Shown: positions 1 through 64,000 of the stretch, piece by piece
How the letters are laid out: each line of letters starts with the position of its first letter
Numbering within the stretch: position 1 is the first letter of the stretch
Source: Acholeplasma granularum ATCC 19168
GTDB lineage: Bacteria; Bacillota_I; Bacilli_A; Acholeplasmatales; Acholeplasmataceae
Length of the DNA stretch: 64,000 nt
Assembly (NCBI RefSeq): GCF_000526235.1
Contig: NZ_JAFR01000010.1
Coordinates: 1-64,000, forward strand
Direction of reading: 5' to 3'
The notes under the pieces: generated by a model
Seen by the model: the letters and a program-made list of their open reading frames with translations, nothing else
Told to the model about the DNA's origin: nothing
The model's database searches: none
Translations under genes and position numbers: made by a program

Positions 1-1413
1 TGAATCAGTAGTAGGTTCAGCAACAAAACTAATTGTTGGTGCAAATTTCTTACCAACATAACCATCAAAGAATGTGGTATCTGTCATGATACGTGCGCCC
101 CAGTTTTCTGATTGTTCATAAACAGATATTTTAACAATTGTTTCAAAATCAGCATTCAGTGTAATAACACCTTTAATAGTTCCTATAAATCCTGTGGTTT
201 CAAATAAGAAACTTACATTTTGATTGGTTTTATTTGTATATAAAGTTAAACTGTTTTTAACCTCAATATCAAATGTAGATTCTAATAATGATTGGTAGTT
301 ATCTTCATTAGAGACGACACCATTATTAGTTAATAATTGTTGTTTCCAAACCATGTTTGGATCAATACCCAATTCGAAAGTACTATAATATAATGTTCTT
401 GCTTCATTTAATCCTTTAGTAAATTCTCTTAATGTAGTAGTAGCGGAGCTAAATCCATCCAATATAGAAGCACTTGGTTCAAATTCTGGATCAAACTTTA
501 ATCCTTTGAATTTTTCTAGTTGTTCTGGATCTGTTTGGATGATTGAACCATTACCCTCTGTTTGACTAATAATATTTATACCGATAATGACCTCAAAATT
601 ACTATCTAGTGTCATGACAGCATTAATTGGCCCCATATGACCACTAGTTGTAAACAAGAAACTTACATTATTAGTCGTATTATGCTGATAAAGAGTAAGC
701 GCACCAGATGTTTGAACATTAAATGAAGATTCAAATACAGTTTCAAATGTTTCATCACTAAATGTTGTTTGATTATGATTTAGTATATATTTTTTCCAAA
801 CTGTATCAAGGTCAATATCACTAAATAAGGAAGCATATAATTTGTATTCAGAACTTAATATACCAACAAATGCATTGGATGTACCAGTAGCTGCTGTAAT
901 TGCATCAACGGCATAATCTGTATCTGAGTTTTCAGTGTTTTTTAATTGTATACCTTTTTCAATATCAAACTTTTTACCTTTATATTTATTCAAATAATCT
1001 ATTTCTTTAACAATCCCGCCAAGTCCTGGGGTTTCTGCTTGCTTTGTAACTGTAATTTGAACAATTGTTTGAAAGTCAGGTTCTAAGGTGATGACACCTT
1101 CAATGATATCCCATAGTCCTCGGCCAAAGAATCTATAGCTCATCACTCCTGTTTCTTTATTTACATATAAATATCTTACCTTTTCAGAATTTAATTCAGT
1201 TGCTTGTCTTACCTCAAATGTCTCATCAAAAACTTGAGCAAAATTAGCATCATTAAATTCAGCTTCATGATGTGATAAAGCTGCTGTTTTCCAAGCATAT
1301 TCAGCATTAATTGCAATACGATCTTTAGTTATTGCATCTGCACCCATTAAAATTCCTGTTGAAACTAACCCTAAGATAAGTACAAATGATAGCATTGATA
1401 AATATTTTTTCAT
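1..1413 (-). CDS. Multi-domain FMN-binding protein (RnfG/NqrC-like), partial
   Basis: The reading frame starts at an ATG that overlaps the stop of the upstream RnfD-like gene (ATGA) and runs off the window start, so at least 471 residues are present without a stop. It begins with one hydrophobic signal or anchor segment (about residues 5-25). At least two, probably three, FMN_bind units follow. The first has DAITAATGTS and the second DGFSSATTTL, both close to the flavin-attachment consensus SGATxTS, in which a Thr is covalently flavinylated by ApbE in this family. A third unit is cut by the window edge. A gaggag ribosome site precedes the start. Likely an extracytoplasmic electron carrier working with the RnfD-like partner; no ApbE gene is visible here. 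Confidence 0.8.
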   Translation of the reverse strand, partial: MKKYLSMLSFVLILGLVSTGILMGADAITKDRIAINAEYAWKTAALSHHEAEFNDANFAQVFDETFEVRQATELNSEKVRYLYVNKETGVMSYRFFGRGLWDIIEGVITLEPDFQTIVQITVTKQAETPGLGGIVKEIDYLNKYKGKKFDIEKGIQLKNTENSDTDYAVDAITAATGTSNAFVGILSSEYKLYASLFSDIDLDTVWKKYILNHNQTTFSDETFETVFESSFNVQTSGALTLYQHNTTNNVSFLFTTSGHMGPINAVMTLDSNFEVIIGINIISQTEGNGSIIQTDPEQLEKFKGLKFDPEFEPSASILDGFSSATTTLREFTKGLNEARTLYYSTFELGIDPNMVWKQQLLTNNGVVSNEDNYQSLLESTFDIEVKNSLTLYTNKTNQNVSFLFETTGFIGTIKGVITLNADFETIVKISVYEQSENWGARIMTDTTFFDGYVGKKFAPTISFVAEPTTDS

Positions 1414-2357
1414 ATGTTTAACTCCTCTAGTGCAGGAATTTCTTTAACTTTAGGAATGGTCCAAACATCAATTAATCCAACAACCGCATTCATAAATGTA
1501 ACAGAATAAATGATTCCTTCAGTATTTGGAGCAAGTTTATTAAATACCCAAACATTTTGAATCATCCAAGTAACAATACCTAACATAAGACCATAAATAA
1601 TTTTACCCTTAGTATATAATGGTGCAGTTTGAGGGTCTGTTGCAACAAATAATGCAGCAAATAATAAGTGTCCCATTAATAAAGAATAAACTGCATAAGT
1701 AAACGGATTAATTCCTGTTTTAGTAAATCCATTAATCAGTGATAAAACAAAATATGCACCTAAAAAAGTTGTAGGAATTTTCCAGTCAGATATTTTAAAT
1801 ACCATTAATAATGTTCCGAGTATTAAAATCCCTAATTTAAATGTTGTACCTAATGCTCCAGGATAATTTCCCATAAGTAGTGCCCAATAAGAATAAGTAT
1901 TCAATACGCTTGTTGGATTAGTTTTAAATTGTGTTGCCGGGGTTACTGGGGCAATCACATTTAATACTGGGTTTAAAAAATTATTCACTTGAACAGGGAA
2001 TGCTAAAGCAATAAAAATTAATCCAACCATTGCAGGATTAAATACATTTTTATCTTGGCCTCCCCATAGTGATTTTGCAAAAAATACTCCAAATGCTGTA
2101 GCTATTGAAACCATCCAAACTTCACTAATGATTGTTGGAGTTGTTAGTAAAGTAATTACAAGCGGTGTAATCCAAAAACTTGTAAAGTCAAAGGTTTCCT
2201 TTCTAGCTTTACTACTGAGTATTTCTACAATAAAAGATGTAACTATGGCAACTGCACCTATTATGAAAACTGTTGCTCCAAAGATAAACGAAGCAGCAAT
2301 CAATAAGATGAAGAGTGCACTTGCAACAAATATTCTACTTTGTTGTGATTTATTCAT
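1410..2357 (-). CDS. RnfD/NqrB-family membrane flavoprotein subunit
   Basis: A 315-residue polytopic membrane protein of the NQR2/RnfD/RnfE family. The hallmark GGQDKNVFNPAMVG block is at residues 99-112. VTPATQFK (138-145) lies where RnfD/NqrB proteins carry the covalently flavinylated Thr, which suggests T142, although the motif is divergent. The other Rnf or Nqr subunits are absent. Only the FMN-binding protein follows, translationally coupled by a 4-base overlap. This resembles reduced two-component flavin electron-transfer systems that move electrons across the membrane; the electron donor and acceptor cannot be told from sequence. Confidence 0.8.
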   Translation of the reverse strand: MNKSQQSRIFVASALFILLIAASFIFGATVFIIGAVAIVTSFIVEILSSKARKETFDFTSFWITPLVITLLTTPTIISEVWMVSIATAFGVFFAKSLWGGQDKNVFNPAMVGLIFIALAFPVQVNNFLNPVLNVIAPVTPATQFKTNPTSVLNTYSYWALLMGNYPGALGTTFKLGILILGTLLMVFKISDWKIPTTFLGAYFVLSLINGFTKTGINPFTYAVYSLLMGHLLFAALFVATDPQTAPLYTKGKIIYGLMLGIVTWMIQNVWVFNKLAPNTEGIIYSVTFMNAVVGLIDVWTIPKVKEIPALEELNI

Positions 2358-2391
2358 TTTTATTTCCTCTCAAGTATTATTGGTTATATTT

Positions 2392-2421
2392 TAACATGTT
2401 ATAGATACTTTTATAAAGTAT
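2392..2421. promoter_or_regulatory. Two small dyads upstream of the RnfD-like gene
   Basis: The divergent gap holds a palindrome TAACATGTTA (2392-2401) and, directly beside it, a perfect dyad ATACTTT-TAT-AAAGTAT (2405-2421). Both lie 35-65 bases upstream of the minus-strand RnfD-like start, where a promoter would be expected. An operator role is inference. Confidence 0.3.
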
Positions 2422-2515
2422 TTGCGTAACTTTATTGTTAAATTTAGTAGAATAACTAACTATATTAAACATACAATATTAAATGAGTCATTAAAATCAT
2501 AATAACGGCATTAAC

Positions 2516-2545
2516 TAGACAAAAATAGCATAAAAATGTTACAAT
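2516..2545 (+). promoter_or_regulatory. Promoter of the DtxR-family gene
   Basis: TAGACA (2516-2521) and TACAAT (2540-2545) with an 18-base spacer, about 27 bases before the TTG start. It fits a sigma-A promoter. Confidence 0.45.
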
Positions 2546-2572
2546 AATATAAGTAAAGGACGGTGATCTAAG

Positions 2573-3229
2573 TTGCACAGAGCAGAAGAAGACTATTTGA
2601 AACTAATCTATGAGTTACAAGTCGAATCAGGTAAACAACTGATTAAAAACAATGAAATAAAAGATGCTTTCGGTTTTACAGACCAAAGTGTTAACGATAT
2701 GATCAAACGTCTACATGAACAAAAATTAGTTAACTTTAAACCATACAAAGGTGTATCTTTAACAAAAAAAGGTATATCTGTTGCGTATAAACTTGTTAGA
2801 GCACATAGAATATGGGAAGTGTTTTTAACTAAAAAATTAAACTACCCATGGCACAAAGTACACGAAGAAGCAGAAAATTTAGAACATGCTTCGAGTGAGG
2901 CGATGGTAGAGGCAATGTATCAATATTTAGGACAACCAGAAAGATGTAGTCATGGTAATCCGATACCTAATATTGATGGGGTTGTTAGACCAATTAATGA
3001 TGAGGCTATGACTCACTTTAAAGTTGGTCAAATATTTTTAGTTGAACGCGCCTCGGATGATCCTAAACTATTAGAGTTATTGAATAAATATCAAATAAAT
3101 TTAGGTTCCAAATTAAAGATAATTGAAAAAGATAACCATAATGAGTTTATTAAAGTTAACGTTTTAGACAAAGATTTATTATTAACATTTAGTTCTGCTA
3201 AAAAGATATTTGGCCGGAGCATCAAGTAA
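2573..3229 (+). CDS. DtxR/MntR-family metal-dependent transcriptional regulator
   Basis: A 218-residue protein that appears to start at TTG after a weak purine-rich site. The N-terminal winged helix-turn-helix is followed by the metal-binding dimerisation region, with HKVHEEAENLEH and the PERCSHGNPIP block that carries metal ligands in DtxR, IdeR and MntR. The C-terminal 65 residues resemble the FeoA/SH3-like domain of longer members, so the architecture is nearer DtxR/IdeR than short MntR. It probably senses iron or manganese and represses uptake genes. The adjacent genes are magnesium channels, separated by a terminator, so a regulatory link is not shown. Confidence 0.85.
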   Translation: MHRAEEDYLKLIYELQVESGKQLIKNNEIKDAFGFTDQSVNDMIKRLHEQKLVNFKPYKGVSLTKKGISVAYKLVRAHRIWEVFLTKKLNYPWHKVHEEAENLEHASSEAMVEAMYQYLGQPERCSHGNPIPNIDGVVRPINDEAMTHFKVGQIFLVERASDDPKLLELLNKYQINLGSKLKIIEKDNHNEFIKVNVLDKDLLLTFSSAKKIFGRSIK

Positions 3230-3250
3230 TTTTTTACTTGATGTTTTTTA
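3220..3250 (+). terminator. Rho-independent terminator overlapping the regulator's stop codon
   Basis: CATCAAGTAA (3220-3229) pairs with TTACTTGATG (3234-3243), followed by a T run. The TAA stop codon is part of the stem. The next gene starts only about 18 bases downstream, so it may attenuate rather than fully end transcription. Confidence 0.75.
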
Positions 3251-3267
3251 TTATAAGGAGGGATTCT

Positions 3268-4596
3268 ATGAAAATCAAAGAAATATTAAATCAAAACTTA
3301 AGCGATAAAGAACTGCTTGAAATATTAAAAGATATGCATGCTTTTGATATTGCTCAAAGTTTTTCTTTATTAGAAGAAGATGATATTAATCGAATTAAAA
3401 ATTTATTACCACCTGAGTTATTAGCAGATGTATATTCATATTTAAATCCAGAGGATGCTGCTGAAATTCTTCAAACTCAAACATTGGATGAACAAATAGA
3501 AGTTATCTCAAACTTAGAGCCAGATGATGCTGCAGATATTATTAATGAATTTGAAGAAGAAGAAAAAGAAGAGTTGATGGATGCATTAAAAGATGAAGAT
3601 ATTCTTTCTTTAATGCAATATGAAGAAGAAACAGCAGGATCATATATGACCAATGATATTTTGTTTGTTAATCAAATTGAAAGTGTTAAAGAAGCAACTA
3701 AAAAACTTATTAAAAAAGCCAATGAACTAAAAAGTATTAAAACAGTATTTGTTGTAGATAAGGAAGAATCATATATAGGTCAAATCAGTCTACAAAGCCT
3801 TTTAAGAGCAAAAGAACCTTTAACAGTTAATGATCTTTATGAAACAGAACCAGTTTTAAATGAGCATGATGATGTTGATACAATTATTAAGCATATAAAA
3901 CATTATGGTGCATATGATATCCCAATTGTTAGTGAAAAAAATAAACTATTAGGTGCAATTACAACCGATGATATTTTAGATATTTACCGTGATGAAACAG
4001 TTGAAGATATTGAAAAATTAAATATATTACCAGATACCGATTTAGATCAAAATGTATTTATTAGTTCATTTAAAAGACTGCCTTGGTTACTAATTTTAAT
4101 GCTTTTAAGTATACCACTTGCTTTTATTACTTCAAATTATGAAGAAATTTTAACAAGTATCGTTATCTTAGCATTTTTTCAACCTTTAATGTTAGATTCA
4201 GGTGGAGATGTTGCATCTCAGACTTTAGCTGTAACACTTGTAGGATTAACATCAAAAGAAGGTGTTGATATTAAAGATGGAATAAAAGAAATTATATCAG
4301 GTACGATTTCAGGACTTGTAATGGGTATTTTAGCATTTATAGCAACTCTTGGATTAAGCCAATTTATGCAAGTAGATTCTCCTCTATTAGTTGCACTTGT
4401 CGTTGGAATATCTTTATGGCTCACAGTTATAAGTGCACCAATATTAGGCTTTTTCATACCTAATTTACTTCATAAATTAAATTTTGATCCAGCTGTTGCA
4501 TCAGGTCCTTTCATTACAACACTGATAGATATTATTAGTATTGTTATATATTTTGGTCTAGCTACACTTTTATTAGGAGGAAGTATAAATGTTTAA
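3268..4596 (+). CDS. mgtE: Magnesium transporter MgtE, first of a tandem pair
   Basis: The start is placed at 3268 because AAGGAGGG lies just before it; an upstream in-frame ATG would begin inside the terminator. The 442-residue protein has the MgtE order: an N-terminal superhelical domain rich in acidic DAADIINEFEEEEKEE-type repeats, a CBS pair (about 125-250), then five membrane helices. The family motif GGNAGSQ reads GGDVASQ here. The pore aspartate position in the last helix is kept (TTLIDIISIV). MgtE is a Mg2+ channel gated by cytosolic Mg2+ through the N and CBS domains. The 3' end overlaps the next mgtE by 8 bases. Confidence 0.9.
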   Translation: MKIKEILNQNLSDKELLEILKDMHAFDIAQSFSLLEEDDINRIKNLLPPELLADVYSYLNPEDAAEILQTQTLDEQIEVISNLEPDDAADIINEFEEEEKEELMDALKDEDILSLMQYEEETAGSYMTNDILFVNQIESVKEATKKLIKKANELKSIKTVFVVDKEESYIGQISLQSLLRAKEPLTVNDLYETEPVLNEHDDVDTIIKHIKHYGAYDIPIVSEKNKLLGAITTDDILDIYRDETVEDIEKLNILPDTDLDQNVFISSFKRLPWLLILMLLSIPLAFITSNYEEILTSIVILAFFQPLMLDSGGDVASQTLAVTLVGLTSKEGVDIKDGIKEIISGTISGLVMGILAFIATLGLSQFMQVDSPLLVALVVGISLWLTVISAPILGFFIPNLLHKLNFDPAVASGPFITTLIDIISIVIYFGLATLLLGGSINV

Positions 4597-5911
4597 TATA
4601 GATTTTAATTTATCACCTAATAAACTGAAACTAGAATTATTAAAACTTCATGAATCAGATATAGCGGATTTATTTGAAGAAAATAAAATCTATAGGGAAA
4701 AAATATATTTGGTATTAGGCGTTAAAAGTTTTAAAAATGTGTTTGTCTTATTAAGTGAAGACGTACAAGTTGAGTTTTTTGATTCACTGAATACAGATCA
4801 AAAAAGATCATTACTTAAGTTTTTAGATACAGATGATATTAAAACTTTAATTGACTTATATGATAGAAAAAATCAATTAAATATCATATTATTACTTCAA
4901 GAAAAAACTAAAAATGAAATCACAAAACTTCTTAGTTATGAAGTTGGATCTTCAGGCTCTTTATCATCTCCTCACTTCATTAGTTTAGACATCAATACGA
5001 ATATAAAAGATGCTACAAAGTATGTCATAACAGAAAGTAAAGAAAAAGATCAAATTGATGTTATCTTTTTCTATAATGAATCAAAGGTATTTGTTGGTGC
5101 ATTAACACTTCAAGAATTAATTATTGCACGTGCAAATCAAAAAATAAGTAACTTAATTAATGAAAATTATCCATTTGTTTATGATAATGAACCTGTTACA
5201 GAAGCAATTAAAAAAATTAGAGACTATGATATTGAAGCAATTCCAGTACTTGATTTAGAAGGTCAAATTGTTGGTATTATACCTTTAGAAGATGCTTTAA
5301 TCTTAATGGATGAAATGCATATTGAAACGATTGGACAATTATATAAAGTTCATGATTTAAAACAAACCGATTCACCACTTAAAAGATCATATGTACGTTT
5401 ACCTTGGTTATTAATAAGTGCTGCATTAAATTTAGTTATCGTATCATTTCTATCTATTTTTCAAGGTACATTAGAATCGAATATAGCACTTATATTATTT
5501 CAGCCAATGATACTTGCTATGGCAGGAAATATTGGTACTCAAAGTATTTCAGTAACTATTTTAAGATTTCAAAAAGAAGCAAATATCCACAAGAACCATA
5601 TATTAAAAGAAATAGGTATTGGATTAATTAACGGCTTATTATCTGGTATATTAGGTATATTAATTGTCTATGTTTTCTTATACTTACTACCAAATAATTA
5701 TGTAGATATGCATTTGGTGGCACTAACTGTTGGTTTATCACTGTTTTTAGCGATGTTTGTATCATCACTTTGTGGTGTATTTATACCAGTTATCTTAAGA
5801 AGGTTTGGTTTTGATGAAAAAGCAGCAAGTGGTCCATTAATTACAACAATTAACGATTTTTTTGCATTAGGTATTTATTTTTTAATCGCAACCCTCATTC
5901 TTCTAGTTTAA
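4589..5911 (+). CDS. mgtE: Magnesium transporter MgtE, second of a tandem pair
   Basis: A 440-residue paralogue of the preceding gene, sharing an 8-base overlap, so the two are almost certainly co-translated. Domain order is the same: N domain, CBS pair (about 130-250) and a transmembrane domain from about residue 275. Its pore-region motif reads AGNIGTQS and the last helix keeps the Asp (ITTINDFFAL). The two copies differ at different conserved positions, which suggests specialisation or a heterodimer, since MgtE works as a dimer; that is inference. Confidence 0.85.
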   Translation: MFNIDFNLSPNKLKLELLKLHESDIADLFEENKIYREKIYLVLGVKSFKNVFVLLSEDVQVEFFDSLNTDQKRSLLKFLDTDDIKTLIDLYDRKNQLNIILLLQEKTKNEITKLLSYEVGSSGSLSSPHFISLDINTNIKDATKYVITESKEKDQIDVIFFYNESKVFVGALTLQELIIARANQKISNLINENYPFVYDNEPVTEAIKKIRDYDIEAIPVLDLEGQIVGIIPLEDALILMDEMHIETIGQLYKVHDLKQTDSPLKRSYVRLPWLLISAALNLVIVSFLSIFQGTLESNIALILFQPMILAMAGNIGTQSISVTILRFQKEANIHKNHILKEIGIGLINGLLSGILGILIVYVFLYLLPNNYVDMHLVALTVGLSLFLAMFVSSLCGVFIPVILRRFGFDEKAASGPLITTINDFFALGIYFLIATLILLV

Positions 5912-5987
5912 AATGGTTTAAAATAAAAAAAGACATATAAATATGTTAAAATGGCATATAGAAAATAAATGTAAGAGGTGTAATCAA

Positions 5988-6890
5988 ATGAGAATCCATT
6001 TAGTAGGATTAGGTAAAATGGGTGCTAATTTAGCACTGAATTTAAAAGAAAATAATCATGAAGTAATCGGTTTTGATTTAAACGATGAAGCACGTGCAAA
6101 ATTAAATAAAGCAGGCATAGAAACACATGATGAACTAAATACCTTCTTAAAAAGACGTGATAATCAAAGATTAATTGTATGGTTATTAATTCCTAATAAT
6201 TTAGTTGATCAAGTAATTGATCAGATCATTCCATATTTAAATGAAAAAGATATTATTGTTGATGGTGGAAATTCAAATTATAAATTATCAATGTCAAGAT
6301 ATGAAAGATTAAAAGAATTAGATATTGAATTTATCGATGTCGGTACATCTGGTGGTACAGAAGGTGCTAGACATGGTGCATGCTTAATGATTGGTGGAAC
6401 AAAAGAAGCATTTGATTATTTAGAACCTGTATATAAAGATATATCAATGGAAGATGGATATGGATTTATGGGTTCACCAGGTAGTGGACATTTTGTAAAA
6501 ATGGTTCACAATGGTATTGAATATGGCATGATGCAAGCTATTGGTGAAGGCTTTGAACTCATTGAATCATCACCTTTTGAAGTAGATTATCACTTACTTA
6601 CTAAAGTATGGAATAGTGGTTCAATTATTGAATCAGCACTTGTAGGTTATATTGGTTCTGCATTTAGTAAAGATGCTAAATTAGAACAAATAGAAGGTCG
6701 TATTGATGATAGTGGTGAAGGTAAATGGATGGTAGAAGAAGCGCTTGATTTTGGGGTTGCTATACCGGTTATTGCTCAAAGTTTATTTACACGTTATAAA
6801 TCAAGAGATAATGTAAAATTTAGTGAGAAAGTGGTTGCTGCTATGCGTAATGAATTTGGTGGGCATGCAGTATATAAAAAGAAAAAATGA
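5988..6890 (+). CDS. gnd: 6-phosphogluconate dehydrogenase, decarboxylating (short NAD-type)
   Basis: Oxidises 6-phosphogluconate to ribulose 5-phosphate and CO2. The ATG at 5988 is chosen because GLGKMG, the dinucleotide-binding motif, then falls at residues 6-11; an in-frame ATG 45 bases upstream would add an unconserved leader. DGGNSNYKLS, GTSGGTEGARHG and HFVKMVHNGIEYGMMQ are the substrate and catalytic blocks. At 300 residues it matches the short GndA/YqeC-type enzymes rather than the 470-residue form. It overlaps zwf by ATGA, so both oxidative pentose phosphate enzymes are coupled. No 6-phosphogluconolactonase gene is seen. Confidence 0.92.
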   Translation: MRIHLVGLGKMGANLALNLKENNHEVIGFDLNDEARAKLNKAGIETHDELNTFLKRRDNQRLIVWLLIPNNLVDQVIDQIIPYLNEKDIIVDGGNSNYKLSMSRYERLKELDIEFIDVGTSGGTEGARHGACLMIGGTKEAFDYLEPVYKDISMEDGYGFMGSPGSGHFVKMVHNGIEYGMMQAIGEGFELIESSPFEVDYHLLTKVWNSGSIIESALVGYIGSAFSKDAKLEQIEGRIDDSGEGKWMVEEALDFGVAIPVIAQSLFTRYKSRDNVKFSEKVVAAMRNEFGGHAVYKKKK

Positions 6891-8230
6891 AAAAGGATCT
6901 AATAATTACAATATTTGGTTCAACAGGAGATTTAACTGCTAGAAAACTACTTCCAGCAATTACAGCACTATATGAATCTAAAAATATTACTAACAATGTT
7001 CAGATCATAGCGTTAGGAAGAAGAGATTTTACAACGGAAGAATATCTAACGTATATTCAAAAACTAACCAAAAAGCCACTTAAACTTAATGTATTAAGAA
7101 ATATATTAACATATTATAAAATACAAATTACAGAATTAGATGATTATATTAATTTTCAAAAATATATATCTAACCTTACAAATCCTCAAACAAAGCAAAT
7201 ATATTACATGGCTATTGGACCTGAAATTTTAAAAAATGTAGCTAAAAACGTATCTCAATCTAAATTAATTGAACACCAAAACCCTAATCATGTTTTAGTA
7301 TTTGAAAAACCATTTGGCCACGACTTAGAATCTGCAATGAAAGTTAATGAAATGTTATGGTCATATTTTGATGAACAACAAATATTTAGAATTGATCATT
7401 ATCTAGGAAAAGAAATGATTCAAAACCTTATGACAGTCAGATTTGCCAACCGTATATTTGAAGATACTTGGGATTCAAAATCAATTTCAAAAGTAAAAAT
7501 CCATGTTAAAGAACAAGAAGGTATTTTAACAAGAGCAGGATACTATGACACATCAGGTGCCTTAAAAGATATGGTACAGTCACATCTACTTCAAATACTA
7601 TCATTGGTTGCAATGGATGCACCTAAAAAATATCATTCTGAATACATAAAGGATGAAAAAGTAAAGGTATTAAGAAGTTTAACGCTTGATACAGATTGTG
7701 CAATATTTGGTCAATATAAAGGATATCTTGATGAAGAAAACATTCCTTTAGATTCTAAAACTGAAACATTTGTATATTTTAGAGTATTTGTTAATACACC
7801 AAGATTTAGAGGTGTGCCATTTGAAATATTAACAGGTAAAAAATTAGATAAAAAAGAATCTTATATTGAAATTGAATATTACCCAACAGATGAACAGTCA
7901 AAATGGCAATTAGATACCGTACCAAACAAATTAAGAATTAATATTCAGCCAGATGATGGTGTAGAACTATCAATTAATTCTAAAAAACCTGGATTAAAAG
8001 AAAATTTAGAAGAAGTACATCTAAGTTTTAAAACAGCTGAATCAGTTGAAGGAAATATCCCTGAAGCTTATGAAAAATTAATTTTAGATATTGTTACAGG
8101 ACATCGCACACTATTTACAAGATGGGACGAAATAGATGCAAGTTGGCATTTCATTGATCAAGTAAAAAAAGCTTGTAAAAAATTTGTAGTCTATGAAAAT
8201 GAATCAGATATCTTAAGTCATATTAAATAA
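6887..8230 (+). CDS. zwf: Glucose-6-phosphate 1-dehydrogenase
   Basis: Catalyses the NADP-linked oxidation of glucose 6-phosphate, the entry step of the oxidative pentose phosphate pathway. The 447-residue protein opens with the nucleotide-binding GSTGDLTARK block and carries the active-site signature RIDHYLGKE (about residue 165). It is slightly shorter than the usual 480-500 residues. The start overlaps the gnd stop by four bases, and a terminator follows directly. Confidence 0.95.
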   Translation: MKKDLIITIFGSTGDLTARKLLPAITALYESKNITNNVQIIALGRRDFTTEEYLTYIQKLTKKPLKLNVLRNILTYYKIQITELDDYINFQKYISNLTNPQTKQIYYMAIGPEILKNVAKNVSQSKLIEHQNPNHVLVFEKPFGHDLESAMKVNEMLWSYFDEQQIFRIDHYLGKEMIQNLMTVRFANRIFEDTWDSKSISKVKIHVKEQEGILTRAGYYDTSGALKDMVQSHLLQILSLVAMDAPKKYHSEYIKDEKVKVLRSLTLDTDCAIFGQYKGYLDEENIPLDSKTETFVYFRVFVNTPRFRGVPFEILTGKKLDKKESYIEIEYYPTDEQSKWQLDTVPNKLRINIQPDDGVELSINSKKPGLKENLEEVHLSFKTAESVEGNIPEAYEKLILDIVTGHRTLFTRWDEIDASWHFIDQVKKACKKFVVYENESDILSHIK

Positions 8231-8238
8231 CCTATATA

Positions 8239-8273
8239 AAATACACCCTTAACTTAAAAGGTGTATTTTTTTA
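8239..8273 (+). terminator. Terminator after gnd-zwf
   Basis: AATACACC pairs with GGTGTATT around a short loop, followed by seven T residues. Confidence 0.8.
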
Positions 8274-8393
8274 ATATATTATAAATGTGTACGCTTTCAT
8301 ATGTTAAAACTTATAGTTTATGAATGAAAAAACATACAAATAGTTAAAATAATGCTATAATAAATTAGATAAAATAAAGGTTAGGAGTAAATA

Positions 8394-9881
8394 ATGCAAG
8401 AACAAATAGATATATATATTAATATGCGTAAAAGGCTTTATGCATATAATTATGCAATGTGGGTACTAGAGTGGGATATGGAAACAGAACTTCCAACTGG
8501 TGCAGTAAATCATAGAGCTGAACAAATCGAAGTTTTAACAAATGAAATTTATGCACTCGAAACCGATAAAAAGTATTTAAAAGCAATTACTGAACTATTT
8601 GAAAACAAAGATAAATTAGATGATCTTTTAAAAAGAGAAATTGAAAAAGTTGAAAAAGAAATGCGTCTAATTAAAAAGATGCCTAAAGAAGAGTATATTG
8701 ATTATCAGGTTTTATTATCGAAATCAACATCCATTTGGAGCAAAGCAAAATCAAATGATGACTTTGAAAGTTTCTTACCAACCTTAGAAAAAATAGTCTC
8801 CTACCAAAGAAAAATAGTAAAATACCTTCAAACACCTACCTTAAAAGGTTATGATGTTTTACTTGATATGTATGAAGAAGGATTTACAACAAAAGAATAT
8901 GATGAATTCTTTGAAAAATTAAGACAAGAACTTTTACCATTTGTATTAACTGCAACAAGTGGCAAAAAACCTTTATCTAGAAAATTAACTAAAAATACAT
9001 TTCCTATCTATAAACAAAAAATGTTTAATATGTATTTAACGGATGTATTTAAGTTTGACTTAGCAAGGGGAGCACTAAGAACAAGTGCACATCCATTTAC
9101 ATCTAATTTTTCAACCTATGATGTACGTATTACTACTAGATATTTAGAAAATTCTATTGAATCTGCAATATTTTCTACAATTCATGAAATGGGTCATGCA
9201 ATTTATGAACAAAATATTAATCCAGATTTAAATGGAACATATCTAGCAACTGGCGCATCAATGGGAATTCATGAATCTCAATCTAGAATGTATGAAAATA
9301 TGATTGCAAGATCATATAGTTTCTGGGAAGCACACTATGATCACTTAAAAGAAATTTTTTCTAAAGAACTAAAAGGTGTGTCACTTTTAGAATTTTATCA
9401 ATACATTAACCGTGCAGAAAGATCTGTTGTAAGAACAGAAGCGGATGAACTTACCTATCCATTACATATCATGGTGCGTTATGAAATAGAAAAACTACTT
9501 ATAAGTGGTAAATTAAAACCTAAAGATCTTGCTAAAAAGTGGAAGAGATTATCTCAAGAATATATAGGTATTAGACCAAAAAATGATACAGAAGGTGTGC
9601 TACAAGATATTCACTGGGCAGTAGGGTCTTTTGGATACTTCCCAACATATGCATTAGGTAGTGCTTATGCTGCACAAATATATTATGCTATGAACAAAGA
9701 CTTTAATATTGAAAATGCAATTTCTGATAATAATATAGAAAAAATTAACCAGTGGTTAAAACAACACATTCACCAATATGGTCAAACGAAGTCTCCAAAA
9801 GAGATTATATTTGATGCAACTAAAGAAGTATTTAATCCTAATTATTATATTGAATACTTAAAAAGAAAATTTTCTAATTAA
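8394..9881 (+). CDS. M32-family metallo-carboxypeptidase
   Basis: A 495-residue cytosolic zinc carboxypeptidase of family M32 (Thermus Taq carboxypeptidase type), which removes C-terminal residues from peptides. The zinc motif HEMGH is at 264-268 and the third ligand is probably E294 in GIHESQSRMYEN, a family signature. DVRITTRY and GIRPKNDTEGVLQDIHW are other conserved blocks. The gene stands alone between terminators, with a TATAAT hexamer about 40 bases upstream. Probably a role in peptide recycling. Confidence 0.93.
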   Translation: MQEQIDIYINMRKRLYAYNYAMWVLEWDMETELPTGAVNHRAEQIEVLTNEIYALETDKKYLKAITELFENKDKLDDLLKREIEKVEKEMRLIKKMPKEEYIDYQVLLSKSTSIWSKAKSNDDFESFLPTLEKIVSYQRKIVKYLQTPTLKGYDVLLDMYEEGFTTKEYDEFFEKLRQELLPFVLTATSGKKPLSRKLTKNTFPIYKQKMFNMYLTDVFKFDLARGALRTSAHPFTSNFSTYDVRITTRYLENSIESAIFSTIHEMGHAIYEQNINPDLNGTYLATGASMGIHESQSRMYENMIARSYSFWEAHYDHLKEIFSKELKGVSLLEFYQYINRAERSVVRTEADELTYPLHIMVRYEIEKLLISGKLKPKDLAKKWKRLSQEYIGIRPKNDTEGVLQDIHWAVGSFGYFPTYALGSAYAAQIYYAMNKDFNIENAISDNNIEKINQWLKQHIHQYGQTKSPKEIIFDATKEVFNPNYYIEYLKRKFSN

Positions 9882-9884
9882 AAA

Positions 9885-9913
9885 AAGCACTGACTTATTC
9901 TAGGTCAGTGCTT
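9885..9913. terminator. Bidirectional terminator between convergent genes
   Basis: AAGCACTGAC and GTCAGTGCTT form a 10-bp stem, with A-rich and T-rich flanks on both sides. The stop codon of the minus-strand gene lies in the loop. Confidence 0.85.
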
Positions 9914-10512
9914 CTTTCTTTTAAGAAAGGATTATTTAACTTTTCATGGCCAATTGATGTTTGTTTACCATGACCAGGATAAACAAAAGTTTTATCTGGT
10001 AATGTAAAGAGCCTATTCTTAATAGAATCTATTAAAACTTCCTCATTTGCAAAAGGTATATCTGTTCTACCAATTGTTTCAAAAAATAAAGTATCTCCTG
10101 AAAATAGATATGGTGCAGCGTATAGTGATGTAGAACCTTCAGAATGCCCTGGGGTTTCTATGACTTCAAATACATGCTTACCAAAATCGATTTTATCGCC
10201 ATCTACTACATATTGATCAACTGGAATATCATATGGATAATAATTATAAATTGTATCTGTTAACCATACCTTATCTTTAAGTGGAGCATATATTGGAATA
10301 TGATAAATTTCTTTTAATTGCTTCACGCCACCAGTATGATCCATATGTCCATGTGTAATATAGATGAACTGCGGATCTAACTTTCTAGATTTAATATATT
10401 CAATTATTTCAGTTCCTTCAAATCCAGGGTCGATAATAAAGCATTGTTTACCCTCGGATACAACATATGCATTTGAACGAACATGTCCTAATTTTAATGC
10501 GATAATCTCCAT
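9895..10512 (-). CDS. Metallo-beta-lactamase-fold hydrolase (glyoxalase II-like)
   Basis: A 205-residue protein with the binuclear metal site H54-x-H56-x-D58-H59 (THGHMDH), H123 in ETPGHSEGS, and the later SGDTLF and YPGHG blocks. This is the short hydroxyacylglutathione-hydrolase-like (YqgX) group. Such proteins hydrolyse thioesters such as S-lactoyl conjugates; the substrate is not known here. It is transcribed alone, convergent to the carboxypeptidase gene. Confidence 0.88.
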   Translation of the reverse strand: MEIIALKLGHVRSNAYVVSEGKQCFIIDPGFEGTEIIEYIKSRKLDPQFIYITHGHMDHTGGVKQLKEIYHIPIYAPLKDKVWLTDTIYNYYPYDIPVDQYVVDGDKIDFGKHVFEVIETPGHSEGSTSLYAAPYLFSGDTLFFETIGRTDIPFANEEVLIDSIKNRLFTLPDKTFVYPGHGKQTSIGHEKLNNPFLKERSTDLE

Positions 10513-10686
10513 TTATTTCACCCGTTAAAGATTATACACTAGTTTTACAATTACTTCAAATAGTTCGTGAAAACCCATAATTAACTTAATTTATAATATT
10601 TATAAATAATTTAAATTGCTAATATTTAAATAATATTATATACTATAGAAAATCATCATTTGTAGAACGAAAGGAAATTGAATATT

Positions 10687-10995
10687 ATGTATGTAGTAGT
10701 ACGTATCATGAAGGTGACTAAAAACCACCAAGAGGAAGTAATAAAGCGCTTTTTAAACAAAAATTTAATGTCTAAGTCACCTGGCTATATTAAGTCATTA
10801 TTATTACTTGATAGTAAGGGTAAAGATTATGATGTTTTTAGACAAGAAATTTTTTGGAAAGATAAACGTGCTTTTTTTGTTTGGGAAGGTTCACCTGAAC
10901 ATATTGCAATGCACAAAAATAAAACAAATCATTCCAAACCAGAAGAAATAATTGAAGTAAGCCGTGAGACCTATGAGGTTGTTGGCGAGATATGA
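10687..10995 (+). CDS. ABM-domain protein, possible haem-degrading monooxygenase (HmoB/IsdG-like)
   Basis: 102 residues with the ferredoxin-like antibiotic-biosynthesis-monooxygenase fold. The ATG at 10687 is preferred over an in-frame TTG at 10678, since AAAGGA lies about 11 bases before the ATG and too close to the TTG. The segment YDVFRQEIFWKDKRAFFVW with a following SPEHIAMH is the part that carries the haem ligand His in IsdG and HmoB proteins. The stop overlaps the next gene (ATGA), a FecCD permease, so a role in releasing iron from imported haem is plausible. The assignment rests on fold and context. Confidence 0.65.
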   Translation: MYVVVRIMKVTKNHQEEVIKRFLNKNLMSKSPGYIKSLLLLDSKGKDYDVFRQEIFWKDKRAFFVWEGSPEHIAMHKNKTNHSKPEEIIEVSRETYEVVGEI

Positions 10996-11969
10996 TATTA
11001 AAAAAAAGAAGTATTACAATAGTTTTATTATTTATATTTATCATATTATCATTAAGCATAGATGCTAGAAAAGACGTTAATTTAATAACGTTATTTTCAT
11101 TTACACCTGAAGTTATTGAAATACTTTTAATTTCTAGAATCCCAAGAACCTTAACAATCATTTTAACGTCATCAGCTTTAAGTGTTGCAGGATTAATTAT
11201 GCAATCGATTGCTAAAAATAAGTTTGCATCACCAGGAGTGATGGGAACTACCCAAGCTGCAACACTTGGAGTATTAGTTGCTCACCTATTTTTTCCAGGT
11301 CAAGACTTATGGGTTCAGTTTATATTCTCATTTGTTACATCAATGATTAGTAGTTACTTATTTTTATCGTTTCTAAACAAAATACAATTTAAAAATGAGG
11401 TTTATGTCCCCTTAATTGGTATGATGTTTGGTGCACTGATTAGTTCTATAGCTATTATGCTTGCTCAAACAACAAATGCACTACAATTTTTAAATAGTAT
11501 TGGTGTAGGTAGTTTTACAAATAAAACATTAGGTACTTTTGAAATGATTTTATTTGTTGTACCGGCACTAATTCTTTCAATTATATATGCTAGTGAATTT
11601 AATATCATTTCTTTAGGTAAAGATTTTTCTGAAAATCTAGGTTTAAATTATAAAAAAACAATTACTATAGGAATTATCATTGTATCAGTCATTACAGCTA
11701 GTTCATTTATAGTTGTAGGACCACTGCCCTTTTTAGGACTGATAATACCTAATTTGGTTTCAATTTATTATGGCGATAATTTAAAGAAAAGTATATTTGA
11801 TTTAATGATATTTGGAAGTTTATTTGTTCTAATTTGTGATATTTTAGCTCGTAGTGTTTTATATATTATAACTGGGTATAACTTTGAAATTGCTGTAGGA
11901 TTTGTTATGGGTATCTTAGGTTCAATTATATTTTTATATTTACTTTTAAGGAAGACAAAAGATGCGTAA
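10992..11969 (+). CDS. FecCD-type iron/haem ABC transporter permease 1
   Basis: A 325-residue polytopic protein of the BtuC/FecCD family with about nine or ten membrane helices. Typical blocks are RIPRTLTIILTSSALSVAG near the N terminus and GPLPFLGLIIPNLV in the C-terminal third, the coupling region facing the ATPase. It forms the import channel for an iron chelate or haem together with the next permease. It overlaps its neighbours on both sides by 4 and 8 bases. Confidence 0.9.
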   Translation: MILKKRSITIVLLFIFIILSLSIDARKDVNLITLFSFTPEVIEILLISRIPRTLTIILTSSALSVAGLIMQSIAKNKFASPGVMGTTQAATLGVLVAHLFFPGQDLWVQFIFSFVTSMISSYLFLSFLNKIQFKNEVYVPLIGMMFGALISSIAIMLAQTTNALQFLNSIGVGSFTNKTLGTFEMILFVVPALILSIIYASEFNIISLGKDFSENLGLNYKKTITIGIIIVSVITASSFIVVGPLPFLGLIIPNLVSIYYGDNLKKSIFDLMIFGSLFVLICDILARSVLYIITGYNFEIAVGFVMGILGSIIFLYLLLRKTKDA

Positions 11970-12957
11970 AAAAATAATTATATGGTCCATTTTAAGTATA
12001 CTTTCCATTATCCTATATTTGTTTGTATGGATGATTTCTCAATACGACTTAATTATATTTAGTTTAAATGATCCAGACAGAAGACAAATATTTATGCAAA
12101 CAATATTAACTATTTTTCAAAGAAGAACAATTCAAATAATAGGCTTACTAATCGCAGCAACACTTACAGCAACAACCACACTTACATTTCAAACACTTAC
12201 TAAAAACCGAATAATTACACCAAATTTATTAGGTTTTGATAGTATATATATTGTCATCCAAACCACTTTAGTTTATTTTTTTAGTATCTCTAAAATTCTT
12301 CAAGATCCTACTTTAAACTTTATATTATCTGTGGTTATTATGACAGGTGTCACCCTTTTAATGTATAAACTTGTTTTAAATAAAAATAAAAATAATATAT
12401 TATTACTTTTACTAGTGGGCATGGTCATTTCAACACTTACATCAAATTATTCAAGTTTCTTAAAGATATTAATGGATCCACAATCTTTTCAAACAGTTGA
12501 AAGTCTAACTTCTGTATCTGTTGTCAACATGGATACTACATTAATTGTTATTGCTCTACCAATAAGCTTAATAATTAGTTTGATATTTTATTTCAAATCA
12601 AGAGTTTATGATGTATTAGCACTTGGTGAATCATATGCAATTAATTTAGGGATTAATTATTCAAAAGAAACCTACTTAAACTTAATACTTATCTCATTTG
12701 GAGTATCTATCGTTACAGCACTAGTTGGGCCACTTGCATTTTTAGGGTTAATAGCTGTTAATATAGCAAAAGAAACATATGAAAAATATCACCATAAAAT
12801 AATTTATTTCATATCTATATTAGTATCAATAACAGTTTTAATTATGGGACAAGCGGTAGTTGAACTATTAGGTTTTGAAACCTTAGTTACAACAATTATG
12901 AGTTTATTTGGTGGTTTTTATATGATTTACTTAATAATAAAGGAGCATAAAATATGA
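11962..12957 (+). CDS. FecCD-type iron/haem ABC transporter permease 2
   Basis: A 331-residue second permease of the same family, so the channel is a heterodimer as in FhuB/FhuG or FepD/FepG systems. The RRTIQIIGLLIAATLTATTT and GPLAFLGLIAVNIAKE blocks correspond to conserved FecCD positions. It overlaps the upstream permease by 8 bases and the ATPase gene by 4. Confidence 0.9.
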   Translation: MRKKIIIWSILSILSIILYLFVWMISQYDLIIFSLNDPDRRQIFMQTILTIFQRRTIQIIGLLIAATLTATTTLTFQTLTKNRIITPNLLGFDSIYIVIQTTLVYFFSISKILQDPTLNFILSVVIMTGVTLLMYKLVLNKNKNNILLLLLVGMVISTLTSNYSSFLKILMDPQSFQTVESLTSVSVVNMDTTLIVIALPISLIISLIFYFKSRVYDVLALGESYAINLGINYSKETYLNLILISFGVSIVTALVGPLAFLGLIAVNIAKETYEKYHHKIIYFISILVSITVLIMGQAVVELLGFETLVTTIMSLFGGFYMIYLIIKEHKI

Positions 12958-13724
12958 TAGTTTTAGAAAATATCAATCAAAGTTATGGGGATAAAACAAT
13001 CCTTAAAAACGTTACATTAACTATCCCAGATAAACAAATAACAGGTATTATAGGACCTAATGGTGCTGGTAAAACCACGTTATTTAATGTAATTTCAAGA
13101 GTAATTAGCTCTAAATCTGGAACAATTATGATTGATAACCAAAATATAATGGATTCAAATATTAATTTATCTAAAACAATTGCAGTACTTAAACAGTCTA
13201 ATCAATTTAATTTAAAACTTACCTCTTATGAACTTATTAGTTTTGGAAGATATCCACATTCAAAAGGTAGACTAAAAAAAGAAGATAAATTAAAAATTGA
13301 AGAAATGATCAATTATTTAAATATAGAGCCTATAAGAAATCAATATATTGATACACTATCAGGTGGTCAACTTCAAAGAGTGTTACTTGCTATGATACTC
13401 GTTCAAGATACTAAATATATCATGTTAGATGAACCATTAAATAATTTAGATATGAAGCATGGTGTTGAAATGATGATGTTACTTCAAAAGTTTGTAAAAG
13501 AACTTGGAAAAACAATCGTTGTTGTAATGCATGATATTAATATTGCAGCTAGTTTTTGTGACTATATTGTTGCAATTAAAGATGGAATGGTTAACTTTGA
13601 AGGTCCATCAAATGATGTGATGCAAGAACATGTATTAAATGAAATATATGACTCTGACTTTTGTATTAGAGAAGTTGATGGTAAAAGAGTATGTTTATAT
13701 CACCGTTTAAAAGAAGATAAATGA
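12954..13724 (+). CDS. Iron/haem ABC transporter ATP-binding protein
   Basis: A 256-residue FecE/FhuC-type ATPase. It has Walker A GPNGAGKTT (about 35-43), signature LSGGQLQRV, Walker B YIMLDEP and the switch His in VVMHDINIA. It energises the FecCD permease pair and is coupled to it by an ATGA overlap. The gene for the binding lipoprotein follows after 25 bases. Confidence 0.93.
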   Translation: MIVLENINQSYGDKTILKNVTLTIPDKQITGIIGPNGAGKTTLFNVISRVISSKSGTIMIDNQNIMDSNINLSKTIAVLKQSNQFNLKLTSYELISFGRYPHSKGRLKKEDKLKIEEMINYLNIEPIRNQYIDTLSGGQLQRVLLAMILVQDTKYIMLDEPLNNLDMKHGVEMMMLLQKFVKELGKTIVVVMHDINIAASFCDYIVAIKDGMVNFEGPSNDVMQEHVLNEIYDSDFCIREVDGKRVCLYHRLKEDK

Positions 13725-13749
13725 AATTAAAAAAAGGAAATATTTGTAG

Positions 13750-14946
13750 ATGAGAAAAATAACAATACTAACTATAGTATTTATAAACATTCTATTTATA
13801 GTAGGATGTAGTCAAGAGGCATCAAACAATGGATTTTATACAGTAGAGTTTTTTGGACCTAACCAAGAACTAATTACTGAAACTGAAATATATGAAAACG
13901 AATTAATTGATAAACCAGCTGATCCTGTTTATCTAAATTATGAATTTGTAGGATGGTTTACATCAACCCAACATCACACAAAGTGGAATTTTAATATAGA
14001 TAAAGTAAATCGTCATTTAAAACTTTATGCACGTTTTGAAACTAAAATTACACACACAATATCTAGTCAAAATGGACTAGATAATGAAGGTAATCCGGTA
14101 TATATAAAAGAAAATATTGAAGAAAATATTAGAGTTAACCCTAAAGTGGTTGTATCATTTTCATTAGATATTGCGGATATATTTATGAATATTGGTATGG
14201 ATAAATTGAATTTAATGCGTTTTGGAATACCTAAAAGTAATCTACCAGAGACATTAAATATGTTTGATTCTAATATGTATCCAAATGTTGGTACTTTATT
14301 TGAACCGAATTATGATGCACTAGACTTAATACTTCCAGAGTTAATTATTATAGGTGGAAGAAGTTCAAATCTTTATGATACGTTAAGTCAAAAATATCCA
14401 AATGCTGATATACTTGATGTTTCAAATACAATTTTTAGTTTTGAAACACAAAATCAAGTATTTACAAATTTAGGTAATATTTTTCCTCAAATCAAAGAAA
14501 CATTAGATAATTATTTATTAGAATTTAACACTAGAAAAGAAACCATTAAAAGTTTAAATCATTCAAAAAACGCATTATTTGTTTTACTTAACAATGCAGA
14601 TATATCTATTTTTGGTGCAGGTTCTAGATATGGGGTTATATATGATGAATTTGGATTTACACCAAGTGACCCTAATCTAAAAACTTTAGAATCTCATGGT
14701 AATATTGTGAGTTTTGAATATATTTCTCAGGTAAATCCACAAACTATATTTATATTAGATAGAGCCCAAGCAGTAGAATCTAGCGGCTCCATAAATTTAT
14801 TTATAAATAATCAATTAGTTAAAAATACGGTTGCAGGAAAAAATAGTGATATATATGTATTAGAACCATTTAGTTGGTATATTTTACCTGGGGGAATTAC
14901 ATCTACACTACAAATGTTAGATGATATTGAACAAGTTTTTAAATAG
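13750..14946 (+). CDS. Iron/haem-binding lipoprotein with an N-terminal Listeria-Bacteroides repeat
   Basis: A 398-residue lipoprotein: hydrophobic leader and lipobox ending FIVGC with the lipidated Cys at residue 20. Residues about 27-95 look like one Listeria/Bacteroides (InlB B-type, Flg_new) repeat, with YEFVGWFTS, KWNF and HLKLYARFE spaced as in that family. From about residue 110 a FepB/FhuD-type class III binding protein follows (RVNPKVVVSFSLDIADI, LILPELIIIGG). It should capture the iron complex at the membrane surface for the FecCD transporter. The repeat-plus-binding-protein fusion is unusual and may act as a spacer or a surface contact. Confidence 0.82.
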   Translation: MRKITILTIVFINILFIVGCSQEASNNGFYTVEFFGPNQELITETEIYENELIDKPADPVYLNYEFVGWFTSTQHHTKWNFNIDKVNRHLKLYARFETKITHTISSQNGLDNEGNPVYIKENIEENIRVNPKVVVSFSLDIADIFMNIGMDKLNLMRFGIPKSNLPETLNMFDSNMYPNVGTLFEPNYDALDLILPELIIIGGRSSNLYDTLSQKYPNADILDVSNTIFSFETQNQVFTNLGNIFPQIKETLDNYLLEFNTRKETIKSLNHSKNALFVLLNNADISIFGAGSRYGVIYDEFGFTPSDPNLKTLESHGNIVSFEYISQVNPQTIFILDRAQAVESSGSINLFINNQLVKNTVAGKNSDIYVLEPFSWYILPGGITSTLQMLDDIEQVFK

Positions 14947-14993
14947 TGTTTGAAATATAACAACTTCATGATATAATTATTTTAAAGGTTTTA

Positions 14994-15023
14994 TTGACTT
15001 TCAATAGGCATTTTAGTTATAAT
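14994..15023 (+). promoter_or_regulatory. Promoter of secG
   Basis: TTGACT (14994-14999) and TATAAT (15018-15023) with an 18-base spacer, about 30 bases before the start codon. Confidence 0.75.
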
Positions 15024-15054
15024 AATAACGGTTTATTTTAAAGGAGTAATGAAT

Positions 15055-15291
15055 ATGCTATTTCCAGACTGGGTTATATTTTTCGCAAGTATCTTTATGA
15101 TTGCTATCTCTGCACTACAAAATTCTAAAGATGATGTTATGAGTGCATTTACAGGTAACAATTCAGATTTATTTAAAAACAAAAAAGTACAAGGACCAGA
15201 TGTATTCTTCAATCGTGCAATGATTGTATTAGGTATTTTATTCTTTGCTATGATTATTTGGAGTAATAACATCGATCGTTTCTTTAACTAA
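15055..15291 (+). CDS. secG: Preprotein translocase subunit SecG
   Basis: 78 residues, two membrane helices joined by a polar loop. The loop has the family pattern LQNSKDDVMSAFTGNNSDLF, followed by a conserved R before helix two (FNRAMIVLGILFF). The second ATG (15055) is preferred because AAGGAG is 8 bases before it and only 2 before the upstream ATG at 15049. SecG aids SecYEG protein export. In Firmicutes it often sits near RNA-processing genes; here rsmE follows a terminator. Confidence 0.88.
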   Translation: MLFPDWVIFFASIFMIAISALQNSKDDVMSAFTGNNSDLFKNKKVQGPDVFFNRAMIVLGILFFAMIIWSNNIDRFFN

Positions 15292-15302
15292 TAATAAAGT
15301 TT

Positions 15303-15337
15303 AGGTACTCTTAAGATATAAGAGTACCTGTTTTATT
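15303..15337 (+). terminator. Terminator after secG
   Basis: AGGTACTCTTA and TAAGAGTACCT form an 11-bp perfect stem with a 5-base loop and a T-rich tail. Confidence 0.85.
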
Positions 15338-15351
15338 TTAAAGGAGTCATT

Positions 15352-16035
15352 ATGCAACGTTATTTTTTAAATGATCATGAAGAATTTTTTGAAAGCGATA
15401 AACATCACATATTAAATGTGATGCGTTTTAAAACGGATACTGAAGTTGAAATTTGCGGAAAAAATGGGTGTTTTTTATCTCGACTTAAAATCGTAAATCA
15501 AGAGATTAGCTACGAAGTTACTAAAGCAATCAAAGATAACCCACCACTTAATGTAACAATTTTACAAGGGCTACCTAAAGGTGATAAGATAGATTTTATT
15601 GTAAAGTCTGCAACTCTTTTTCAAGCAAAACAAATAATATTTATGCCAATGAAACGAAGCATTGCAAAACTTTCAAATACAGAACATAAAATCCTAAGGC
15701 TTGAAAAAATTAGTAAAGAAGCAGCAGAATTATCTAAACGTTCAACACTACCTAAAATTTCATATATCTCTAAATTAGAAGAACTTGATTTAAGTTTATA
15801 TAAAGTATTATTACTTGATGAGTTAGAAGAAGTAAACACTTTAAATCAAATAACTATTAAATATCCTAATGACAACATACTAGCTATTATCGGTCCTGAA
15901 GGTGGTATAGATAACATTGAAAGAAATAAGTTTATAAACCTAGGGGCATTACCAATTACACTTGGAAAAACCATACTTCCTACAGAATTTGCTCATATAC
16001 CGCTATTAAATGCATTTTCATCTATAAAATATTAA
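15352..16035 (+). CDS. rsmE: 16S rRNA (uracil1498-N3)-methyltransferase RsmE
   Basis: A 227-residue SPOUT-class methyltransferase with an N-terminal PUA-like part (HHILNVMRFKTDTEVEICGKN). The C-terminal knot has IIGPEGGIDNIE and LGKTILPTEFA, the SAM-binding signatures. It methylates U1498 in the 30S subunit. An aaaggag site precedes the ATG. Confidence 0.93.
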   Translation: MQRYFLNDHEEFFESDKHHILNVMRFKTDTEVEICGKNGCFLSRLKIVNQEISYEVTKAIKDNPPLNVTILQGLPKGDKIDFIVKSATLFQAKQIIFMPMKRSIAKLSNTEHKILRLEKISKEAAELSKRSTLPKISYISKLEELDLSLYKVLLLDELEEVNTLNQITIKYPNDNILAIIGPEGGIDNIERNKFINLGALPITLGKTILPTEFAHIPLLNAFSSIKY

Positions 16036-16042
16036 AATTCTT

Positions 16043-16071
16043 TTGACATATGTATAAAAATGCATTATAAT
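16043..16071 (+). promoter_or_regulatory. Consensus promoter of rpsU
   Basis: A perfect TTGACA (16043-16048), 17-base spacer and TATAAT (16066-16071). This suggests strong independent expression of rpsU. Confidence 0.9.
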
Positions 16072-16114
16072 AAAAAAGGTTTGAATAATCAAACGTGTGG
16101 GAGGAGGGCAGATT

Positions 16115-16294
16115 ATGTCTAAAACAGAAGTACGCAAAGGTGAAACGATAGAAGATACGCTACGTCGTTTTAAGCGCACCGTGAGTAAAGACGGTACCCT
16201 TGTAGAAGCACGTAAACGTGAATACTACATTAAACCAGGCGTTGATCGTCGCATGAAAGCTAAAGCAGCTAAAAGCAAAAAGAAAAAAAGATAA
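16115..16294 (+). CDS. rpsU: Ribosomal protein S21
   Basis: 59 basic residues with the S21 core [20 protein letters not shown] and [10 protein letters not shown], and a Lys-rich tail. The ATG at 16115 is chosen because GGGAGGAGGG lies just before it; the open frame extends upstream only through this ribosome site. It binds the 16S 3' domain near the anti-Shine-Dalgarno. The codons are richer in C and G than those of its neighbours, as expected for high expression. Confidence 0.96.
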
Positions 16295-16312
16295 TTTATA
16301 AAATTAATTTTC

Positions 16313-16345
16313 AAAACACCTCCAATATTTGAAGGTGTTTTTTTT
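16313..16345 (+). terminator. Terminator after rpsU
   Basis: AAAACACCT and AGGTGTTTT form the stem, followed by T residues. Confidence 0.85.
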
Positions 16346-16515
16346 GATAAAAAATACATAATTAATGTGTCATTTTATAAAGAATGGATTAAATGACATT
16401 GAATATAAAACTAATTAGGCAAAAAATGATAAAAAGCGTATAAATAACATTGAAACAAGTGCATTTTTTGACGTTTTAAGGTAAAATATATGTACGTAAA
16501 ATGGGAGGATTGTGA

Positions 16516-17469
16516 ATGAAATTAAACTTAAATATTTCACATGCAGAAACACTCCAACGTCTCGTTGGTATAGAAGATAGAAACTTAGTAGTTTTTAAGT
16601 CACATTTTGGCTTTGACGTTTCTATTTTTGATACTCATATCGTTGTTGATACAGATGACAGTAAAAGATCACTTTTAGAACGTATTTTTAAAACACTTAT
16701 CATGTTAGCGGAACATAAAATCATACTTACTGAAAGAGATGTTTTATATATTATCAAAATGGCTGAAGCAGATGCTTTAGACAATATTATAGATTTATAT
16801 AAATCACAAAAAAAGATACTTATATCTGACTCAGGTAAAGCGATTGTACCTAAAACATTTAACCAAAAAGAATATTCAGATGCATTATTAAAATATCCAC
16901 TAGTTTTTGGAGTTGGACCTGCTGGTACTGGTAAAACTTACCTTGCAGTAGCCCATGCAGTTGCTGCATTAAAAGCAGGCAAGGTTAAAAAATTAATCTT
17001 AACACGTCCTGCAGTTGAAGCAGGTGAATCATTAGGTTTTTTACCCGGAGATTTAAAAGAAAAAGTAGATCCGTATTTAATCCCTTTATATGATGCTTTA
17101 TATGATTTTTTAGGTATAAGCACAACAAACGGTTTATTAGAACGTGGCATTATAGAAGTTGCACCACTTGCATATATGCGAGGTCGTACACTTGAAAATG
17201 CTTTTGTTATACTAGATGAGGCACAAAACACTACAGAAACACAAATGAAAATGTTTCTAACCCGTCTTGGATTTTCTAGTTTTATGGTAGTTACAGGAGA
17301 CCCCTCACAAGTTGATTTAGGTTATAGGCAAAAATCAGGACTTAAACAGGCACTTGAAATATTAAAAGATATTGATGATTCAAAAATTATACACTTTGAT
17401 AAAGTAGATGTCATCAGACATCCACTTGTTCAAAAAATACTAGAAAGATATGAAAAACATGGAAGTTAA
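16516..17469 (+). CDS. PhoH-family ATPase
   Basis: A 317-residue P-loop protein: Walker A GPAGTGKT (about 136-143) and Walker B VILDEAQN, with [19 protein letters not shown] between, all PhoH signatures. PhoH proteins are RNA-linked ATPases; in Firmicutes the gene (phoL/ybeZ) sits beside ybeY, as here, and both act around 16S rRNA quality control. The start follows GGGAGG. It overlaps ybeY. Confidence 0.92.
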
Positions 17470-17872
17470 TTATTTTAATCAAACAAAAGAAGATACTCAA
17501 AAATTTGAAAACATATTAGATACAGTATTTAAAGACATTAAACAAACAAAATCAATGCAAGTTATATTTGTTGATAATAATGAAATTTTAAAGATTAATC
17601 AAACCTATAGAAACATCAATGATAAAACGGATGTACTATCTTTTCCTAATGATGATGAATTAGATGATTCCATTGGTGATATTTTTATCAGCATAGAACA
17701 AGCCTATACACAAGCTAATAATTATCATCACTCAATTGAAAGAGAAATCGGATTTTTAGCGGTCCATGGCTATCTTCATTTAATAGGTTATGATCATGAC
17801 ACGCCTGAAAATGAAAAACAAATGTTTGAATTACAAGAAGAAATATTAAAAAAAGTTAATTTAACAAGATAA
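17450..17872 (+). CDS. ybeY: Endoribonuclease YbeY
   Basis: 140 residues with the metal-binding signature [12 protein letters not shown] (H-x3-H-x5-H). It is a zinc endoribonuclease for 16S 3'-end maturation and ribosome quality control. The start could be the ATG at 17450 or 17459; both lie inside the end of phoH. A short gap leads to cdd; the diacylglycerol kinase gene often found between them in Firmicutes is missing. Confidence 0.92.
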
Positions 17873-17906
17873 ATGATTAAAACCATTTATAGAAAGCAGG
17901 GTTTAT

Positions 17907-18305
17907 ATGTTTATTGAAGAAGCAAAAAAAGCTAGAGAAAAAGCTTATGTACCGTATTCTAATTTTAAAGTTGGTGCAGTCATAACTTTAAAAGATGGCA
18001 CCCATATTCATGGTGCAAATATTGAAAATAGTAGTTATGGACTAACATCATGTGCAGAACGTAACGGGTTATTTTCTTTAATTTCTCAAGGTTATAATGT
18101 CAAAGATATTAAAGAGATTACAATTATTGGTGACTCATATGGTCCAATTTCACCATGTGGTGCTTGTAGACAAGTATTAAGTGAACTTATCCCTCATGAA
18201 ACCCCAATATATTTAACAAATCTAAAAGGCGATGTGCATGAAACATCAGTTTCAGAACTTTTACCATTTGGTTTTGATTTAAATACAGATCGTACAAACA
18301 AATGA
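17907..18305 (+). CDS. cdd: Cytidine deaminase
   Basis: 132 residues. The zinc site is formed by CAERNGL and PCGACRQVLSE, and VPYSNFKVGA is the N-terminal substrate loop. It deaminates cytidine and deoxycytidine for pyrimidine salvage. It overlaps era by ATGA, the classic Firmicutes arrangement. Confidence 0.95.
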   Translation: MFIEEAKKAREKAYVPYSNFKVGAVITLKDGTHIHGANIENSSYGLTSCAERNGLFSLISQGYNVKDIKEITIIGDSYGPISPCGACRQVLSELIPHETPIYLTNLKGDVHETSVSELLPFGFDLNTDRTNK

Positions 18306-19186
18306 CAAAATCAGGATTTATAGCAATCGTTGGTAAACCAAATGTTGGAAAATCAACATTATTAAATGCTTTAATCGGTGAGAAGATAGCAATCACATCT
18401 CCTAAGGTTCAAACTACTCGTTTTCGTATTACAGGTATTTTAAGTGAAAACGAAAATCAGTTTGTTTTTATTGATACACCAGGGATGCATAAACCATACC
18501 ATGGTTTAGGAAAATCAATGGATAAGTCAGCATCTGATGCACTTTTAGATGCCGATTTAATTATGTGGGTTGTTGATCAAAGCTTCAAAAAAACGGATGA
18601 GCTGATATTAAACCGTATTAAAGATAGTGGGTTACCTGTTATATTAGTCATTAATAAAATTGATGAATTAGAAAAAAAATCAGATATTGACCAAATTATT
18701 GTTAGTTATTTAAACAAACACGAGTTTAATGAAATTATACCAATTTCTGCAAGAGAACAAACACATTTGGTACAACTAAAAAATGCCTTATCAAATTATT
18801 TAATTGAAGGACCACATTATTATCCAAGTGATTATAAAACAGATCAAACTGATGAATCACGAATGTCAGAAATTATAAGGGAACGTATTTTATACTATAC
18901 AGAGCAAGAAGTCCCTCATAGTGTTGCTGTAATGATTGAGTCTATGAAAATTAACAGTGAACTAAAAACACTTGATGTAGACGCTTTAATTATTGTTGAA
19001 CGTGATAGTCAAAAAGGTATCTTAATTGGTAAAAATGGTGAAAAACTTAAAAGAATAGGTACTGAAGCACGTAAAGAAATCAATAAAATATTTGAATTAA
19101 AGGTACATTTATCACTATGGGTTAAAGTCAAAAAAGACTGGAGAAATGACCCAAGTACCATCGCTCGTTATGGTTATGGTAAGTAA
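18302..19186 (+). CDS. era: GTPase Era
   Basis: 294 residues. G1 GKPNVGKST, G3 DTPG, G4 NKID and G5 SAR are visible, followed by the C-terminal KH domain (GILIGKNGEKLKRIG). Era binds the 3' end of 16S rRNA in 30S assembly. It sits with cdd and recO, separated from recO by two bases. Confidence 0.96.
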   Translation: MTKSGFIAIVGKPNVGKSTLLNALIGEKIAITSPKVQTTRFRITGILSENENQFVFIDTPGMHKPYHGLGKSMDKSASDALLDADLIMWVVDQSFKKTDELILNRIKDSGLPVILVINKIDELEKKSDIDQIIVSYLNKHEFNEIIPISAREQTHLVQLKNALSNYLIEGPHYYPSDYKTDQTDESRMSEIIRERILYYTEQEVPHSVAVMIESMKINSELKTLDVDALIIVERDSQKGILIGKNGEKLKRIGTEARKEINKIFELKVHLSLWVKVKKDWRNDPSTIARYGYGK

Positions 19187-19188
19187 TT

Positions 19189-19836
19189 ATGGAAGGTATT
19201 GTATACAAACAACAAAGTTATTTAGAAAATGATCGTTTAGTTTTTGTATATACACCTAAAGGAAGAATTACTTTAATTGCTAAAGGTAGTCAAAAAGTTA
19301 CTTCAAATTTACGTAATGTTGCACAATACTTAAATTTGATTACATTTGATGAAAAACCTAATAAAGTAATGTATACCTTAATAAATGCTAAGGTCATTAA
19401 TAATTTTTTATCATTAAAAAATGATTATAAAAAGTTAGAACAGGCAAGTATCTTATTCGACTTATTAAGTTTTGTATCAGACAATGATATGCATGAAAAA
19501 ATATATTTAATCATTAAAGATGCACTACTTAAATTTAGTAAAGAAAGTGTTTTATCATTTGGTTTTAAATTATTAAAACATCTAGGATATCCAATGAATT
19601 TAAAACCCGATGGTAGAATTGTTAAAGGATTTAACATCAATATTGGAAGTTTAGTATATGAAAATACTCCTTTAATATCAAATATCGATGTAGAGTTAAC
19701 AACTGAACTCATTAAATCAACTTTTCTTCCCTATGAACAACTACCAAGCTTAGATGATTATACCTATGAAAAACTTAAAAAATTTATGTATGATTATTAT
19801 GAACATCATACAGATATTAAAATATCACGCAAATAA
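19189..19836 (+). CDS. recO: DNA repair protein RecO
   Basis: 215 residues, shorter than the usual 240-250. The N-terminal OB fold is recognisable (EGIVYKQQSYLENDRLVFVY, KGRITLIAKGSQ). The C-terminal part is diverged and the family zinc-finger cysteines are absent, as in other mollicutes. RecO loads RecA on SSB-coated DNA with RecR. Position between era and glyQS supports the call. Confidence 0.85.
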   Translation: MEGIVYKQQSYLENDRLVFVYTPKGRITLIAKGSQKVTSNLRNVAQYLNLITFDEKPNKVMYTLINAKVINNFLSLKNDYKKLEQASILFDLLSFVSDNDMHEKIYLIIKDALLKFSKESVLSFGFKLLKHLGYPMNLKPDGRIVKGFNINIGSLVYENTPLISNIDVELTTELIKSTFLPYEQLPSLDDYTYEKLKKFMYDYYEHHTDIKISRK

Positions 19837-19850
19837 AGGAGATTACTTAA

Positions 19851-21221
19851 ATGGTAACATTAGAATATTTAGTACAATATGCAAAACAAACTGGATTTAT
19901 ATTTCAAGGTTCAGAAATCTATGGTGGTTTAGCAAATACATGGGACTATGGTCCTTTAGGTTCAAATTTAAAGAAAAACATTAAAGAAGCTTGGTTAAAA
20001 AAGTTTGTTAAACAGGCACCAAATGTTGTAGCACTTGACTCATCAATTTTATTAAATCCAATGGTTTGGCAAGCTAGTGGCCATTTATCTGGTTTTTCCG
20101 ATCCTTTAATTGAAAATAAAACATCCAATCAAAGATATCGTGCGGATAAACTTATCCTAGCACATGACCCAACTCAAAAACCTGATGGTTGGACAGAAGA
20201 TGAAATGTATGATTACATTATGAAGCATCAAATTAAAGATCCAGTATCTAAAACATCTGATTGGCTACCAATTAGAAAATTTAATATGATGTTTAAAACT
20301 TTTCAAGGTGTTGTTGAAGAAACAGCAAACGAAGTTTACTTAAGACCAGAAACAGCACAAGGTATATTTATTAACTTTAAAAATATTCAACGCTCTACTA
20401 GACTTAAAGTGCCATTTGGTGTTGGTCAAATTGGAAAAAGTTTTAGAAATGAAATCACTCCAGGTAATTTCATTTTTAGAACCAGAGAATTTGAACAAAT
20501 GGAACTAGAATTCTTCTGTAAACCAGGAACAGAACTTGAATGGTTTGATTACTGGATAAACTACATGATGAAGTTCTTAAAAGATTTAGGGATTAATCCT
20601 GAATTATTACGTGCAGAACCACATGCAAAAGAAGCACTGAGTCACTATTCAAATGCAACAACAGATATTGAATTTAAATATCCATGGGGATTTGATGAAC
20701 TATGGGGTATTGCAAGCAGAACAGATTTTGACCTGACTCAACATCAAAACCTAAGTAAAGAAGATCTAACTTACTTGGACCCTGAAACCAATGAAAGATA
20801 TATTCCTTACGTTATTGAACCATCTGTCGGGGTTGAACGTTTATTATTAATCTTTTTACTAAATGGCCTTGAAGAAGAAAAATTAGAATCAGGTGATACA
20901 CGCCAACTTCTAAAAATACATCCAGCACTTGCACCATATAAAGCAGCTATTTTACCACTTGTACGTAAAGAGCATAGTCAAAAAGCTAAAGAAATTCAAG
21001 CGCTGCTTGCAGAACATTTTGATGTTGTTTATGATGAAACCCAAAATATCGGTAAACGTTATCGTAGACAAGATGCAATTGGAACACCGTTTTGTATTAC
21101 AGTAGACCATCAAACAATGATTGATCAAACAGTTACAATTAGACACCGTGATTCGATGGAACAAACTCGTATAGCAATTGATAGCTTAGAAGACTTTATT
21201 AGAAAATCAATTAAATTTTAA
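19851..21221 (+). CDS. glyQS: Glycine-tRNA ligase, single-chain dimeric type
   Basis: 456 residues, class II synthetase. [20 protein letters not shown] (N-terminal) and motif 2 [20 protein letters not shown] are diagnostic of the alpha2 GlyRS, and the anticodon-binding domain follows (about 360-450). It charges tRNA-Gly. AAAGGAG precedes the start. Confidence 0.96.
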
Positions 21222-21238
21222 AAAAATAAAAGGAGAAA

Positions 21239-22969
21239 ATGATGGATCAGAATCTATATGCAAAAATCAATCAAGAAACAGATATAGTTTCACTGGTCTC
21301 TGAATATGTAGATTTAACCAAACGTGGTAAAAACTACATGGGATTATGTCCTTTTCATGATGAAAAATCCCCATCATTTTCAGTAACCCCTGATAAACAA
21401 CTAGCATATTGTTTTGGTTGCCACAAAGGTGGTTCACCCATAAACTTTTTATCTCAAATTAAAAACATTAGCACACATGAAGCAGCTGTTATATTAGGTA
21501 AGAGAATAGGCATTACATTTTCTAATGAACCAGTTATTAAAGATCCACTAGAAAATTTATATAACCTTATGAAAGATGCATCAAGTTTTTACCAGTTTGC
21601 TCTTAAAAATACAGATTCTGGTAAAATAGCGCTTGATTATTTAAATCAAAGAAAAATAGATGATGACATCTTAAATCATTTTGAAATAGGTTATGCACCG
21701 GATCAAGTTGATAGTTTATATAAAATGTTAAGATCCAAAAAGTATAGTGTAACTGATATGATGACTTTAGGATTAGTTAAACAAAACGAAGAAGGTATAT
21801 ACTATGATGTATTTAGAAATCGTATAACCTTTCCGATTAAAGATCAAAAAGGTGCAATTATAGGTTTTTCAGCTAGAGCATTAAATAAGAATGAAAAAGC
21901 AAAATACATAAACTCCACTGAAACACCAATCTTTAAAAAAGGTGAACAACTCTATCATTATAGTGATTCCATCACCAGTTCAATCAAACAAAAACATGTC
22001 ATTTTACATGAAGGATTCTTTGATGTAATTGCATCATATAAAGCCGGATTTAATGCAAGTGTTGCAACAATGGGAACAGCACTTACAAGTGATCAGGTAA
22101 AACTACTCAAACGCATTACAAACCATGTAGTTATCGCATATGATGGTGATAGTGCAGGTATTGATGCAACCTTAAAAGTTATACCACTGCTTAAAAATGA
22201 GAAAGTAAATGTTTCAATTCTAAATTTACCAAATAAGATGGATCCAGATGATTATATACTTAAACATGGTAAAGAAAAATATCATAAACTGTTTGATAAA
22301 TTATTAGATGCTTACCAATTTGGCTATATGGAATATCAAAAAGGTAGAGACTTTACAAAAGCAGATGCAATTACTGCATTTAAAAAAGATATGCAATATT
22401 TACTTAAAAATGCAGATCCTACAATTATTGATCTTTATGAAAGAAAATCATTTGACGAATTAGGTATACAACTTTTAATTGGTAATAACTATTCAAAATT
22501 ACCGATAAAAGAAAAACAAATACCTAGACAAATGATTAATAGAGCAGAAAGAGCAATAGATACAATATTAATTAACTTACTTAAAGAAAATAAATACTAT
22601 CATAAAATCAAGGATAATATTTCATTAACACATATTAATAATCCTGAAAAACGAAAGTTATATAAAGATTTACTATATTATTATGAAATCAATCCAAACA
22701 CTGCACTAGATATTAACCTTTTTATGCAAGGTTACTCCAAACAAACTGAGTTAATTAAATCATACATTGAAACAACTGATTATAAAAATAATTTATTAAT
22801 AGAAGATGATAATCAGTTTCAAAATATATTTAAACATATCACGGACTATCAAATTCAATTAGAAATTAATAGTCATATCAAAGCAATCGAAGTGTTAGAA
22901 GATGAATCCAAAGAAGCATATCATCTAAAACAAATCGAACAATTAAGAAAGCAGGTAAAAAACATATGA
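21239..22969 (+). CDS. dnaG: DNA primase
   Basis: 576 residues. The N-terminal zinc finger is CPFH...CFGCHKGG. The TOPRIM core shows [10 protein letters not shown] and AYDGDSAG. The C-terminal part is the DnaB-binding region. Two ATGs (21239, 21242) follow an AGGAG site; the second has better spacing. It overlaps rpoD by ATGA, the macromolecular-synthesis operon pairing. Confidence 0.95.
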
Positions 22970-24219
22970 GTTTAAAACCGATAATTACTAAATTAACAAA
23001 AAAAGCAGGCAAGAAGAAAACACTTGTACAATCAGATTTAGCAGAATTTGTAGAACTAGATTCTGATGATTACTTTGAACTAGAAAAAGAACTAGCAGCA
23101 CTTGAAATAGATGTGTTATTAGACGATGATGATCAAGAAGATTCTGTAGATGATTTGTTTGATGAAGAAGATATTGACGTTGATAAAGACGTTGAAGATG
23201 AACCAGATGAATTATCATTATCTAGTTTAGAAGTCGAAGAAGTTCAAGAAGAAGAATTATTAAACATCGAAGCAATCCCTTCTAGTATTAAAGTAGATGA
23301 CCCTGTACGTATGTATCTAAAAGAAATTGGTCAAATTCCTTTATTAAATATTGATCAAGAACGTAAATACGCAATTATGGTATATGAAGGACGTGTGGCA
23401 TTAGAACAGCTAGAAGCAGTTAGAAATGGTGAAGTTGAACTGGATGATAAAGATGTTGAATCATTAGAAGAAACAATCAGAAAAGGCCATTATGCTAAGG
23501 AAAAATTAGTAGAAGCCAACTACCGTTTAGTTGTAAGTATTGCTAAAAAATATACTCAAAGAGGCTTATTATTCTTAGATTTAATTCAAGAAGGAAATAT
23601 GGGCTTAATGCGTGCTGTTGACAAGTTTGATTACGAAAAAGGATTTAAATTTTCAACATATGCAACATGGTGGATTCGCCAAGCAATTACACGTGCAGTA
23701 GCAGACCAAGCAAGAACAATTCGTATTCCAGTACATATGGTTGAAACAATTAATAAGATGATTCGTATTCAACGCCAACTTGTACAAGAATTAGGTCGTG
23801 ATGCAACCATTGAAGAAATTGCTGAAAAGATGGATATTACACCTGAAAAAGTTCAAAACATTCAAAGAATTGCTAAAGAACCAATTTCACTAGAAGCACC
23901 AGTTGGTGAAGAAGAAGATTCTTCATTAGGCGATTTTATTAGTGATCCAAATGCACTAAATCCACATGATTATATGATGCAAGAAATGGTTAAAAAAACA
24001 TTAGATGAAGTCTTAGAAACATTAACAGATAGAGAAGAAAAAGTTCTAAGACTGCGTTATGGTCTACTTGATGGTAAAACACATACACTTGAAGAAGTCG
24101 GTAAAGAATTTGGTGTAACGCGTGAAAGAATTCGTCAAATTGAAGCTAAAGCTTTAAGAAAACTAAGAAGTCCACAACGTCAAAATAAATTAAAAGAGTT
24201 CTATATTTCAAGAAAATGA
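22966..24219 (+). CDS. rpoD: Primary sigma factor RpoD/SigA
   Basis: 417 residues. The N-terminal 110 residues are very acidic ([20 protein letters not shown]), like region 1.1. Region 1.2 is [16 protein letters not shown], region 2 includes [20 protein letters not shown], and region 4 ends with [20 protein letters not shown]. It directs RNA polymerase to the TTGACA/TATAAT promoters found throughout this window. It overlaps trmK by ATGA. Confidence 0.97.
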
Positions 24220-24833
24220 ACCGAATAGACTTTATTACATCCCTTTTAAAAGGTTATGATACAGTTTTAGATATTGGTGCAGATCATGGACTAGTTATTA
24301 AAAAAGCAATTGATTTAGGTTACATTAAAAATGGTATTGCTGCAGATATTAATAAGGGTCCTTTAAATCATGCTAAAAAAAATCTAACAGGTTATCCTGT
24401 TAGGTTTTATTTATCTGATGGATTTAAAAAAATAGATGCAGACTATGATTTAGCTGTCATTACTGGTATGGGTTCAAGACTCATCATAGATATTCTAAAA
24501 CATGCAAAATTAGATAGAACATATATATTGGGTGCAAATGAAAAAGTAGAAATTCTTAGATCATGGCTTGTTTCAAATAATTATGAAATTATTGATGAAT
24601 ATATCATTTATGACGGCTTTTATTATGTATTTTTAAAGGTTAAAAAGGGTCAAATGAATTTATCAGATAGTGATTTATATGTTGGACCAATACTTAAAAA
24701 TAAAGTTGAAGCAACCCAGTATTTTAAACACAAAAAAGACCATTTCTTATCCCTATTAAATAAAGTTCATGGTAAAAAATATGATGAATTTCATACAATC
24801 TACACATATTTTAATGAAGTATTAAAAAAATAA
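24216..24833 (+). CDS. trmK: tRNA (adenine22-N1)-methyltransferase TrmK
   Basis: 205 residues, Rossmann methyltransferase with SAM motif [10 protein letters not shown] and [16 protein letters not shown]. The family GMGG reads GMGS. TrmK methylates A22 in tRNA. The gene usually follows rpoD in Firmicutes, as here, but its common partner nif3/yqfO is missing. Confidence 0.88.
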
Positions 24834-24838
24834 TGCAT

Positions 24839-24866
24839 GGCTTAATAATATTAAGCCTTTTTTTTG
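24839..24866 (+). terminator. Terminator after trmK
   Basis: GGCTTAA and TTAAGCC with a five-base loop, then eight T residues. It ends the housekeeping cluster. Confidence 0.85.
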
Positions 24867-24907
24867 GTATAATAAATTTTACAACAAGAAAGAGAATTTG
24901 ATAACTT

Positions 24908-26659
24908 ATGATTAAATCATTTAGATTTTTAAAGCCATATTTTTGGTGGGTCATCTTAATATTTATATTAGTAGCATTTAGAGCAGTTACAAACCTTGCT
25001 CTACCTTTTTTTCTAGGTGAACTCATTAATGACATGATTAGCAGTCAGTTAAGTATGCAGGATAAATATAATAGTATTATTATGAATGGCCTTTTAATGT
25101 TTGGTACAACAATCCTTGGTATAGGTGCAATACTAACCTCAGGATTTTTAGAGTCAAGAGTATCTAGCGCTTATGGTAGAGACTTAAGAAATGCTTTATA
25201 CGAAAAGGTACAAAAGTTTTCTATGAAGGAGATGGATAAGTTTACAACGTCTTCTTTAATTACACGTACAACAAATGATATTCAATCACTTCAAACAATG
25301 ATTGCCCAACTTCTAAGAAGTGTCATTATGGCACCAATTATGGCAATTGGTGGACTTATTATGGCATATGTGAAAAGCCCTAATTTAACTGTGTTTTTAT
25401 TTATTTCAATTGCAGTTATTATTATCTTTTTAACAGTCCTTTTATTTATAGCAATTCCTAAATTTAAAACAATTCAAAAACTTATTGATAAAATGAATTT
25501 AGTTACACGTGAAAATTTAAGTGGATTACGTGTTGTACGTGCATTTAATACCCAAAAAATGCAAGCTAAAAAATCTAAAGATGTTGCCAAAGAAGCAATG
25601 GATAGAAATATTTTAGTTAATCGTATATTTAACTCGATTTGGCCAGTATTAGGCTTAATTATGCAACTTACAACAGCAATGTTATATTTTGTTGCAGTAG
25701 ATCAAGGATTAATCTCCTTAAATTCAGTATTTGAACCAGGAGATATTTCTGCAATTGTTCAATATGCATCTCAAGCTTTAATGAACTTTATGTTTATAAC
25801 TATGATACTTACAATGATTCCTAGAGCAGCAATTTCTGCAAGAAGAATTATGCAAGTTATTGATTCTGATGTATCTATAAACGATCCAGCAAATCCGTTA
25901 CCCATTAAAGAGGTTAAAGGTCGCATTGAATTTGATAACGTAACGTTTAAGTATCCTGATGCAGATGAACCTGTTTTAAGTCATATATCATTTGTTGCAA
26001 ATCCGGGTGAGGTCACAGCATTTATTGGTTCAACAGGAAGTGGTAAATCAACACTCATTAACTTAATTCCAAGATTTTATGACCCAACATCAGGTCGTAT
26101 ACTTATGGATGATGTAGATATTACTTTATATAATCAAAATGACTATTTAAAGCATATTGGTTATGTTCCACAAAAGGGTAATCTTTTTAAAGGTACAATT
26201 GAATCAAATATTGCGTTTGGTCAAGACATTACTAATGAGAGTGCTGTAAAAAAGGCTGCTCAAATTGCACAAGCAGAAAGTTTTATTGAAAACCTTGATG
26301 ATAAATACAAATCACCAATTACCCAAGGTGGTACAAATGTTTCAGGTGGTCAACGACAAAGATTATCTATTGCAAGAGCTATTGCTAAGAATCCGAAAAT
26401 ATATATATTTGACGATTCATTTTCTGCATTAGACTATAAAACAGATTTAAACCTAAGAAATGCTTTAAAGGAAAATATAGAAGCTACAATTTTAATTGTT
26501 GCACAAAGAATTAATAGTATAAAAAATGCTGATAAGATAGTTGTTCTTGATAAAGGCATTATTGCAGGAATTGGTACGCATGATGAGTTAATGAAATCAT
26601 CAACTGTTTACCGTGAAATTGCTGAATCTCAATTAAGTCAGGAGGAACTTCTTAGATGA
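24908..26659 (+). CDS. Heterodimeric ABC exporter subunit A (degenerate site)
   Basis: 583 residues: six-helix transmembrane domain (about 1-310) and nucleotide-binding domain. Walker A is GSTGSGKST and the signature VSGGQRQRLS, but the Walker B end is FDDSF with Asp in place of the catalytic Glu. This is the noncanonical half of heterodimeric exporters such as BmrCD, LmrCD or TM287/288. It overlaps the partner gene by 4 bases. Probably multidrug or lipid efflux; the substrate is unknown. Confidence 0.9.
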   Translation: MIKSFRFLKPYFWWVILIFILVAFRAVTNLALPFFLGELINDMISSQLSMQDKYNSIIMNGLLMFGTTILGIGAILTSGFLESRVSSAYGRDLRNALYEKVQKFSMKEMDKFTTSSLITRTTNDIQSLQTMIAQLLRSVIMAPIMAIGGLIMAYVKSPNLTVFLFISIAVIIIFLTVLLFIAIPKFKTIQKLIDKMNLVTRENLSGLRVVRAFNTQKMQAKKSKDVAKEAMDRNILVNRIFNSIWPVLGLIMQLTTAMLYFVAVDQGLISLNSVFEPGDISAIVQYASQALMNFMFITMILTMIPRAAISARRIMQVIDSDVSINDPANPLPIKEVKGRIEFDNVTFKYPDADEPVLSHISFVANPGEVTAFIGSTGSGKSTLINLIPRFYDPTSGRILMDDVDITLYNQNDYLKHIGYVPQKGNLFKGTIESNIAFGQDITNESAVKKAAQIAQAESFIENLDDKYKSPITQGGTNVSGGQRQRLSIARAIAKNPKIYIFDDSFSALDYKTDLNLRNALKENIEATILIVAQRINSIKNADKIVVLDKGIIAGIGTHDELMKSSTVYREIAESQLSQEELLR

Positions 26660-28467
26660 ACAGAAGACATGCAAATTTTGAAAATAGAAAAGCAAATGAC
26701 TTTTGGGGTACACTTAAAAGATTACTTAATTATTTGAAAAAAGATAAATATATTGTTATTATGGCTGCAATATTTTCGATTATCACAGCATTAATTACTG
26801 TATTTACACCAATTTTATCGGGTAAGTTATTAACAAGTATTGAACTAATTTGGAGTGGTAAGGATCCACTTGGGATTATTGATTTATTTGGTTTAAAACT
26901 AAATTTTAATGAAGTATTGATTGGATTAATTATGACAGCATCCCTTTCGTTTTTATTAGGGCTCAGTCAAGGATATCTACTTATAGGAGTTACTCAGCGT
27001 CTGACCTTTAAAATGAGATCAGATTTAGCAGACAAAATTAATACCTTACCATTAAACTTTTTTGATAAACATAAAACAGGTGACATATTATCACGTGTGA
27101 CTAATGATGTAGATACAATTAACCAAACCCTTACTCAAAGTATTTCAGAAATTTTTAGATCATTTACACTCGTAGCTTCGATACTTATTATTATGTTTAT
27201 TATGCGTTGGGACTTAGCACTGATTACGACAGTATCTGTTGTATTATCCTTTTATGTTGCCTCTAAATTCGTTAAACTATCACAAAGATACTTTAAGCAA
27301 GCAGCAAAAAATACAGGCGATATGAGTGGACATATTGAAGAAGTTTACCATGGTCATCAAGTCGTTAAAGTATTTAATCATCAAAAACAATCAAAAGATG
27401 AATTTGATGAAATTAATAATAGAATTTATGAAACATCATGGAAGGCACAGTTTGTATCTTCAATTATGGTGCCAATTCAATTTTTATTTACCAATATGGC
27501 ATTTATTGCTGTTGCTATGATTGGTGGGTACTTACTCATGACAGATCCACTTTTTGAAGTAGGATTTATTATGACCTTCATTATGTATGCAAGACAGGTT
27601 GCTCAACCAATCTTATCTATTGGTCAAACAGCATCAGTTCTTCAACAAACAGCTGCATCAGCTGAAAGAATATTTTTCATTATGGATGCAGAATCTGAAA
27701 GTGATGAGTCATCAATACCAAATAAACTTAAAACAATTAAAGGACAAGTGGAATTTAGAAATGTCCATTTTAGTTATATTAAAGATACACCAGTAATTCA
27801 AGGCCTATCAGCGGTTATTAAACCTGGACAGATGGTTGCTATTGTTGGACCTACTGGGGCAGGTAAAACAACCCTTGTTAATTTACTTATGAGATTTTAT
27901 GAACTGGACCAAGGTTCGATACTAATTGATGGTGTAGATATTAAAGATATGAAACGTGAAGAAGTAAGAAGTTACTTTGGTATGGTCTTACAAGATTCTT
28001 GGATCTTTGAAGGTTCAGTTTTAGATAACATTAAGTATGGTTCAGAAGATAAGACTTTAGAGGATGTAGAACAGGCAGCCAAAGCTGCACAAACTGATCA
28101 CTTTATTCATTCATTATCTGATAATTATAATTTTATACTATCTGAAGATGGACAAAATATTAGCCAAGGCCAAAGACAATTAATTACAATTTCAAGAGCA
28201 ATGTTAGCAGACAAACCAATGCTAATTCTAGATGAGGCAACATCATCAGTTGATACCCGTACTGAAATATTAATTCAAAAAGCGATGGACCGTTTGATGA
28301 AGGGTAGAACTGCATTTGTTATTGCCCATAGATTGTCAACAATTAAAAATGCAGATGTTATATTTGTTGTAAAAGACGGTAATATTATCGAACAAGGTGA
28401 CCACAACACCCTTATAAATAAAGGTGGATTTTACGCACAATTATATAATTCACAATTTGAGTCATAA
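26656..28467 (+). CDS. Heterodimeric ABC exporter subunit B (catalytic site)
   Basis: 603 residues with the same domain order. Walker A GPTGAGKTT, signature ISQGQRQL and Walker B LILDEATSSVD with the catalytic Glu intact. It supplies the ATPase-competent site to the dimer with the preceding gene. It is followed by the tRNA-Arg promoter. Confidence 0.92.
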   Translation: MNRRHANFENRKANDFWGTLKRLLNYLKKDKYIVIMAAIFSIITALITVFTPILSGKLLTSIELIWSGKDPLGIIDLFGLKLNFNEVLIGLIMTASLSFLLGLSQGYLLIGVTQRLTFKMRSDLADKINTLPLNFFDKHKTGDILSRVTNDVDTINQTLTQSISEIFRSFTLVASILIIMFIMRWDLALITTVSVVLSFYVASKFVKLSQRYFKQAAKNTGDMSGHIEEVYHGHQVVKVFNHQKQSKDEFDEINNRIYETSWKAQFVSSIMVPIQFLFTNMAFIAVAMIGGYLLMTDPLFEVGFIMTFIMYARQVAQPILSIGQTASVLQQTAASAERIFFIMDAESESDESSIPNKLKTIKGQVEFRNVHFSYIKDTPVIQGLSAVIKPGQMVAIVGPTGAGKTTLVNLLMRFYELDQGSILIDGVDIKDMKREEVRSYFGMVLQDSWIFEGSVLDNIKYGSEDKTLEDVEQAAKAAQTDHFIHSLSDNYNFILSEDGQNISQGQRQLITISRAMLADKPMLILDEATSSVDTRTEILIQKAMDRLMKGRTAFVIAHRLSTIKNADVIFVVKDGNIIEQGDHNTLINKGGFYAQLYNSQFES

Positions 28468-28472
28468 AAGGC

Positions 28473-28501
28473 TTTACATTCAGCAATGAATAAGTTATAA
28501 T
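28473..28501 (+). promoter_or_regulatory. Promoter of tRNA-Arg
   Basis: TTTACA (28473-28478), 17-base spacer, TATAAT (28496-28501). An imperfect dyad, GCAATGAATA against TATTTATTGC, brackets the -10 region. Confidence 0.8.
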
Positions 28502-28521
28502 ATTTATTGCTGACTTGAAGT

Positions 28522-28598
28522 GTCCGAATAGCTCAGCTGGATAGAGCAATAGCCTTCTAAGCTATCGGTCGGGGGTTCGAATCCCTCTTCGGACGCCA
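28522..28598 (+). tRNA. tRNA-Arg (anticodon TCT)
   Basis: The 77-base cloverleaf folds completely: acceptor GTCCGAA with TTCGGAC, D arm GCTC-GAGC, anticodon stem ATAGC-GCTAT with loop CTTCTAA (anticodon TCT, reads AGA), T arm GGGGGTTCGAATCCCTC with one imperfect pair, and an encoded CCA. It sits between the ABC operon and an IS3-family transposase. Confidence 0.97.
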
Positions 28599-28604
28599 TC
28601 ATGA

Positions 28605-29849
28605 CTATAGTAAGACTTTCGAACCCTTTTGGTTAAATTGACCGGAGGAGAAAGTCTTTTTTATTTCAGAAAATAAACTGGATTGTTCGCTTGACTGCGT
28701 AGTCAATCCAGTTTTTATCATATATTGCCTTTCAAAACCATTCGGTGTTTGACCGTTCAAGTGATGGTGTGGTCTAAAGTCATTATAAAAATCCACATGT
28801 TCATCAACAGAAATCATTAATTCTTCAAGCGTTTTATAGTCATTCAAATATATTTCCTCACTTTTAAAGTGAGAGAAGAAAGATTCAACTACAGCATTTT
28901 CTGTAGGCCGTGCTGTTTTTGAATAAGAAGGAATTAATTTTAATGATTTTAACAATGATCTGTATTTAAAAGAGGTATAATTAGAACCTCTATCACTATG
29001 TACAATTACATTTTCTGGTTGGTTTCTATTCTCATAAGCATCTTTTAAAGTATTGATTACTAGTTTAGTATTATTTTTACAATGCACTCTATATCCAATG
29101 ACTTTTCTAGAGAAAAAATCTAAAATTACACAAATAAAAAATGGATTACCTAAAACACTAACTTCAGTAACGTCAGTTGTCCACGCTTCATTTGGATTAT
29201 TTCGAGTAAAGTTTTTACCAATTAGGTTTTTTAAATATAAATTCTTACTTTCAATTTGACTTATATCTTTTTTCTTTTTCTTGCCAAGAATGGGTTTAAT
29301 ATTTAGTTCATCCATTAAATGTTTAGATTTTTTATTTGAAATTGTATAACCTTCATTTCTAAGTACTTGAGCTATTTTTATTGAACCAAATCTTTGTCTA
29401 CTTTTATTATATACTTCCATAACTAAAGGCCTTAAAAAGTTATCATTTTTAATGTTGAACTTTTCTTCCACACGACGATTTAAATGATTGTAAAATGTCC
29501 CTACACTTACATCTAGAATTCTACACATCGTCTTAACTGGATATATGTTGTAATATTTTTCAATTGCATTTAACTTAACATGTCTTGGAGAACTTGGGAG
29601 GCATTCTAAACTCTTATAAATCTCAAGTTCAATTTTCATTTTTTCATGCTCTTTACAAAGAAATGAATATTTTTTTCTAAGGCTTTTTAAATCATCGTAT
29701 TCAATTTCTAATCTTGTAGGTCTTAACCAATCGTTAATAGTAGTTTTTGAATAACCATATTTATCTATTAAATCTTTAGTGGTAAAACCATTCTTAAAAT
29801 CATCTATTATTTTCAACTTAATAGCATTAGTATTCATTTTAATGTTCAC
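28605..29849 (-). mobile_element. IS3-family transposase, OrfA and OrfB in one frame
   Basis: 414 residues. An N-terminal helix-turn-helix of OrfA type (about 8-45) is followed by a coiled region, then the HTH_21 and rve integrase core. The DDE triad is intact: D226 (TTDVTEV), D286 (HSDRGSN) and E322 (VVESFF). Most IS3 members need a programmed frameshift between OrfA and OrfB; this is a single frame. I could not find convincing terminal inverted repeats or target duplications, so the element limits are unknown. It lies directly downstream of the tRNA gene. Confidence 0.88.
28612..28664 (+). terminator. Possible terminator downstream of tRNA-Arg, inside the transposase 3' end
   Basis: AAGACTTTC (28612-28620) pairs with GAAAGTCTT (28650-28658) around a 29-base loop with an inner GGT/ACC helix, then a T run. 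On the plus strand it would stop tRNA transcription before it enters the transposase antisense. Confidence 0.5.
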
Positions 29850-29982
29850 TTCCTTTAACTAAATATCTATTATACATTTTTAAAATGAAATTGTTAATGA
29901 TATAATTAAGTTGTCTAAGTTTAACAAATCAAGAAAATCATTGCTTATAATGATATTTAATAACAAAGAGGTGTTAATAGAA

Positions 29983-30429
29983 ATGAAAAAATTAGATAAA
30001 GCTATAATCCTCTTACTATCAATAGCAATACTAACTATAGTTATAATAACATTTATAATTCCAGATTTGATTTCATCACCAATTAAAATTACTTTATCAT
30101 TAATCTTTTACGTATTTATAATCATTGTTATAGTTTATTCCTATAAACTTAATAAAAAAGATAATGATAATTTTTTAGAAATATCAAACCTTATTAAAAA
30201 TAACGAATTTTTTAAAGCAGAAGAGTATATTAAGGCTAATCTAATAAAATCAAAACATTTAGTAAGTGACATCAAATATAAATTTTTACTTGTTACTCTT
30301 GAATTAACTAAAGGCAATCATGATGAATATTATCATAAATCATTTCGTGGTATTTATGATATGATTGATGTATGCTGTAGTAAAGAAATTGCAATCATTC
30401 ATAAAATGGAGGAATTTTATGAAAATTAA
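29983..30429 (+). CDS. Small membrane protein of unknown function
   Basis: 148 residues from the ATG at 29983, chosen for GAGGTG before it; the open frame extends upstream without a good start. Two membrane helices (about 7-27 and 34-53) are followed by a soluble helical domain with EISNLIKNNEFFKAEEYI, which resembles a TPR-like helix pair. It overlaps the next zinc-ribbon gene, so the two are co-transcribed. No family recognised. Confidence 0.6.
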   Translation: MKKLDKAIILLLSIAILTIVIITFIIPDLISSPIKITLSLIFYVFIIIVIVYSYKLNKKDNDNFLEISNLIKNNEFFKAEEYIKANLIKSKHLVSDIKYKFLLVTLELTKGNHDEYYHKSFRGIYDMIDVCCSKEIAIIHKMEEFYEN

Positions 30430-30631
30430 AAACTGCCCCTATTGTAACGGAATTTTAAAAACTGGGAAATTAGTATACCGTTTTGAATTTAGAACTCCAA
30501 AGATTATATTTGAAGATGGGACCGAAATAAAAGTTAATACATTTAATCCTTTTAAACATGCAGTTATCAACAAAGTTTTTTATTGTGAGTCATGTCAGGT
30601 TATGTTAGCAGATCTAAGTCCTCAAACATAA
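30419..30631 (+). CDS. Small zinc-ribbon protein (PF20097-like)
   Basis: 70 residues starting at 30419 after GGAGG; two Cys pairs, CPYC near the N terminus and CESC near the C terminus, frame a short beta-rich stretch. A paralogue with the same layout is at 37501. The family, DUF6487-like zinc ribbons, has no firm function. It overlaps the preceding gene's stop. Confidence 0.65.
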   Translation: MKIKNCPYCNGILKTGKLVYRFEFRTPKIIFEDGTEIKVNTFNPFKHAVINKVFYCESCQVMLADLSPQT

Positions 30632-30756
30632 AAACTACTGCCTAAATACTGGATGGATTAGTCATAATAAATTATCCATAATATTTACATTTAGCTGAGT
30701 TCATTATTTGTTCAAATTGAGGGATTCTTTAATAACAATGTAAAAATGAGAGATTA

Positions 30757-30910
30757 TGCAACAAAATCAACACAAATCTATAAAAGAATGCAGCATTATT
30801 AACACATGAACTAATGAGTTTGTTGCAAAATCAACACATCAAATATAAAGTATGTTGCAAAATCAACACACCAAGTTGAAAGTATGTAGCATTTCATTTA
30901 CAGCAAGACA
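30757..30910. repeat. Five degenerate repeats spaced about 32 bp
   Basis: Copies of a TTGCAAAATCAACACA-like unit start near 30757, 30789, 30823, 30855 and 30887, that is every 31-35 bases. The last copy reads TAGCATTTCATTTACA and continues into AGCAAGACA. They lie in a gap of almost 500 bases without a gene (30632-31126) that also has a strong hairpin and an operator-like dyad. Regularly spaced end repeats are typical of IS21-type element termini, but no IstA/IstB genes are here. Origin iterons are another possibility. Confidence 0.6.
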
Positions 30911-30923
30911 TTTTGATAATTAC

Positions 30924-30974
30924 GACAATTTGTCACGTTTCAATTGAAATGTTTTGATAAATTGTCTTTTTTTT
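30924..30974 (+). terminator. Strong hairpin with T tract after the first repeat block
   Basis: GACAATTTGTCA (30924-30935) pairs with TGATAAATTGTC (30955-30966), 12 bp with one G-T pair, followed by eight T residues and ATGC. Confidence 0.75.
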
Positions 30975-31038
30975 ATGCTAATAACGGCTAAAATTGAACA
31001 AAAACAGGTATTTTTAATTAAAATTTAGATATAAATAA

Positions 31039-31077
31039 TGTCGACAAAGTCGACAAAATACGTGGCATATTTATAAA
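31039..31077 (+). promoter_or_regulatory. Dyad operator overlapping a promoter of the broken AbiEi-like gene
   Basis: TGTCGAC-AAA-GTCGACA (31039-31055) is a perfect dyad with 7-base arms. Its right arm contains TCGACA (31050-31055), a possible -35, with TATAAA 16 bases later (31072-31077). AbiEi antitoxins repress their own promoters through inverted repeats, which fits the gene downstream. Confidence 0.5.
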
Positions 31078-31126
31078 TAAAGTGATAAACTAAAGAAAAA
31101 CGAGGATGTGATACATTGTATAAAAA

Positions 31127-31749
31127 ATGCTTTTAAAATATGTAGAAGAACATGAGGCGTTCTTGTTTGATGCTGCATACGAACATATTAGACTGTTTAA
31201 AGTAATGCCTTATAAAACGTACTTAAAAAATATTGAATTGTTAGTAAATGACGGAAAAATGATTAGAATATCAAAAGGTATTTATGCTATTCCAGATATG
31301 TTTGGTAATCATGAATCAGTAATTTCATACTCTACCGATTATCATGGTGGAATGGTTGTTGGTGATAAAATGTATAAATATTTAGAATTAAGCGATTTTG
31401 AATCAAAACAAACTATAATATACACAAAAAAATAAGAAAACAATCAAAACAATTAAATGAACTTAACGTTATCCTTAAATACGTAGATTTCCATTTTTCT
31501 GACAAATTGATAAAAATTGTTCAAGCGCTTGAGTGCATTGGAAATTATAATGAAATCATCGATATTAATGGACTTAAGTTTGTTGAACTTCTTGATGAGG
31601 CAGCTCATCAATATGATGATTTTGTGTTTGAAGATATTGTTAAAGTAATCAAATATCAATACTCAACAGTAAGATGGTTTCATGATTATATAAAACCAAA
31701 AATTAAATACGGTGATCCACTTGCTGTTTATGAAAAAATAACGAAATGA
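31127..31749 (+). pseudogene. Broken AbiEi-like antitoxin/HTH gene (frameshifted)
   Basis: The first part (31127-31435) encodes a winged-helix region ending in KMIRISKGIYAIPD, typical of AbiEi and DUF6088 proteins, then HGGMVVGDKMY and TIIYTKK before a stop. A second frame continues directly (TKKIRKQSKQLNELN onward) to 31749 and reads as the missing C-terminal half, so one indel in the A run near 31426-31433 split a gene of about 205 codons. The start may be damaged as well: a TTG at 31116 with GAGG upstream is out of frame by an A-run indel and would give MYKK before LLKYVEEH. The matching AbiEii toxin is not recognisable. Confidence 0.6.
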
Positions 31750-31919
31750 GATTCATGTTTAGAAAAAGTCGCTCTAGCTTTGATAAATGGTGCAGATATT
31801 ATATTGAAGATGCTAGAGATTTGGTGCGTGCACATGATACGTTATTACCTAATGCCCACTTATATCATCAAAATGATAAGGACGGCCTAGATTGGGCAAG
31901 AATTATTTATATAAAATAA
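31746..31919 (+). pseudogene. Truncated unknown gene following the AbiEi-like gene
   Basis: 57 residues (MRFMFRKSRSSFDKWCRYY at the start) coupled by ATGA to the gene before. The frame ends at 31919, but another frame resumes with EIIYDKWILICFPDED and continues toward a helix-turn-helix, so it looks like the front of one frameshifted gene. I do not recognise the family. Confidence 0.4.
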
Positions 31920-31920
31920 T

Positions 31921-32196
31921 TGAGATCATCTATGATAAATGGATTTTGATATGCTTCCCTGATGAAGATGTATATTTGAAAAACATAAAAGCTAAAAAGT
32001 TGGGAGCAGTCTTAAAAAAACTTAGAACAGATAAAGGTTTACTGTTGGCGGAGTAGCTGATCAGCTTAGAATTAATGAAAGTACACTTAGAAATTATGAA
32101 CTCGGAAACAGATTACCAAGGATAGAAATTTTGTATGGTTTATCACAAATTTATAATTTATCAGTGAATGACATTATTAAAAATACAATAAAATGA
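31921..32196 (+). pseudogene. Remnant of an XRE-type helix-turn-helix protein
   Basis: The reading frame LGAVLKKLRTDKGL followed, after a frameshift near 32045, by VADQLRINESTLRNYELGNR and LSQIYNLSVNDIIK is a typical Cro/CI HTH_3 domain. No intact start is present and at least two frameshifts separate it from the preceding fragment. It is the end of the decaying module. Confidence 0.55.
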
Positions 32197-32203
32197 ATTT
32201 AAG

Positions 32204-32236
32204 CGAATAATTTTGTTATTTTTTCATCTTATTATA
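32204..32236 (+). promoter_or_regulatory. Candidate ECF promoter upstream of the sigma gene
   Basis: CGAATAA (32204-32210), 14 bases, CATCTTATT (32225-32233). The same two blocks with the same spacing occur before the lipoprotein gene at 33387-33416. The spacing suits an ECF sigma -35/-10 pair, so autoregulation is inferred. Confidence 0.55.
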
Positions 32237-32252
32237 TGGAAGAGGTCTTTAA

Positions 32253-32774
32253 ATGAAGCAAAAAGATATTGAATTACTAATACAAAGAAATGAAAAAGCA
32301 TTTGAAAAACTATATTATAAATATCACAAACTTATTTTTAGTATCATCTATCATAAAGTATTTGATTTTCATGTAACAGAAGAACTTGTCCAAGATACTT
32401 TCATTAAAATTATGGAAAGTATTGATCAATATAATGGTGGTAACTTTAAATATTGGATTCTTACAATTGGGAAAAATATTGCCAATATGTACTTAAGGAA
32501 AGAAATAAGAAATAAGGAAAAACTTGAAGAATACAGCAAAAATATTTATAAAGAAGAAATCATTGACTATAACGAAATCGCAAGTTTACTATTAAGTGAC
32601 ATAAGAAAACTTGTTGATAATGAAGTTTATGAAATCATTATCATGCATTTAGTTCAAGGACTTAAATTTAAGGAAATTGCAGAAATTAAAAATGAAACAA
32701 CATCAGCAATTTTAGGTAAATATCACAGAGCAATGAAACTAATAAGAGGTAAAATTGATTATGAAAAATATTGA
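32253..32774 (+). CDS. ECF-type RNA polymerase sigma factor
   Basis: 173 residues: region 2 (FEKLYYKYHKLIFSIIYHKV, EELVQDTFIKIM) and region 4 (EIIIMHLVQGLKFKEIAEIK, with a following AILGKYHRAMKLIR) joined by a short linker, the ECF architecture. It overlaps by 14 bases the gene of a single-pass membrane protein that is probably its anti-sigma factor. GGAAGAGG lies upstream of the ATG. Confidence 0.88.
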   Translation: MKQKDIELLIQRNEKAFEKLYYKYHKLIFSIIYHKVFDFHVTEELVQDTFIKIMESIDQYNGGNFKYWILTIGKNIANMYLRKEIRNKEKLEEYSKNIYKEEIIDYNEIASLLLSDIRKLVDNEVYEIIIMHLVQGLKFKEIAEIKNETTSAILGKYHRAMKLIRGKIDYEKY

Positions 32775-33381
32775 AAATAAAATTAAAACCGAATATCATC
32801 ACAAACAGTTAAATATTTTGAAAGATAAAATATCGTTTGAAAAAAATGTTGTTTCTGTTAATAAAAGATCAAAACTATTTATCCCTTCCCTAGTTTCTTT
32901 AGTTAGTTCTTTTGCAATATTAATTGTTGCTGTCATACTTTTTATTAATTCTAATGTTAATGATCCAAATGAACATATAATACCAGAAAACGACAATATT
33001 GCAATTTCACATTTAGAATCAAACACTAAAAACTATTTAAAAACGCCAATAAAGACAATATTTGATAATGAAAGTGGACTTATTATATCTATTTATTATG
33101 GTTTAAAAGAAGATGGTAATAAATTGAATCACTATCTTGTGTTTATGTATGAATCAGAAAAAAACGCTACATTAGAAACAAAAATAACCTCTTTTTATCT
33201 TGATGAAGAAAATGAAAGCATTAATGATACTATATTTAGTGAGTCGCTTGATTTTGTTGGTGATAAAGTACATGCAACTGAAACTATAATTACTGATGTA
33301 CTTGTTGAAATCACGATTAAAGATGACATATTTCAATTCGATTTGAATTTAAGTCAGTACTATGATTTTTTAATGAAATAA
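32761..33381 (+). CDS. Probable anti-sigma factor, single-pass membrane protein
   Basis: 206 residues from the ATG at 32761. A short cytoplasmic segment (1-38) precedes one membrane helix (about 39-63) and an extracytoplasmic domain of about 140 residues. No ZAS zinc motif is seen in the N-terminal part. Translational coupling to the ECF sigma gene is the main evidence for the role; the outer domain resembles DUF4179-type domains only in layout. Confidence 0.6.
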   Translation: MKNIENKIKTEYHHKQLNILKDKISFEKNVVSVNKRSKLFIPSLVSLVSSFAILIVAVILFINSNVNDPNEHIIPENDNIAISHLESNTKNYLKTPIKTIFDNESGLIISIYYGLKEDGNKLNHYLVFMYESEKNATLETKITSFYLDEENESINDTIFSESLDFVGDKVHATETIITDVLVEITIKDDIFQFDLNLSQYYDFLMK

Positions 33382-33386
33382 AATTT

Positions 33387-33416
33387 CGAATAAAATCAAT
33401 TTGTTTGCATCTTATT
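33387..33416 (+). promoter_or_regulatory. Candidate ECF promoter upstream of the lipoprotein gene
   Basis: CGAATAA (33387-33393), 14 bases, CATCTTATT (33408-33416), 29 bases before the ATG. It matches the element before the sigma gene at all 16 fixed positions. Confidence 0.55.
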
Positions 33417-33445
33417 TAATAGAAAAATAAGGAGGTATATTTAAA

Positions 33446-34846
33446 ATGAAAAAGATATGTTTATTAATTGTGACTTTTTTAAGTATTTTTATAATTGTTT
33501 CATGCACCAATGATAATAACTTTAAGGATTTAGATCGTAATTATATGCCAAATAAAGTAACACAGTCATTTACGCTACCAAAAGGTGACTTTGTTTGGAC
33601 CTCTAACAATGAAGATGTAATTAAAGTAGAAGAAAATCAGGCAATAGTAACTCAAGATGTAGTTGACGTATTAGTTACCTTGTCTGCGTCATCTGATGAT
33701 AGAAAAGAAAACTTCGATGTTTTAGTCTTAAAAAATGGTAGTGGTCTATCAGTATTTGAAAAAGCGCAAGAATTTATGAAATCTCATAGTGAAATATTAA
33801 TTGATTTTGAGGGGCTATATATTGATAAACAAATTGATGATCTTTATTTATCATTTGATGACAATCAAAATGACAACAATTCAACACCTACGTATAGCGA
33901 TGAAGGTGAATATATTTATATAAGCTATTTAGATTTAAATCACCGGTTTTTAAATATCTATTTCAATGAAATGATAGAAGGTGAACTAGTAAGAGTTCAT
34001 GTTAATGTTATTAAATTAATCTATAGAAATGAAGAAGATATATTTTATAATCTTAGACCGTTTAATACATATTTAGAAGAGGGGATTCAGAAACTATATA
34101 TTACTAACAAAGGCCAGTTAAATAATTATCTTGAAACACTCAATTTAGATATCGTAGACCAAGAATATTTAACTTATTTAAATGGTATTAAAGAAAGTAG
34201 TTATTTTCTTTCTAATAATTCGCTGCTATTAATTAGAATTGTACAAATATCATCAGATAATGAGGTTAGAGTAGGAAACATTAAAATAAAAGATGGTAAT
34301 TTAATTGTTGATTTAAATGCTAAACATGGTTCAAATGAAGCTATGAGGTTTTGGGATTTTGTAATAGAAATAAAAAATGGCTATTCAGCAATAAAAGATG
34401 TTTTAGTTAATGTTAATTATGTTGAGGAATCAAAGTTGTATTTAGAAGCATTTACTTATAACTTTGGCTATTTAGATGAATTAAAAGAAAGATTATTTGT
34501 TATTGATTCATTAGAAGATTTAGAAAATTATATTGGTCTTATTGATGAAAACAATGATTATTATGGTGATAGACATTACCACACATTGTATTATAAGCAT
34601 TTATTAAAATATGATGAATCATATTTTCTTAATAATAAATTAATCTTATTCAATTATAATGCTGGATCTGGAAGTTTCGAATTCGTCTATCAAGATTATA
34701 AGTTTATTGGTAATCAACTAATAATCAATTTTAAATCAAATAATCCAATTGTTGGAACAGATGATATTAGACCTTGGAATTTCATCATTGAAGTTAATAA
34801 GTTATTAGAATTTGATGAAGTTGATATTAAGATTGGAAATAGATGA
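33446..34846 (+). CDS. Lipoprotein with an N-terminal Ig-like domain, ECF-operon member
   Basis: 466 residues. A signal peptide ends in a lipobox IIVSC with Cys at residue 20. Residues about 35-112 fit an atrophied bacterial Ig domain (SFTLPKGDFVWTSNNEDVIK). The rest holds two similar blocks near 215-330 and 345-460, both ending in RFWDFVIEIKNG or RPWNFIIEVNKL, so an internal duplication is likely. No enzyme motif is visible. It follows the sigma and anti-sigma genes and has the shared upstream motif, so it is probably a target of this sigma factor. Confidence 0.75.
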   Translation: MKKICLLIVTFLSIFIIVSCTNDNNFKDLDRNYMPNKVTQSFTLPKGDFVWTSNNEDVIKVEENQAIVTQDVVDVLVTLSASSDDRKENFDVLVLKNGSGLSVFEKAQEFMKSHSEILIDFEGLYIDKQIDDLYLSFDDNQNDNNSTPTYSDEGEYIYISYLDLNHRFLNIYFNEMIEGELVRVHVNVIKLIYRNEEDIFYNLRPFNTYLEEGIQKLYITNKGQLNNYLETLNLDIVDQEYLTYLNGIKESSYFLSNNSLLLIRIVQISSDNEVRVGNIKIKDGNLIVDLNAKHGSNEAMRFWDFVIEIKNGYSAIKDVLVNVNYVEESKLYLEAFTYNFGYLDELKERLFVIDSLEDLENYIGLIDENNDYYGDRHYHTLYYKHLLKYDESYFLNNKLILFNYNAGSGSFEFVYQDYKFIGNQLIINFKSNNPIVGTDDIRPWNFIIEVNKLLEFDEVDIKIGNR

Positions 34847-34908
34847 TGGAGAATAATCCGAACAATAAAATAAGTAAGAAAGAAATTATCAGTGATATTA
34901 TACATTGA
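34846..34908 (+). pseudogene. Possible 20-codon stump of a gene after the lipoprotein
   Basis: An ATG overlaps the lipoprotein stop (TGATG) and the frame runs only 20 codons (MENNPNNKISKKEIISDIIH) before stopping at the edge of the second repeat block. It may be an operon gene cut by an insertion; it could also be chance. Confidence 0.25.
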
Positions 34909-34936
34909 AAAAGGCTATACAAAGCCGTTCATTCGA

Positions 34937-35028
34937 TAGAGTGCATTTTGATTACACACCACTTTTAGTAGGGTGCATTTCATTTACATACCATTTTTTT
35001 ATGGTAGCATTTCGTTTCGAGCAAGACA
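34937..35028. repeat. Second block of three degenerate repeats spaced 32-34 bp
   Basis: GTGCATTTTGATTACA, GTGCATTTCATTTACA and GTAGCATTTCGTTT units start near 34937, 34973 and 35005. The last continues into AGCAAGACA; 35006-35028 matches 30888-30910 of the first block in 20 of 23 bases. Both blocks are followed by a strong hairpin, a T run and ATGC, so they are copies of one terminal structure. Confidence 0.6.
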
Positions 35029-35042
35029 TCGTGGAATTTAAT

Positions 35043-35071
35043 AATGCTACACTTCGGTGTGGCATTTTTTT
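35043..35071 (+). terminator. UUCG-loop terminator after the second repeat block
   Basis: AATGCTACAC-TTCG-GTGTGGCATT, a 10-bp stem with one T-G pair and a UUCG tetraloop, then a T run. Confidence 0.85.
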
Positions 35072-35610
35072 ATGCTTTTCAAGTATTGATGATATATGTT
35101 TGAAGTATTAATGAGGAGGAAATCTAAATTTTATTAAAAAATTCCGTATCTATGTATCTTGGATGAAATTTTAAATTTATAATTAATTTTAATTGAGGGT
35201 TTTAAGAAAGGCTATATGAGTTAGATTATAATAACTTACCACTTAAAGTCTATATCAAGGAGTGTTTAAATAAAATTAAATGTTCCAGCTAATATAGGTT
35301 TATTATTTAATTCATTGGATAAATCTATCTCATCAATGTTTCTGTTTGGTAAATATAATGATATCAAGATAATTATTTCAGAAATCTTTGAAACAAGTAT
35401 AAAAAACATATGGCTATAGAATCATTAAACTCGTACTTCAATACTTTTATCAGGTCAAAATAGCCTATAAAACCGTTTTAAAGCTCATGAAATAGCTTCA
35501 TATCGTTTGTAAGGTAAGAAAAAAGTTGATAAATAGACTTAAAAAAGGACTATTAACTGATCTCATTTGAAATCAACCTTTAAAAAATAGTGTGGTATAC
35601 AACATCAAAA
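35072..35610. other. Gene-free stretch with decayed coding traces
   Basis: No intact gene. A 50-codon open stretch near 35268-35419 (KLNVPANIGLLFNSLDKS at its start) has no start codon and ends in TAG; the rest has many stops in all frames. It looks like degraded coding DNA of unknown origin. Confidence 0.4.
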
Positions 35611-35640
35611 TTGATAGGTCGTACTTTACCATACTATAAT
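35611..35640 (+). promoter_or_regulatory. Promoter of the S-component gene
   Basis: TTGATA (35611-35616), 18 bases, TATAAT (35635-35640), leaving an untranslated leader of about 50 bases. Confidence 0.55.
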
Positions 35641-35695
35641 TTATATAGATTATTGTGTATAATTGAATTTGACATTAAAATAAAAGGAAGTATTC

Positions 35696-36214
35696 GTGAA
35701 AAAACATACATTATCTATTCGTAAAATCGCATTATTATCAATACTTAGTGCTATATTAATTGTTCAAAAAATTATATTAGGACCAATACCATTTATACAA
35801 TTGGTATTTTTTCTTATAATTTTTTATACAAGTAAAATTAGTTTTAAGAGTATGTTTTTGGTGATTCTAATATATGTTTTAGTTGATGGTATATCAACAT
35901 CCAGTCTAAATCTAACTTATACACCTTACATATTTTTAGGACTAATTTTAATTCCATTAACGATGAATACTATCTTTAAAAACATTAAATCACCCTTAGG
36001 ATTATCTCTTATTGGTATTTTACATGCATTTATATACAGTTGGATATTTATTATACCGATGACAATTATTTATGAAATCGATATATTACTTTACTTATAT
36101 CAAGACATTTTATATGAATTAGCACTTGCACTATCAACATTTTTAACAACGATTATACTATATCAGCCATTATCTAACTTTTGGGATCTTAAATTAAATG
36201 ACATTAAATTATAA
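35696..36214 (+). CDS. ECF-transporter S component-like membrane protein
   Basis: 172 residues, five or six membrane helices, starting at GTG after AAAGGAAG. The opening SIRKIALLSILSAILIVQKI resembles the first helix of many S components (the ThiT/PanT/RibU group), which bind vitamins and share the EcfAAT module. The substrate cannot be assigned. The shared energising genes are not in this window. Confidence 0.6.
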   Translation: MKKHTLSIRKIALLSILSAILIVQKIILGPIPFIQLVFFLIIFYTSKISFKSMFLVILIYVLVDGISTSSLNLTYTPYIFLGLILIPLTMNTIFKNIKSPLGLSLIGILHAFIYSWIFIIPMTIIYEIDILLYLYQDILYELALALSTFLTTIILYQPLSNFWDLKLNDIKL

Positions 36215-36287
36215 TATTTAATCGGTTTCATACATTAATTCAAATGGTACATGACATAATTAAAGTATTCATAATCGAGGTATATCT

Positions 36288-36437
36288 ATGCCAATAATTA
36301 AATTAACTCATGCAGTTGATGACATATTTTTTTCTTTAGATGAAGGAGAAATTGTTTCTTATATTGGAGCTAATGGTACTGGTAAGTCAACAACTATTAA
36401 AATGATGTGCAGAAGTAATATTAAAAAAAATATATGA
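36288..36437 (+). pseudogene. Stump of an ABC transporter ATPase
   Basis: 49 codons: a normal start, a short beta strand region and an intact Walker A (GANGTGKSTTIKMM), then a stop. The pattern EGEIVSYIGANGTGKSTTIK is that of ABC-2 type exporter ATPases. The internal spacing is shortened before Walker A as well, so several deletions have occurred. The signature and Walker B parts are missing. Confidence 0.65.
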
Positions 36438-36552
36438 AAAAGACTTATCTAAATATGAAAATGCACGGAGTTAATATAATAAACTATTAAAATAATCAAA
36501 AATATATTACAATCTTATGTGGTATGATTAAATATATAAAGGAATGATTCAT

Positions 36553-37461
36553 ATGGTATTAGAACGATTAAAAGAGGCATTTGATTTTGTAGGTGTCATT
36601 GATACAAATAGATATTTAGACATTAAATTCGATTATAATCTTATTGGTTATGAATCTATTTTTGTTGTTGGTTTAGGATATCCTAATACCTATTTAAAAC
36701 ATGAAAAAGATAAACTTACCGCTTCAATGTATACGTATGGTTATGATTACCATGATGTATTAAAAACACTGATGCATGAATCACTAAAAGATCTTGGTAT
36801 AGAATATAAGGCACTGGTAGATAATCATACGGTTGATGAGAGAAAATGTTTGGAGTTAACAGGTTTAGCCTTTAAGGGTAAAAACAATTTAATGATCAAT
36901 AAAAATTTAGGTAGTTTCTTTTTTATAGGTCTTGTTGTTACAAAAAACAAATATCCAGAACTCATCGTTAAAAATAATGATTCCTGTGGTGATTGTACGA
37001 TTTGTATTAAAGCATGCCCTGTAAAAGCACTTGATGATGGCTTTGATTGGAAAAAATGTATAAGTGGTTATAACCAAGAAAAAAGAAGTTTAACAGATTA
37101 TGAAATTGAAAAAAATACATTATTAATGGGATGCGATATATGCCAAAGAGTATGTCCTTATAATAAAGGAGTTAACTCTACAAATATTGAAGCATTTCAT
37201 GCTAAACCAACAGCCTATGTAATTATCAACGATTTATTCGATTTGACTCAAAAAGATTTTAATAAAAAATATGGTAAACATGCTTATGTCTGGCGTGGTA
37301 AAACACTCTTATTAAGAAATGCTCTAACAATTTTACTTAGACAAAAAAATACAGCATATAATGATAAAATTAAAGAAACATTAAATGATAAAAAGTATCC
37401 AGAATGGTATAAAGTTGATGCAAATAATATATTAGAAAAGTTGGAAAAATTTAAAGTTTAA
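36553..37461 (+). CDS. queG: Epoxyqueuosine reductase
   Basis: 302 residues from the ATG at 36553, since AAAGGA abuts the alternative ATG at 36544. The two [4Fe-4S] motifs are visible: CGDCTICIKACP and CDICQRVCPYNKG, with the preceding cobalamin-binding domain. It reduces epoxyqueuosine to queuosine in tRNA, the last step, using cobalamin. The protein is shorter than the 380-residue form and lacks a long C-terminal HEAT region. Confidence 0.9.
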   Translation: MVLERLKEAFDFVGVIDTNRYLDIKFDYNLIGYESIFVVGLGYPNTYLKHEKDKLTASMYTYGYDYHDVLKTLMHESLKDLGIEYKALVDNHTVDERKCLELTGLAFKGKNNLMINKNLGSFFFIGLVVTKNKYPELIVKNNDSCGDCTICIKACPVKALDDGFDWKKCISGYNQEKRSLTDYEIEKNTLLMGCDICQRVCPYNKGVNSTNIEAFHAKPTAYVIINDLFDLTQKDFNKKYGKHAYVWRGKTLLLRNALTILLRQKNTAYNDKIKETLNDKKYPEWYKVDANNILEKLEKFKV

Positions 37462-37500
37462 GTTCATAATTTTAATAAATTTAAAACAAGGAAGTATTAC

Positions 37501-37737
37501 ATGGAAAATAATAAATGTCCTTATTGTGGTAACAATCTTATAGAAGGTAAAATATATGGTGAGAGATACCGTTTAAAATGGATGCCTAAAGAAGATAAAT
37601 TAGCATTGGGTATATGGGTTAAACCAGATCACATCCCACTTGGATATGGTGGCTTTTATGGTGTAAGACCACGCGTTAATAGTAGTTACTGCCAAAACTG
37701 TCAAAAAATGATTATAGATTTAAAAAACCAAAAATAA
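37501..37737 (+). CDS. Small zinc-ribbon protein (PF20097-like), second copy
   Basis: 78 residues. CPYCGNNLIEGKIYG and SYCQNCQKMIIDL give the same CxxC...CxxC layout as the protein at 30419. The middle part is rich in Trp, Gly and Pro. Function is not known. It is 39 bases after queG. Confidence 0.7.
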   Translation: MENNKCPYCGNNLIEGKIYGERYRLKWMPKEDKLALGIWVKPDHIPLGYGGFYGVRPRVNSSYCQNCQKMIIDLKNQK

Positions 37738-37800
37738 AATTTATAAACCTATACTGGTTAGATGTAAATTTCTAACTATCATCCAAGAAAGAAGAAAAAA

Positions 37801-38355
37801 ATGGAAATTCAAACAATCATTAACTATATACCTAAAAATGAACAAGAACAAAAAGATAAGGATGCTATGATTTTATTTGCTAATAGAAATAAAGATGCAT
37901 TTTTAAGAAGCAACCTTATAGCACATTTTACAAACTCAGCTATTGTTATTAATAAAGAAAAAACTAAAGTTTTATTTGTCAATCATTTAATTTATAAATC
38001 ATGGGGCTGGGTTGGTGGTCATAATGATGGCAATACTAATTTTTTAGAAGTAGTTATAAGAGAGGCAATTGAAGAAACAGGGGTTAAAAATGTTTATCCT
38101 TTAATTGAAGAACCCATTGCACTTGATAATATATATGTACCTAATCACATTAAAAATGGTCAATATATAGGTGATCATATTCATATGAATTTAACCTTTG
38201 TATTAGTAGCTGATGAAAAAGATGAGCTGACTACAAAAGTTGATGAAAACAGTGGGGTAAGATGGTTTTTAATTGATGAAGTGTTAAATCATGTTACAGA
38301 ATCTCGTATGATTAGCATTTATAATAAGGTATTTAAGGCATTAAAAAATCTGTAA
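37801..38355 (+). CDS. NUDIX hydrolase
   Basis: 184 residues. The Nudix box is present as GHNDGNTNFLEVVIREAIEE followed by TGV: the metal-binding REAIEE core is intact, but the first conserved Glu, eight residues before the Arg, is Thr. Substrate unknown; such proteins cleave nucleoside diphosphate derivatives. The gene is on its own between the zinc ribbon gene and a terminator. Confidence 0.85.
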   Translation: MEIQTIINYIPKNEQEQKDKDAMILFANRNKDAFLRSNLIAHFTNSAIVINKEKTKVLFVNHLIYKSWGWVGGHNDGNTNFLEVVIREAIEETGVKNVYPLIEEPIALDNIYVPNHIKNGQYIGDHIHMNLTFVLVADEKDELTTKVDENSGVRWFLIDEVLNHVTESRMISIYNKVFKALKNL

Positions 38356-38357
38356 TT

Positions 38358-38386
38358 AAAAAGAGACTTTCGTCTCTTTTTATTAG
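38358..38386. terminator. Bidirectional terminator
   Basis: AAAAAGAGAC-TTTC-GTCTCTTTTT between convergent genes. Confidence 0.85.
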
Positions 38387-39081
38387 GATATATATGATTT
38401 TTCATATTCATTTATTTTTTGAGCAAATATTAACTCTAGATATGAAGCATCCTTTTTTGAATCAAGATAAATAATAATTGAAGTTATCAGACCACCTAAG
38501 AAATTTAAAATAAAGTCTTTCATTGTATCTTTTAAAGCAAATCTTCCAATGAAATCAATATGAGTATTTAATTCCTGAAATCTTTGCATATTTGTTCCAA
38601 TTAAACCATCAACTGCAAATTCATATATTTCCCAAACTACACCAATGGTTTGTCCAAAGCAAAAGGCTATAAATATTAAAAATACAAAAGGTAGATCATT
38701 TAGTTTGTCACCTGATATAAAAATACTAATAACAAATAATCCTATAAAAACTAATAAACCACCATTAAAAAAGTGTGCAAATGAATCGTAACCTGGTATG
38801 AGTTGATAGAGTCCTAAGATTAAACCACCAATAAAAGTAGTGACAATAGATAATGATAACATCATATAAAATAAGTAACTCATTTTAATATTAAATAAGG
38901 CTAATAGTTCATCTAGGTAGCTATAAAAAAGCAGTATAATAGCGTTAAATAAGGCAATTAATGGTGGCTGTAAGAAGTTGAAATAATCAAGTACATCAAA
39001 TAAACGAAATAAGTTGATACCGATTAGTATGATTGCTGTAGCTCTAATAAAAGACTTTAAGTATTTTGAAAAAAGTTTCAT
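38383..39081 (-). CDS. DUF2238/YjdF-like membrane protein
   Basis: 232 residues, six or seven membrane helices. The start is placed at 39081 since AAAGGAAGAG lies 8 bases upstream; the open frame reaches back to 39114. YDSFAHFFNG, GVVWEIYEFAVDGLIGTNMQ and LKDTMKDFILNFLGG match the conserved His and acidic residues of the DUF2238 family. Function unknown. Confidence 0.65.
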   Translation of the reverse strand: MKLFSKYLKSFIRATAIILIGINLFRLFDVLDYFNFLQPPLIALFNAIILLFYSYLDELLALFNIKMSYLFYMMLSLSIVTTFIGGLILGLYQLIPGYDSFAHFFNGGLLVFIGLFVISIFISGDKLNDLPFVFLIFIAFCFGQTIGVVWEIYEFAVDGLIGTNMQRFQELNTHIDFIGRFALKDTMKDFILNFLGGLITSIIIYLDSKKDASYLELIFAQKINEYEKSYIS

Positions 39082-39227
39082 TTTAAATAACTCTTCCTTT
39101 AATGAAATTGGCACATATTTTTTAGTATTTATATTATAAACAAATTAATCAAAATAGTCTAAATAGAACCTAAAAGAGCCTCATTATGTAAAAACTAACA
39201 AATTTACATTATAGGATAAATTTATTT

Positions 39228-39250
39228 AGTGTTGACCTATAGACAACACT
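39228..39250. promoter_or_regulatory. Dyad upstream of the mechanosensitive channel gene
   Basis: AGTGTTG and CAACACT separated by nine bases; a TTGACC that could serve as -35 is inside the left half. Possible operator. Confidence 0.3.
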
Positions 39251-39309
39251 TTATAAAAATAAGTAATAATGTTATAATTACATAAAATATACATCAAGGA
39301 GTGAAAAAA

Positions 39310-40350
39310 ATGTTACCAACTCTTACAGCGTCGGTTCAATTAAATATTGTTTATACAATACTTGTTATTGTAGGTGTTATTGTATTTTGGATAATTGAGA
39401 AATTACTGGTTAAAAAGTATGAAGAAAATATGAATAAGTTTTTATTACTTATAGTATATTTTGTCTTATTTTCCGTATTAATTGTAGCTTTTGGTGGTAT
39501 CTTAGTTATTTGGAATTTTGATTTATCTACCTATTTTAAAGAAATGTCTTTAGATACACTCACCTTTATTGAAAGTTCCATCGGACATATCATTTCAAGT
39601 TTAGTAGTTATATTTATATTATTATTTATTTTAAAAGTAGCTAAAACATCATTAAATAGAGTCGGCTTAAAGTCAAGTGCAAACCAAAGAAGAAAAAGAA
39701 CAATTGCAAAATTAACTTTAAGTACAATTCGCTATTTATTATCTATACTATCAATATTAATTATTTTAGCTATTTGGGGTGTCAACGTTGTACCAGCATT
39801 AGCAGGTTTAGGTATTGCCGGTCTGGTTATTGGATTGGGAGCTCAAAAGTTTATTAATGACCTAATTAGTGGATTCTTTATTGTTTTTGAACATCATTAT
39901 GATGTAGGTGATACGATAGAAGCAGGTGGATTTCGTGGAGAGGTTACTGAAATCGGACTAAAAACGACTAAATTAAAGAATTTTAAAGGTGAAGTTAAAA
40001 TTATTGCTAATGGTGATGTCACTACTTTAATTAACCATTCAAAATTGCCATCGTTAGCACTTGTTGAGTTTGGTATTGCATATAGTGAAGATCTTCAAAA
40101 AGTTTTTAATATATTAAATGAAGAATTACCAAAATTACAAAGTCAAATGCCTGAAATAATAGAAACACCAAGTGTAACAGGTGTTGTAGAATTATCTGGT
40201 TCAAGTATAAATATTAGAGTAACTGCAAAAACACTTAACTTACAACATTTCGGTGTTGAAAGAGCACTAAGAAAACGCATTAAAGAATTACTTGATGATA
40301 ATCATATTAAATTTGGTTTACCTCAAGTAGTTGTACATAAAACTGAATAA
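39310..40350 (+). CDS. MscS-family mechanosensitive ion channel
   Basis: 346 residues from the ATG at 39310, after AAGGAG. Three or four membrane helices precede the Gly/Ala-rich pore helix (PALAGLGIAGLVIGLGAQKF, about 160-180), then the beta domain (DVGDTIEAGGFRGEVTEIGL) and the C-terminal domain. It resembles B. subtilis YkuT. It opens under membrane tension to release solutes in osmotic downshock, important in a wall-less cell. Confidence 0.92.
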   Translation: MLPTLTASVQLNIVYTILVIVGVIVFWIIEKLLVKKYEENMNKFLLLIVYFVLFSVLIVAFGGILVIWNFDLSTYFKEMSLDTLTFIESSIGHIISSLVVIFILLFILKVAKTSLNRVGLKSSANQRRKRTIAKLTLSTIRYLLSILSILIILAIWGVNVVPALAGLGIAGLVIGLGAQKFINDLISGFFIVFEHHYDVGDTIEAGGFRGEVTEIGLKTTKLKNFKGEVKIIANGDVTTLINHSKLPSLALVEFGIAYSEDLQKVFNILNEELPKLQSQMPEIIETPSVTGVVELSGSSINIRVTAKTLNLQHFGVERALRKRIKELLDDNHIKFGLPQVVVHKTE

Positions 40351-40418
40351 TTAAATCATAAATACGTGTCAATATATAATGGCACGTATTTATCTTTAAA
40401 TGTAAAGGAGATACCATC

Positions 40419-41453
40419 ATGGAAGAAAAAAAACATGTTAGACGTAAAAGATATAAAGGTAAATACCCCAAAAGATTTAGCGAAAAATACAAAGAAATGA
40501 ATCCGGATAAATACCAAGAAACAGTAGAAAAAGTTATCAAAAAAGGTAATACACCTGCAGGAATGCATAGAAGTATTATGGTTGATGAAATTATTGATTT
40601 TTTTAATATTAAGCCAAATGAGATTGGCTTAGATTTAACTGTAGGTTTTGGTGGTCATACTAAAGAGATGTTAGATAAACTTAATCATACAGGTCATATT
40701 TATGGTATAGATCAAGATTCATTAGAACTACCTAAAACAAATGAACGATTAACTGCTTTAGGTTATAGTGATAAAGATTTTAGCCTGCATAATATAAATT
40801 TTAAAGACTTAGACAAGATAGGTAATCATAAATATGATTTTATACTTGCCGATTTGGGTGTTTCATCCATGCAAATAGATGATCCCAAAAGAGGTTTTTC
40901 ATTCAGAGAAGATGGTCCTTTAGATTTAAGAATGAATCCAAATATTGGCGTTCCAGCATCCGTTCGTTTACTTGAACTAAGTCAGAAAGAAATTGAAGGG
41001 ATGTTAATTGAAAACTCAGATGAAATATATGCTAAAGAAATATCTAGTGAGATTACAATTGAAAAACAAAAAGGTAATTTTATTGATACAACCAAAGGAC
41101 TTTATCAAGTTATATCAAATGCATTAAAAAATCTTCCCAAAGGTATTTATGAAGAACAATTAAAAAAAGCAACCGCCAGAACATTTCAGGCTTTAAGAAT
41201 AGATGTAAATAGTGAATATGAAGTATTATATGAATTACTAGAAAAATTACCTTTATATTTAAATGAAAATGGAAGGGTAGCAATTATTACATTTCACTCA
41301 GGTGAAGATAGATTAGTTAAAAAGGCATTTAAACAATTTTATAATGAAGGCGTATTTAAAATGATTGATGGGCCAATTATCCCTTCAAAAGATGAGGTTT
41401 ATCAAAACCCGCGTGCAAGATCTGCAAAATTAAGAGTAGCTATTAAAAGTTAA
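40419..41453 (+). CDS. RsmH/MraW-like rRNA (cytosine-N4)-methyltransferase
   Basis: 344 residues. A basic N-terminal extension of about 45 residues (KKHVRRKRYKGKYPKRFSEK) precedes the MraW domain: HRSIMVDEIIDFF, SAM motif LDLTVGFGGHT, DLGVSSMQIDDPKRGFSF and LDLRMN. The extension and the missing mraZ/ftsL neighbours suggest the second, MraW2-type paralogue rather than the dcw-cluster rsmH; it could still methylate C1402. Confidence 0.8.
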   Translation: MEEKKHVRRKRYKGKYPKRFSEKYKEMNPDKYQETVEKVIKKGNTPAGMHRSIMVDEIIDFFNIKPNEIGLDLTVGFGGHTKEMLDKLNHTGHIYGIDQDSLELPKTNERLTALGYSDKDFSLHNINFKDLDKIGNHKYDFILADLGVSSMQIDDPKRGFSFREDGPLDLRMNPNIGVPASVRLLELSQKEIEGMLIENSDEIYAKEISSEITIEKQKGNFIDTTKGLYQVISNALKNLPKGIYEEQLKKATARTFQALRIDVNSEYEVLYELLEKLPLYLNENGRVAIITFHSGEDRLVKKAFKQFYNEGVFKMIDGPIIPSKDEVYQNPRARSAKLRVAIKS

Positions 41454-41460
41454 AATTAAA

Positions 41461-41510
41461 AAGGTAATTAGACTAATTTGTAAAAACATATGTCTAATTA
41501 CCTTATTTTT
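41461..41510. terminator. Bidirectional terminator between rsmH-like and degV
   Basis: AAGGTAATTAGAC and GTCTAATTACCTT form a perfect 13-bp stem with an 18-base loop and a T run. Confidence 0.85.
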
Positions 41511-42363
41511 ATAATTGATTAACTGATACAGCTATACCTAAAGCTTCTGGTCCGGTATGAATTGCTAGTGCTGGTGTAATTGGCAAGATACTAAAGTTTC
41601 TTATATTTGGTAAGTTTTCTTTAATCTTTTTTGTAAGTTCTTTTAAATCAAGTTTAGAATCACTATTCATAAGAGCAATATCATAACTTAAACTATCCTT
41701 AACAAATTCCTTTGTTTGAGTTATAAGTTGCATAACAGCCTGAAGGTAGCCTCTTTGTTTTTTAATTGTATAATAAATACCTTCATCATTACAAGTGATT
41801 ACGGGTTTGATTTTAAGTAAGTCTGCAACTGTTGCTGAAACTAAACCAATTCTACCTCCTTTTTTTAAATATACAAGTTTATCAACAGTGAAAAATACTT
41901 TTTTAAGTGTTAAACGATCATTAATATTTTGTACGATTTTTTTAAAATCAGTTCCATCTTCAATCATTTTTAGTGCCTCAAGTGAGCTAAAACCACTTGC
42001 CATACTAATATTTTTAGTATCTATAAGTTCAATTGTTAAGCCTTGATAATCTTCTGCAATTTGACGAATAATATTCATTGTTCCACTTAAGCCTTTTGAT
42101 ATTGGTATACAAATAACATGCGTAAATCCATCATTTTTTATTTGATCAAACGTAGATTCAATATCTTTAGGACTTGGTAGAGAAGTTGTTACTTTTTTAT
42201 GATCAATATGACTTAAAACTTCTTTTAAGGATATTTCTTTTTTATCTATATATTCTTTACCATCTATTATGATTCTAAGTGGTAGTACATAAAGTGGCAT
42301 ATTAGGATCTACATTATTTAAATCAGATCCTGAATCTGCTAAGATTGCGATTTTTTCTTTCAT
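41509..42363 (-). CDS. DegV-family fatty-acid-binding protein
   Basis: 284 residues. DSGSDLN near the N terminus, TTSLPSP and PISKGLSGTMN are the conserved lipid-binding Ser/Thr blocks of DegV (EDD fold). DegV (FakB) proteins present exogenous fatty acids to the FakA kinase. It follows the DUF1836 gene by 21 bases on the same strand, probably one operon. Confidence 0.92.
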   Translation of the reverse strand: MKEKIAILADSGSDLNNVDPNMPLYVLPLRIIIDGKEYIDKKEISLKEVLSHIDHKKVTTSLPSPKDIESTFDQIKNDGFTHVICIPISKGLSGTMNIIRQIAEDYQGLTIELIDTKNISMASGFSSLEALKMIEDGTDFKKIVQNINDRLTLKKVFFTVDKLVYLKKGGRIGLVSATVADLLKIKPVITCNDEGIYYTIKKQRGYLQAVMQLITQTKEFVKDSLSYDIALMNSDSKLDLKELTKKIKENLPNIRNFSILPITPALAIHTGPEALGIAVSVNQL

Positions 42364-42384
42364 TAGTGGGGGCTCCTTTTTATT

Positions 42385-42921
42385 TTAAATTTCTATTTTT
42401 GAAAATAAGTATCTTGATAACATTACAGATGTAAATGCTAATGTTGCTGTCTTAAGTGGTAATAAATCAATTGTTACAGGCATCATATAATAACTTTGAT
42501 CTGGTGTTTGTAGCAATTCATTCATTGAAGATTTAAGTGATCTTTCTAAAAAATCTATGAATGTATCATAGGCTTCAATCTTTCCTAAAGTGGTTGTTAA
42601 ATTCATAATACCTTTTTTTACATCATTTAAGTTTCCAACTTGCTTTAAAACAGTTATTGTAATAATAAATGCAAGATGTGATTTACGGTATTTTTTATTC
42701 TCTGGTGGGGACATTATTTTTTGTTTTACATAATTATTAATCATGGATGCGGTAACTAATGTGTCTTTTTGGTTATCATGATTAATAAAAATTGTATTTA
42801 AATGGCTGTTTACATATGTGATTACTTGCTCAGAGTAAAGTTCTATATTAGGAAGATCATTCCATCTTGGAAGTTTTATTTCATTGATTTTATCAATCCA
42901 AGTTTTTATTTCTATATCCAT
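42385..42921 (-). CDS. DUF1836 protein, probable DNA-binding regulator
   Basis: 178 residues. LPRWNDLPNIELYSEQVITY and MINNYVKQKIMSPPENKKYR are the defining DUF1836 blocks; the second resembles a helix-turn-helix of MerR type. It is upstream of degV. A perfect 11-base dyad at 42937-42971, around its promoter, suggests that it represses itself and degV. Confidence 0.78.
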   Translation of the reverse strand: MDIEIKTWIDKINEIKLPRWNDLPNIELYSEQVITYVNSHLNTIFINHDNQKDTLVTASMINNYVKQKIMSPPENKKYRKSHLAFIITITVLKQVGNLNDVKKGIMNLTTTLGKIEAYDTFIDFLERSLKSSMNELLQTPDQSYYMMPVTIDLLPLKTATLAFTSVMLSRYLFSKIEI

Positions 42922-42936
42922 TACATGCCTCTATCT

Positions 42937-42971
42937 AGTTTATGAAACTAGATTATCACATTTCATAAACT
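42937..42971. promoter_or_regulatory. Operator-like perfect dyad upstream of the DUF1836-degV genes
   Basis: AGTTTATGAAA (42937-42947) and TTTCATAAACT (42961-42971) are exact reverse complements 13 bases apart. On the minus strand the spacer holds an extended -10 (TGTGATAAT) with TTGATA upstream. Each arm also extends into CTAGTTT-ATG-AAACTAG. The site brackets the promoter. Confidence 0.65.
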
Positions 42972-43125
42972 TTATCAAGAAAAACACGTATTTTATATAT
43001 TTTATGCAAGAAAATACAATATGTTTTTCAAACTGATACAGCTTTAATATAAGATATAGTATATTGATTAGAAAATTTAATAAAAATATAGATTAATGAT
43101 TATAATATAGTTGGGAGGTATTCTT

Positions 43126-43503
43126 ATGTGGATGATTATATTTTTTGTAATTACAATTAATCTAATTCCGTTAATGATGTTTATTTTTGGTCTGTATTTT
43201 CATAAAAGTCCACCTAAAGAAATAAGTGACTATATAGGGTATCGAACAAAATATTCTAAATTAAATCAAGATACTTGGACATTTGCTAATAAATTTATGG
43301 GAATATTGTGGTTTAGATTATCTTTTGTTGTACTTGCTTTTTCACTTATACCAATTCCTTTTATATATAATAAAAATCAAGAAGTGATAGCAATCATTTT
43401 AGTATCAACTCTACTTGTTCAAACGCTTATACTTATTATTTCAATCATTCCAGTAGAAATTGCTTTGAGAAAACATTTTGATTCAAAAGGAAACAGAAAA
43501 TAG
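43126..43503 (+). CDS. SdpI-family membrane protein
   Basis: 125 residues from the ATG at 43126, since GGGAGGT is just upstream. Three membrane helices; IGYRTKYSKLNQDTWTFANK is the conserved SdpI loop. In B. subtilis SdpI gives immunity to the SdpC toxin, but most family members have no known role. Confidence 0.75.
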   Translation: MWMIIFFVITINLIPLMMFIFGLYFHKSPPKEISDYIGYRTKYSKLNQDTWTFANKFMGILWFRLSFVVLAFSLIPIPFIYNKNQEVIAIILVSTLLVQTLILIISIIPVEIALRKHFDSKGNRK

Positions 43504-43559
43504 TTGTTTTTATTTGATTGAAATAATGTATCTAAAAAGGCTCGTTCATAGTATAATTT

Positions 43560-43586
43560 AAGTTGATGATTTTTTATCAACTTTTA
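43560..43586 (+). terminator. Hairpin before the permease gene
   Basis: AAGTTGAT and ATCAACTT, 8 bp, loop of eight, T-rich after. It follows a TATAAT at 43552, so it could be a terminator of the sdpI-like gene or lie in the leader of the permease. Confidence 0.45.
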
Positions 43587-43605
43587 TTATAAAGGATATC
43601 AATTT

Positions 43606-44919
43606 ATGGTGCTTACTCTAATTATTTCAATGCTTACAATATTTGCATTAATTCTATTTGTAATATATAAACCCGTAGTAAATATAAAAAAAATTCGTGT
43701 AGAATCATTTTGGATAATAGCATTAATTGGTGCTTTTTTACTTATATTATTTGGTTTGATTACACCTAAAGAAATTTATGTAGATCTTACAAATAATGAG
43801 GGTATGAATCCGATTAAGCTTTTAGTTATATTTTTATCAATGAGTGGACTATCTATTATTTTAGATGTATTAGGTTTTTTTAAGGTTATTTCAAACTATG
43901 TTTTAAAAAAAGCAGGAGATAGTCAAATCAAGATATTTATGTATTTATACATTACGGTATCTATACTTACAATTTTTACCTCTAATGATATTATAGTTTT
44001 AACATTTACACCGATTATTTGTTACTTTGCCAAACATGCTAAAATTAATCCTTTGCCACTATTAATTACAGAATTTGTTGCAGCAAACACTTGGAGCCTG
44101 ATGCTAATGATTGGTAACCCCACAAATATTTATTTGGCATCACAATTTAATATTAGTTTTACCGAATATTTAAATGTCATGTTTATACCAACACTTATTA
44201 CAGGATTGTTTACATTTTTGTTATTATTCATAATTTTTAGAAAATCTTTATTAAAGAAAATTGAACATCAAAATATAGAAGATGTTTACTTTCATCATAA
44301 GTTTTTAGTTATATCAACACTTACTCACCTAATCTTATGTACAATATTACTCACAATTTCATCTTATATAAATATTGAAATGTATTTAATATGTTTAATG
44401 TTTTTTTTAAGTGCAGTTATATTTATATTTGTTTACCAAAAGGTGAGAAAATTAAAAGACAGTGTACTGTCTCTAACATTTAAAAGGATACCATGGAATC
44501 TAATGCCTTTTGTTATTTCAATGTTTATCTTGGTAATGGGTTTAAATAAGTCAAATATTACTGAGCAAATATCAGTTTATTTAAATTTTTTAGATCCTTT
44601 ATATGGTTATGGATTATCAAGTTTTTTTGCCTCAAACTTAGTTAATAATATACCAATGTCTGTACTTTTTTCTGAAATTTTAAAATATATTTCAATAAGT
44701 GATTTTAATTATTTAAACAAAGCGATTTATAGTTCAATAATTGGTTCCAATATAGGAGCATATTTAACACCTATTGGTGCTTTAGCAGGGCTTATGTGGA
44801 TGCGTCAACTTAAACAAGAAGGCATTGAATTATCCTTTTTAAGGTTTATTAAGTATGGCTTAATTATTGCTATACCTACTATACTTGTTGCATTAATTAG
44901 TTTATCTTTCGTTTTATAA
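43606..44919 (+). CDS. ArsB/SLC13-type anion permease
   Basis: 437 residues, about eleven membrane helices. TSNDIIVLTFTPII and MIGNPTNIYLASQF are the paired conserved loops of the ion-transporter superfamily (ArsB, NhaD, DASS), and GSNIGAYLTPIGALAGLMW is the C-terminal repeat. No ArsR or ArsC gene is near, so arsenite efflux is only one option; dicarboxylate or sodium/proton exchange is possible. Confidence 0.8.
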   Translation: MVLTLIISMLTIFALILFVIYKPVVNIKKIRVESFWIIALIGAFLLILFGLITPKEIYVDLTNNEGMNPIKLLVIFLSMSGLSIILDVLGFFKVISNYVLKKAGDSQIKIFMYLYITVSILTIFTSNDIIVLTFTPIICYFAKHAKINPLPLLITEFVAANTWSLMLMIGNPTNIYLASQFNISFTEYLNVMFIPTLITGLFTFLLLFIIFRKSLLKKIEHQNIEDVYFHHKFLVISTLTHLILCTILLTISSYINIEMYLICLMFFLSAVIFIFVYQKVRKLKDSVLSLTFKRIPWNLMPFVISMFILVMGLNKSNITEQISVYLNFLDPLYGYGLSSFFASNLVNNIPMSVLFSEILKYISISDFNYLNKAIYSSIIGSNIGAYLTPIGALAGLMWMRQLKQEGIELSFLRFIKYGLIIAIPTILVALISLSFVL

Positions 44920-44942
44920 AGATGCTATTTAAGTAAAGATTG

Positions 44943-45021
44943 AAAAACCATTATAAATATGATAAAGTTAAAGTAATCAATCGATTTTTTTAATATTTAT
45001 ATGCTAATGGTTTTTTATTTT
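44943..45021 (+). other. Long hairpin leader between the permease and the GGDEF gene
   Basis: AAAAACCATTA (44943-44953) pairs perfectly with TAATGGTTTTT (45005-45015). The stem continues with TATAAAT against ATTTATA after a small bulge, and a T-rich run follows. The GGDEF start is only about 20 bases further on. It may be the permease terminator or a leader attenuator. Confidence 0.45.
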
Positions 45022-45039
45022 TAAATAGAGGGTAAGTAT

Positions 45040-45954
45040 ATGGTAAATAAGGAGCTACTTAAGGAAATAGAGTCAAGGTATAAACTAGATGTATTAAATG
45101 ATTTGATATTTGCAGATAACAGGCAAGTTTATTTTATGTTTGATTTGAAACAAAAACCACTGATGTGTCAACGGATTCATGGTGATTTAAAAATACTTGG
45201 TATAAGTCAGATCAATATTATAGAGGCAAGAAAATTACTTGATTTTATTGAGCCGAATAATTTGTTAGCAGAAGTTGAAGGTAAAAACAATTTTATTGAA
45301 AACATTGTTAATAAGTTTAATACTTTTGATGATGAGCTTTATTTGTATGTACCAATAAAAAAAGAGGCTAGTCCACTTTGGCTTTATGTTAGATTAAAAA
45401 GGTTTCAAGAACAACAAATTGTTTTAGGACAAGTCGTTAGAGTGTATAATGAAACCCCTACAAATATCATACACTATCAAAAAACATATCAAGATAGTCT
45501 AACTAGATTATTTAGCCGCGAGACTTTAAAAATGCATATGGATTACTTGAAGAATACAAGAAATTCATATTTTATGTATTTAGATATTGATGGATTTAAA
45601 GCCATTAATGACAAATATGGTCACCAGGCAGGCGATAAATTTTTGGTTGATATTGCAAACTTCTTTATTAGTAAATGGGAATATAATGTACTATACTACC
45701 GTTTAGGTGGTGATGAGTTTGCTGTTTATTGCTATGATCACAGTGAAGAATCCATTAAAATGCGTGCAAAACAATTAGTCCATGATATTGAGAATTTAAA
45801 CGATATTACAAAGGAGTTAGCTATAAGTATTTCAGTAGGTATTGTTAAAATTACAGATGATGTTAAAGATTATCATACACTTTTAAATTTAGGGGATGAA
45901 ATGATGTACCAATCAAAGACAAAAGGCAAAGGTAATTTTACAATATACTCATAA
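45040..45954 (+). CDS. GGDEF-domain protein, probable diguanylate cyclase
   Basis: 304 residues. The N-terminal 145 residues form a soluble PAS-like sensory part (weak similarity). The GGDEF domain (about 150-303) has DSLTRLFSRE, YLDIDGFKAINDKYGH and an intact active loop RLGGDEFA. There is no RxxD inhibitory site five residues before the loop. It should make cyclic di-GMP. No membrane helix and no EAL or PilZ gene nearby. Confidence 0.85.
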   Translation: MVNKELLKEIESRYKLDVLNDLIFADNRQVYFMFDLKQKPLMCQRIHGDLKILGISQINIIEARKLLDFIEPNNLLAEVEGKNNFIENIVNKFNTFDDELYLYVPIKKEASPLWLYVRLKRFQEQQIVLGQVVRVYNETPTNIIHYQKTYQDSLTRLFSRETLKMHMDYLKNTRNSYFMYLDIDGFKAINDKYGHQAGDKFLVDIANFFISKWEYNVLYYRLGGDEFAVYCYDHSEESIKMRAKQLVHDIENLNDITKELAISISVGIVKITDDVKDYHTLLNLGDEMMYQSKTKGKGNFTIYS

Positions 45955-46082
45955 ATTCTAATTATATAAAACATTAAATAAGTCAGATTCTACCATAAAT
46001 TTATTAAATGTGTAGAATCTTTTTTATTATGAAATTATGATAAATGAAAATATAAAATTGATTAAAAATAGGTAAACATCAC

Positions 46083-46102
46083 TACCAAGCAATTACTTGG
46101 TA
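46083..46102. promoter_or_regulatory. Dyad upstream of the Y-family polymerase gene
   Basis: TACCAAG-CAATTA-CTTGGTA, perfect 7-base arms, about 40 bases upstream of the -35. It does not match the Bacillus LexA box. Regulatory role inferred. Confidence 0.35.
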
Positions 46103-46142
46103 AGTGGTAAAAAATGGTAACAAAATGCACTGTGTTTTCAAC

Positions 46143-46171
46143 TTGCTTTCATCAATTTGGTTATATATAAT
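46143..46171 (+). promoter_or_regulatory. Promoter of the Y-family polymerase gene
   Basis: TTGCTT (46143-46148), 17 bases, TATAAT (46166-46171), followed by AAAGGAG and the ATG at 46196. Confidence 0.7.
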
Positions 46172-46195
46172 AGAGAAACCAAAGGAGTAAAACAT

Positions 46196-47470
46196 ATGGA
46201 TGAATTAAAAAAATATCAACTTCATAGAAATATTTTATGTATTGATCTTAAGAGTTTTTATGCATCTGTAGAATGCGTATTAAGAGGGTTGGATCCTTTT
46301 AATACACCTTTAGTTGTGGCTGATAAGTCTCGAGGTAATGGTTCAATTATCTTAGCTGTATCACCATATTTAAAAAATAAAGGTATTCCTTCTAGGTTAA
46401 GAATACATGAGCTACCAAAGAATAGCGAAATTATTTTTGCAAAACCTCAGATGCAAACCTATTTAGAGTATTCTGCTCAAGTAATTGGTGTGTACCTTGA
46501 CTTTGTAAGTGAAGATGACCTATATGTATATTCTATAGATGAGGCGTTTTTAGATGTTACTAATTACTTAAAATACTATAATAAAACTGATCAAGAACTT
46601 GCTGAAGAAATACTTACTAAAATACTTAAAAAACTAGGCCTTACAGCCACTTGTGGTATTGGCCCCAATATGCTTGTTGCCAAACTAGCGATGGATATTA
46701 AGGCTAAAAAAAATCCAGACAATATTGCTAAATGGAACTATGAGGATATAGAAAATGAACTTTGGCCAGTAACCCCAATTGATAAAATGTGGGGGATTGG
46801 ACACCGAATGATGCATCATTTAAATAAAAAAGGATTGTTTACAATTGGTGATATTGCAAAATATCCTAAAGAGAAACTAAAAAAAGAATTTGGGATTTTA
46901 GGCGAAGAGTTATGGTATCACACCCATGGCATTGATATGAGTCTTATTCAAGAAAAAGATAAATTACGAAAAAATCCAAAATCTTTTGGTATATCACAAG
47001 TATTGTTTAGAAACTATCATGCTGAAGAAATTTTAACAATTATCTTAGAAATGGTTGATGATGTAACTAGGCGCTTAAGGTTATCTAAGAAAAGATGTAA
47101 AACAATTAGTTTAACTATTGGATATACTAAAACAGTAGGTGGAGGATTTTCAAGACAAGTTACACTTGAACAAGCAACAAGTTCGGAAAAAAGAATATAT
47201 CAAACATGCATTGAACTTTTTGATATGTACTATGAACCATATTCTATAAGGACTGTAGGTATACACTTATCTAAACTAGAAGATCATAAAAATTATCAAT
47301 ACAACTTATTTGAAGACTATGATGAAATTCAAAGAGAATATAAACTACATTCAACAATTGATAAAATCAAAGATAAATTTGGTAAAAACTCAGTAATAAG
47401 ACTCGCATCAGAACAAAAACATGCCACAGCAAAACAAAGAAACAAACAAATAGGTGGTCATCATGTATAA
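46196..47470 (+). CDS. Y-family DNA polymerase, UvrX/YqjW type
   Basis: 424 residues from 46196, after AAAGGAG. CIDLKSFYASVECV and YSIDEAFLDVT carry the catalytic acidic residues of Y-family polymerases; TCGIGPNMLVAKLAMD is the helix-hairpin region. The subgroup is the Gram-positive UmuC-like form paired with a YolD protein, as here. It carries out error-prone synthesis past DNA lesions. Confidence 0.92.
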   Translation: MDELKKYQLHRNILCIDLKSFYASVECVLRGLDPFNTPLVVADKSRGNGSIILAVSPYLKNKGIPSRLRIHELPKNSEIIFAKPQMQTYLEYSAQVIGVYLDFVSEDDLYVYSIDEAFLDVTNYLKYYNKTDQELAEEILTKILKKLGLTATCGIGPNMLVAKLAMDIKAKKNPDNIAKWNYEDIENELWPVTPIDKMWGIGHRMMHHLNKKGLFTIGDIAKYPKEKLKKEFGILGEELWYHTHGIDMSLIQEKDKLRKNPKSFGISQVLFRNYHAEEILTIILEMVDDVTRRLRLSKKRCKTISLTIGYTKTVGGGFSRQVTLEQATSSEKRIYQTCIELFDMYYEPYSIRTVGIHLSKLEDHKNYQYNLFEDYDEIQREYKLHSTIDKIKDKFGKNSVIRLASEQKHATAKQRNKQIGGHHV

Positions 47471-47786
47471 TGATAGAGGTATTATTAAATGGGCACCATT
47501 TGATGCTTTAAATGGCTTTCATGAAGCAATTTCAAACTATAAATATCAAAAAAACAAGATTGAAAAGCCCATCTTATTAGAAGATAAATTAGAACAAATG
47601 GATATGATTTTAAAAGATGCAGTTTTAGAATATAAAGAAATAGAAATAAAATATTATGAAGATGGATATATTAAAAATATATTTGGCTTCATTAGAAAAC
47701 TTGATATTATTTATAAAAATATTATCTTAGATAATGGTATAAAAATTTTACTAGAAAATATAACAAATATAGAACTAATGGATTAA
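47463..47786 (+). CDS. YolD-like protein
   Basis: 107 residues from the ATG at 47463, with AGGTGG upstream, overlapping the polymerase gene by 8 bases. DRGIIKWAPFDALNGFHEAI is the YolD signature. YolD proteins accompany UvrX/YqjW polymerases and are predicted to be UmuD-like accessory factors. The stop codon lies in the following terminator stem. Confidence 0.87.
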   Translation: MYNDRGIIKWAPFDALNGFHEAISNYKYQKNKIEKPILLEDKLEQMDMILKDAVLEYKEIEIKYYEDGYIKNIFGFIRKLDIIYKNIILDNGIKILLENITNIELMD

Positions 47787-47820
47787 GAGCATTCTTTAAA
47801 AAAACTCTTAATCCATTTTT
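47780..47820 (+). terminator. Terminator after the polymerase-YolD operon
   Basis: GGATTAAGAG and CTCTTAATCC, 10 bp, then T residues. Confidence 0.85.
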
Positions 47821-47886
47821 AATTGTGTGATAATTTTGTATACTTTAACACATAAAACGCTTACATATAAATATTTTTTTCAAATG

Positions 47887-47930
47887 TTTACAAATGCTTA
47901 AAAATACGTATAATAGTTAGGTACCTAACT
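47887..47930 (+). promoter_or_regulatory. marR promoter with a 16-bp perfect palindromic operator
   Basis: TTTACA (47887-47892), 16 bases, TATAAT (47909-47914), and AGTTAGGTACCTAACT (47915-47930) directly after the -10, over the start of transcription. The position is typical of MarR autorepression. Confidence 0.8.
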
Positions 47931-47950
47931 AATTAAAGGAAGTGAAATTT

Positions 47951-48397
47951 ATGCAAAATATGATTATTAAAGACTTATTCATATTAAATAATAAATTAAA
48001 AAGATTACTTGATAAAACATATCAAGTAAATGACATACGTACAGGGCAAGCAAGAGTCCTAATTTATTTATATAAAGAAAAAGAAAAACAGATATACCAA
48101 AAACAACTAGAAGAAGTATTTCAAATTCGTGGTGGTACAGTCACAGGTATGATCGATACCTTAGAAAGAGATGAGTTAATCAAGCGTACCGAATCTAATG
48201 AAGATAAAAGAAAAAAAGAAGTCATTTTAACTCAAAAAGGTATTGAAATTGCAAAAAAATCAATAAAAACAAACCAGATTATGGAATCTAAACTTTCTTC
48301 AATACTTAATTTAGAAGAAATTGAGACAATTAAAAATGTATTTCATAAAATCAACTTATGGATAGATATGGAGGAAAATAATGAAAAGACTATTTAA
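47951..48397 (+). CDS. MarR-family transcriptional regulator
   Basis: 148 residues from the ATG at 47951, after AAAGGAAG. The winged helix is GGTVTGMIDTLERDELIKRT with wing SNEDKRKKEVILTQKG. It overlaps the following ABC exporter gene by 17 bases. With the operator at its promoter it probably represses itself and the exporter until a ligand binds. Confidence 0.9.
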   Translation: MQNMIIKDLFILNNKLKRLLDKTYQVNDIRTGQARVLIYLYKEKEKQIYQKQLEEVFQIRGGTVTGMIDTLERDELIKRTESNEDKRKKEVILTQKGIEIAKKSIKTNQIMESKLSSILNLEEIETIKNVFHKINLWIDMEENNEKTI

Positions 48398-50135
48398 ATA
48401 TTTTAATACTGTTAAAAAAGAATTAATATTAATTCCTATATTAATTATCATTGAGGTATTATTTGAAATATTAATCCCGGTATTCATGAGTAAACTAATT
48501 GATGAGGGTATCAATGCAACAAATGAATTTGGAGTAGTTATACCAAATAAAGAACTTATATTTACTTATGGAGGGTTAATGATTATTTCTGCAATTATTG
48601 CACTATTTTTCGGTATTTTAGTGACGAAAACAGCAGCAAAAGCATCAACCGAGATTGGACATAACCTACGACAAGCACAGTTTGAAAAAATCCAAACATA
48701 TTCATTTGAAAATATAGATAATTTTAAAACATCTAGTTTAATTACGCGCATGACAATGGATGTAAATATGATTCAACAAACATTAAATATGACGCTAAGA
48801 GTAGCTTTAAGATCACCAGCACTCATCGTGTTTTCAGTTTTAAGTATTGCCTTATTTGCTTCTAATTTAGCAGCAATATTTGTTTTAGTAATACCAATAT
48901 TAATTATAGGATTTTATTTTATTTTGACCAGAGCACATAAATATTTCGTACAAATGTTTGATAGATTAGATAATCTAAACTTAACAATCCAAGAAGATTT
49001 AATAGCTATACGAACAGTAAAATCATTTGTTAGAGAAGATTATGAGTCGAAAAGATTTGAAAAAGCCACATTAAATGTTAAAGATGTATCAATAAGAGCT
49101 GAAAAAATTATTATATTTAATAGACCATTAATGCAATTTTCAATTGGATTAAGTTTTATACTTATAGGCTTTTTTGGATCACGTATGATAAGTGTAGGCG
49201 GATTAACTGAAGGTCAGTTTGCTAATACAATTACATATGTTAATCAAGTTTTATTCAGTCTAATGATGATTAGCCAAATATTTTTAATGTTTGCAATGTC
49301 ACGTGCATCAATTGACCGTATTAATGAAGTACTGAATGAAAAACCATATTTAAATAATCCTGAAAATCCAATATATGAAATTGAAGACGGATCATTTAAA
49401 TTTGAAAATGTTTCATTTAAATATGGTAAGGATAATAAAAAACATGTACTTCAAGATGTAAATTTAGAAGTTAAGTCTGGATCTTTTATTGGAATATTTG
49501 GTTCAACAGGAACAGGTAAATCAACGCTTGTTCAGCTACTTGCAAGATTATATGATGTGACAGAAGGTTCAATTTATGTATCCAATAAAAATATTAAGTC
49601 ATATGATTTAGACACACTTAGACAAGAAGTTATTTTAGTCCTACAAAAGAATGTATTATTTAGTGGTACTGTAAAAGAAAATATTAAATGGGGAAAAAAG
49701 GATGCTACAGATGATGAGGTCATTTCAGCACTTAAAAAAGCTCAAGCTTATGATTTTGTCAGTCATATGGATAAAGGATTAGATAGTTATATTGAACAAG
49801 GTGGTATCAACTTAAGTGGTGGACAGCGCCAAAGATTAACAATTGCTCGTGCACTTATTGCTAATCCTAAAATATTGATTTTAGATGATTCAACATCAGC
49901 TGTAGATACTAAAACAGATGCACTAATAAATGATGCTTTAGATAAAGAAACACCAGATATGACTAAAGTAGTTATTAGTCAAAGATTATCATCCATTGAA
50001 CATGCAGATATGATTATTTTAATGGATGATAAAGGTATAAATTCAATAGGTACACATAATGAATTACTTGAAAAAAATGAGATGTATCGTTCGATTTATA
50101 AGGCTCAAATGGAATCAAAGGCGGTGGATCAATAA
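48381..50135 (+). CDS. MarR-linked heterodimeric ABC exporter subunit A (degenerate site)
   Basis: 584 residues. Six-helix transmembrane domain, then Walker A GSTGTGKST, signature LSGGQRQRLT and Walker B LILDDSTSAVD, with Asp in place of catalytic Glu. This is the same division of labour as in the exporter at 24908. It shares one base with the partner gene. Probably multidrug efflux. Confidence 0.9.
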   Translation: MKRLFKYFNTVKKELILIPILIIIEVLFEILIPVFMSKLIDEGINATNEFGVVIPNKELIFTYGGLMIISAIIALFFGILVTKTAAKASTEIGHNLRQAQFEKIQTYSFENIDNFKTSSLITRMTMDVNMIQQTLNMTLRVALRSPALIVFSVLSIALFASNLAAIFVLVIPILIIGFYFILTRAHKYFVQMFDRLDNLNLTIQEDLIAIRTVKSFVREDYESKRFEKATLNVKDVSIRAEKIIIFNRPLMQFSIGLSFILIGFFGSRMISVGGLTEGQFANTITYVNQVLFSLMMISQIFLMFAMSRASIDRINEVLNEKPYLNNPENPIYEIEDGSFKFENVSFKYGKDNKKHVLQDVNLEVKSGSFIGIFGSTGTGKSTLVQLLARLYDVTEGSIYVSNKNIKSYDLDTLRQEVILVLQKNVLFSGTVKENIKWGKKDATDDEVISALKKAQAYDFVSHMDKGLDSYIEQGGINLSGGQRQRLTIARALIANPKILILDDSTSAVDTKTDALINDALDKETPDMTKVVISQRLSSIEHADMIILMDDKGINSIGTHNELLEKNEMYRSIYKAQMESKAVDQ

Positions 50136-51985
50136 TGAATATAAAACCTAAAATGAAAAGATCGGAAACATTAAAAAGATTACTAAAAATGGTTTTTATA
50201 CCAAATAAATTTAAAATAGTACTAGTAGTTATATTTATGATGATTGCTACATTTGCCAATGTAATGGGATTATCAAGTCTACAAAATGTATTAGATGAAT
50301 CATTATCTTTATTTGAAAGTGGTAGTCCAGACTTTAGTGGTGTTACAAAACTTTTATTATTAATGGCTTTTTATTATGTAACGAATATTACATTTACTTT
50401 TATTCAATTAAGAATGATGGTCAATATTAGTCAGGATAGTCTAGTAAATTTAAGAACAACCTTATTTAATCATATGATAGATTTACCATTAAGTTACTTT
50501 GATACAAATAAGCATGGTGACATTATGAGTCGCTATACAAATGATATTGATGCAACAAGACAAATGATTGCACAAAGTCTACCTCAAATGTTAGCGGCAG
50601 GATTATTATTAATTGGATATTTTATTGCAATGGTTTATACATCTTGGATACTTTCAATATTTACACTAATATTTACAATGATACTTCTATATACTACTAA
50701 AAAAATAATCAAAAAAAGTAGAAGATATTTTATTGAACAGCAACAAAATGTAGGTAGATTAAATGGTTATATTGAAGAGATGATTGAAGGACAAAAAGTT
50801 ATTAAAGTATTTAGACATGAAAAAGAAGTTGTAGAAGGATTTAGTAAAATTAATAATGACGTTAAAAACTCTGCAAGAATTTCTATGTCTCGAAGTGGTA
50901 TGTTAATTCCAATTTCAATTAATCTTGGTTTCTTAGGATTTGCAATCATAGCAATTCTAGGTGGAATTCTTGTATTAAACAATCAATTAGGTGTGTCAAG
51001 TTTAGTTTTATATCTTATTTTCACAAGACAATTTATGGGTCCTTTAAATCAAATTGGTCAACAATTTAACTTTGTACAAATGGCATTAGCTGGTGCATCA
51101 CGCGTATTTGAAGTCCTTGATATGGAAAAAGAAGTAGATTTAGGTACTACAACACTAGTTTATGTCAAAGAAGATGATAATAAAAAATTGATTGAAACAA
51201 ATGAAAAAACGAACAAACAAGCTTGGAAAACAAAGGATGGACTCATACTTTTAAAAGGTGATGTCAGGTTAGAAAATGTAGATTTTGGATACACAAAAAA
51301 CAAAAAAGTTTTAAAAAATATTTCAGTATTTGCAAAACCAGGACAAAAAATTGCTTTTGTAGGATCAACAGGAGCCGGTAAAACAACAATTACAAATCTT
51401 ATTAACCGTTTTTATGAAATTGATGAGGGTGTCATAACATTTGATGGTGTTGATATTAAAACAATCAAAAAATCAGCTTTACGAAGTGCACTAGCTATTG
51501 TATTACAAGATACGCATTTATTTCAGACTACAGTTAAAGAAAATATTCGATATGGAAAACTTGATGCTACAGATGAAGAGGTTATTGCTGCAGCTAAACT
51601 TGCAAATGCACACGAATTTATTATGAAACTACCTAATGGTTATGATACATTAATTACTGATGATGGTAGTAACTTAAGTCAAGGACAAAGACAATTACTC
51701 TCAATTGCTCGTGCAGCAATTTCAAATCCACCTGTATTAATACTTGATGAGGCAACCTCTTCAATTGATACATATACAGAAAAATTAATCCAAGATGGAA
51801 TGGATAAACTAATGGATGGTCGAACAGTATTTGTAATTGCTCATAGATTATCAACAATTAGAAATTCAAAAGCAATTATACTGTTAGAAAATGGTTATGT
51901 GAAAGAACGTGGAAATCACGAAGATTTAATTGATCTTAAAGGGGTATATTTTGAACTCTTCACAGGAGCTTTTGAACTCGAATAA
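50135..51985 (+). CDS. MarR-linked heterodimeric ABC exporter subunit B (catalytic site)
   Basis: 616 residues. Walker A GSTGAGKTT, signature LSQGQRQLL and Walker B LILDEATSSID with intact Glu. The stretch before the nucleotide-binding domain has an insert of about 30 polar residues (YVKEDDNKKLIETNEKTNKQ) not seen in the 26656 copy. Confidence 0.92.
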   Translation: MNIKPKMKRSETLKRLLKMVFIPNKFKIVLVVIFMMIATFANVMGLSSLQNVLDESLSLFESGSPDFSGVTKLLLLMAFYYVTNITFTFIQLRMMVNISQDSLVNLRTTLFNHMIDLPLSYFDTNKHGDIMSRYTNDIDATRQMIAQSLPQMLAAGLLLIGYFIAMVYTSWILSIFTLIFTMILLYTTKKIIKKSRRYFIEQQQNVGRLNGYIEEMIEGQKVIKVFRHEKEVVEGFSKINNDVKNSARISMSRSGMLIPISINLGFLGFAIIAILGGILVLNNQLGVSSLVLYLIFTRQFMGPLNQIGQQFNFVQMALAGASRVFEVLDMEKEVDLGTTTLVYVKEDDNKKLIETNEKTNKQAWKTKDGLILLKGDVRLENVDFGYTKNKKVLKNISVFAKPGQKIAFVGSTGAGKTTITNLINRFYEIDEGVITFDGVDIKTIKKSALRSALAIVLQDTHLFQTTVKENIRYGKLDATDEEVIAAAKLANAHEFIMKLPNGYDTLITDDGSNLSQGQRQLLSIARAAISNPPVLILDEATSSIDTYTEKLIQDGMDKLMDGRTVFVIAHRLSTIRNSKAIILLENGYVKERGNHEDLIDLKGVYFELFTGAFELE

Positions 51986-51988
51986 TTA

Positions 51989-52025
51989 AAATGGTTCTAA
52001 TTTTTATTAGAACCATTTTTTTTGT
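51989..52025 (+). terminator. Terminator after the exporter operon
   Basis: AAATGGTTCTAAT and ATTAGAACCATTT, 13 bp, then T residues. It overlaps the 3' end of the convergent TVP38-like gene. Confidence 0.85.
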
Positions 52026-52701
52026 TTATTTTATCAATGAAACTATCCCAATGTCTTAAAATATATTGACCAATAAAAATGATTAATAGATAAATAGCTA
52101 TCCAAATAATAATTCCCCAAACTGTATTTAAAGGAATTAATATTGTACCATAGGCAGTTAAATAAATTGGGATAGTGCGAGTAATTAAAAGAGTAATGAT
52201 AAAAAAGCTTGTACGCATTGGTGTGATACCAGAAATCATGCATAATACATCATCAGGAAAGCCTGGTAGTAGCATCATTAAGAAAAATACAACATTTTCA
52301 CGACCATTTAATTGTTCTAGTTGTTTTTCTAATCTTTCTTTTCCAATTAAAAAATAAAATAGTTTTTTACCAAAAATGCGTCCTACATAAAAACTTAATA
52401 AACTACCAATTAAAACACCAATGATTGCAAGATTTGATGCTTCAAATGGACCGAAAATGTAACTTCCTGCCATGATGGTAGGTATATTTGTAATGGGTAT
52501 GATTGTTGTTTGTAGAAAATTAATTGCAATATAAATGAACTTACTTAAATTTTCATTAAGTAATATATATGCCTTAATGAGTTCAACATCATTAATATAT
52601 GTATAAAGATCATATTTTAAAAATAAATATAGTAAAAGACCAATAATAAGGAATAAGATAAGTGTTGTAATTAATATTCTTTTTTTATAGTTTTTTGGCA
52701 T
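51997..52701 (-). CDS. TVP38/TMEM64-family membrane protein
   Basis: 234 residues from the ATG at 52701, with GGAG upstream. About five or six membrane helices; GSLLSFYVGRIFGKK and MMLLPGFPDDVLCMISGI match the VTT/DedA-like domain. Related proteins scramble or transport phospholipid carriers; exact role unknown. Confidence 0.88.
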   Translation of the reverse strand: MPKNYKKRILITTLILFLIIGLLLYLFLKYDLYTYINDVELIKAYILLNENLSKFIYIAINFLQTTIIPITNIPTIMAGSYIFGPFEASNLAIIGVLIGSLLSFYVGRIFGKKLFYFLIGKERLEKQLEQLNGRENVVFFLMMLLPGFPDDVLCMISGITPMRTSFFIITLLITRTIPIYLTAYGTILIPLNTVWGIIIWIAIYLLIIFIGQYILRHWDSFIDKINKKNGSNKN

Positions 52702-52772
52702 TTTTAACTCCAAATATATACTAAGTATCTATGCGTATTATATTACAAAACTATAATATTATGTAAATAAAT

Positions 52773-52799
52773 AAAAAACCTCTTAAAAATTAAGAGGTT
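52773..52799 (-). terminator. Terminator after fabV
   Basis: AACCTCTTAA and TTAAGAGGTT, 10 bp with a three-base loop; the T run is on the minus strand. The fabV stop is in the stem. Confidence 0.85.
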
Positions 52800-54010
52800 A
52801 CAAGGTTAATATAATTGTTTGTTTTATAGTTTTCAATAAGTTTTTCTAAATCAACATCTAATTCTTCATTAATTCCATCAACTGAAAAACCGTTAATATT
52901 GTAAAATTCCTTTATAAATAGTTTTGTACCTTCTAGTTTTAAGAATTCAGGTGTGATATCTTTATGCATAAGTTCATGGATATCATTTTGTATTGGTTCT
53001 TTCATTTCCATATGATCAAGACGAATACGACCTAAATCATCTAATATTCTTTGATTACCGTAAACCATATCTTTAAACAAGCGATGTTTATGTTCTAAAG
53101 TTGTTTCATGAGTTTTATTTTTAAGCATTTCATCAAATAAATATGAAACGTAAATTGGCATTTGAGGAATAAAAACAGATGCTTTTGAAACAATTGCTTT
53201 ACTAGATGATATCAAAGATTCCCCTTGATACTTTTCTTTAAGCATTTTATTCATAATCTCTGACTTCAATTCTAAGTCTTCTTTAGCCTTACCTAAAGTA
53301 CCAGAACGGTAAATTGCATCAGTATTCTTACCACCAATATAAGTATAAGAAATTGTTTTAAAGTTTTGTGCTAATGCACCATTTTTTTCAAGGAAGGTTA
53401 CCCAATCATACCAATCACCACCTCCCATAACAAAAACAGTATCATTTGTTTCAGATTCTGTTGCAGGTTCAACAGTTAAAGGTTCAACTTGCATCGATTT
53501 TATATCGATTGTACGACCAACTGCAGGACTACCTAAAGGTTTAATGGAAGAACGAACCATATCACCTGTATCAATATTTTTTCTTACACCGGAAGCTAGT
53601 GAATAAATGAGTAAGTCTATCTGACCAAATTCCTTTTTAATTGTTTCTAGTATTGTCTGCTTGGTTTCTAGTAAGAATGCATCAGCATTAAAATCTATAT
53701 GTTTAGTATTTAAATTTTTAACCTCATCTTGGAAAAATAAATTATTCCAAAAACCTGCAGAACCTGTTTTTGATCCCTTTGGTTGACTTTCAAATGAAAC
53801 GTTAATAGTATGAGCATTTGCACCGAATGCTAAACTTATTCTTGAGGCAAGACCATATCCAGAAGAACCACCGATGATTAATACATTTTTTGGTCCCTTA
53901 AAAGGTTCTAAATTTTTAACATCTTTAATATAGTTTTTAATCATTTTTTGAACACCCAGTGGATGTGCGTTTGTAAAAAAATTGCTTCTAACTGAAGGTT
54001 TAATTATCAT
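52790..54010 (-). CDS. fabV: FabV-type trans-2-enoyl reductase
   Basis: 406 residues. The start at 54010 gives MIIKPSVRSN, the usual FabV opening, with AGGAG 11 bases before. GGSSGYGLASRISLAFGA is the nucleotide site and the catalytic Tyr-x8-Lys region is YIGGKNTDAIYRSGTLGKAK. It reduces enoyl-ACP or enoyl-CoA in fatty-acid synthesis, in keeping with de novo lipid synthesis known from Acholeplasma. FabV enzymes are usually resistant to triclosan. Confidence 0.93.
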   Translation of the reverse strand: MIIKPSVRSNFFTNAHPLGVQKMIKNYIKDVKNLEPFKGPKNVLIIGGSSGYGLASRISLAFGANAHTINVSFESQPKGSKTGSAGFWNNLFFQDEVKNLNTKHIDFNADAFLLETKQTILETIKKEFGQIDLLIYSLASGVRKNIDTGDMVRSSIKPLGSPAVGRTIDIKSMQVEPLTVEPATESETNDTVFVMGGGDWYDWVTFLEKNGALAQNFKTISYTYIGGKNTDAIYRSGTLGKAKEDLELKSEIMNKMLKEKYQGESLISSSKAIVSKASVFIPQMPIYVSYLFDEMLKNKTHETTLEHKHRLFKDMVYGNQRILDDLGRIRLDHMEMKEPIQNDIHELMHKDITPEFLKLEGTKLFIKEFYNINGFSVDGINEELDVDLEKLIENYKTNNYINLVTS

Positions 54011-54096
54011 TTTTAAAATCATCTCCTAAAATTATTTTGAATATCAAATCTATTTATATATTATACATGAAAATAGTTTTATTACCTCATATAAAC

Positions 54097-54131
54097 AAAA
54101 AAAGAGAACCAAAAAATTATTCTTGGTTCTC
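54097..54131 (-). terminator. Terminator after hsp20
   Basis: On the minus strand GAGAACCAA pairs with TTGGTTCTC, followed by seven T residues. Confidence 0.8.
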
Positions 54132-54143
54132 AAAAAATTCTTG

Positions 54144-54557
54144 TTACTTAATCTCTAAGTAACGTTTTTCAGGTTCTTTTTTATTTTCTTTTGGAATATC
54201 TAAATGAAGAATGCCATTTTTAAACTCACCCTTGATATCATCAAGTGTTAGATTACCTACATAGTAACTGCGTTGCATAGATCCATAATGTCTTTCTCTT
54301 TTGATGAATCTACCATCCTTAGCATTATCTTCAGTAGTTTTATCTGTGGTTGCCTCAATGATTAGATATCCATTATCAAGACTAACCTTCACATCATTTT
54401 TATCAAATCCAGGAAGTTCAACGGACAATTCGTAAGACTTGTCTGTCTCTTTAATATCGGTTTTCATCAAATTTGATGATAAACCTGGATTTAATAATTT
54501 AAAATCTTCAAAGAAGTCATCAAAGAACCCTCTATTTTGTCTAGATAGATTGAACAT
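54144..54557 (-). CDS. Small heat-shock protein Hsp20/IbpA
   Basis: 137 residues from the ATG at 54557, with AAGGAAGTG upstream; the open frame extends back to 54617 across the leader. The alpha-crystallin domain spans about 35-125: YELSVELPGFDKNDVKVSLD, RHYGSMQRSYYVG and GEFKNGILHLDIPK. It holds unfolding proteins in a refoldable state. A CIRCE element overlaps the promoter. Confidence 0.93.
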   Translation of the reverse strand: MFNLSRQNRGFFDDFFEDFKLLNPGLSSNLMKTDIKETDKSYELSVELPGFDKNDVKVSLDNGYLIIEATTDKTTEDNAKDGRFIKRERHYGSMQRSYYVGNLTLDDIKGEFKNGILHLDIPKENKKEPEKRYLEIK

Positions 54558-54607
54558 AAAACTCACTTCCTTATTTATTATTAGATCAGGACTCCTAATC
54601 CAATAAT

Positions 54608-54650
54608 AGTATATCAAATAAAATTAGCACTGTAAAGTGGTGAGTGCCAA
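54608..54650 (-). promoter_or_regulatory. hsp20 promoter with CIRCE element (HrcA operator)
   Basis: Plus-strand TTAGCACTG (54624-54632), nine bases, GAGTGCCAA (54642-54650) matches the CIRCE consensus TTAGCACTC-N9-GAGTGCTAA with two changes. On the minus strand, TTTACA (54631-54636) and TATACT (54608-54613) lie 17 bases apart, so HrcA binding would cover the -35. Confidence 0.88.
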
Positions 54651-54667
54651 TTGTGATAAAAATAACA

Positions 54668-55468
54668 TTATCTTCTAAAAAAGTAACCTAAAGATTTACC
54701 GCCTCCACCTTTGATTCTGCTAGAAGAACCAAGGAAGAAAATTGGTAATAAATATGTAAAAGAACCGCCAAATAAAATAGTAGAAATAATAATTAACCAA
54801 AACCAAAATGAATCTAACTTAAATGAATCATTATTTCTTGGTATCGGATCTATATAATCAAATTGAATAGCTCTATATTCATCCATAAAAGATTCAAAGT
54901 CATAAGAATCATAATCGTAAATATTTAAATATATATAAGAAAGTAATCCATAATAAAGTGACATAATCTTCATATCATAATCACTATTTGAGATTGTAGC
55001 ATCATCAAAGTAAGTAGTAACTAAATTTGATGCCTCAAAAGCTGATAAATATCCCATCATTTGCTGACCAATTTCAAATATTAAATCCTTATAAATATAA
55101 TTATCATCAACTTTTTCAAAAATAAATATAATTAGAATGCCCATATTATTTTTACCAATTTCCCAATCGTTAAATATTTGAGTGGAATTTAAATTAAAAC
55201 TATCCTCAATATGCGTCATAATTACAACTTGAGCACCACGAATGTTAGATGGAATATCGGTATTATTAGAATCACTATACAGTTCATAACTATAGTTAAA
55301 AATTGACCAACTTGTTGCATTTAGTAAAATGTTTTCTTCATCATAAACATAAAAAAGCTCAGATGGTTCCAAGGTGTTTGATTTTTCTATACAAGAACTT
55401 AATATAACTAAACTTATAGTTAATAATAAAAGCAAACTATAACGTATAAGTATGTATATGTTTTTCAT
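54668..55468 (-). CDS. TPM-domain lipoprotein
   Basis: 266 residues. Signal peptide with lipobox LSSC (Cys 26), a TPM-type extracytoplasmic domain (about 38-190; MGILIIFIFEKVDDNYIYKD, IGQQMMGYLSAFEA), one membrane helix near 218-240 and a Gly-rich tail GGGGKSLGYFFRR like the RGGGGS-type tails of this family. It is paired with lemA, a common association. Function unclear. Confidence 0.75.
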   Translation of the reverse strand: MKNIYILIRYSLLLLLTISLVILSSCIEKSNTLEPSELFYVYDEENILLNATSWSIFNYSYELYSDSNNTDIPSNIRGAQVVIMTHIEDSFNLNSTQIFNDWEIGKNNMGILIIFIFEKVDDNYIYKDLIFEIGQQMMGYLSAFEASNLVTTYFDDATISNSDYDMKIMSLYYGLLSYIYLNIYDYDSYDFESFMDEYRAIQFDYIDPIPRNNDSFKLDSFWFWLIIISTILFGGSFTYLLPIFFLGSSSRIKGGGGKSLGYFFRR

Positions 55469-55469
55469 A

Positions 55470-56036
55470 TTAGTTAAATGTAGGTAGTGGTGTATTATAA
55501 TGACTTACTTCATAAGGCACCATTTTAGTTTGGTTACCTACAAAAATATTGTTTGGAAAAGTTTTAATATGGTTATTATAAGATGTGACTGAAGTGTTAA
55601 AAACTACAATTGAATTTAAAACCATATTTGTTGAGGCATTAAATTCTGAGATTGCATTTTGATATAAATTAACTGTGTTATATGAAGATGGATTATCTTC
55701 CATATAACTCATTAAAGTAATAAAAGTTTGATCAATTGTTTCTATGGTTTCATCAATGGTGTTTTGATCATTTTCTGCTAATGCATTAGCAAAAGCAATA
55801 CGAGCAGAAATGATTGTATCTAAATAACCTTGTACAGTTTGATTTGCACCCTCAATTGCATCAATCATCATACCCATTTTTTCGTAGCGAGATGAAAGTA
55901 CAGCAAGCACAGTACCACGTTTTTCTATTAAATCATTTTCTTTTCTAATTAGCCCGTTATAAGCGCTAATCCATAAAACTGATACAAAAATAACTAGTAC
56001 AATAAAAACTCCTAAACCAACGTATAATTTTTTCAA
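55470..56036 (-). CDS. LemA-family protein
   Basis: 188 residues. One N-terminal membrane helix (about 5-27) and a helical outside domain. SAYNGLIRKENDLIEKRGTV and VQGYLDTIISARIAFANA fit the LemA pattern, diverged from the usual YNxLVxLRxxVxxAW. It overlaps in transcription with the TPM gene one base away. Function unknown. Confidence 0.8.
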   Translation of the reverse strand: MKKLYVGLGVFIVLVIFVSVLWISAYNGLIRKENDLIEKRGTVLAVLSSRYEKMGMMIDAIEGANQTVQGYLDTIISARIAFANALAENDQNTIDETIETIDQTFITLMSYMEDNPSSYNTVNLYQNAISEFNASTNMVLNSIVVFNTSVTSYNNHIKTFPNNIFVGNQTKMVPYEVSHYNTPLPTFN

Positions 56037-56151
56037 AAGACTCTCCCCCTTTATATAAAAATTATTACAATTTAATTATAAAACTATGTAAAAAAAAATA
56101 CTTAATAATTGCATTATTGCATAATTTACATAATCATAACTATGAGTGCAG

Positions 56152-56184
56152 GTTACTTTCAAATATGAGTATATTGAAGTAAAC
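56152..56184. promoter_or_regulatory. Imperfect dyad upstream of the quinone reductase gene
   Basis: GTTACTTTCAAATAT and ATATTGAAGTAAAC around a four-base centre. GTTACTT/AAGTAAC half sites are common for HxlR-type redox regulators. A possible -10 lies about ten bases downstream. Confidence 0.4.
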
Positions 56185-56301
56185 TTATTATATAAGGATA
56201 CATTTCATACGCTTAAAATCAGGTAGTTTATCCAGTTTATTATTAGTACGTATATTTTTATGTGTCTTTTATAAAAAAATGAAAATAAAAGGAGAAAAAT
56301 A

Positions 56302-56868
56302 ATGAGAACACTTATTATTTATGCCCACCCATGGGAAAAAAGTTTTAACCATCATGTTTTAGAAACAACTACTAAGTTGCTAGAAGAAAAAGGTCATGAG
56401 GTTGATATTATCGATTTAAACAAAGATGGATTTAATCCGGTAATGCGTCAAGAAGATTTAAAGGAATTTGCTAAAGGAGAATACGCTGATAAATTAGCAG
56501 GACATTATGCTGCAAGATTAAAAGGAGCAGATGAACTGGTGTTTATATTCCCTATTTGGTGGTATGGTGAACCTGCAATCTTAAAAGGATTTTATGAAAA
56601 AGTATTCTTAAAAGGACACACATATAAAGAAAAAGATAGAAAATTAGTTGGTGTATTAGGTGTGAATAAAGCAACTATACTTACAACAGCAAACATTGAT
56701 AAAACAATCTTTTCATATTTAGGTGATCCAATTCAAAATGTTTTAGCTAATGGTATTTTAAAAACAATTGGTGTGACAAATGTTACATGGTTACATTGCC
56801 CTACTGTTCACATTGAAGAATCAAGAATTAATTATTTAGCTGAAATTAATGCACATTTTTCTAAATAA
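56302..56868 (+). CDS. NAD(P)H-quinone oxidoreductase, flavodoxin-fold
   Basis: 188 residues. IIYAHPWEKSFNHHVLE (FMN phosphate loop), FPIWWYGEPAILKGFYEKVF and GVNKATILTTAN match the Flavodoxin_2 family (NQO1, KefF, MdaB). Two-electron reduction of quinones with NAD(P)H. Preceded by AAAGGAG. Confidence 0.88.
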   Translation: MRTLIIYAHPWEKSFNHHVLETTTKLLEEKGHEVDIIDLNKDGFNPVMRQEDLKEFAKGEYADKLAGHYAARLKGADELVFIFPIWWYGEPAILKGFYEKVFLKGHTYKEKDRKLVGVLGVNKATILTTANIDKTIFSYLGDPIQNVLANGILKTIGVTNVTWLHCPTVHIEESRINYLAEINAHFSK

Positions 56869-56878
56869 GACTATAAAA

Positions 56879-56915
56879 AAATCGTAAGTAGAAGTTTTAT
56901 TCTTCTTACGATTTT
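56879..56915. terminator. Bidirectional terminator
   Basis: AAATCGTAAG and CTTACGATTT, with an A run before and a T run after, between convergent genes. Confidence 0.85.
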
Positions 56916-56917
56916 TT

Positions 56918-57256
56918 TTATTGATTAGCTTTTTTAACAAATTCAGATTTTAATTTCATCTGGCCAAAATCTTTAATTTTACAATCGATATTATGACCAT
57001 CACTTGCATTAAGTACCAATCGAATGTTTGATACCTTCGTGCCTTGCTTAATAACTTGACTAGAACCTTTAACCTTTAAATCATTAATAACAAAAACATC
57101 ATCACCATCTTTTAATTCGTTATTATTACTATCTAGAACAAGTTCGGTTGAATCTTTTTCAATTTCATTTGGATCCCACTCAAATTGACATGCACTACAT
57201 ACTATTTTTCCATTATCTTCGTAAGTATATTCAAATCCACAACTTATACATTTCAT
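56918..57256 (-). CDS. PhnA/YjdM-family zinc-ribbon protein
   Basis: 112 residues. Four Cys in two pairs (CISCG, CSACQ) and the conserved C-terminal domain: [30 protein letters not shown]. Despite the phosphonate name, the family's function is not known. Confidence 0.9.
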
Positions 57257-57414
57257 ATATTTACCTGCCTTATTAAAATTATATAGACTATTATATCATA
57301 TATATAATGATGGCTTTTAGAAGCCGTAAGTTTATTATAAACGCAATAAAGGAAGAATAAATTATTGATATATTTCTATAATCTATATAAATAGTCCATT
57401 ATGATATTGATTTT

Positions 57415-57457
57415 ATTGATTTAAATCAATTTTTAATTATTCTTAAACATATATAAT
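57415..57457 (+). promoter_or_regulatory. FNR-type box and promoter of the metal ATPase operon
   Basis: ATTGATTTAAATCAAT (57415-57430) contains the full FNR consensus TTGAT-N4-ATCAA. A TATAAT is at 57452-57457, so the palindrome centre falls at -41.5, the class II activator position. No good -35 hexamer is present, as expected for an activated promoter. Confidence 0.72.
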
Positions 57458-57489
57458 GAAGGTACAATAAAGAAAAGAGGATATAAAAT

Positions 57490-57792
57490 ATGAAAATAAA
57501 TAACGAATTTAGAAATGATTTAGATCTATATTTAGCTAAATTGGGCATGTATGTTCCAATTGTAGCAAGAGTACACGGTAAACATCATCCGCAAATTTAT
57601 AAAGTAAAAGATATATTTGAAGTAATTGTTTCTAAAACAGATAAAGGAATTAGTGATATAAATTTAGATGAAGAATTTAATCAGTTAAAAGAAATTACTC
57701 ATAATTATTTAGTTCCAAATGATGTATGTGAAAGTTACGAGGCTGTATACAATATGCTTCAAACATTAAATAATAGTTATGATAAAAGGTAG
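57490..57792 (+). CDS. Conserved small protein of unknown function, linked to metal ATPase
   Basis: 100 residues, soluble and mostly helical. VARVHGKHHP with a following NDVCESYEAVYNML are the striking features: clustered His, acidic residues and one Cys could bind a metal. The sequence has a flavour of the hemerythrin-like Fe-S repair family (Ric/ScdA), but I cannot assign it. It is followed by a P1B ATPase 8 bases on. Confidence 0.6.
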   Translation: MKINNEFRNDLDLYLAKLGMYVPIVARVHGKHHPQIYKVKDIFEVIVSKTDKGISDINLDEEFNQLKEITHNYLVPNDVCESYEAVYNMLQTLNNSYDKR

Positions 57793-57800
57793 GTATCTTT

Positions 57801-59651
57801 ATGCAAAGATTTATATTTAAACAAAAAAATAAAATCATGTTATTAAGCTTTTTGCTGATTGTTACAGGTTTTATTGCCCACTACGGATTTAGTAATCAGT
57901 TAGTATTTGAAATAACATTTATAATTGCCTCAGTTATAGGTCTTTTACCAATAGCGCTTCAAGCATATAGTGCATTAAGAGTAAAAGTTGTAAGTATTGA
58001 TTTACTTGTAACGATTGCAGTTATTGGTGCATTCATTATTAAAGAGTTTGAAGAATCAGCAATCGTTACATTCTTATTTTTATTTGGTGCTTATCTAGAA
58101 CAAAGAACATTAACTAAAACAAGACAAGCAATAAAGAAACTTACTGAAATGGCTCCAGAAAGTGCACTTAAATTAGAAAGTGATAATGAGTTTTACGAAG
58201 TTGATGTTGATGAGGTTGAAGTTGGTGATGTATTACTTGTAAAAACTGGTGCTAAAGTTCCTGTTGATGGTGAAGTTATTAAAGGTAGTGGTTATATTAA
58301 TGAAGCAAGTATTACAGGAGAGGCAAACCCAGTAAAAAAAGATATTAAAAGCTTTTTATATGCGGGTACGATATTAGAAAATGGAACAATAGAAATGATT
58401 GCACAAAAAGTTGGTGAAGATACAACTTTTGGTAAGATAATTCATTTGGTTGAAGAAGCGCAAGATTCTAAATCTGAGGCAGAAAAATTTATTAATAAAT
58501 TCTCTAAATATTACACACCATTTGTATTACTATTTGCACTTATTGTATATCTAATTACATTCGATGTAGCTTTAGCAATTACAATTCTTGTCTTAGGTTG
58601 CCCTGGTGCACTTGTTATTGGTGTTCCAGTATCACATGTATCAGGAATTGGTAATGGTGCAAGAAATGGTATTTTATTAAAGGGTAGTGAAGTCATAAGT
58701 GATTTTAGTAAAACAGATACAATTGTATTTGATAAAACAGGAACACTAACGATTGGTCACCCCGAGGTATCAGAAGCTATATATTATAATAATAACGATT
58801 CAGAAATTGACACAATAATTTATAATATCGAAAAAACATCAGATCATCCACTTGCGAAAGCTATCATTAACCATTTAGGTACTAAAGATAATATAAATAT
58901 TCATAAAACAGATGTTGTTAAGGGTGGTGGTATCATTGCAACCCTTGATAAAAAGAAAGTGTTTTTAGGTAATTTAAAACTAATAAATGATCAAAACATA
59001 CATGTATCTACAAAGATTAGTGAAGATATAAAAAGATTAGAAAAACAAGGACATTCGATAGTTATTACTGCCATTGATGATGAAATTGTAAGTCTTATCG
59101 GTATTAAAGATAAAATCAGACCAGAATTATTAAAAAATTTGAGAAAAGTTAAAAAAATGGGTATTAAAAACCTAATCGTATTATCAGGTGATAACCAAGG
59201 TACAGTTGATATGGTCGCAAATGAATTAGAACTATCTAAAGCTATTGGAAATATGCTACCTGAAGATAAGGCAGAATATATAAAGAAACTTCAAAAAGAA
59301 GGTCATATTGTAACATTTGTTGGTGACGGTATTAACGATAGTCCATCTTTGGCACTTGCTAATATTGGTATTGCAATGGGTGGTGGTACGGATGTTGCAA
59401 TTGAAACATCTGATGTTGTCTTAATGAATGATGGTATCAATAAATTACCACATGCTCTTTTATTAACTAAAAAAATCAAACGAAATATGATCCAAAATAT
59501 AGCAATAGCAATTGGAGTTGTTGCAGTCTTGCTATTAAGTTTATTTATTGGTGATTGGTTAAATATGCGTATTGGTATGTTAGTACATGAAGCAAGTATC
59601 TTAGTAGTAATTTTAAATGCAATGAGATTATTAAGATATAAAAAAAATTGA
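57801..59651 (+). CDS. P1B-type heavy-metal ATPase with CPG motif
   Basis: 616 residues. No N-terminal HMA domain; membrane helices start directly. TGEANPVKK (actuator), DKTGTLT with the phosphorylated D311, SDHPLAKA (HP motif) and GDGINDSPSLA are all intact. The metal-site motif in the sixth helix is C267-P268-G269 (LGCPGALVIGVPVS) rather than CPC or SPC. It exports a metal ion; which one is uncertain. It is co-transcribed with the small gene upstream, and its HMA chaperone is encoded separately downstream. Confidence 0.9.
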   Translation: MQRFIFKQKNKIMLLSFLLIVTGFIAHYGFSNQLVFEITFIIASVIGLLPIALQAYSALRVKVVSIDLLVTIAVIGAFIIKEFEESAIVTFLFLFGAYLEQRTLTKTRQAIKKLTEMAPESALKLESDNEFYEVDVDEVEVGDVLLVKTGAKVPVDGEVIKGSGYINEASITGEANPVKKDIKSFLYAGTILENGTIEMIAQKVGEDTTFGKIIHLVEEAQDSKSEAEKFINKFSKYYTPFVLLFALIVYLITFDVALAITILVLGCPGALVIGVPVSHVSGIGNGARNGILLKGSEVISDFSKTDTIVFDKTGTLTIGHPEVSEAIYYNNNDSEIDTIIYNIEKTSDHPLAKAIINHLGTKDNINIHKTDVVKGGGIIATLDKKKVFLGNLKLINDQNIHVSTKISEDIKRLEKQGHSIVITAIDDEIVSLIGIKDKIRPELLKNLRKVKKMGIKNLIVLSGDNQGTVDMVANELELSKAIGNMLPEDKAEYIKKLQKEGHIVTFVGDGINDSPSLALANIGIAMGGGTDVAIETSDVVLMNDGINKLPHALLLTKKIKRNMIQNIAIAIGVVAVLLLSLFIGDWLNMRIGMLVHEASILVVILNAMRLLRYKKN

Positions 59652-59689
59652 TTTAAATCAATGATTTATATAGAATAATGAATTAAACT
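59647..59689 (+). promoter_or_regulatory. Second FNR-type box, before the HMA chaperone gene
   Basis: ATTGATTTAAATCAAT (59647-59662), the same 16 bases as at 57415, overlapping the TGA stop of the ATPase gene. TAAACT at 59684-59689 would place the centre at -41.5; TATATG slightly downstream is an alternative -10. Confidence 0.65.
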
Positions 59690-59720
59690 ATATATGTAAA
59701 AAAATAAGGAGAGAATAAAA

Positions 59721-59954
59721 ATGAAAAAAACTACAATTCAACTTGAACAACTTACATGTCCATCATGTCTACAAAAAATTAACAATGCAGTAAAAGCTCT
59801 AGACGGTGTTGATAAAGAATCTGTGAATGTTTTGTTTAATTCGAGTAAAGTTAAACTAAATTTCGATAGTTCGAAAATTGATATAAGCAAAATTGAATCA
59901 TCCATATCAAAACTTGGATATGAAGTCATAAAATCACAAACTAAAGATTTATAA
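59721..59954 (+). CDS. HMA-domain metal chaperone
   Basis: 77 residues, one HMA fold: metal-binding LTCPSC (Cys 13 and 16), then the beta-alpha-beta pattern to LGYEV. CopZ-like. It probably delivers metal to the adjacent ATPase, which lacks its own HMA domain. It has its own FNR-type box. Confidence 0.88.
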   Translation: MKKTTIQLEQLTCPSCLQKINNAVKALDGVDKESVNVLFNSSKVKLNFDSSKIDISKIESSISKLGYEVIKSQTKDL

Positions 59955-59988
59955 TTTAATTATGAAATATCACTTTCATAAATATCAG

Positions 59989-60017
59989 TTGACATGTGAG
60001 ATAATATAATATATAAT
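59989..60017 (+). promoter_or_regulatory. Consensus promoter of the EIIA gene
   Basis: TTGACA (59989-59994), 17 bases, TATAAT (60012-60017), a perfect sigma-A promoter. Confidence 0.9.
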
Positions 60018-60047
60018 TTTCGAAGATTAAACTAATACGGGGTATTT

Positions 60048-60494
60048 ATGAATTTATTTAAAATTGAACATGTTATTACAAATTTAAAAGTAGAAAACAA
60101 AGATCAATTATTTGATTATATATCTACAAAATTTAAATCACTTGAGCGTATAACCTCTAGTGCAGATTTTAAAAAAGCACTTGAAAAACGTGAAAGTGAA
60201 ATTACAACAGGGCTAGGTGATGGTCTTGCAATACCTCATGCGTTACATACATCTGTCTTATTCCCATCATTATTATATATTAGACTAGAAGAACCACTGG
60301 CATACAACTCACTTGATGATAAACCAGTAAAAGAAGTCTATGCGATTGCAATGCCTAACAGTTTCCAAAAAGAACATTTAGTATTGCTAAGTAAAATAGC
60401 TAATATTTATTTAGATGAAGAAAAAAAGTTAAAACTTAACGAATCTGAAAATATTGAAAACATATTTAAGATTATTGAAGAATCACTTAAATAA
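60048..60494 (+). CDS. PTS EIIA domain protein, fructose/mannitol type
   Basis: 148 residues, stand-alone EIIA (PTS_EIIA_2, PtsN-like). LEKRESEITTGLGDGLAIPH carries the phosphorylated His. No EIIB or EIIC gene is beside it, so it may serve in trans or act as a regulator. Confidence 0.87.
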   Translation: MNLFKIEHVITNLKVENKDQLFDYISTKFKSLERITSSADFKKALEKRESEITTGLGDGLAIPHALHTSVLFPSLLYIRLEEPLAYNSLDDKPVKEVYAIAMPNSFQKEHLVLLSKIANIYLDEEKKLKLNESENIENIFKIIEESLK

Positions 60495-60497
60495 CCA

Positions 60498-60534
60498 AAA
60501 AGCCTTATAAATTACCGTTTATAAGGCTTTTCTT
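60498..60534 (+). terminator. Terminator after the EIIA gene
   Basis: AAAAGCCTTATAAA and TTTATAAGGCTTTT, a perfect 14-bp stem with a six-base loop. Confidence 0.9.
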
Positions 60535-60578
60535 ATTTTGCTATGTTAAAATAATTCTTGAGGCAGGTGAGCTATATT

Positions 60579-61088
60579 ATGAGAGTAGAATTATGGTTTG
60601 ATTTTAATAAAGATACACTAGAAACATTAACCAATTTAGATGAGGCAATCAACTGTTTTTATCATAAATCGAAGGTGGATGTATTATTTAGATCACTACC
60701 TCAGTCTGAATCAAACTATTTGTTCCATGAAGCATTTCAATATGGGAGACGTAAGGGTCTAGGTTGTAATTATTTGAAAACTATTTTTGAAATATATTTT
60801 TCAAATAGTGACCTATTATCTAGTATTGATACGAAATTAAATCACTTTAATTTAAACCTAGCCGACTTAAAATCAAATTTATTACATGAAAAAAGTAAAA
60901 AAATTGTTCTAAATCAGTTAGAACACGCACATTTACAAAAAATAAGTGTTGCTCCAACAATCACCTTTAGTCATGGCTTTAGATTAATTGGTAAAAAAGA
61001 CATCAATGAAATCAAAAAAACATTAGTTATGATGTATGAAAAAGACTCAGGAATTAAATATTGTATTGAAGAGGATTGTGAAAGATGA
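60579..61088 (+). CDS. DsbA-fold protein lacking the CxxC motif
   Basis: 169 residues from the ATG at 60579. The start VELWFDFNKDTLE aligns with the first strand of FrnE/SpxH-type DsbA proteins, but the usual CPxC that follows is absent. A helical insert, FHEAFQYGRRKGLGCNYLKT, and the cis-Pro-like SVAPTITFSHGFRLIG strand are kept. Probably not a redox enzyme; an adaptor role such as that of SpxH/YjbH is a guess. Confidence 0.6.
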   Translation: MRVELWFDFNKDTLETLTNLDEAINCFYHKSKVDVLFRSLPQSESNYLFHEAFQYGRRKGLGCNYLKTIFEIYFSNSDLLSSIDTKLNHFNLNLADLKSNLLHEKSKKIVLNQLEHAHLQKISVAPTITFSHGFRLIGKKDINEIKKTLVMMYEKDSGIKYCIEEDCER

Positions 61089-61188
61089 TGTGAAAATCAT
61101 CTTTCATTGTAAATAGTTAACAAAAATATCAATAAAATGGTATACTTGTTAAGGCTTATAAAACAAGAAAAGAAATAAGGAATAATAA

Positions 61189-62802
61189 ATGTCAAAACTA
61201 TTTAATGATTTACCAATTTTAGAAACAACAAAAGAAGCTTTAAAACAATTAGGCTTTGAAGAGGCAACACCAATTCAAGAGCAAGCAATCCCTAAAATGA
61301 TTGAAGGATTAGACCTAATTGGACAAGCTCAAACAGGTACTGGAAAGACCTTTGCTTTTGCGATACCTATGGTCGAAAATACAGATACCGATCTTAGACA
61401 AACACAAGGCTTAATACTAACTCCAACAAGAGAATTAACCATACAAGTATACAAAGAAATATTGAAACTAGTTAAATTTTACCCATCACTTCGTGTAACT
61501 ACAATTGTTGGTGGAGAATCTTATGATAAACAATTTAAAGAATTAGCTAAAAAACCACACATTATTGTTGCAACACCTGGTCGTATTATTGACCATATTG
61601 ATCGTGGTACGGTAGATTTAAGTTTCATTAAAACATTAACACTTGATGAAGCGGATGAAATGTTAAAAATGGGTTTCCAAGAAGATATTGAACGTATCTT
61701 ACAAACAACACCCGCTGAAAGACAAACTGTACTATTTTCGGCAACAATGCCACCATTCATTAGAAAAATAGCAAAAAACTATCAAAGAAATCCAGAAATT
61801 ATCAAAGTTGAAGCAAAAAGTTTAACTGTTGATCGTATTATGCAAGGATACTATCTTGTAAAAGAAAAAGATAAAATTGAACTATTAAAACGTCTACTTG
61901 ACTATGATAGACCACAAACAGCAATTATATTTGTAAACACTAAAGCTGGTGTTGATCGTATTGCAAGTAATCTTCAAGAAGCAGGGCTTACTGCTGATGC
62001 ACTCCATGGTGATTTAAAACAAACACAAAGAAACTATGTAATGAGCCGTTTTAGAAATAAACAACTATCTTTATTAATTGCAACAGACGTAGCTGCTCGT
62101 GGACTTGATGTGGATGATGTAGAAGTAATTTATAACTTTGATTTACCACAACAAGATGAAATCTATGTTCACCGTATTGGTAGAACAGGGCGTGCAGGTA
62201 AAAAAGGTAAAGCATATACATTTGTCACACCATCTAAAAAACGTATGATTGATATTTTAGCTAACTATACAAAAGCTGAAATTAAAAAATTAAATCCACC
62301 AACTGCAGATGAAGTTTATAAACAGCAATTAAAACAATTTAAACAAGAATTAAAGCACAGTCTAAAAACAGAACAAGCAAACAATTTAGAACTTATTGCA
62401 GATTTATTAAATGATGAAACAACTAAGGATCATTTATTAAATTACTTCTTAAATCAAGTCATTCCAGTTAAGAAAAACTATGAAACTATTGAAGAAATTC
62501 CTGAAAAACAATCTAGAAGAGATAGAGATAGTAGATCAAATGATACGAAATCCTCAAGTAATAGAGGTGGCGGTAAATATGTTGACTTTAATCTTAACTT
62601 AGGTAAAAATGACGGATTAACCCCACAAGTTTTATTTAAATTCTTAGAAAAAGAATATGGAATTTACTCTAAAAATATTGGTGATATTAAACACCACAAG
62701 AATGAAACAGTATTCGGTTTAAATAAAGAAGCATTAAAACGCCTCAATACAAAAAAAGATATTGTATATAAAGGTAAAAAAGTAAAAGTAAATCAAATTT
62801 AG
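61189..62802 (+). CDS. DEAD-box RNA helicase
   Basis: 537 residues. Q motif (TPIQEQAIP), Walker A AQTGTGKT, DEAD, SAT and HRIGRTGRAGKKG are complete. The C-terminal tail has an RGG-like RDRDSRSNDTKSSSNRGGGK linker and a DbpA-type RNA-binding domain (about 455-537). It resembles CshA/DeaD, with roles in ribosome assembly and mRNA decay, particularly in the cold. Confidence 0.95.
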   Translation: MSKLFNDLPILETTKEALKQLGFEEATPIQEQAIPKMIEGLDLIGQAQTGTGKTFAFAIPMVENTDTDLRQTQGLILTPTRELTIQVYKEILKLVKFYPSLRVTTIVGGESYDKQFKELAKKPHIIVATPGRIIDHIDRGTVDLSFIKTLTLDEADEMLKMGFQEDIERILQTTPAERQTVLFSATMPPFIRKIAKNYQRNPEIIKVEAKSLTVDRIMQGYYLVKEKDKIELLKRLLDYDRPQTAIIFVNTKAGVDRIASNLQEAGLTADALHGDLKQTQRNYVMSRFRNKQLSLLIATDVAARGLDVDDVEVIYNFDLPQQDEIYVHRIGRTGRAGKKGKAYTFVTPSKKRMIDILANYTKAEIKKLNPPTADEVYKQQLKQFKQELKHSLKTEQANNLELIADLLNDETTKDHLLNYFLNQVIPVKKNYETIEEIPEKQSRRDRDSRSNDTKSSSNRGGGKYVDFNLNLGKNDGLTPQVLFKFLEKEYGIYSKNIGDIKHHKNETVFGLNKEALKRLNTKKDIVYKGKKVKVNQI

Positions 62803-62831
62803 AAAATAGCGATAATTCGCTATTTTTTTTA
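62803..62831 (+). terminator. Terminator after the helicase gene
   Basis: AAAATAGCGA-TAAT-TCGCTATTTT, then T residues. Confidence 0.88.
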
Positions 62832-62949
62832 TATCAGAATAAAAATAGTCTAACGAATTTATATATACATATAATATAAACAAAATAATGCAATTTATAA
62901 GAATAAATGATACAATAAACTAGAATAAGACAATAGGAGGATAATTGTT

Positions 62950-64000
62950 TTGCACCTTTTTGATAATATACCCGAAACTTTTTTTAATGTCTTGTCTTCT
63001 CCAAATAAACATATATATGTTGATTGTCTATTTATTATATATGATGCTACAAACTCAATTGAAGATTCATTTCAAGGTGAACGTGGTTTTGTTATTGATA
63101 AATTAATTGATTATTTTGATGAATTAAAATCTGATTTTCATATTGATGATATAGAAAGTTCAACATCTCGTCAAAAATCAGTTGCAGTCATAAACGTATT
63201 AAAACAAAATGGATGGTTAGGCGAAGAAGAACTAGGTGATTATAAAACATCACTTAACTTATTTGACTATGCAATAAAAATAATAGATGTTTTAAAACGA
63301 ATTAAAGACGGTGAAGAAACAGAATATACCGGTGAAATATATACAGTATATTCACTATTAACATCTTTTGATATTCATGATGGACTTACAATTATTGAAC
63401 AAGCCTACAAAAAAGTTGAGGATGTTTTAAGAAAACTAAAAACATTAAAAGCTAATATTTATAGATACTATTTTGATTTAGTAAAAAGACAGAAAAAAGA
63501 TGATCTTCAAAGTGTGTTAGAACGTTTATTAGTCGATTATAAGACTAACTTTTTTGATAGTGCATATTATCACTTAAAAACTACAGACTCACTACCAAGA
63601 TATAAACGTCGTATTTTAGAAAGTATAAATGAAATTTACCAACATGATGCATATTTAGACACTCTTGCAAACCAAGCACTTGAAAAAAGACGTAAACATG
63701 ACTTTAATGATGCATTTAACTATGTAGAAGAGCGTATTAGGTACATCAAAAATTCAGTTGATGCGATTGAATATTTAATAGAATCAATTGATGCTAAAAA
63801 TGAATTATATATTAATGCTGCAGCATCAAAAATTATGTTCTTAACAAATACATCTGAGGACCTAGAAGGATTAATGAACCGTCTATTTAAACTTATATTA
63901 AGTCCTAAAAAGATTGATTATAGTCAAATATTTAATTTATTTAGAGCACGTAACTTAGATGAAAACTCGCTTCAAAGTTTAAGACGACCAAGAATTGATG
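62950..64000 (+). CDS. jetA: Wadjet anti-plasmid system protein JetA, partial
   Basis: An open frame of 350 codons runs from a TTG at 62950 (AGGAGG at 62935-62940) to the window end without a stop. The opening, HLFDNIPETFFNVLSSPNKH after the start residue, is typical of JetA (DUF5716). The rest is helical, as expected for a kleisin-like subunit: GWLGEEELGDY (winged-helix-like) and long charged helices such as ALEKRRKHDFNDAF. JetA forms the MukF-like part of the SMC-type JetABC complex, which with JetD cleaves circular plasmid DNA. The remaining genes must lie beyond the window. Confidence 0.8.
   Translation, partial: MHLFDNIPETFFNVLSSPNKHIYVDCLFIIYDATNSIEDSFQGERGFVIDKLIDYFDELKSDFHIDDIESSTSRQKSVAVINVLKQNGWLGEEELGDYKTSLNLFDYAIKIIDVLKRIKDGEETEYTGEIYTVYSLLTSFDIHDGLTIIEQAYKKVEDVLRKLKTLKANIYRYYFDLVKRQKKDDLQSVLERLLVDYKTNFFDSAYYHLKTTDSLPRYKRRILESINEIYQHDAYLDTLANQALEKRRKHDFNDAFNYVEERIRYIKNSVDAIEYLIESIDAKNELYINAAASKIMFLTNTSEDLEGLMNRLFKLILSPKKIDYSQIFNLFRARNLDENSLQSLRRPRID

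Follow-up and report, generated by a model that had tools for sequence, protein, structure and literature searches.

Putative FLP/FNR-type boxes before a metal ATPase operon and its carrier gene in Acholeplasma granularum

The operon and its boxes

The 64,000-nucleotide stretch of Acholeplasma granularum DNA analysed here (the window) has a G+C content of 28% and carries, towards its end, genes for a shortened RIC relative, a P1B-type ATPase and a small metal carrier, together with two copies of a palindromic 16-mer. The genes and putative regulatory elements, in window coordinates, are:

57415 to 57430, no strand assigned: box 1, ATTGATTTAAATCAAT, an exact palindrome centred at 57422.5, putative FLP/FNR-type site
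57452 to 57457, plus strand: TATAAT, predicted -10 of the operon promoter, 29.5 bp past the box 1 centre; predicted start at about 57464
57490 to 57792, plus strand: mini-RIC, 100 aa, shortened RIC/ScdA/YtfE relative (TIGR03652, E 6e-12, partial-length match)
57801 to 59651, plus strand: P1B-type ATPase, 616 aa, ion-binding helix with CPG, HEAS close to the C-terminus, without a fused HMA domain
59647 to 59662, no strand assigned: box 2, identical to box 1, centred at 59654.5 and overlapping the ATPase stop codon
59684 to 59689, plus strand: TAAACT, weak (4/6) candidate -10 of the hma promoter, 29.5 bp past the box 2 centre
59721 to 59954, plus strand: hma, HMA-domain metal carrier, 77 aa, with a CPSC motif (PF00403, E 3e-13)

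The initial annotation of this DNA had placed the same 16-mer, with its TTGAT-N4-ATCAA dyad, at 57415 and 59647; both copies proved exact on re-reading, and the second does run across the end of the ATPase gene, as had been claimed, with the TGA at 59649-59651 inside it. The ATPase matches TIGR01525 (E 3e-158; 528 bits, against a curated cut-off of 346), and the carrier matches PF00403. The ATPase contains the DKTGTLT and CPG motifs expected of the P1B superfamily, and its best match in the PDB is sCoaT (7qbz), whose SPC and HEGST align with its CPG and HEASI; it lacks the P1B-4 combination of an ion-binding helix with SPC and a HEGxT motif close to the end. A literature search on the CPG subgroup of P1B ATPases returned nothing usable.

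The product of the first gene, which had been described as a small unknown protein, is a shortened RIC/ScdA relative. Its AlphaFold model (pLDDT 93) consists of four helices, and the best Foldseek matches of this model are Staphylococcus aureus ScdA/RIC and Escherichia coli YtfE (probability up to 1.00, E 0.02). The di-iron site of YtfE is built from four His and two Glu residues (PMC9268430). In an alignment of 40 mini-RIC sequences the only invariant His residues are H29 and H33, so that mini-RIC does not present the whole set of di-iron ligands.

A scan of the region against Rfam detected no RNA element. Farther along, positions 62950-64000 of the window hold the start of a gene matching the Wadjet protein JetA (PF18982, E 5e-60), which probably marks the beginning of an anti-plasmid defence system at the window end.

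Rarity of the box in the genome

Elsewhere in the window the best further match to the 16-mer has 3 mismatches. In the assembly as a whole (G000; 1.45 Mb in 14 contigs, 95% complete) TTGATN4ATCAA was counted 24 times, compared with 9 occurrences of the reversed control pattern, and 22 of the 24 copies lie within ORFs, the remaining two being boxes 1 and 2; among the genic copies is one at window position 33855, counted as such by the ORF criterion and valid only if its ORF is real. The more degenerate TTGAY-N4-RTCAA is found exactly 39 times, against 18 for the control, with 37 copies within ORFs and boxes 1 and 2 as the sole intergenic pair among the stretches read. The search for further copies that the initial annotation had recommended thus uncovered no additional intergenic box in the assembly, and the abundance of copies inside genes that it had named as grounds for doubt applies to the degenerate motif, with its 37 genic copies, and not to the 16-mer. 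These genic copies are outweighed by the conservation of the box across genera, described below.

The base composition of the intergenic DNA predicts about one intergenic TTGATN4ATCAA by chance in the whole genome, and the raw count by itself is therefore weak proof. The exact 16-mer, for which the expectation in all intergenic DNA is 0.003, was seen twice, both times in one operon. AT-rich DNA of this kind, in which the degenerate motif is common within genes, might be thought to throw up functionless chance repeats, and the boxes could in principle be no more than that; the expectation for the exact 16-mer and the retention of box and spacing across genera and classes make such an origin scarcely credible.

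Promoter geometry at the locus and among relatives

The boxes had both been assigned to position -41.5 relative to predicted transcription starts. This holds for box 1, since TATAAT begins 29.5 bp past its centre (57422.5 to 57452). For box 2 the spacing is there, but its own -10 falls short in strength: the sequence at the corresponding spot in this genome is TAAACT, which scores only 4/6, so that the strength of the hma promoter is uncertain and the placing of box 2 at -41.5 rests mainly on two congeners (G002 and G003), in which an identical 14-bp core of box 2 lies at the ATPase stop and is followed by a perfect TATAAT at exactly 29.5 bp. In G003 hma is split by a frameshift (L035:9495-9728), which may be a read error or the mark of a decayed gene; the G002 copy is intact. 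The arrangement at both boxes, an exact TTGAT-N4-ATCAA-type dyad centred 41.5 bases before starts that are predicted from the -10s, is that of a class II promoter.

Among 75 distinct upstream regions of relatives, TTGAY-N4-RTCAA is present exactly in 37, where first-order Markov controls predict 0.45%, and with up to one mismatch in 55 (7.7% predicted), leaving 20 in which a box of this quality is absent. The consensus of the box among relatives is TTGAYYTARRTCAA. When the -10 score is followed along 54 non-redundant promoters it has a single peak, 29.5 bp past the box centre, at which a -10 of at least 5/6 is found in 35 promoters (0 to 3 at each other offset) and one of at least 4/6 in 51; the -10 is preceded by TG in 35/54. 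The same promoters match the -35 sequence TTGACA no better than background, with scores of at least 4/6 in 0-1 of the 54. Judged from these predicted promoters, the conserved spacing is the class II (-41.5) activator geometry, and its preservation across a wide range of Firmicutes upholds the CRP/FNR activator position first proposed for this locus. A box between the ATPase gene and hma, as in A. granularum, is found in 14 of 25 relatives whose gap between these genes is at least 60 bp and in none of 32 with a shorter gap, about eight of the 14 being near-identical mobile copies.

A promoter scan of the window also picked out TTGATT-17-TAGAAT at 59648-59676 (9/12). A sigma-70 promoter that uses box 2 as its -35 was rejected as a candidate because this spacing is not kept in congeners. 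Repression is within reach of FNR-type proteins, and a regulator that binds the boxes could mainly repress, for example by occupying box 2 over the promoter just described; we regard this as improbable, since the congeners do not keep the TTGATT-TAGAAT spacing and do keep TATAAT at 29.5 bp, and since the box 1 promoters offer no -35 to block.

The regulator and its linkage to the operon

The search for a CRP/FNR regulator proposed in the initial annotation found exactly one protein of this family (cNMP-binding domain) in the assembly:

G000:C8:136225-136920: CRP/FNR regulator, 231 aa, with an HTH_Crp_2 domain; apart from the operon, after pflB-pflA

Its recognition helix, TTPESLSRKL, is of the FNR type (ExxSR, here ExLSR), and its N-terminus, MKDNNHNHDHTC, is rich in His. 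In an alignment with operon-linked relatives C12 and C110 are invariant, and they are the only two retained of the four cysteines in the full FNR iron-sulfur signature (CX2CX5C plus a distal Cys), which makes it a CRP/FNR protein with two conserved cysteines, that is, of the FLP type. Among Gram-positive FNR-like proteins, two cysteines instead of four are frequent (PMC5039431). The motif scan of the assembly detected no exact box upstream of the pfl genes or of the regulator gene itself. The neighbours of the regulator gene we take, on reading their sequences alone, to be pflB, pflA and a YaaA-like gene; the latter lies 3' of the regulator gene (L001:2111-2812), as it does in two congeners, and presumably has to do with peroxide/iron stress.

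Mini-RIC is encoded in 10 of 120 genomes, the present one included, and in all 10 the ATPase gene comes after it, with hma next wherever the contig is long enough. A CRP/FNR gene is found immediately upstream of the operon in G034, G088, G051 and G094 (cut by the contig end in the last two) and immediately downstream of hma in G086. CRP/FNR domains were detected in 9 of the 10 mini-RIC genomes, the tenth being G051 with its truncated regulator, as compared to 28 of the 110 that lack mini-RIC (p 9e-5). Two further congeners have the box, hma, the ATPase gene and a CRP/FNR gene, in this order, as one operon that lacks mini-RIC and has its -10 at 29.5 bp:

L202:3391-6340, and L203 reverse strand, 4093-6892 of the reverse complement: divergent hma-ATPase-CRP/FNR systems of congeners G004 and G005

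These operons link regulator and box within the genus. In a wider sample, the best 80 of 314 mini-RIC relatives at named loci (mostly from MAGs and isolates of Clostridia and Bacilli), the ATPase gene follows mini-RIC in 76 and hma follows the ATPase gene in most contigs that are long enough. Near-identical flp - mini-RIC - ATPase - hma copies occur at L073, L079, L081, L085-L090, L092 and L095, in hosts that include Streptococcus suis, Globicatella, Enterococcus aquimarinus, Hathewaya and Fusibacter; some lie beside transposase- or recombinase-like genes, which points to recent horizontal transfer. Several of the adjacent regulators at clostridial loci retain all four cysteines of the FNR-like CX2CX5C plus distal Cys pattern. 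The regulators of the Lactobacillales and of the family of A. granularum have a reduced set of cysteines and, often, a His-rich N-terminus.

Metal ATPases are commonly controlled by repressors of the ArsR, MerR or Fur type, and the boxes might therefore be operators of some such dyad-binding regulator, their match to the FNR site being coincidental. We hold this to be very improbable, given that many genomes have an ExxSR-type CRP/FNR gene within the operon or next to it and that a -41.5 position without a -35 suits an activator, not a repressor.

Plasmid-borne units

Plasmid-borne ATPase genes of this kind, accompanied by hma and dps, occur in Enterococcus faecalis, Lactococcus lactis, Tetragenococcus, Ligilactobacillus and Staphylococcus equorum; an annotated Crp/Fnr gene joins them in the plasmid records from Enterococcus and Tetragenococcus. 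Most of the units (dps, flp, hma, ATPase) have a box of their own, and a -10 of 5/6 or 6/6 stands at 29.5 bp in every one examined.

L149, L150, L151, L153, L154: plasmid loci with dps, flp, hma, a CPG-type ATPase and repeated FNR-type boxes

On one Staphylococcus plasmid a multicopper oxidase gene lies beside the ATPase gene, which makes copper a possible substrate.

Proposed regulation

On the sequence evidence assembled here, the two boxes are very probably sites of the sole FLP-type regulator of the genome, through which it would activate the pump operon and hma from the class II position. The sites, their geometry, and the presence and linkage of the regulator are all supported by the comparisons above. 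Counted against this reading are the location of the regulator gene, which here is neither in nor adjoining the operon, the lack of an exact box before it, the weak second -10, and the 20 of 75 upstream regions in which no box with up to one mismatch is seen.

We infer direct binding and activation, as well as the signal, the metal and the direction of transport, along the following lines. A dimer of the regulator would bind at -41.5 and recruit RNA polymerase to promoters in which a -10 stands without a -35. Box 1 would drive mini-RIC, the ATPase gene and, by read-through, hma, and box 2 would supply hma with a regulated promoter of its own, adding to its expression. The pump and its CxxC carrier most likely export a transition metal, which may be iron- or zinc-like because of the HE motif and the company of dps and RIC genes. 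Iron or iron-sulfur damage is the probable target of mini-RIC. The likely trigger would be redox state, oxygen, NO or a metal, sensed by way of the Cys pair and His-rich N-terminus of the regulator. The interpretation given in the initial annotation is thus supported overall, with export by the pump and an oxygen, NO or related signal as its conjectural parts.

More tentatively, and with some doubt, the regulator, shortened RIC, CPG-HE-type ATPase and CxxC carrier, sometimes with dps, may form a separate stress system in which the regulator has shifted from an iron-sulfur to a two-cysteine form while the box and its -41.5 position stayed fixed, with the present genome as a mollicute-family version that has a one-locus regulon.

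Comparison with known systems

Escherichia coli FNR shares with the A. granularum system the TTGAT-N4-ATCAA half-sites, the ExxSR helix and the -41.5 position; it differs in that the CX2CX5C part is missing here, C12 and C110 being the equivalents of its C29 and C122. HcpR, likewise of the CRP/FNR family, recognizes TTGACN4GTCAA in some lineages and may control RIC (dnrN) genes, and the motif of its clostridial HcpR2 branch is GTAACN4GTTAC (PMC1274295). The hcp/prismane family, the target expected of an HcpR regulon, has no match in the assembly, and on this absence together with the different clostridial motif the identification of the regulator as an HcpR was rejected. P1B-4 ATPases (sCoaT, PfeT/PmtA type) also have an HE motif near the C-terminus, but the pump described here has CPG where they have SPC, HEAS/HEGS where they have HEGST, and a separate HMA carrier. 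ScdA and YtfE resemble mini-RIC over part of their length, in family and in structure, whereas mini-RIC has only 100 aa and two invariant His.

There is also a likeness with the FLPs of lactic acid bacteria and streptococci. In L. lactis the flp genes come last in operons of the type orfX-orfY-flp, which the hma-ATPase-flp operons of the congeners resemble. FlpA and FlpB of L. lactis, the FLP of Lactobacillus casei and FlpS of S. suis are, like the present regulator, CRP/FNR proteins with few cysteines and links to metal or oxidative stress; dpr, which is changed in the FlpS system of S. suis, is counted as a further likeness. Ties of FLP-type regulators to metal and oxidative stress are established for lactic acid bacteria (PMC3616900, PMC5039431), and the FlpA regulon has been assigned to metal homeostasis (PMC3616900). 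In contrast to the FLPs of lactic acid bacteria, the regulator gene here stands separately, after pflBA, and exact intergenic boxes are confined to the operon.

In the part of the literature that was covered we found no paper on CRP/FNR regulons in Acholeplasma or other mollicutes and none on the dps-flp-hma-ATPase plasmid cluster, which is weak evidence; nor did we find, in the literature searched, a description of the breadth and fixed geometry of the box arrangement. The comparison connects one type of regulator with a short relative of RIC and with a metal pump that is common but uncharacterised, through a box and a spacing found across much of the Firmicutes, and it provides a mollicute-family regulator-site pair in a genome with a single CRP/FNR protein. 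It also reveals a natural series of regulators at the same promoter, some iron-sulfur FNR-like and others two-cysteine FLP-like, so that what the Gram-positive FLPs sense becomes directly testable. The system as a whole is of a known kind, the FLP-type metal/redox regulons of Gram-positive bacteria, of which the A. granularum locus is a mollicute-family member.
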